Position numbers and translations under genes: made by a program. Source: a virus. From it: 22,220 nt of DNA. Positions 1-22,220 of the stretch are shown piece by piece. How positions within the stretch are numbered: position 1 is the first letter of the stretch; the number at the start of each line of letters is the position of its first letter. Location of the stretch: IMG/VR virus record IMGVR_UViG_3300046001_008732, positions 1 through 22,220 of that record; one strand, 5' to 3'. The notes below the pieces were generated by a model. The model was not told the DNA's origin, did not search any database, and worked only from the letters and a program-made list of their open reading frames with translations.

Positions 1-84
1 GCTACAAATAACTCTGCTGCAAATGGATATTCAGGAACTTCTTATGAATTAGTTACTGAAAAAAGATTAGTAGAAAGTTGCTAG
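1..84 (+). CDS. C-terminal end of an unidentified phage protein (partial)
   Basis: The frame is open from the first base and ends at TAG 82-84, giving 27 residues that finish in LVTEKRLVESC. The start lies outside the window. No function can be read from so little. The last three codons (Ser-Cys-stop, AGTTGCTAG) contain the TTG of the promoter for the next gene. The same AGTTG(C/T) arrangement occurs at the ends of the genes stopping at 1381 and 1614, which supports this being a real gene end in the same small-gene block. Confidence 0.6.
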   Translation, partial: ATNNSAANGYSGTSYELVTEKRLVESC

Positions 85-110
85 TTACAATTATAATTCA
101 TATATTTAGG
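78..110 (+). promoter_or_regulatory. Early-type promoter P1 (Bacteroidetes -33/-7 type)
   Basis: TTG at 78-80, exactly 20 bases, then TATATTTAGG at 101-110. This fits the Bacteroidetes sigma consensus TTG / TANNTTTG. The region 101-144 is identical over 44 bases to 527-570 (P2). It is followed by an A-rich leader with no Shine-Dalgarno sequence and drives the gene at 150. The TTG lies in the last codons of the upstream gene. Confidence 0.85.
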
Positions 111-149
111 TATCAAAATTAATTAATCAATAATTAAAAACAAACAGTT

Positions 150-497
150 ATGAAATGTACAAAACAAAATGTTATCGCTCAAGTTCAAAGTTCAGTTAGT
201 TCAATCTTCTCAAAAGAAGATGTATTGTTTCTTATCAATTCAATTGAAGAAAGAAAGTCAAGAGTTTTTACTCCAGAAGATCTTGAAAGAGCAATTGACA
301 AGACTATTAGTTGGATTGAAAATAATGAAAGAGATTTTCTAGATTTAGATTCAGCTGAATTAGAGATTGATTATAATCATAGAATTGAAGTTGTAGGAGT
401 TCCAGTTAATGTTGATAGTATTAGAGAAGCTTTAGAGAATAACTTCAGTGATTTTACAGAGATAGTAGATGAAGAAGAAGAGGAAAATGAATTGTAA
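150..497 (+). CDS. Small acidic phage protein of unknown function (115 aa)
   Basis: I do not recognise a family. The protein is soluble and largely helical in character: a Ser/Gln-rich start, a stretch FTPEDLERAIDKTISWIENN at about 41-60, and a very acidic tail (EIVDEEEEENEL). There is no membrane segment and no metal-binding motif. The ATG at 150 follows an A-rich leader from promoter P1, the only plausible signal, as there is no Shine-Dalgarno sequence. It is a single-gene unit, since P2 begins seven bases after its stop. Its place in a row of promoter-led small genes suggests an early host-takeover or regulatory gene, which is inference from context only. Confidence 0.8.
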   Translation: MKCTKQNVIAQVQSSVSSIFSKEDVLFLINSIEERKSRVFTPEDLERAIDKTISWIENNERDFLDLDSAELEIDYNHRIEVVGVPVNVDSIREALENNFSDFTEIVDEEEEENEL

Positions 498-503
498 ATA
501 AAG

Positions 504-536
504 TTGCTCAATTAGATTATAGTTCGTATATTTAGG
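504..536 (+). promoter_or_regulatory. Early-type promoter P2
   Basis: TTG at 504-506, 20 bases, TATATTTAGG at 527-536. The TATATTTAGG box and leader (527-570) match P1 over 44 bases without a change, including the palindromic TTAATTAA. It lies fully between genes and leads the three-gene unit 576-1381. Confidence 0.85.
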
Positions 537-575
537 TATCAAAATTAATTAATCAATAATTAAAAACAAAACATT

Positions 576-782
576 ATGACAGATTTAAAAGAGTTTTTAG
601 AAAGAGAATTATTTAAAATGAACAGAGGTATTGTAGCAACTCCAAACACTAGAGAAGATCTAGAATCATTTGCAAAAGCTAATGGAGGGTCAATGGATAT
701 TATTCTAATGCAAATGGCTATTAACTTTGGATACAAAATAGCATTAGAGAATGTTCAAGAGAAGTTAGAAGAAGTAATCTAA
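576..782 (+). CDS. Small phage protein of unknown function (68 aa)
   Basis: This short, soluble, probably helical protein starts MTDLKEFLERELFKMNRG and ends in the amphipathic stretch ALENVQEKLEEVI. I do not recognise a family. It is the first gene of a three-gene unit behind promoter P2, with an A-rich leader and no Shine-Dalgarno sequence. The next gene starts at the base directly after its stop (TAAATG), so the two are probably translated together. The position suggests early expression; the function is unknown. Confidence 0.75.
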   Translation: MTDLKEFLERELFKMNRGIVATPNTREDLESFAKANGGSMDIILMQMAINFGYKIALENVQEKLEEVI

Positions 783-1007
783 ATGTCTGAACTATATAAT
801 AAGTGGAAAGGAAAAGGGAGGAAGGTGTCTAAGACATCTTCTCCTATGATAGGGGTAGTTTATCAGGGAGTAGATAAGTTCTTTGGAAAGACAATTGTTG
901 GAATATTAGTTGAGATGTTTGATCAGAACGATGAAGCAATACTAAAGACAAAGGAGAATAAATTAGTTTCAGTAGATATTAAATCTTTAAAAATATTAGG
1001 AGTATGA
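783..1007 (+). CDS. Small basic phage protein, possible SH3-like fold (74 aa)
   Basis: The N-terminus is rich in Lys, Gly and Arg (about residues 7-18) and is followed by alternating hydrophobic strands (IGVVYQGVDKFFGKTIVGIL, then AILKTKENKLVSVDIKSLKIL). That pattern suggests a small beta-barrel of SH3/KOW type, but this is a visual impression and not a family match. It begins directly after the previous stop and overlaps the next gene by four bases (ATGA at 1004-1007), so it sits in the middle of a tightly coupled trio driven by P2. Function unknown. Confidence 0.75.
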   Translation: MSELYNKWKGKGRKVSKTSSPMIGVVYQGVDKFFGKTIVGILVEMFDQNDEAILKTKENKLVSVDIKSLKILGV

Positions 1008-1381
1008 AAAAAATTAAAGTAGGAGATAAAGTTCAAGTAGTACATCCAGGTAACACATATTCAACATACGATGCTATGTTTGTTGAGATGGGATTTACAA
1101 ATCAAAGAGTAAATGAAGCCTTTCAAAAAGGATTAGTTGTAGAAGTATTTGCAGTAAATTATCATCATAAGTCAGGAATTGATCTAGTAGGATTACAATC
1201 ACAAGATGGTTATCAATGCTTGATGAGTACTAATGGAGTCATTATTTTATCAACACCTTCTTCTGATCAACAGTTCGATATCATTAGACAATTCTGTGAT
1301 GAAGTATTAAGTTCACAAGAGATTAGTGACAGAGATATATTCAAATATTTGTTATCAAAGAGTTGCCATTCTGGAGAATAG
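1004..1381 (+). CDS. Phage protein with N-terminal SH3/KOW-like segment (125 aa)
   Basis: The protein opens with KKIKVGDKVQVVHPGNTYST followed by YDAMFVEMGF. From memory, this 'GD.V.VV..G..Y.TY..M...MG' pattern recurs in small uncharacterised phage proteins and probably forms an SH3/KOW-like barrel. The rest (about 45-125) is beta strands then a helical end. It overlaps the preceding gene by four bases (ATGA) and is last in the P2 unit. Its final codons, SKSCHSGE-stop, carry the TTG of promoter P3 (1363-1365), so the gene end and the next promoter are interlocked. No enzymatic motif is visible. Confidence 0.8.
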   Translation: MKKIKVGDKVQVVHPGNTYSTYDAMFVEMGFTNQRVNEAFQKGLVVEVFAVNYHHKSGIDLVGLQSQDGYQCLMSTNGVIILSTPSSDQQFDIIRQFCDEVLSSQEISDRDIFKYLLSKSCHSGE

Positions 1382-1395
1382 TTCTTATATTTAGG
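1363..1395 (+). promoter_or_regulatory. Early-type promoter P3
   Basis: TTG 1363-1365 (inside the 3' end of the upstream gene), 20 bases, TATATTTAGG 1386-1395. The stretch 1382-1417 is identical to 1627-1662 (P4) over 36 bases. Its leader is 14 bases shorter than those of P1 and P2. It drives the gene at 1423. Confidence 0.85.
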
Positions 1396-1422
1396 TATCA
1401 ATAATTAAAAAGATAAAGAGTT

Positions 1423-1614
1423 ATGAGAAAGATTTATATCAATAAAGAGTCAGGTAAGGAAGTAGAAGTTACTTCGGTTAGAAGATCAATGTTTGATAAT
1501 AGATGGTTTACTTTTGTAGATGAAGAAGAGACGATTTCTGATCTAAGAGAAGATGATTTTAAGTATTTGTATCGAGAAAAAGAACAGGAAGAAAGTTATT
1601 CAAAGAGTTGTTAG
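1423..1614 (+). CDS. Small charged phage protein of unknown function (63 aa)
   Basis: This 63-residue protein begins MRKIYINKESGKEVEVTSVRRS and is strongly charged. An early beta-rich half is followed by an acidic middle (DEEETISDLREDDF) and a Glu-rich end. No family is recognised. It is a single-gene unit behind promoter P3 with an A-rich leader and no Shine-Dalgarno sequence. The last codons read SKSC-stop, and AGTTGTTAG there supplies the TTG of promoter P4. This is the same gene-end/promoter overlap seen at 75-84. Confidence 0.75.
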   Translation: MRKIYINKESGKEVEVTSVRRSMFDNRWFTFVDEEETISDLREDDFKYLYREKEQEESYSKSC

Positions 1615-1640
1615 TCTCAGATTTAATTCTTATATTTAGG
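1608..1640 (+). promoter_or_regulatory. Early-type promoter P4
   Basis: TTG 1608-1610 (overlapping the SKSC-stop end of the upstream gene), 20 bases, TATATTTAGG 1631-1640. The box and leader 1627-1662 are identical to P3. It drives the gene at 1667. Confidence 0.85.
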
Positions 1641-1666
1641 TATCAATAATTAAAAAGATAAACAAT

Positions 1667-2029
1667 ATGACAAAAGAACAATTTTTAAAAGGAGTAAGTT
1701 TTAAAGTAAAAGGTTTAACTTACAAAGGTGCTCAGACTTTTTTCTACGATGAGTGTATAATGAAAGAGTCTAGATCTTCTGTAGATGATGAAGTATTATT
1801 CAAAGGCCATCATTGCAATGTATTGAAGATTGGTAGAACAGGCTTTACAGGTTTTACCTTTGTAATGAATAAAAAGGTAGTAGTTAAATATAGGTTTGAA
1901 GATTTAGTAGAATTTGTAGATCAAGGACCACAATATGATGGAGCAGGGTTTAGTATCGAAGATAGAGAACAAGATCCTGAATTACAATCTCACCACTGTG
2001 ATGATCCTTCTTGCAATTGTTCAATTTAG
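1667..2029 (+). CDS. Phage protein with two HHC clusters, possible metal binder (120 aa)
   Basis: The family is unknown. The body is beta-rich. Two His-His-Cys triplets stand out (H48-H49-C50 and H109-H110-C111), and the end carries a further C116-x-C118 in HHCDDPSCNCSI. Together these could bind a metal ion, but the spacing matches no zinc-finger class I know. It is a single-gene unit behind promoter P4. The strong terminator 15 bases after its stop closes the whole small-gene block. Start chosen at 1667 because it lies at the same position relative to the promoter leader as in the sister cassettes. Confidence 0.8.
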   Translation: MTKEQFLKGVSFKVKGLTYKGAQTFFYDECIMKESRSSVDDEVLFKGHHCNVLKIGRTGFTGFTFVMNKKVVVKYRFEDLVEFVDQGPQYDGAGFSIEDREQDPELQSHHCDDPSCNCSI

Positions 2030-2041
2030 GTTTTAGTATTT

Positions 2042-2072
2042 AAGAGAGAGTCTAACGACTCTCTTTTTTTTT
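2042..2072 (+). terminator. Intrinsic (Rho-independent) terminator
   Basis: A perfect 8-bp stem, AGAGAGTC (2045-2052) and GACTCTCT (2057-2064), encloses the loop TAAC and is followed by an uninterrupted run of T to 2072. It lies directly after the last gene of the promoter-cassette block and ends that transcription unit. Confidence 0.9.
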
Positions 2073-2079
2073 GGAAGGT

Positions 2080-2101
2080 GGTCAAGGTGAGGTCAAGGTG
2101 A
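2080..2101. repeat. Tandem 11-bp repeat (two copies)
   Basis: GGTCAAGGTGA is present twice in a row at 2080-2090 and 2091-2101, followed by a partial echo (CAGCAAGGTTA). It lies just downstream of the terminator in non-coding DNA. Confidence 0.75.
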
Positions 2102-2140
2102 CAGCAAGGTTAGAGAACACTGATCGTTTATTTCCCTCAA

Positions 2141-2161
2141 CGGGTATCCACTCGGGTATCC
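2141..2161. repeat. Direct repeat CGGGTATCC (two copies, 12-bp period)
   Basis: Identical 9-mers occur at 2141-2149 and 2153-2161, separated by ACT. About one helical turn apart, they could be paired protein-binding sites. They contain GGTATC, which also follows the -7 box in promoters P1 to P4. Confidence 0.65.
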
Positions 2162-2402
2162 TGCCCCACATAGAGAAGTATATTTCTGATGAAAATTGAG
2201 GTATGGGGGTATATATTTATATAAATTATATAGCTTTATGAAAGATGTTGTTTGAAAGTGTACCTAGTCCTCTCCCTACATTATTATCTGTACAGAGATT
2301 TCCTCAACCACTCTCCAGGTGTCCTCCTTCTCAAGTTTGATCTACATAACTGCTTTACTTCAAGCATAAGTTACCACCTATACCCCTAACCTACCTCTTA
2401 TG

Positions 2403-2433
2403 TTTTTCTATGAACTTTTACTTCTTATATTTA
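2403..2433 (+). promoter_or_regulatory. Possible degenerate early-type promoter
   Basis: TTCTTATATTTA (2422-2433) is identical to the -7 region of P3 and P4. The position 20 bases upstream carries TTT instead of TTG (2403-2405), and the trailing GG is replaced by AT. It would drive the gene at 2523 and lies inside the longer reading of that ORF. Confidence 0.35.
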
Positions 2434-2522
2434 ATATAGAACATTTCAGTCGACTTTCCAACTACCTAAGGGATTTTTTCCGGAAAATTTTTAGTTATAA
2501 GAAAGATATATATTTATATAGG

Positions 2523-2936
2523 ATGAAGAAACTTAACACCAACGGCCTTTTTGATATATTTCCAGTAGGTGAATACCTAGATGCTACCCCTATACTCTCT
2601 CCAGATACCTCTTTTACCTTATTTTGTAAAGTAATAAAAGGAGTAGAATACTTCCACATATTGGATATGGCTTATAGTAGTAAAAAGATTAATCTTACAG
2701 AAGAGCGTCTCTCCTTGTGCGATTCTATAAAACTAGAGCACTTTAATAGCTTATACAATATCCTGCATAGGGTTGAGGAGATACAGTCAGATACAGTAGA
2801 ATCACTCTCCGATGAACTAGGTCTCGAAAATATTGCGATATCCTTACAATCTCTACTAGATTACTACCAAGAAAAAGAATTTTATGAAAAATGTTCAGTT
2901 ATTTTTAAGTTTTACCAACTTTTCTTTAAAAAATAG
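2523..2936 (+). CDS. Phage protein of unknown function (137 aa)
   Basis: I do not recognise a family. The protein begins MKKLNTNGLFDIFPVGEYLD, has a beta-rich first half, then a helical second half ending in FYEKCSVIFKFYQLFFKK. The frame is open upstream to an ATG at 2400, which would add 41 residues. I prefer 2523 because the extension reads like translated non-coding DNA (MFFYELLLLIFNIEHF...) and contains the promoter-like TTCTTATATTTA. Promoter P5 begins directly at its stop codon. Expression is probably early, judging by neighbours. The alternative 2400 start cannot be excluded. Confidence 0.65.
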   Translation: MKKLNTNGLFDIFPVGEYLDATPILSPDTSFTLFCKVIKGVEYFHILDMAYSSKKINLTEERLSLCDSIKLEHFNSLYNILHRVEEIQSDTVESLSDELGLENIAISLQSLLDYYQEKEFYEKCSVIFKFYQLFFKK

Positions 2937-2969
2937 TTGCTAGAAATACTATTTATTCGTATATTTAGG
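2937..2969 (+). promoter_or_regulatory. Early-type promoter P5
   Basis: TTG 2937-2939, 20 bases, TATATTTAGG 2960-2969. The core and spacing match P1-P4, but the leader (2970-2997) has diverged, reading GTATAGTAATCAACTAAACAATAAAGGTC. It leads the membrane-protein pair at 2998 and 3195 and probably the gene at 3389. Confidence 0.82.
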
Positions 2970-2997
2970 TATAGTAATCAACTAAACAATAAAGGTC

Positions 2998-3192
2998 ATG
3001 GAAACTTTAATTTTAAATTTACTTCAGTACTACTTAGTAACAGGTGTAATTCTTTCTCTAGTTGTTGATATCTCTATCAGAGTTATCAAGGTAAGTCCTC
3101 CTTTTTCTCTTAAAGATATAATAGTTGTTGCCTTATTCTGGCCGACGGTTATCTCTACCTTGGTACAGGATTATATTAACGGAAATTTTTAA
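2998..3192 (+). CDS. Small two-segment membrane protein, copy 1 (64 aa)
   Basis: Two hydrophobic stretches, about residues 8-27 (LQYYLVTGVILSLVVDIS) and 40-57 (DIIVVALFWPTVISTLVQ), are joined by a short polar link and suggest a double-spanning inner-membrane protein. It is clearly related to the next gene: both show YY..G......+D+SIR, then a PF.L.+I motif, then WP in the second segment. The first gene after promoter P5, it starts without a Shine-Dalgarno sequence behind an A-rich leader. Small phage membrane proteins of this size can act in lysis, superinfection exclusion or membrane remodelling; nothing here decides. Confidence 0.72.
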   Translation: METLILNLLQYYLVTGVILSLVVDISIRVIKVSPPFSLKDIIVVALFWPTVISTLVQDYINGNF

Positions 3193-3194
3193 TA

Positions 3195-3380
3195 ATGATA
3201 GACTTCCTTACATACTACATTGGCATAGGGCTTGTTTTTACCATATTACTTGATATGAGTATTCGCGAGATGAACTCAAGTGAACCGTTTAATTTACCGG
3301 AGATTCTTTCTTGCGTTTTTATCTGGCCTCTTGTTCTTATACTTTTGATTGTTGAGTTTGTAAAAAATAATAAAAAGTAA
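3195..3380 (+). CDS. Small two-segment membrane protein, copy 2 (61 aa)
   Basis: This is a diverged tandem copy of the preceding gene. It shares the opening YY-x-x-G segment, the D-(M/I)-SIR motif at the end of the first hydrophobic stretch, the PF-(S/N)-L-x-(D/E)-I link and the WP in the second stretch. It ends in a Lys/Asn tail (VKNNKK), which would place the C-terminus in the cytoplasm by the positive-inside rule. It starts two bases after the stop of copy 1, so the pair is co-translated or at least co-transcribed from P5. Function unknown. Confidence 0.7.
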   Translation: MIDFLTYYIGIGLVFTILLDMSIREMNSSEPFNLPEILSCVFIWPLVLILLIVEFVKNNKK

Positions 3381-3388
3381 AAGAATAT

Positions 3389-4021
3389 ATGTATCGAGAA
3401 AAAATAAACCTTACTATGGCTAAGGCTTTAGAATTAGCAGGAGATATCACAATAGTGGATGCCTCGCCAGAGTCTCTTCCTATTCTTAAAGAGGGAGGAA
3501 AATGGTGGAGAGATAACTTCAACACCCTACTGGCTAAATATCCTCATATATCCCCAGATAAACTCCTTAACTTCCTTTCTGCAAAATATACCATAGAGGT
3601 TGAAGAAGGTATTGTAGATGTAGTAACTAATACACATTCCTGGAGATACCTATATGGTGTGGAAAATAGCAAAATAAAAAGTACAACTAAAGATGATGTA
3701 GAATACATCTATATCCTTGTTAATCCGGGGTATCCTGACTTGGTTAAGATAGGAATGACCATTCATGATGTTCATAGGAGAGCGACAGCGATAAACGCTA
3801 CAGCGACGGTGGAGGAGTGGGTTCCAAAATTTGCACTTCCTGTTAAGAAAGGAACTGCCTATAGAGTAGAGCAGATAGTACATAAATTCTTTGCACAACA
3901 GAGGGTTTCTTCCGATAGGGGTAATTCTAGGGAATTTTTTACTTTAGATCCTTTTGAAGCGTTTGATAAAGTAAGGGAGGTTGGGGCTTTGTTTCAAATA
4001 GGTAACCCTATTAGCTATTAA
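3389..4021 (+). CDS. T5orf172-domain protein, GIY-YIG nuclease superfamily (210 aa)
   Basis: The C-terminal half (about 104-195) has the layout of the T5orf172/MUG113 branch of GIY-YIG nucleases. Strand one is YIYILVNPGYPDLVKIGMT (Y106-x-Y108 and V119-K-I-G122), followed by DVHRRA with candidate catalytic R130/R131. Then come VEQIVHKFF with E161 as the likely metal ligand, and REFF at 181-184. The first 100 residues (KALELAGDITIV...GGKWWRDNFNTLLAKYP) are an extra helical domain I cannot place, perhaps for target recognition. Members of the family occur in phages and restriction-related genes, but the physiological substrate is mostly unknown. A second in-frame ATG at 3416 is a possible start. 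It follows the membrane pair by eight bases. Confidence 0.85.
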   Translation: MYREKINLTMAKALELAGDITIVDASPESLPILKEGGKWWRDNFNTLLAKYPHISPDKLLNFLSAKYTIEVEEGIVDVVTNTHSWRYLYGVENSKIKSTTKDDVEYIYILVNPGYPDLVKIGMTIHDVHRRATAINATATVEEWVPKFALPVKKGTAYRVEQIVHKFFAQQRVSSDRGNSREFFTLDPFEAFDKVREVGALFQIGNPISY

Positions 4022-4169
4022 AAGAGTATCTATATATAAATCTTGCGCGGAAATAGAGGGTATAGTTACAAGAGTTGTTTCCCAAAAAAAAAGTTCATAC
4101 CTTACCTCTATAAGTATTAATAATAAAGTAAAATAAAAAAACTTTATAAAAATAAAAAATTAAATAAAA
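4022..4169 (+). promoter_or_regulatory. Intergenic region with possible variant early promoter
   Basis: Within this 148-bp gap, TTG at 4075-4077 is followed after exactly 20 bases by TACCTTAC (4098-4105), preceded by GTTCA as in the other cassettes (P1 has ATTCA). That fits TTG-N20-TANNTT, with a weaker -7 box than P1-P5. Upstream, TATAAAT at 4035-4041 resembles a T4-type late promoter core (TATAAATA). A very A-rich leader (4120-4169) runs into the start at 4170. Confidence 0.45.
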
Positions 4170-4343
4170 ATGAGAAACAAGAATTTATTTGTAGAAAAAT
4201 TAGAAAGATTTGAAGCAGAAGTAAAAAGCATGGGATACAATATTCATAGAAATGAATTAGATACAGCATATGGCTTGGTAGAGGTATTATTAGAGAAAAT
4301 AGGAGATTTAAGAACTCTACTAAATACAGAGCATCAAGATTAA
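4170..4343 (+). CDS. Small helical protein of unknown function (57 aa)
   Basis: ATG 4170 to TAA 4341-4343 encodes 57 residues: MRNKNLFVEKLERFEAEVKS at the start, then MGYNIHRNELDTAYGLVEVL and LEKIGDLRTLLNTEHQD. It is charged and probably two amphipathic helices. An A-rich leader precedes it, and its stop overlaps the next start by one base (TAATG at 4341-4345), the same junction type used throughout the window. That supports it as a real gene coupled to the HD-domain gene. The family is not recognised. Confidence 0.72.
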   Translation: MRNKNLFVEKLERFEAEVKSMGYNIHRNELDTAYGLVEVLLEKIGDLRTLLNTEHQD

Positions 4344-4990
4344 TGAATATCTCTGCAGAGGAAATAGAAAAGAATTGGGAGAGACATCTCAAGATAGTTA
4401 ATACTTTTATTAAAGGAGAGAGGAAAGATAAATTACTAGCTCTTTACGATTTACTATCTGAACAGTTAATAATGTCTCCTGCTTCTACTAAACACACCCT
4501 TCACAATGCTTTTGCTGGAGGGTATATAGATCACGTTAATAGAGTGGTTCAAAGTGCTTTGAAAACTAGTCAGTTATGGCAGGATATGGGAGCTGTAATA
4601 GATTTTACAGAAGAAGAACTAGTATTTTCAGCTCTTAATCATGACTTAGGTAAAGTAGGAATTAAAGATAGTCCTATGTACCTACCTCAGACTGATAATT
4701 GGAGAAAAGAAAAACTAGGAGAAGAGTATAAAATAAATAAAGATATAAGTTATATGGCTATCCAGGATAGATCCTTATACTTACTTCAACTATACAGTAT
4801 TCCTTTATCAGAGAAAGAGTATTTAGCTATAAAACTACATGACGGATTATATGATGATTCAAACAAATCATACTACATATCCTTTAGTCCAGATTCTAAA
4901 TTTAGAACAAATATAGTATACATTCTTCATCAAGCAGATTTACTAGCTTCAAAGGTAGAGTACGATAGGTATCTGCAGTCAATTAATTAA
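4343..4990 (+). CDS. HD-domain phosphohydrolase (215 aa)
   Basis: The metal-binding residues of the HD superfamily are visible in order: H64 in GGYIDHVNR, H100-D101 in NHDLGK, H166 in KLHDG, and D199 in HQADLLAS. Proteins of this superfamily hydrolyse phosphomonoesters or phosphodiesters, including nucleotides and cyclic nucleotides; the substrate here cannot be read from sequence. Related single-domain HD proteins are found in large T4-like phages. The start at 4343 overlaps the stop of the 57-aa gene. A soluble cytoplasmic enzyme is likely, with a role in nucleotide metabolism or signalling being inference. Confidence 0.85.
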   Translation: MNISAEEIEKNWERHLKIVNTFIKGERKDKLLALYDLLSEQLIMSPASTKHTLHNAFAGGYIDHVNRVVQSALKTSQLWQDMGAVIDFTEEELVFSALNHDLGKVGIKDSPMYLPQTDNWRKEKLGEEYKINKDISYMAIQDRSLYLLQLYSIPLSEKEYLAIKLHDGLYDDSNKSYYISFSPDSKFRTNIVYILHQADLLASKVEYDRYLQSIN

Positions 4991-5006
4991 TATAATAAAA
5001 AAAGGT

Positions 5007-5300
5007 ATGGGAGTTTTAGTAGGGGTTTTATGTTTCTTAGTACTAGTAAGTGCATATGTAATTTTTAACTTGAATAGAAAGGTAACTAAGCAGGAAGAGA
5101 TATTAAAATACCAAGTAGGGTATTTGCGAAATGTCTCGTATCTTATAGAAGAATCGAAAATATACATAGAACAATTAGATGAAAAAGGGGCATTTAGGTC
5201 AGATGATGAAGTAGGAGTTTTTTTTAACTTTATGAAAGAAATACAAGCAACTATAAATACTTACCGCCTTCCAAAGAATTATGGCGAAACCACAGAATAA
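5007..5300 (+). CDS. Small membrane-anchored phage protein (97 aa)
   Basis: An N-terminal hydrophobic segment at about residues 3-20 (VLVGVLCFLVLVSAYVIF) is followed by a positively charged turn and a helical, probably coiled-coil body. It ends in a motif around GAFRSDDEVGVFFNFMKEIQ. The 'G.F..DDEVG..F..MKEI' pattern recurs, to my recollection, in small uncharacterised proteins of T4-like phages, often near late-gene regulators. The orientation is probably N-out with a cytoplasmic body. Its last 20 bases overlap the start of the gp55-like gene, so the two are expressed together. Function unknown. Confidence 0.78.
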   Translation: MGVLVGVLCFLVLVSAYVIFNLNRKVTKQEEILKYQVGYLRNVSYLIEESKIYIEQLDEKGAFRSDDEVGVFFNFMKEIQATINTYRLPKNYGETTE

Positions 5301-5979
5301 AGACAACTACTATTTCACACAGGAAACAGAGGATGCAATCGTAAGATATAACGCATCCTCTGATCCTATTTATAGAGATAAGATATTTAAAAAAGAAATT
5401 TACATACCGCTTTATAAGCTATCAGAGAATATTATACATACTTTTAAATTTTACTACTTAGATGTAAATACTGTAGAAGATTTAAAATTAGACGTAGTAA
5501 GCATGTTGGTCGAAGATAAGTTACATAGGTTTGATAGTACGAATGGTGCTAAAGCATTTTCATATTTTCAAACAATAGTAAAGAGGTGGCTTATTAACTA
5601 TAATACCCGAAATTACAAGAAATTAAAGCAGATAGGGTCTTTTGAAGAGATGGAAGATTCCTATGAAGGCTATGGACTACAGGAAGTAGGTAGAAGTATC
5701 CCGCTTACCGTAGTAGTAAATCTTTTTGTAGAGAAAAGTTATAGTAATATGGAAGAACTATTTCCTAAGGAGCAAGATCAGAAAGTAGCAGATGCAATAC
5801 TAACCCTTTTTAAATCACGACAGGACTTAGAGATTTTTGGAAAAAAAGCACTATACATCTACATAAGAGAGATGACTGATTGTGAAACTCCTACTCTTAC
5901 AAGGGTAATCTCAAGACTTAAAGAGGAGTTCTATAGTTTACATAATTCGTACCAAGCAGTAGGAATAACTATTCAATAA
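5281..5979 (+). CDS. 55: gp55-like RNA polymerase sigma factor for late transcription
   Basis: The N-terminal half resembles T4-family gp55: YYFTQETEDAIVRYN at 10-24, IYIPLYKLSENIIHTFKFYY at 40-59, then HRFDSTNGAKAFSYFQTIVKR (82-102) and WLINYNTRNYKKLK (103-116). This corresponds to sigma region 2, which binds core polymerase and the -10 element. At 232 aa it is somewhat longer than T4 gp55 (185 aa). The C-terminal part (about 150-232) is helical, and I could not identify the clamp-binding tail of T4 gp55. It lies just ahead of the baseplate operon, which it is expected to help transcribe with the host core enzyme. The start at 5281 overlaps the preceding gene by 20 bases. Confidence 0.88.
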   Translation: MAKPQNKDNYYFTQETEDAIVRYNASSDPIYRDKIFKKEIYIPLYKLSENIIHTFKFYYLDVNTVEDLKLDVVSMLVEDKLHRFDSTNGAKAFSYFQTIVKRWLINYNTRNYKKLKQIGSFEEMEDSYEGYGLQEVGRSIPLTVVVNLFVEKSYSNMEELFPKEQDQKVADAILTLFKSRQDLEIFGKKALYIYIREMTDCETPTLTRVISRLKEEFYSLHNSYQAVGITIQ

Positions 5980-6012
5980 AGTATCTCCGGATATTTATAT
6001 AATAAAGATACT
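5980..6012 (+). promoter_or_regulatory. Inverted repeat and possible late promoter before the structural operon
   Basis: A perfect 7-bp inverted repeat, AGTATCT (5980-5986) and AGATACT (6006-6012), flanks an AT-rich core with ATTTATATAA (5993-6002). The right arm abuts the ATG at 6013. It could be an operator, an RNA hairpin at the start codon, or part of a late promoter. Similar ATTTATA cores occur at 2215, 2512, 8470 and 17188. Confidence 0.42.
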
Positions 6013-6360
6013 ATGGGATTAGAAACTACAATTTTCGGAAATAAGACGGTTTCCGATGTATTAAAGGAAATTTACGATAATTCAAAGAATAAATCAAAGC
6101 AAGTCAATGCATTAATTGCAGAGCTAAAACCTCTTGTAGAAAATATAGGGGATGCTACATTAGTAGTTCCTATGATTAAGGAGTATTTAGAGGTAGGAGT
6201 AAAGAATGATGAGCATTTAATAAAAATGGTAGCTCTAGTACAGAGGTTTGACGGAGGAGCAAAAGGATCAGAATCAGACTACTTCAACCCAGAAGAGCTT
6301 GCAAAACTAATGGAACAGAGTGAGGAGCTAGGTAAGCAATTAGATAAAAAAGACGAGTAA
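6013..6360 (+). CDS. Small helical protein at the head of the baseplate operon (115 aa)
   Basis: This all-helical protein contains the runs TVSDVLKEIYDNSKNKSKQVN, LIAELKPLVENIGDATLVVPMI and KEYLEVGVKNDEHLIKMVALVQRF, and an acidic end (LMEQSEELGKQLDKKDE). It has no membrane segment. I recognise it only as the kind of conserved unknown protein that accompanies gp55 and spike genes in T4-like phages. It is the first gene of the late operon, 33 bases after the sigma factor gene, and its TAA overlaps the ATG of the spike gene (TAATG). It may be a minor baseplate component or an assembly chaperone; both are guesses from position. Confidence 0.78.
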   Translation: MGLETTIFGNKTVSDVLKEIYDNSKNKSKQVNALIAELKPLVENIGDATLVVPMIKEYLEVGVKNDEHLIKMVALVQRFDGGAKGSESDYFNPEELAKLMEQSEELGKQLDKKDE

Positions 6361-7502
6361 TGGCATATAAATCACACTTAACAGCAAGAGTAGGATCGAA
6401 AGCAGGTGGCGGAAGTAAAAAAGGAAAAGGAGCAGTATACGGCAGAGTCGTGAAAACTGTTCTATCTCTCTCTGACCCGGACTGTAAGGATTCTTCTATG
6501 TTAAATGGGGTTTTTTATAGAATACCTAAAACACCTGGAGACGAATCAAATGATACAGGGATAATCGGTACAGTACTCTTTGCAAAACAAGGAAATGCTT
6601 CAATAAGAGTAATACCTATGGCAGGAGAATTAGTAGAGATAGTACCGGCACTAGGGGCAAACGCAACCTCTGGAAAAATCATGTACTGGGGTAGAATAGT
6701 AAATGTATGGAACCATCCACATCATAATGCAATACCCGATACAAAACAGCAAGATTGGGGAGATAGACTAATAGGAGGTCAGGAAGAGAAAGCAACAATT
6801 AATCCTCTTCAAGCTAATCCTGGAGATACTTTATTAGAAGGTAGATTAGGACAATCAATAAGGCTAGGAGGATTTAAAGGTACTCAGTCTAAGAATATAG
6901 ACAGCAGTAATGATGGAAAACCTATCGTACTCATAAGTAACGGGCAAGTTAAGACTGATGAAGGAGATACTCCTATTGAGGAAGATGTAAATCAAGATTA
7001 TAATTCAATATACCTACTATCCGATCATAAGTCCGACTTAAAAGCAATAACCACTAAAAGAGACTCTTACGATATACAGCCACTAGGTTCAGATCAATAT
7101 GTCGGGAATCAGGTAATAGTAAATGGAGGTAGACTTTTCTTTAATGCAAAAGAAGACTCAGCATTCATATCAGCAAAAGAATCCATAGGACTTAATGCTA
7201 GAACTTTAAATTTTGATGCAAAAGATTACGCATGTATTGACTCTAAAAAGATATACTTAGGAAAAGCAGCTAGAACAGCAAGTTCAAAAGAACCATTAGT
7301 ATTAGGTATTCAGCTAGAAAACTGGTTAACAAGTCTATTAGATACATTAGAAAGCGTAGCAATAGCTATGACTTCGGCAGCATCAATAACTGGAGGACCG
7401 GTAACACAGTTAAATGCTGCAGGCCCTGAATTAGGTGCAGTAGTAAAATCTTTAAAAACTCAAATAATATTATTTCAATCTAAAAAAGTATTTACAGAGT
7501 AA
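6360..7502 (+). CDS. 5: gp5-like baseplate central spike protein, no lysozyme domain (380 aa)
   Basis: The N-terminal part (about 25-120: AVYGRVVKTVLSLSD ... GTVLFAKQGNASIRVIPM ... GKIMYWGRIVNVW) looks like the OB-fold domain of gp5/VgrG spike proteins. The C-terminal part (about 248-300: QVIVNGGRLFFNAKEDSAFI, ESIGLNARTLNFDAKD, KKIYLGKAA) shows repeating short strands typical of the trimeric beta-helix that forms the membrane-piercing needle. T4 gp5 (575 aa) carries a lysozyme domain between these parts; here there is no room for it and no lysozyme motif, so local peptidoglycan digestion must be done elsewhere or not at all. It is coupled to both neighbours by TAATG overlaps. Confidence 0.75.
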   Translation: MAYKSHLTARVGSKAGGGSKKGKGAVYGRVVKTVLSLSDPDCKDSSMLNGVFYRIPKTPGDESNDTGIIGTVLFAKQGNASIRVIPMAGELVEIVPALGANATSGKIMYWGRIVNVWNHPHHNAIPDTKQQDWGDRLIGGQEEKATINPLQANPGDTLLEGRLGQSIRLGGFKGTQSKNIDSSNDGKPIVLISNGQVKTDEGDTPIEEDVNQDYNSIYLLSDHKSDLKAITTKRDSYDIQPLGSDQYVGNQVIVNGGRLFFNAKEDSAFISAKESIGLNARTLNFDAKDYACIDSKKIYLGKAARTASSKEPLVLGIQLENWLTSLLDTLESVAIAMTSAASITGGPVTQLNAAGPELGAVVKSLKTQIILFQSKKVFTE

Positions 7503-8479
7503 TGGCAATAGATCCACAACAGATACAGTCATCAATAGCAAAAGCTAGAGAAGCTCAGAAGAAGTTTGAAGAAACAAAAGCAAGAGTAGAGGCTGCAAAA
7601 AAGAAAGCAGAAGATACAATACGTAAAGCAAAAGCGTTACAACAAAAGATAAAGGAAACTCGAGCAGTTTTTAAAGCAGCAGGAGTAAAAGGAGGAATAG
7701 CAGCAGTTGCAGCTTCTCAAGTAGGAGGTTTAAGGGGAAAAATAGTGGCTCAAATACAGACACAAGTACTCTCAATGTTGAGTAAGTTTGTAAATGAATG
7801 TCCAAATGCAAAAGAACTACAAAAAATTATAAAGATACGAAATACTTTAATAAATCACCTAACAAGTTTTGAAAAAAGAATAGGTAAATATTCAGGTATA
7901 GCAAGTAAGTTAACAGCAACAGTACAGATTGTCAACACAGCAATAAAAATAATTACATCTATTCCTATACCTACAGCAATAATACCTCCTGGAGGAGGTG
8001 TAGGTATCCCGACTAGTGTATTAACTAAGTATAGTAATTCGTTAGTTAAGTTAAATAAAACGGTAGATAGACTACTGGGTGAAGCAGCAGCAATAACAGG
8101 GGTAATTGATACAGTTAACCCGGTAATAGTAAACTTAAAAAATAGGTTGAATTCAATAGACATAGCAATAGAACAATGTAGCCTAAATCAACCAGCAGAC
8201 TTAGTACAAATACTGGCTAACGCTCAACCACCTGAAAATACTGGAACAGAAGGTACCCCAACAGATGCTCAAGGTAATGTAGACCCTAACTACCAATACC
8301 AGGGTTATACATTAGCAATAGTAGTAGATCCTAACTCACCTACAATAGCTCCAAGGAGGTATGCAATAGCACTAGATAGAGGAGGTACTGTAAAACTAAG
8401 AGGAGAATCTTCCTTTAGTTCAGACACACAAGTACTACTGGATGAGTTGAAGTTTAAAATAGATAATCGATTTATATAA
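7502..8479 (+). CDS. Coiled-coil virion protein of the baseplate region (325 aa)
   Basis: No family match. Residues 1-55 form a long Lys/Glu/Ala-rich coiled coil (KAREAQKKFEETKARVEAAK...). Next is an Ala/Gly-rich stretch, then helical and hydrophobic segments with a Pro/Gly hinge (IPIPTAIIPPGGGVGIPTSV, about 154-173) and more helix to about 225. The end (245-325) is a beta-rich domain with PNYQYQGYTLAIVVDPNSPT and APRRYAIALDRGG. The layout of coiled coil, hydrophobic helices and a compact beta end suggests an elongated structural protein, perhaps a hub, tail-tube or tape-related component. It lies between spike and gp25, coupled by TAATG to the spike gene. Confidence 0.72.
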   Translation: MAIDPQQIQSSIAKAREAQKKFEETKARVEAAKKKAEDTIRKAKALQQKIKETRAVFKAAGVKGGIAAVAASQVGGLRGKIVAQIQTQVLSMLSKFVNECPNAKELQKIIKIRNTLINHLTSFEKRIGKYSGIASKLTATVQIVNTAIKIITSIPIPTAIIPPGGGVGIPTSVLTKYSNSLVKLNKTVDRLLGEAAAITGVIDTVNPVIVNLKNRLNSIDIAIEQCSLNQPADLVQILANAQPPENTGTEGTPTDAQGNVDPNYQYQGYTLAIVVDPNSPTIAPRRYAIALDRGGTVKLRGESSFSSDTQVLLDELKFKIDNRFI

Positions 8480-8496
8480 CAAAACTATTTATTAAT

Positions 8497-8907
8497 ATGA
8501 AGTTAGACTTATTAAAAAAACTAATTAAAGAAGCAGTAAGAGAAGCAGTTCGAGAAGAATTAGCAATAATTCTTTCTGAAGATGCAAAACCTGTACAAGT
8601 ACCAAAGCAAACTGTAACAAAATATGCAGAATATAAACCTACAGTAGCAAGACCGATTCCTACAGGAAATCCTATAACGGACTTAATGAACGAAACAAAA
8701 TACTCAATGACTCAAGGAGAGTATCAAAACTTAGTAAGCGCAACATCAGATATGGTACAAGCACCTGGATTAGGAATGCAATCAGCAGACCATCTCAGAC
8801 CAGGTCCTGAACCGGGATTAGACATATCTCAATTTGATTTTATGATGAGAGCAGGGGATATCTACAAAGCATCAGTAGCAAAAGATAAACAAAGATTCGG
8901 AGGATAA
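8497..8907 (+). CDS. Small virion-associated protein with amphipathic N-terminus (136 aa)
   Basis: The protein begins with a strongly amphipathic helix (LDLLKKLIKEAVREAVREEL), a feature common at the N-termini of small phage head and tail proteins. Pro-rich linkers follow (KPVQVPKQ, YKPTVARPIPTGNP, HLRPGPEPGLD), then short helices and the basic end DKQRFGG. I see no catalytic motif. It probably binds a partner through the N-terminal helix and is otherwise flexible. It starts 17 bases after the coiled-coil gene and its stop overlaps the gp25 start (TAATG at 8905-8909), so it belongs to the baseplate operon. The family is not recognised. Confidence 0.72.
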   Translation: MKLDLLKKLIKEAVREAVREELAIILSEDAKPVQVPKQTVTKYAEYKPTVARPIPTGNPITDLMNETKYSMTQGEYQNLVSATSDMVQAPGLGMQSADHLRPGPEPGLDISQFDFMMRAGDIYKASVAKDKQRFGG

Positions 8908-9317
8908 TGGCATTTAACGTACAGCAAATAAATCCACTAGACTTACAGCCTAGGAAAGCAATAGGGGTATCACTACCCTTCAGCTCTACTAGTGTCTTTA
9001 CGTCCACATATACTACAAAAGATGCGTTAAAATCAAACTTAATAAACTATTTTCTTACGGAAAAAGGAGAGAGGTTCTTAAATCCAAATCTAGGAGCTGG
9101 ATTAAGAAGATTGCTTTTTGATCAAATGACAGAAGATAAAAGGGAGGAAATAAACTACGTAGTTAGACAAGGAGTAGCTGAATGGTTTCCGAACGTAGAA
9201 ATACAGGAGATAGTAACAGAATACAGTCAAGATATAAATACAGTTACAGTATTCATGAAATATAGACTACTCCAAACAAACATACAAGACGAATTAGTAA
9301 TTAATTTTGAACAATAA
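8907..9317 (+). CDS. 25: gp25-like baseplate wedge protein (136 aa)
   Basis: It matches the GPW/gp25 family. The N-terminal part (IGVSLPFSSTSVFTSTYTTKDALKSNLINYFLT) leads into the hallmark EKGERFLNPNLGAGLRRLLF at about 51-70, then the helix REEINYVVRQGVAEWFPNVEIQEI and a final pair of strands (NTVTVFMKYRLLQTNIQDELVINF). In T4, gp25 (132 aa) is part of the baseplate wedge core with gp6 and gp53 and helps trigger sheath assembly. The length agrees closely. It is directly followed by gp6 with a TAATG overlap, the expected partner order. Confidence 0.93.
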   Translation: MAFNVQQINPLDLQPRKAIGVSLPFSSTSVFTSTYTTKDALKSNLINYFLTEKGERFLNPNLGAGLRRLLFDQMTEDKREEINYVVRQGVAEWFPNVEIQEIVTEYSQDINTVTVFMKYRLLQTNIQDELVINFEQ

Positions 9318-11155
9318 TGGCTCAAGATAGAGATATAAAATATGTAAATAGAGATTTTGGAGACTTCAAAACTCAGCTAGTTGAATACGCTAAGAACTAC
9401 TTTCCAGATTCTTACAACGATTTCTCTCCAACATCACCTGGTATGATGTTTATTGAAATGGCTGCTTACGTAGGAGATATACTATCTTTTTATCAAGATA
9501 CACAACTGCAGGAAACATACATACAGTATAGTAAGAACCCAGCAAACCTCTACAACCTTGCCTATATGATGGGGTATCGCCCTAAAATAACAACTCCCTC
9601 AGGAGTCGACATAGAGGTAACACATCTCGTTGGAGCCACAGCAGGAGAACCTAACTGGAATCAAGCGTTAAAAATGCCAGGAGGTACTAGGCTAAGGTCT
9701 ACAAATTCTGAACAAGTAAATTTTTATATAGAAAAACCTATAGACTTTACCTATTCAAGCTCCTACGATAATACGGCAATAGGTGTAGAAACCTTAAACG
9801 GAGTAGGGGAGCCATTGACCTTTAGATTAACTAAGACAGCTAAAGCTATCTCAGGAGAAATTAAAACTGTTAACGAGATAGTAACCTCAGTAGAGAAGTT
9901 TAAAACAATAACGATTAGTGATACAAATATAGTAGGAGTCCTTTCAATAACAGAAAACTCAGGTAATACACTCTGGTACGAAGTTCCCTTTCTAGGACAA
10001 GACACAGTCTTTGTAGACGATCCAAATACAGATCCAGATAAACAAGTTGCCCCATACAGTCTAACACTGCAGAGAGTTCCTAGAAGATTTGTAACAAGAT
10101 TTACCTCAACAGGAGACTTACAAATTCAATTTGGAGCAGGAATAACAGGTCAAGATGATTCAATACTAACACCAGACCCTACAAATGTAGGTTTAGGAAA
10201 CTCACAAGGGATCTCGAGGATAAGCTACGCATACGATCCTTCAAATTTTTTATCAACTAAATCTTACGGACTTGCACCTTCAAATACAACATTAACAATC
10301 AGGTACTTAGTAGGAGGAGGAGTTGGAGCAAATGCTCCTGCAAACACTATTAACACATTAGTAGGATACGGTGGACAGGTTACAAATGCAATAGGAACCA
10401 TATCTCCGACTGAACTAACAACAGTTACCTTTAATAATATACAAGCTGCAGTAGGAGGAAGGGATGGAGATACAGTAGATGAGTTAAGAGAAAATTCACT
10501 GAGAGCTTTTAATGAACAAGGGAGAGCAGTATCTTTACAGGATTATACAGTTAGAGCTTTATCAATGGATTCTAAATACGGATCTATTGCAAAGGTGTAT
10601 CCAACTCAAGATCAACTGACAAACCCGAATAGCTCAACAGATAGTATAGTAGACAGTAATCCGTTATCAATATCGTTATATACATTAGCGTATGATAATA
10701 ACAAAAACTTAACTAATACAACAGAAACACTACAAAAGAATTTAAAAAACTATCTAGCAGAGTATATGATGATTACAGATGCAATCAACATAAAAGACGC
10801 ATTTATAGTAAACATAGGTATAAATTTTGATATAATAATAAAACCTAATTTCTCAGGAAGAGACGTACTACTTGCTTGTACAACTAGACTAAAAGACTAT
10901 TTTGACATAACTAAGTGGAACATAAATCAACCAATAAACCTATCAAGTATATACACACTTTTAGATCAAGAAAAAGGAGTTCAAACAGTACAAAATATAG
11001 AAGTATACAACAATGTAGGAGGTACATATTCACAGTATGCATACGATATACAGGGAGCAACTAGAAATAACATAGTATACCCATCATACGATCCGTGTAT
11101 ATTCGAAATAAAATACCCAGATACAGATATTAAAGGAAGAATAACAACACTATAA
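9317..11155 (+). CDS. 6: gp6-like baseplate wedge protein, baseplate J family (612 aa)
   Basis: The start is typical of gp6 in T4-like phages: KYVNRDFGDFKTQLVEYAKNYFPDSYNDFSPTSPGMMFIE, followed by YVGDILSFYQDTQLQETYIQ and a YNLAYMMGYRPK segment. The middle carries the J-like domain around VGGRDGDTVDELRENSLRAFNEQGRAVSLQDY (about 378-410). The C-terminal part is typical for the family (PNFSGRDVLLACTTRLKDYFDITKWNINQPI). In T4, gp6 (660 aa) forms the dimeric iris that links the six wedges. The length and the adjacent gp25 gene agree with this. The baseplate ring is its site of action in the virion. Confidence 0.94.
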   Translation: MAQDRDIKYVNRDFGDFKTQLVEYAKNYFPDSYNDFSPTSPGMMFIEMAAYVGDILSFYQDTQLQETYIQYSKNPANLYNLAYMMGYRPKITTPSGVDIEVTHLVGATAGEPNWNQALKMPGGTRLRSTNSEQVNFYIEKPIDFTYSSSYDNTAIGVETLNGVGEPLTFRLTKTAKAISGEIKTVNEIVTSVEKFKTITISDTNIVGVLSITENSGNTLWYEVPFLGQDTVFVDDPNTDPDKQVAPYSLTLQRVPRRFVTRFTSTGDLQIQFGAGITGQDDSILTPDPTNVGLGNSQGISRISYAYDPSNFLSTKSYGLAPSNTTLTIRYLVGGGVGANAPANTINTLVGYGGQVTNAIGTISPTELTTVTFNNIQAAVGGRDGDTVDELRENSLRAFNEQGRAVSLQDYTVRALSMDSKYGSIAKVYPTQDQLTNPNSSTDSIVDSNPLSISLYTLAYDNNKNLTNTTETLQKNLKNYLAEYMMITDAINIKDAFIVNIGINFDIIIKPNFSGRDVLLACTTRLKDYFDITKWNINQPINLSSIYTLLDQEKGVQTVQNIEVYNNVGGTYSQYAYDIQGATRNNIVYPSYDPCIFEIKYPDTDIKGRITTL

Positions 11156-11156
11156 C

Positions 11157-12269
11157 ATGGCAGTATACAGAATATTCCCTGAAAAGGATACATTTATATC
11201 AACAGAAGTACCAACAGGTAACGCTGGAAAGGATGAAATAATTGAAATAGGAGGATATGCAGATATCGCAGATACTGGAGAAACAAACCGGTTACTAGTA
11301 CAGTATAGTACAAGTGAGATACAGGATGTACTAGCAAGTAAGATCGGAGCAGCAACATATAGTGCAAGCCTCCATCTGTATTTAGCAGATGCATATGAAA
11401 TCCCTGTAAATTATTCACTATATGCATATCCAGTATCAGGTACATGGGATGGCGGAGTAGGAAAATTTGGGGATGTACCAGTAAATACAACTGGAGTTTC
11501 CTGGCAGTATAGATTGGCTGGAGAAACAGGAGCGTGGACAACAGCATTATTTTCTACAGGCGTAACAGGTTCTTATAAAGCAGGAACAGTAGCAGGAGGA
11601 GGGACTTGGTATACAGGGTCTGCTGGCATCAATTTAGAATTTACACAATCACATACTCTTAACTCAACCAACGATGTAGATATAAATGTAACAGAAGCGA
11701 TCAAGCTATTTAATTCAGGAACAATAGGGAATAATGGGTTTATCGTAAAACTCTCTAATGATCTAGAATATAATACAACCTCCTCTATAAGATTAAAATA
11801 CTACGGCGTAGACACAAATACAATTTATCCTCCATTCTTAGAGTTCAAATGGGATGATAGCACATACAGTACAGGATCCCTTACTATTCTTTCAAATAGT
11901 CAAGCAATAGTAAACCTAACAAATAATAAAGGTAAATATGTAGATAATGGGAAACAGAGATTTAGAGTATCTGCAAGACCTAAATACCCGGTAAGATCTT
12001 TCACAACATCATCCGCATATTTAACCAACTACGCACTACCTTCCGCTTCATACTGGGGATTAAGAGATGAGAATACAGAAGAGATGGTCGTTGACTTTGA
12101 TACTAAATTTACAAAAATAAGTTGTGATTCAAATGGAGCATTTTTTGATGTATATATGGATGGTTTGCAACCTGAGAGATATTACCGTATATTGGTAAAG
12201 ACAACTCTAGATGGAAGTACTACAGTAGTAGATAATCAAAACGTATTTAAAGTAGTAAGAAATGGGTAA
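11157..12269 (+). CDS. Virion protein with N-terminal DNRLRE-like beta-sandwich (370 aa)
   Basis: Residues 1 to about 235 follow the pattern of DNRLRE-type domains. An opening FPEKDTFISTEVPTGNAGKDEIIEIGGY leads to NRLLVQYSTSEI, then SLHLYLADAYEIPVNYSLYAYPV with W-rich loops (GTWDGG, VSWQYR, GGTWYTG). After DINVTEAIKLF comes NGFIVKLSNDLEYNTTSSIRLKYYGVDT. The remaining part (about 236-370) is another beta domain with KQRFRVSARPKYPVR and ERYYRILVKTTLDG. Such domains are used for surface attachment and carbohydrate contact elsewhere; in this place it is probably a wedge or baseplate-periphery component. It starts two bases after gp6 and overlaps the next gene by eight bases. Confidence 0.75.
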   Translation: MAVYRIFPEKDTFISTEVPTGNAGKDEIIEIGGYADIADTGETNRLLVQYSTSEIQDVLASKIGAATYSASLHLYLADAYEIPVNYSLYAYPVSGTWDGGVGKFGDVPVNTTGVSWQYRLAGETGAWTTALFSTGVTGSYKAGTVAGGGTWYTGSAGINLEFTQSHTLNSTNDVDINVTEAIKLFNSGTIGNNGFIVKLSNDLEYNTTSSIRLKYYGVDTNTIYPPFLEFKWDDSTYSTGSLTILSNSQAIVNLTNNKGKYVDNGKQRFRVSARPKYPVRSFTTSSAYLTNYALPSASYWGLRDENTEEMVVDFDTKFTKISCDSNGAFFDVYMDGLQPERYYRILVKTTLDGSTTVVDNQNVFKVVRNG

Positions 12270-12600
12270 TGATATAAACATTCAGAAGACAGTTTTTAGT
12301 ACGGTAGAGTTTAATAAGGTAGTAGATAGTACGTTTAGGACATTTGTTCAACCAATTCCAGAAGAAGACACAGATACACCTGAAGAATTGTTTAGGCTGT
12401 ATGAAAAACTGTATTATGTAATAGATGTTACAGGAGATACAGATTCTCACGAGTATTTAATAAAAAAAAGCTCGGAATTAGTAACTTTTGACAGAGTTAC
12501 AGAGGATATTCAACCTTTATTAGACGAAATAGCACAATTAAGACAAGAAAACCTAGGATTAAATCAACAAATACTTACCCTAGAAACAAATATAACGTAA
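12262..12600 (+). CDS. Small baseplate-operon protein with C-terminal coiled coil (112 aa)
   Basis: The N-terminal two thirds are mixed and acidic (PIPEEDTDTPEELFRLYEKLYYVIDVTGDTDSHEYLIKKSSELV). The C-terminal part, about 82-112, is a heptad-like coiled coil (IQPLLDEIAQLRQENLGLNQQILTLETNIT). This suggests an oligomeric adaptor between wedge proteins. It overlaps the preceding gene by eight bases and ends at the base before the start of the 1148-aa gene, so all three are translated in sequence. No family recognised. Confidence 0.75.
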   Translation: MGNDINIQKTVFSTVEFNKVVDSTFRTFVQPIPEEDTDTPEELFRLYEKLYYVIDVTGDTDSHEYLIKKSSELVTFDRVTEDIQPLLDEIAQLRQENLGLNQQILTLETNIT

Positions 12601-15600
12601 ATGGCAGATATCATATACACAGTTAATCAAGAGATTCCTGAGAATATAGAAGGATTTGAACAGTACTCACAAGAGGATAAGGAATTAATAAGTTCCTTTC
12701 AGATTAATAGTGTATTTGATCCAACAAAAAACAGTGCTCAACTACATATTTTATCACTATCAGATGAACTTCTAGAAAGCATATACGATTATACAAGATT
12801 TACTCAATTAGGAAACGCACAATCTGCAGGGCAAACAGGAGCATCGGTATTAACTATTGATCCTATTGCAGACAGTAAAGCATACGGATATGAGAATGGA
12901 GGAGTAAAATTGCTCTACCACTTTCTAGATGACCTATACACCCCAGATAGGAGTACAGTAGATTTTTATATACAAGAAATATCACAAGATAGGACAGAGG
13001 TAAGTCTATCAACCTTAAGCCTAACAGCAGAAGAACTTACATCCCTAACCTCTGCCATTAAAAGTAGATTACAGAGTCAATCATACTTTACAGGATTTAG
13101 GTTAGATTTTAAGAATAACGACTTATTTATTGCAACAAATATAGATACCCTAACTTTAGGGGATGAAAAAGTAGTTGTAGTAAAGCTATATGAACCACTT
13201 CCAATAAACTATAGAGTAAAGAGTGTATTAAGCATAGTTGAGGTAGTATCAGACTCTGTTGCTTATGAAGTAGATTCAGAGTTTATAATAGCACCAGACC
13301 CAGTACCAACCTTAAGATCTCCAAATTTTAATATTGAGATAGCAGATGAAAGCGTAGTACCTACGGGATACTATACCTATGATGAACTTCTTAGTTATCC
13401 AATAAATAATAGTAATAGTGAAATATATACTGCAATAAGTGAAAAAGGAGTAGATATTAGTATAGACTTTTCTAATTTCAGTAACTTTATACATTTCTCA
13501 TCCGCACAAGAGAGATTGTTGAATTTTAAATATAAATTAGATTTAATAGCAAGTTACTCTCAAAGTATTGCATCTGGATCAAACGCAACAACAGGTCTTC
13601 AAGGAATATCAGGAAGTAGATTGTTTTACGAAAAACAACTAACTGGAGTTATTAGTAATTTTGATCAATACGAAAGATTTCTATATTATGAATCTGGAAG
13701 CGATTCTTGGCCAAAAACAGGTACAACAAAGCCATATACAAATAAAATAAGCACAGATGCAGAGGCAATAAGTTGGTATACAAGTCAAATTACTGATGCA
13801 ATTAACTACGATAATACAAACTATAACTCATTAATTCAGAGTATACCGACATACTTACGAGACGACGCTAGTAATCAAAACTATCTAACTTTCGTATTCA
13901 TGGTAGGACAGCATTTCGATAACTTATGGCTATACTCAAAAGCAGTAACAGATAAATACGATGCTGATAATAGAATAGGCTTTGGAATATCAAAAGACTT
14001 AGTAGCAGAAGCTTTAAAGAATTTTGGAGTAAAACTCTATACATCAAATAATTCTATACAAGACTTATTTACCACTATTATAGGACAAGCTTACCAAACA
14101 GGTAGTGAGGTGATAACTAACTACATTACAGGATCTCTAACAGGATCAAATACTCCTATTCAACCATCCTCGTATAATAACTACGAAAAGGAAATTCAAA
14201 AACGAATATACCACAATCTTCCTTTATTAATTAAATCAAAAGGGACAGAGAGAGGTTTAAGAGCACTAATTAATTGCTTTGGAATCCCTTCAGAAATATT
14301 AAAAATTAAGACATACGGAGGAAGAAATACAGAAGAACTGCCTTTCTACGGGGATTCTACATATTATACTAGTTCTTTAGATAAAATAAGATTAGATCAT
14401 ACAGGAAGTATCATAGCCGGAAACACTCTATCAACTAACACTTCAATAATAAAGAGAGATGCAAAATATACAGATGATTTACACAGTATAGAAGTAGGGT
14501 TTTCTCCTACAGATAATATAGATAATTTTATAGTATCAGCTTCTCTCGCCACAGGTTCTCTATCAAACTTTAATATTGACGAGTACATAGGAGATCCAAG
14601 AAACCTGTACATGGATAGGTATGAAGGACTAGATCTACAAGCACAGAATATACTCGGGGACTTAACTCAATATAACCTACAAGACTATGTAAGATTGATT
14701 AAGTTCTTTGATAATATAATCTTTAAGATGATTAAGGATTTTATCCCAGCTAGAGCAGTTGCAGATACAGGTATTATCATTAAGCCAAATTTATTAAACA
14801 GATCAAAAGCTAAATCAGTACAAGTAGAAGTAACACAACCGGAATACTCAGGATCAATAGATACAGCATTTATTACAGGATCAAATGCAAGATCTTTTGG
14901 AGCAAATGATGACTATATTACAGGGTACACAACAAGAGTACAAACACCTTTTGGAATAGGAAGCATTACTGATAACTTAAACGAGCAACCTAAATTTAAT
15001 GGTGAATTAGCAAATAGTGGTATACTAGTATCAAATGGAGAGTGGAATGAAGACAATCCATATAAACAACCGCTTATAGTTGATTATAGCTATAACATAC
15101 GAGTATGGACGGTACCGAATATATGTATATTTGACCCAGATAGCATAGACATAAGGTACGTAACATCAAGTACTGCAACTTATCCCCCTACTTACTTTTT
15201 TGATAATGGACTACTAGCAACAACAGTATACACTTCTTCCAACCCAGCAGGAGAAGTCATATATCCTACCATGCCAGTATCCTACTCAGGATATAGCCAA
15301 TACCAAAGCATCTATATGACTGCAAGTAATGGAATACTACCAGAAGATACAGAAGAGTGTGTAGATGTAGTAAATGTAATTTATGGAACATGTAGCCTAT
15401 CACTTACACTATCAGGACAGCTAACATCATCTGTAGCACCGAATGCTGTTGTAAACTTAAACACTTGGTTTGAAATACACCCAGATCAGACAATAGACTA
15501 TGCAGTATACATACCAGCAAATTCACCAACACCAATAGCAACCTTCACACCATATACCTACAACCAACAAAACTTCTATCAATTTCCAAATGCGGTAACA

Positions 15601-16047
15601 ACTGCAACTATAACGGTAAATGATCCGCAATTAGGAGGAATATGCAATATAACAAAGACTGTTAGTGTAGACACATGTATACTACAGGCAGTTACCGGTA
15701 AGTTAGTATATAATGTAAGTACAAATGAACAGCCATTAATATTAAGTGATTACTTTATCAACGAAATACCAGGAACAGTGTATACCGTTATACTTTACGC
15801 AACAACTACAGACCAACAAACAATATCTGTAGCAGGAGTAAATTGGAGTATACCAGCAGGTTATGCAGGAGACTTCATTGTGATAGAAGCTCGTAATAGC
15901 GAAAGCTGTATAAGAAGAGTAACGATAACAGAGTATAACTATGTTTACGTGCCAGTAGGAACAGGAGGAGGATTACAGACAATACAGCTATGCCCATCAA
16001 ACGGAGGGTATGTAGACTGTAATACACTGCCTCCGTCACTTCCATAA
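12601..16047 (+). CDS. Very large baseplate wedge-type protein (1148 aa)
   Basis: By position (after gp25 and gp6) and size it is the best candidate for the gp7-type wedge protein (T4 gp7: 1032 aa), though I cannot show homology. A recognisable segment at about 528-575 (NYEKEIQKRIYHNLPLLIKS, then KGTERGLRALINCFGIPSEI and KIKTYGG) recurs, from memory, in large virion proteins of marine T4-like phages. Residues 1 to about 430 are beta-rich with interspersed helices. Residues 430-760 contain the conserved helical core. From about 920 to 1100 two Ig-like repeats follow (Cys pairs C931/C1015 and C1026/C1103), and then a Gly- and Pro-rich end. The protein probably spans the wedge from hub to periphery. 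Confidence 0.82.
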   Translation: MADIIYTVNQEIPENIEGFEQYSQEDKELISSFQINSVFDPTKNSAQLHILSLSDELLESIYDYTRFTQLGNAQSAGQTGASVLTIDPIADSKAYGYENGGVKLLYHFLDDLYTPDRSTVDFYIQEISQDRTEVSLSTLSLTAEELTSLTSAIKSRLQSQSYFTGFRLDFKNNDLFIATNIDTLTLGDEKVVVVKLYEPLPINYRVKSVLSIVEVVSDSVAYEVDSEFIIAPDPVPTLRSPNFNIEIADESVVPTGYYTYDELLSYPINNSNSEIYTAISEKGVDISIDFSNFSNFIHFSSAQERLLNFKYKLDLIASYSQSIASGSNATTGLQGISGSRLFYEKQLTGVISNFDQYERFLYYESGSDSWPKTGTTKPYTNKISTDAEAISWYTSQITDAINYDNTNYNSLIQSIPTYLRDDASNQNYLTFVFMVGQHFDNLWLYSKAVTDKYDADNRIGFGISKDLVAEALKNFGVKLYTSNNSIQDLFTTIIGQAYQTGSEVITNYITGSLTGSNTPIQPSSYNNYEKEIQKRIYHNLPLLIKSKGTERGLRALINCFGIPSEILKIKTYGGRNTEELPFYGDSTYYTSSLDKIRLDHTGSIIAGNTLSTNTSIIKRDAKYTDDLHSIEVGFSPTDNIDNFIVSASLATGSLSNFNIDEYIGDPRNLYMDRYEGLDLQAQNILGDLTQYNLQDYVRLIKFFDNIIFKMIKDFIPARAVADTGIIIKPNLLNRSKAKSVQVEVTQPEYSGSIDTAFITGSNARSFGANDDYITGYTTRVQTPFGIGSITDNLNEQPKFNGELANSGILVSNGEWNEDNPYKQPLIVDYSYNIRVWTVPNICIFDPDSIDIRYVTSSTATYPPTYFFDNGLLATTVYTSSNPAGEVIYPTMPVSYSGYSQYQSIYMTASNGILPEDTEECVDVVNVIYGTCSLSLTLSGQLTSSVAPNAVVNLNTWFEIHPDQTIDYAVYIPANSPTPIATFTPYTYNQQNFYQFPNAVTTATITVNDPQLGGICNITKTVSVDTCILQAVTGKLVYNVSTNEQPLILSDYFINEIPGTVYTVILYATTTDQQTISVAGVNWSIPAGYAGDFIVIEARNSESCIRRVTITEYNYVYVPVGTGGGLQTIQLCPSNGGYVDCNTLPPSLP

Positions 16048-16062
16048 AACAAAATAGAAAAT

Positions 16063-17163
16063 ATGACACAACAAGAGTTCTTACTAGTAGCATCCCAAGC
16101 TACCTACGGAATAAACATATGGGTAACAGAAACAGAGCCTTACACAGTATTAGGACTAACTGTACCTGTGTATGACTTAGAACTAACATATGTACAAGCT
16201 TATTTAGAACAGTTAGAGCAAATAATACTACCGGTAGATGAAACACTGACAGTAACGCTAACAGTAGTGGAAAGTAGTTTGCAGACCAGTAATGGATTCA
16301 CATACTTCTTCTTTATAGTAGAACCGCAGGTAATCTCTACAATAGGAGATAATACAGTACCAAGTGGTGTAGTATTACTATTACCCGGAGTAGAGGCTGC
16401 AACCTTTAATTCAAGTCCATATAACGTATTGCAAGGAAACGCAGAAACACAACAGCAGTCAAGTTATATATTACAAGCAGGAAGCACTACGAGAGCTTAC
16501 GTACAAGATAGCCTATTATCGGATACCGGATGGATTAATGCAAGGTATGAAGGAAGTAAAACAAATAGCACTAATTACGGTACGATAGAAGCAGCAGTAC
16601 TAGGGAGTTCTTTTGAAGGAATTTATTACGTACCAAGTATAACGGACTCGCAAGTACAGTCACAATCAATTAGCAATCCTATATACACAAGGTATCTACA
16701 AACCGGAAAAGAAGCTTTACCTACTTATGGAGTGCCTGAGCTACCATCAGTAAATCTACAGGCAGTATTAACTCCAACAGGCTCAACTGTACTTATAACA
16801 ACGCAATCATTTAATACAACTTCCCCTCAATTAGTAGTAGGAGATTTGGTGAGGATAGATAAAGAAGCAACTGTCGGTGGGGTATTTTCAAATGAAGTAT
16901 TAAAAATAACAAACATACAACCATATGCTCTTAACCCAACATATAACCAAATAACCTATACAAGAGGGTGGAGTGGCACAAGTATATATACAGGATCGTA
17001 CACCTCACCAGCTGGAGTCTATAGAATTGAACCAGTAAGAATTTACGAACTACTAGGAAACAAACTACAGACAGTAAGTAGAGGAAAAGTACAGATTAGA
17101 CAAACAAGTGATATAGCATACACAGATCCTTTAGGGTTTGTTTACACAGGAAGTTTTTCGTAA
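16063..17163 (+). CDS. Virion structural protein (366 aa)
   Basis: No named family. The first 100 residues are a beta-rich domain (NIWVTETEPYTVLGLTVPVY ... QAYLEQLEQIILPVDETLTVTLTV). The centre carries DTGWINARYEGSKTNSTNYGTI at about 156-177, a segment type I associate with uncharacterised tail proteins of Bacteroidetes and marine phages. The last 140 residues are again beta-rich, with VVGDLVRIDKEATVGGVFSNEVLKITNIQ. It has no signal peptide and no membrane segment. It starts 15 bases after the 1148-aa gene behind an A-rich leader and is followed by a 51-base gap. A peripheral baseplate or fibre-attachment role is likely. Confidence 0.75.
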   Translation: MTQQEFLLVASQATYGINIWVTETEPYTVLGLTVPVYDLELTYVQAYLEQLEQIILPVDETLTVTLTVVESSLQTSNGFTYFFFIVEPQVISTIGDNTVPSGVVLLLPGVEAATFNSSPYNVLQGNAETQQQSSYILQAGSTTRAYVQDSLLSDTGWINARYEGSKTNSTNYGTIEAAVLGSSFEGIYYVPSITDSQVQSQSISNPIYTRYLQTGKEALPTYGVPELPSVNLQAVLTPTGSTVLITTQSFNTTSPQLVVGDLVRIDKEATVGGVFSNEVLKITNIQPYALNPTYNQITYTRGWSGTSIYTGSYTSPAGVYRIEPVRIYELLGNKLQTVSRGKVQIRQTSDIAYTDPLGFVYTGSFS

Positions 17164-17186
17164 CTTCCAATTAACAGAAATATAAC

Positions 17187-17214
17187 TATTTATAAAATAT
17201 AAACATACAAGAAA
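17187..17214 (+). promoter_or_regulatory. AT-rich leader with possible late promoter core
   Basis: The 51-base gap before 17215 contains TATTTATA (17187-17194) followed by AAATATAAAC and an A-rich leader. The same core occurs at 2214, 2511 and 5992. In T4 the late promoter core is TATAAATA, which is the reverse complement, so the orientation does not fit simply. Weak evidence. Confidence 0.25.
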
Positions 17215-17874
17215 ATGGGATACTTAAGTAATGCAGTGGTAACTGTAGATGCAATTTTAACAAAAAAAGGTAGAGAACTACTTGCAAGAGGTGATGGATC
17301 TTTTAAAATAACACAATTTGCTTTAGCAGATGATGAGATTGACTATACATTATACAATCCAGATCACCCATCAGGATCTGCATATTTCGGTCAAGCTATT
17401 GAAGCAATGCCTCTTCTCGAAGCATTTCCTGATGAAACTCAGATTATGAAGTATAAACTTACAACTCTACCAAGAGGTACAGCTAAGTTACCGATACTAG
17501 ATCTAGGATTTGCAGCTATTAGACTAAAGCAAGGAGCATCATTAGCAGTAACTCCACAAACACTAAACTACCTAGGAGCAACACAGACATTCGAATCATC
17601 AGGGTACGTTGCAACTCTTGCCGATGCTAGAGTTACAAATACGTTTAATGGAGTAGGAGTTAATACAACAGAAGCAGTAGCATTAAACTCGACAACAACA
17701 CTAGGTACCAATGTATCTAAAACAGTAATAGGAACATCCATTAATATTACAGCAACAACAATTAATACACTGTTTGGAGCAAACGAGACACTACAAACAA
17801 CTTTAACAGTGATAGGTAGAGATTCAGGAGCTAGAGTAACAATACCGGTAACAATTATAAAAGTAAATCAATAA
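17215..17874 (+). CDS. Conserved virion structural protein (219 aa)
   Basis: The N-terminal 60 residues are highly characteristic: VDAILTKKGRELLARGDGSF, then KITQFALADDEIDYTLYNP. This segment recurs, from memory, in structural proteins of many marine T4-like phages. It is followed by EAMPLLEAFPDETQIMKYKL and LPRGTAKLPILDL. The C-terminal half (about 120-219) is Thr/Asn-rich and beta-rich (TTLGTNVSKTVIGTSINITATTINTLFG), like an Ig-type or fibre-stem domain. Its exact place in the particle is not known to me. It heads a run of adhesin-region genes; the next gene begins two bases after its stop. Confidence 0.8.
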   Translation: MGYLSNAVVTVDAILTKKGRELLARGDGSFKITQFALADDEIDYTLYNPDHPSGSAYFGQAIEAMPLLEAFPDETQIMKYKLTTLPRGTAKLPILDLGFAAIRLKQGASLAVTPQTLNYLGATQTFESSGYVATLADARVTNTFNGVGVNTTEAVALNSTTTLGTNVSKTVIGTSINITATTINTLFGANETLQTTLTVIGRDSGARVTIPVTIIKVNQ

Positions 17875-17876
17875 CA

Positions 17877-18902
17877 ATGGCATTTAAGAGATTAGACCCA
17901 GAAGACATATCAATTAGTGCTGAATTAGTAGTAGCACCAGCTTGGACAGGACAAGTGAATACCTTAACAGGATTTTTTACAGACTCATCACAAGTCAGCA
18001 GTACGGGTAGGTATTATTATAATATTTACCAAACTGGTTCTGATGCAAGTAATGCAGCAGTTCAATTTTCTATTGCATATGGAAATAGTTTAGGAAGTGG
18101 TTCAGGAAATATTGGAAACATAGTAGGAAAATCCCCTTCAGCAATAACTTACGGACAGTATAGAACACTAATCAACGGAGACGAGGATACAGATTTTATC
18201 TTCGGAACTGCCACACCAAAATCTATTTATGCAATAACAGTAAACAGATCAAGATATAAAGAGAGACTAAAAGCAGGATCTCTAAACTTAGTAATAGGAT
18301 CAGGATCAAATAGAATAAGCTTAATTGATAATAGTACAACTCAAACTACAGTTTCATATACAGATGCTGGAAGAGTTTACGACATAGTAAGCGGATCAGG
18401 AATAGGTACATCTGCTACAGTAAATACAACGTTCAACACAACAGGTCATACATTTAATTCAGGTTCTTACGGTAAATTTCTACCAGATGTAGGGGTAATT
18501 ATTCTAAACGGAGATGCATTAGCAGCACCTTACGCATCAGGAGGTTTAGCAATTCCTATTAACGAAACAAGCAATGCAACATCTTCTTTAAATAATCAGA
18601 CCTTATTTCAGATTATTTCAACAGGAAGTAGTTTTACACTACAGTCAGAAGAGACAATATCATCAAACTACGTATTTGTTAGAGTTAGAAATAGTGAATT
18701 TAACTACTCTACAAACCCTTCAAATATAACAGGATCAGGAGAACTAAGATGGGATGTAATGGTGAATACACCACAAAGTTACATAACTACAGTAGGTATG
18801 TATAACGATAATAACGACCTACTAGGAGTAGCAAAATTATCTAGACCTTTATTAAAAGATTTTACAAAAGAAGCGTTAGTAAGAATCAAACTTGACTATT
18901 AA
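17877..18902 (+). CDS. Virion structural protein, paralog A (341 aa)
   Basis: A distinctive middle segment, IYAITVNRSRYKERLKAGSL then NLVIGSGSNRISLIDN (about 120-155), is followed by YGKFLPDVGVIILNGDAL near 202-219. I recall this pattern in uncharacterised tail proteins of marine phages. The end (RVRNSEFNYSTNPSNITGSG ... SYITTVGMYNDNNDLLGVAKLSRP) is shared with the next gene. The N-terminus (FKRLDPEDISISAELVVAPAW) also aligns with that gene. The two are therefore full-length paralogs of different length. Probable tail-fibre network or baseplate-fibre connector; the exact role is unknown. Confidence 0.8.
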   Translation: MAFKRLDPEDISISAELVVAPAWTGQVNTLTGFFTDSSQVSSTGRYYYNIYQTGSDASNAAVQFSIAYGNSLGSGSGNIGNIVGKSPSAITYGQYRTLINGDEDTDFIFGTATPKSIYAITVNRSRYKERLKAGSLNLVIGSGSNRISLIDNSTTQTTVSYTDAGRVYDIVSGSGIGTSATVNTTFNTTGHTFNSGSYGKFLPDVGVIILNGDALAAPYASGGLAIPINETSNATSSLNNQTLFQIISTGSSFTLQSEETISSNYVFVRVRNSEFNYSTNPSNITGSGELRWDVMVNTPQSYITTVGMYNDNNDLLGVAKLSRPLLKDFTKEALVRIKLDY

Positions 18903-18905
18903 TGA

Positions 18906-19841
18906 ATGAGTGCTTACAAAAAATTAAACAAACAAGACGCATACATAACAACCTATACTGCTCACAAAACATGGGAAGTATCTGGTAGTCAGTTTGAGGA
19001 CTTAGGCATACAAATAATGAGAGATGTAACGGGGAGTTACTACAGCAGTATAAAGCAGCTGTACTACCCAACTAAACTCTCAGGAAGTATTGTTTCACAT
19101 TCATTCGACTACTACGAACAGACGACATTAAATAACCCAGATACTAGAAATCTAGTAGAAGGATCATTCTTAGTATCGCTTCCTAGAGATATAATAGGGA
19201 CTAACATGACACCAGGAGTAGGCTTAAGTTTCTACGTAAACCAGGTACAGCAGTCGAGGTATGTTAGTGCATCATATATGGAGGAACTGTACACAGATGA
19301 CCCTTTAATAGTACAGAATGTAGATACACTAGGACTAGACGATGATGGAGAAGGAGGAATATATGTTAGTGGAAGTAATCCAAGACAGTATGTAGGAGAT
19401 ATAATATATCCTCACGGAATAATAAATATTACAGATAGCTCATATAGTACAGTGTTACAAAATATGTGGGGAGCAGGAGGAAGTTCACGTAATACTAGGG
19501 AAAATTTAGTACTAAACTGGCAATCAAGCTTACCGATCTTTACACATAATTACCACTGTAAAATTAGAGAATCTGAATTTAATACTACATATAACCCAAG
19601 TAGTCTAACAAGTTCATATCAGACAACTTACGATAACGAAGGAACTCTTTTTGCAGTATCTAGTAGCTATCAGACAGGTATAAGAAAAAATAATATCACA
19701 GGAAGTGAATTCCAACCATACATTACAACAGTGGGTTTATACAACGATGCAAACCAGTTAATAGCAGTAGCAAAAATGGGACAACCAGTACCAAAACCAG
19801 CAAATACAGATATGACAATAATAGTTAAAATAGACATATAA
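18906..19841 (+). CDS. Virion structural protein, paralog B (311 aa)
   Basis: It is related to the preceding gene over its ends. The N-terminus YKKLNKQDAYITTYTAHKTW matches the opening of paralog A in pattern, and the C-terminus carries KIRESEFNTTYNPSSLTSSY and YITTVGLYNDANQLIAVAKMGQP. The middle has FLVSLPRDIIGTNMTPGVGLSFYVN, LGLDDDGEGGIYVSG and VGDIIYPHGIINIT, a layout I associate with phage tail structural proteins. The start is the ATG at 18906; the nearer ATG at 18902 is in another frame and leads nowhere. Its TAA overlaps the tail-fibre start (TAATG). It probably anchors the fibre. Confidence 0.8.
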   Translation: MSAYKKLNKQDAYITTYTAHKTWEVSGSQFEDLGIQIMRDVTGSYYSSIKQLYYPTKLSGSIVSHSFDYYEQTTLNNPDTRNLVEGSFLVSLPRDIIGTNMTPGVGLSFYVNQVQQSRYVSASYMEELYTDDPLIVQNVDTLGLDDDGEGGIYVSGSNPRQYVGDIIYPHGIINITDSSYSTVLQNMWGAGGSSRNTRENLVLNWQSSLPIFTHNYHCKIRESEFNTTYNPSSLTSSYQTTYDNEGTLFAVSSSYQTGIRKNNITGSEFQPYITTVGLYNDANQLIAVAKMGQPVPKPANTDMTIIVKIDI

Positions 19842-21982
19842 TGGCAATAACTTTAAGAGCTGTAACAGGATCAGCACTCTCACACGCCCAAGTAGATAGA
19901 AACTTTTCATCAATGTACTACTCCTCATCTCTTACAGGACAAGTATTAACCTTCTTTACCACAGGAAGTGCTACAATAGGACAAGTACCAACCTCGGCAA
20001 GTTTTATAATACCATCAGCATCAAAGTGGACAGATATACCAGGAGGAGGTATTGCTAGAAATAGTAATGTAGAGATTACAGGATCCTTTACTCAAGGAAG
20101 TAGTAACGTTAGAGCATCAGGTGCTAATTCTCATGCAGAAGGATTTGGAAGCACAGCATCAGGATCAAATTCACATGCAGAAGGGCTATATGCTACAGCA
20201 ATAGGAGAGTGGTCTCATGCTGAAGGAGACGCTACTCAAGCAATAGGAGATCTTTCACACGCAGAAGGATACAGTACTCAAGCAATAGGAGAAGGATCAC
20301 ACGCAGAAGGGCGTGAGACTCAAGCAATAGGAGAATGGTCTCATGCTGAGGGAATCAGCACAACTGCAACTGGAAACTATTCACATGCTGAGGGAGTCGG
20401 AACAACTGCAACTGGAAACTATTCACATGCTGAAGGTACAGGTACAACCTCATTAGGGCCAAATTCACATGCAGAAGGAGATAATGCTCAAGCAATAGGA
20501 ACAGGATCACATGCTGAAGGATTCTCTACCCAAGCAATAGGAGAATGGTCTCATGCAGAAGGTAGTAACACTATAGCATCAGGGAGTAGATCTCATGCAG
20601 AAGGATTATATACTATAGCATTAGGAAGATATCAACACGTACAAGGAAGATACAACCAGACATCTTCAGCAGATTCAGCTTTTATAATAGGAAACGGAAT
20701 CAATTCTGCAAATAGATCTAACTTAGTATTTGCATCAGGAAGTACATTTCAAGTAACAGGATCAATATATACAACAGGAGATATTGTTTCGTTAGGAAAC
20801 ATAACTGCACAGCAATACATCGTATCAACATCAGTATACTATGTAACAGAATCATATCTATCAGGATCTCATATTTTTGGAAATACACTCGACGATACTC
20901 ATCAATTTACAGGGTCATTACTGGTATCAAATTCACTAGTAGTAAGAGGTACTCATACAGTAACAGGATCGGTAAATATATTAGGTACTCAGAATATTAA
21001 TGGAGGAATGAGCTTTACAGCCACATCAACCCTAGGCACACCAAATACAGTAGGCAATGTTGGTACAAGTAACCTAACAATACAGGGCAATCAAGGAATT
21101 ATTTTAAGTGAAGCAAACGGAAACGTTGGACAAATTGTAATTGGCAATGCAACAAACACTGTAGCAATTGGTAATGACACTAAAGACTTTGTAAAATTTG
21201 CACGAAACTGGAATGCAGTATCAGGTTCAACTAACCTAACCATGAATGCACTACATGTAAGTAATAGTATCAATTTTGTAAGTTCTTCAGGGACAAACAT
21301 AGCAAGAGGTCTTTATATCAATCCAACACTAACCGGTGTAACTGATTATAGAGCAATAGAAGTAGTTACAGGGTCTGTGCAGATAACTGGATCAGTACAA
21401 ATTACCGGTTCACTTATTTCAACAGGAGGAACAGTCTTTACAGGAACACATACACTTTCAGGATCAAACACGATAACAGGAGTAACTATAATGTCGGGAT
21501 CAGTTACCGTAGCAAGTGGAAGTGACTTTTACTATGGAGCAAATAAGCAGTATAATTACGGAGCATTTCAGCACAACTTTTCACAATCGGGATCTGCAAA
21601 CGTATCACACTCATTTGCACTTGGAACAACAGATGAAGCTATTGGGGTAAGTATAGTAAGTGGAAGTAGAATTACAGTTGCAAATAATGGAACTTATAAC
21701 TTACAATTCTCAGTACAACTATATACACCAGCAGGAACAGATGTTTATATCTGGTTTAAAAGAAACGGAGTAAATATAACCGACTCAGCAACTAGGGTAG
21801 ATACTGATAACGGAAAGAGATATATTCCTGCTTGGAATTATGTAAAATCTCTATCAGCTGGAGATTATCTCGAAGTAGTGTGGCAAAGTGGTGCAGCAAA
21901 TACTGTATTTGAAGCCGTAACCGCTACAGGAAATATTCCAGGAATACCATCCATTATAACAACCATTACACAAGTAAGATAA
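19841..21982 (+). CDS. Long tail fibre/adhesin with SHAEG repeats and C1q/TNF-like tip (713 aa)
   Basis: The opening AITLRAVTGSALSHAQVDRNF resembles the '(G)S.L(T/S)H..(V/L)D.NF' segment found at the start of many phage fibre proteins, likely the particle-binding end. Residues 97-264 are twelve consecutive 14-residue units of type SHAEG-x-x-x-(T/Q)-A-x-G-x-x, then a degenerate QHVQG. They resemble the YadA-head (Hep/Hag) repeats that form a trimeric left-handed beta-roll. A Gly/Ser/Thr-rich shaft with TGS-type repeats follows (about 300-560). The final 140 residues (SHSFALGTTDEAIGVSIVSG ... NGTYNLQFSVQLYTPAGTDVYIWFKRNG ... LSAGDYLEVVWQSG) look like a C1q/TNF-type jelly roll, the likely receptor-binding tip. 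It probably decides host range. Confidence 0.88.
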   Translation: MAITLRAVTGSALSHAQVDRNFSSMYYSSSLTGQVLTFFTTGSATIGQVPTSASFIIPSASKWTDIPGGGIARNSNVEITGSFTQGSSNVRASGANSHAEGFGSTASGSNSHAEGLYATAIGEWSHAEGDATQAIGDLSHAEGYSTQAIGEGSHAEGRETQAIGEWSHAEGISTTATGNYSHAEGVGTTATGNYSHAEGTGTTSLGPNSHAEGDNAQAIGTGSHAEGFSTQAIGEWSHAEGSNTIASGSRSHAEGLYTIALGRYQHVQGRYNQTSSADSAFIIGNGINSANRSNLVFASGSTFQVTGSIYTTGDIVSLGNITAQQYIVSTSVYYVTESYLSGSHIFGNTLDDTHQFTGSLLVSNSLVVRGTHTVTGSVNILGTQNINGGMSFTATSTLGTPNTVGNVGTSNLTIQGNQGIILSEANGNVGQIVIGNATNTVAIGNDTKDFVKFARNWNAVSGSTNLTMNALHVSNSINFVSSSGTNIARGLYINPTLTGVTDYRAIEVVTGSVQITGSVQITGSLISTGGTVFTGTHTLSGSNTITGVTIMSGSVTVASGSDFYYGANKQYNYGAFQHNFSQSGSANVSHSFALGTTDEAIGVSIVSGSRITVANNGTYNLQFSVQLYTPAGTDVYIWFKRNGVNITDSATRVDTDNGKRYIPAWNYVKSLSAGDYLEVVWQSGAANTVFEAVTATGNIPGIPSIITTITQVR
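20129..20647 (+). repeat. Coding tandem repeat, 42-bp period (SHAEG units)
   Basis: Twelve 42-bp units run from 20129 to 20632, each starting with Ser-His-Ala-Glu-Gly, with a thirteenth degenerate start at 20633-20647. Units vary in sequence but some parts are identical at the DNA level: a 32-bp stretch at 20360-20391 recurs at 20402-20433, one period later. It lies within the tail-fibre gene. Confidence 0.92.
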
Positions 21983-21986
21983 ACAT

Positions 21987-22220
21987 ATGTGGTTTTATAA
22001 ACAACAACAAATAAAAGAACTTACAGATATGCCCGAACACACATTCGGGTTTATCTACGAAGTTACACATACCCCTACAGGAAAAAAGTATTTAGGAAGA
22101 AAGCAGTTAATATCGGTAACTAGAAAATTATTAGGGAAAAAAGAACTAGCACTAATTACAGATAAGAGATCTTCTAAAAAGAAGACTATTACAAAAGAGA
22201 CAGACTGGAAAGCCTATTAC
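21987..22220 (+). CDS. Seg-like GIY-YIG endonuclease (partial, runs off the window)
   Basis: The frame from ATG 21987 is open to the last base (78 codons). It reads MWFYKQQQIKELTDMPEHTF, then GFIYEVTHTPTGKKYLGRKQ and later KKTITKETDWKAYY. GFIY and KYLG, ten residues apart, are the two strands of the GIY-YIG nuclease core, and the following GRKQ and Lys-rich region through ETDWKAYY matches my memory of Seg-like phage endonucleases. Such enzymes cut DNA at specific sites and often spread as free-standing homing genes between phage genes. It starts four bases after the tail-fibre stop. The catalytic Arg/Glu and the C-terminal DNA-binding part lie mostly outside the window. Confidence 0.85.
   Translation, partial: MWFYKQQQIKELTDMPEHTFGFIYEVTHTPTGKKYLGRKQLISVTRKLLGKKELALITDKRSSKKKTITKETDWKAYY

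Follow-up and report, generated by a model that had tools for sequence, protein, structure and literature searches.

Early promoters of T4-type phages reportedly occur in mobile regulatory cassettes named PeSL (promoter-early stem-loop), described by Arbiol in 2010. Such stem-loop cassettes are believed to favor shuffling. To our knowledge, little has been published on the promoters of Bacteroidota phages, and no description of the motif treated here was found in the open-access literature. On the host side, primary promoters read by sigma-ABfr have TTTG at -33 and TAnnTTTG at -7 (PMC6847099, PMC9723704). Flavobacterium johnsoniae has TAHHTTTG as its -7 element, in which T-12, A-11, T-8, T-7, T-6, and G-5 are near-invariant; the -33 motif is weak, and 4-5 nt separate the -7 element from the start of transcription (PMC6847099). 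The -7 element of F. psychrophilum is likewise TAnnTTTG (PMC9723704).

The whole stretch of DNA that was analyzed (the window) is a 22,220-bp IMG/VR fragment that is kin to immuto (NC_055915), a Flavobacterium phage with a 160-kb genome whose isolation host is Flavobacterium sp. LMO8. The baseplate protein and other proteins of the window are 69-82% identical to those of immuto. The next relatives, Mel-JY01 (a Microcystis phage) and LR756508 (a 484-kb metagenomic phage), are far more distant. The motif defines a real, lineage-wide promoter class that stands between host consensus and phage signature and frequently overlaps a putative terminator. The class recurs before dozens of small genes in a large T4-like virus family whose hosts are Flavobacterium-type bacteria.

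Five sites in the window

A preliminary description of this DNA had listed five occurrences of TTG-N20-TATATTTAGG. All five were recovered on the + strand, with zero mismatches and at the same coordinates. The sites and the genes behind them are as follows.

78..113, + strand: promoter 1 (TTG 78-80, N20 spacer, -7 box TATATTTAGG 101-110, TAT 111-113)
150..497, + strand: 115-aa ORF under promoter 1; no PHROGs or Pfam match
504..539, + strand: promoter 2 (TTG 504-506, box 527-536, TAT 537-539)
576..1381, + strand: three small ORFs under promoter 2 (576-782, 783-1007, 1004-1381); no significant family match
1363..1398, + strand: promoter 3 (TTG 1363-1365, box 1386-1395, TAT 1396-1398); overlaps the tail of the preceding ORF
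1423..1614, + strand: 63-aa ORF under promoter 3
1608..1643, + strand: promoter 4 (TTG 1608-1610, box 1631-1640, TAT 1641-1643)
1667..2029, + strand: 120-aa ORF under promoter 4
2937..2972, + strand: promoter 5 (TTG 2937-2939, box 2960-2969, TAT 2970-2972)
2998..3192, + strand: 64-aa ORF under promoter 5; a 61-aa ORF (3195-3380) comes next

TATATTTAGG was found exactly five times on the + strand of the 22,220-nt window and never on the minus strand, and no TTG was seen at any other spacing from 14 to 26 before these boxes. When up to two mismatches were allowed, about two chance matches were expected, yet the same five sites alone were found. TAT directly follows the box at 5/5 sites (TATC at 4/5), in agreement with the proposed extension of the box by AGG and TAT. 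The boxes stand 26-39 nt ahead of an ATG, and the downstream ORFs encode 115, 68, 63, 120, and 64 aa; the placement of every site before a small gene (63 to 120 aa) was thus confirmed. The start of transcription had been expected just after GGTATC. The Flavobacterium geometry (PMC6847099) instead predicts a start within GGTATC, at the second T or the C, which for promoter 1 would be position 113-114.

Copies in immuto and related viruses

A search for further copies in related genomes had been set beforehand as a check, and a lack of them would have spoken against the proposal; the proposal withstood this check. Immuto contains 16 copies of TATATTTAGG, all on the gene strand (16/16) and all with TTG at N20 (16/16); TTG at any other spacing from 14 to 26 was found before none of these exact boxes. 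A relaxed scan of the same genome yielded ca. 29 sites of the class (class 1) at which an ORF begins 10-80 nt further on. A weight matrix, applied at a threshold that no shuffled genome came near, located 30 sites on the gene strand and 1 antisense. The broader pattern TTG-N20-TATMTT had 53 gene-strand matches; any other spacing gave 1-7, and the opposite strand gave 10. Immuto boxes with TTG at N20 comprised 33 TATMTTTA and 16 TATMTTA.

For the wider family, an unbiased set of loci was fetched through homology to the protein encoded at 5281-5979 and to a gp25-like baseplate protein, with the motif unselected. These protein-selected loci hold 223 boxes on the gene strand vs. 20 antisense. When they were pooled with immuto, TTG stood at N20 in 164 of the 230 non-redundant boxes, and the next-best spacing accounted for 9; the 20-nt spacer, which had been called invariant from the window (5/5), is therefore a property of immuto and of the family loci as well. 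The boxes of this pool that lack TTG mostly resemble coding sequence. In the unbiased set, TTG is preceded by A (91%) and G (97%) and followed by C (79%), while the box is preceded by TTC (93/82/82%) and followed by TAT (98/97/91%). All fetched viral loci together contain 524 sites with 464 unique spacers, and the search patterns introduce some bias into the flank percentages of this larger set. An ORF opens no more than 120 nt past 491 of the 524 sites (median 24 nt). The class consensus is A-rich-AGTTGC-N15-TTCN-TATMTTTARG-TAT-leader-ATG, and its extended upstream box is AAAWAGTTGC.

Among the multi-copy contigs picked by the motif alone, 61/64 carry immuto homologs. Single-site loci with AGTTG-N20-TATATTTAGG include 24/79 without an immuto homolog, and a scan with this pattern alone takes in chance matches from AT-rich contigs. 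An 18-base pattern had 5 matches in 257 Gb of bacterial genomes, which is about the chance level, and 80 Bacteroidota genomes showed no excess of the motif over the control. A stricter 21-base pattern recurs in viral contigs, the total being at least the number of matches listed. The chance level in bacterial genomes and the immuto kinship of the multi-copy contigs bear out the claim of a phage-specific, lineage-wide class.

Chance or AT-richness as the origin of the motif was ruled out by the spacing and strand statistics, and chance capture of a host promoter motif by the background level of the bacterial genome scans. A universal Bacteroidetes-phage motif was unsupported in FCL-2, phi14:2, and LR756508 (one region of up to 50 kb of each phage). 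Class-1 boxes were absent from the 50 kb examined of Mel-JY01 and of LR756508. The TTG-N20-TATATT matches of Mel-JY01 were rejected as class sites; they lie mostly inside a coding repeat. In Cellulophaga phage phiST (one region of up to 50 kb), only the broader TTG-N20-TATCTTTA was found. That the motif points to Bacteroidota as the host phylum, as had been suggested, agrees with the Flavobacterium host of immuto and with the lack of the motif in the 50 kb of the cyanophage relative.

Hairpins over the promoter and candidate antisense RNAs

Two features had escaped the first reading, namely a hairpin that overlaps the promoter in a subset of the family and a second, T4-late-like motif of structural genes. 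For immuto and the window, the summed folding energy of the -33 element and spacer was -152 kcal/mol, compared to a shuffled mean of -86; the observed sum was reached by 0/300 shuffles, and ca. 10 clear hairpins were present. Spacers folding at -8 kcal/mol or below numbered 22/148 in the unbiased set (2.9 in shuffled sequences), and over all sites 82 of the 464 unique spacers bear a hairpin (24 shuffled). In these hairpins, TTG falls either within the 5' arm or within the loop, and the spacer is taken up by a T-rich run; the immuto copies at 69590 and 64522 are examples of hairpin-bearing sites. No significant hairpin was detected at the five window sites; a weak one over the -33 element of promoter 5 (ca. 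2931-2954, MFE -3.4) is not significant alone. Judged from its sequence, the hairpin would be the intrinsic terminator of the upstream gene, laid over the promoter.

Two conserved noncoding transcripts apparently start from such promoters on the opposite strand. The one in the window has the following features.

2433..2461, - strand: antisense promoter-like TTG-N20-TATATT, upstream of the candidate antisense ncRNA; conserved in relatives
ca. 2040-2430, - strand: candidate antisense ncRNA, with a promoter-like TTG-N20-TATATTAAAT and a homolog in immuto

In the consensus structure of the window ncRNA, which shows covariation, 95.9% of cells are paired (31-54% after sliding), and double-change cells number 39, vs. 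14 shuffled. The other candidate is seen in relatives, where an antisense TATCTTTAGG promoter is succeeded by a short GC-rich block. Rfam contained no significant match for either ncRNA.

Candidate readers and comparison with known promoters

The second motif, TATTTATA without a -33 element, is located upstream of immuto structural genes. The two motifs are partitioned in immuto: class 1 lies outside the structural half in 28/29 cases and the late motif inside it in 15/27 (p=1.4e-5). The window splits likewise.

5281..5979, + strand: 232-aa sigma-like (gp55-like?) ORF, a candidate late sigma (from homology, hhalign, and Foldseek)
5992..5999, + strand: late-class motif TATTTATA, upstream of the ORF at 6013
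17187..17194, + strand: late-class motif TATTTATA, upstream of the ORF at 17215

The protein encoded at 5281-5979 is 82% identical to its immuto counterpart and 37-40% identical to those of Mel-JY01 and LR756508. It has no Pfam or PHROGs match, and hhalign aligned it weakly with T4 gp55 (P 0.069). The top Foldseek matches of its predicted structure (pLDDT 75, pTM 0.46) are sigma factors (best: ECF sigma, sigma32), with E of 0.13 or above. These comparisons hint weakly at a sigma-like protein, and TATTTATA is probably read by it. Because Mel-JY01 encodes a homolog of the sigma-like protein and carries ATATTTAT ahead of structural genes but no class 1 (in 50 kb), the phage sigma appears to track the late motif, and class 1 the Bacteroidota host. 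A phage-encoded sigma70 as reader was rejected, as neither region 2 nor region 4 of sigma70 had a match in immuto. The AsiA family also had no match there; the positive control matched weakly, and a diverged AsiA could escape such a search. A search for a T7-type RNA polymerase carries no weight, since no control matched.

Class 1 shares with sigma-ABfr primary promoters T-12, A-11, T-8, T-7, and T-6, TTG at -33, and a short A-rich leader without a Shine-Dalgarno sequence. However, the host G-5 is A-5 at every site of the window and every exact site of immuto, and the weak host TTTG at -33 is replaced by a strong GTTG ((A)GTTG is invariant; G precedes TTG in 97% of sites). The strict N20, the ARG-TAT extension, and the TTC before the box also set the phage class apart, and the element does not exceed chance in host genomes. 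The spacing from TTG to TA, exactly 20 in the phages, agrees with that of the host: 19 and 20 are the excess spacings in one Bacteroidota genome (G002), in which TTG-N19/20-TAnnTTTG is the excess class; another genome (G023) has no clear peak. Upstream of immuto ORFs, zero TAnnTTTG with TTG at 15-26 were found. The earlier idea that the box copies the host sigma consensus thus holds in part; A-5, GTTG, and the lack of TTG-spaced TAnnTTTG in immuto show that it is no simple copy. From its sequence, the class would act like a host-sigma promoter without being a standard member.

The reading that we favor, at a probability of ca. 0.7, is that of an Immutovirus-lineage promoter class of T4-like phages whose hosts are Flavobacteriia-type Bacteroidota. 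Its most likely reader, early in infection, is the host RNA polymerase in unmodified form, carrying the primary sigma, sigma-ABfr. The -33 element (A)GTTGC would be bound by sigma region 4 and TATMTTTA at -12 to -5 by region 2, and AGG-TAT would be a discriminator or an initial-transcript signature. Each element would drive one or a few small genes via a leader that is A-rich, lacks a Shine-Dalgarno sequence, and soon reaches the ATG. A considerable minority of copies would have the hairpin terminator of the preceding gene laid over their -33 element and spacer, forming a ca. 55-nt stop/start cassette that insulates neighboring small genes. Structural genes would be served by the separate TATTTATA without a -33 element, read by the phage sigma-like protein. 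Gene content and the partition from the late motif suggest early timing, and the quality of the consensus suggests strong promoters. Unmodified sigma-ABfr may not be the reader, or the only one, because of the host G-5 and TTTG vs. the phage A-5 and GTTG. A more speculative version, which we hold with considerable doubt, is a composite element whose -33, spacer, and upstream intrinsic terminator share one piece of DNA; its obligatory A-5 would define a subclass that host genes avoid, allowing the phage, or a sigma modified by it, to tell phage early genes from host genes in Bacteroidota, and phiST would then suggest convergence on this subclass.

The sites could alternatively be middle-type promoters in a MotA/AsiA-like scheme, with a phage activator bound to AGTTGC at a fixed distance and host polymerase touching the -7 element alone. 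This scheme would suit the A-5 that deviates from the host consensus and the fixed 20-nt spacing with AAAWAGTTGC, which is more rigid than sigma region 4 alone would predict. We regard it as unlikely, given that TTG sits exactly at the host -33 position, that the (weakly controlled) AsiA search of immuto had no match, and that TTG-N20-TATCTTTA in the unrelated phiST is more easily explained through a shared host factor. Even less credible is that the protein of 5281-5979, not the host sigma, reads class 1. It may have two sigma-like domains, and its best structural matches are the sigma factors named above, but homologs are present in Mel-JY01 and LR756508, both of which lack class 1 (50 kb each) and the former of which has the late motif; early genes would, moreover, need prior expression of the phage sigma. 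Least probable are recombination modules or recently duplicated cassettes conserved by copying more than by promoter function: a few copies have an identical spacer (immuto 71002 and 71272) and in T4 the stem-loop cassettes with early promoters are believed to aid shuffling, but the 464 unique spacers in 524 sites and a conservation confined to AGTTG, TTC, box, and TAT argue for functional constraint, and promoter and recombination roles can coexist.

The hundreds of copies, together with the culture of immuto on Flavobacterium LMO8, open to direct test how the unusual sigma-ABfr recognizes promoters, how phages take over transcription in Bacteroidota, and how terminator and promoter overlap. 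The motif can also mark host phylum and lineage in metagenomic phage contigs, and the element is a candidate part for Flavobacterium expression tools.

Among known systems, the TTG-N20-TATCTTTA sites of phiST resemble class 1 in -33/-7 geometry, 20-nt spacing, A-5, and small genes downstream. They differ in having CTGTTG before the spacer and no AGGTAT extension, and phiST itself is unrelated and has an RNA polymerase in its annotation. T4 late promoters (TATAAATA, read by gp55) are like the second motif in standing before structural genes without a -33 element, and TATTTATA co-occurs with a possibly gp55-like protein; the sequences differ (TATAAATA vs. TATTTATA), and homology of the phage protein to gp55 is weakly supported. 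The T4 PeSL cassettes are paralleled by the many near-identical promoters in a plastic small-ORFan region, by the stem-loop at the promoter, and by the likely reading by host polymerase. Unlike in T4, the boxes here are of Bacteroidetes type, and the hairpin, where present (a minority of copies), overlaps the -33 element and the spacer.

Antisense noncoding elements

Antisense features in the window and in Flavobacterium phage immuto (sequence piece L127)
Window 2040-2461, minus strand: conserved, structured ncRNA candidate, ~370 nt
L127 29105-29534, minus strand: immuto counterpart of this candidate
L127 22438-22555 (immuto ~67.4-67.6 kb), minus strand: second antisense block, short and noncoding, GGGGCCTGGCTTTGAAAGAGAGTCGGAAGAGTAGACGGGCCGGTAC

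The window ncRNA candidate was preceded by its own promoter-like TTG-N20-TATATTAAAT, and an alignment of 18 phages showed compensatory base changes in it; no match to it was found in Rfam. Immediately upstream of the second block was a class-1 TATCTTTAGG promoter (TTG-N20-box with A at -5), and both block and promoter also occurred in viral loci L011, L034, L070, L076, L118, L141, L147, L184, and L188. Because the initial 120 bases of the ORF listed at window 2400-2936 were noncoding in character and overlapped the promoter of the ncRNA candidate, the true start of this ORF is probably the internal ATG at 2522, not 2400.

The gene for a T5orf172-domain (GIY-YIG-like) protein (window 3389-4021; Pfam PF10544, E 1.5e-12) adjoins the promoter cassettes.

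Late-type motif

Late-type motif TATTTATA in the window
5992
17187
8486 (possible)

In the structural region of immuto, this motif was located 20-35 nt upstream of structural genes. Its sites lacked a -33 box, and it was common to immuto and its cyanophage relative Mel-JY01 (L404).

Comparison with Cellulophaga phage phiST

TTG-N20-TATCTTTA sites in phiST (L405)
753, 1054, 1323, plus strand
13457, 17700, 22431, 41575, minus strand

In this unrelated phage, CTGTTG/TTG-N20-TATCTTTA recurred upstream of small genes. It is possible that phiST and the immuto-type phages came to use the same A-5 promoter subclass by convergence.
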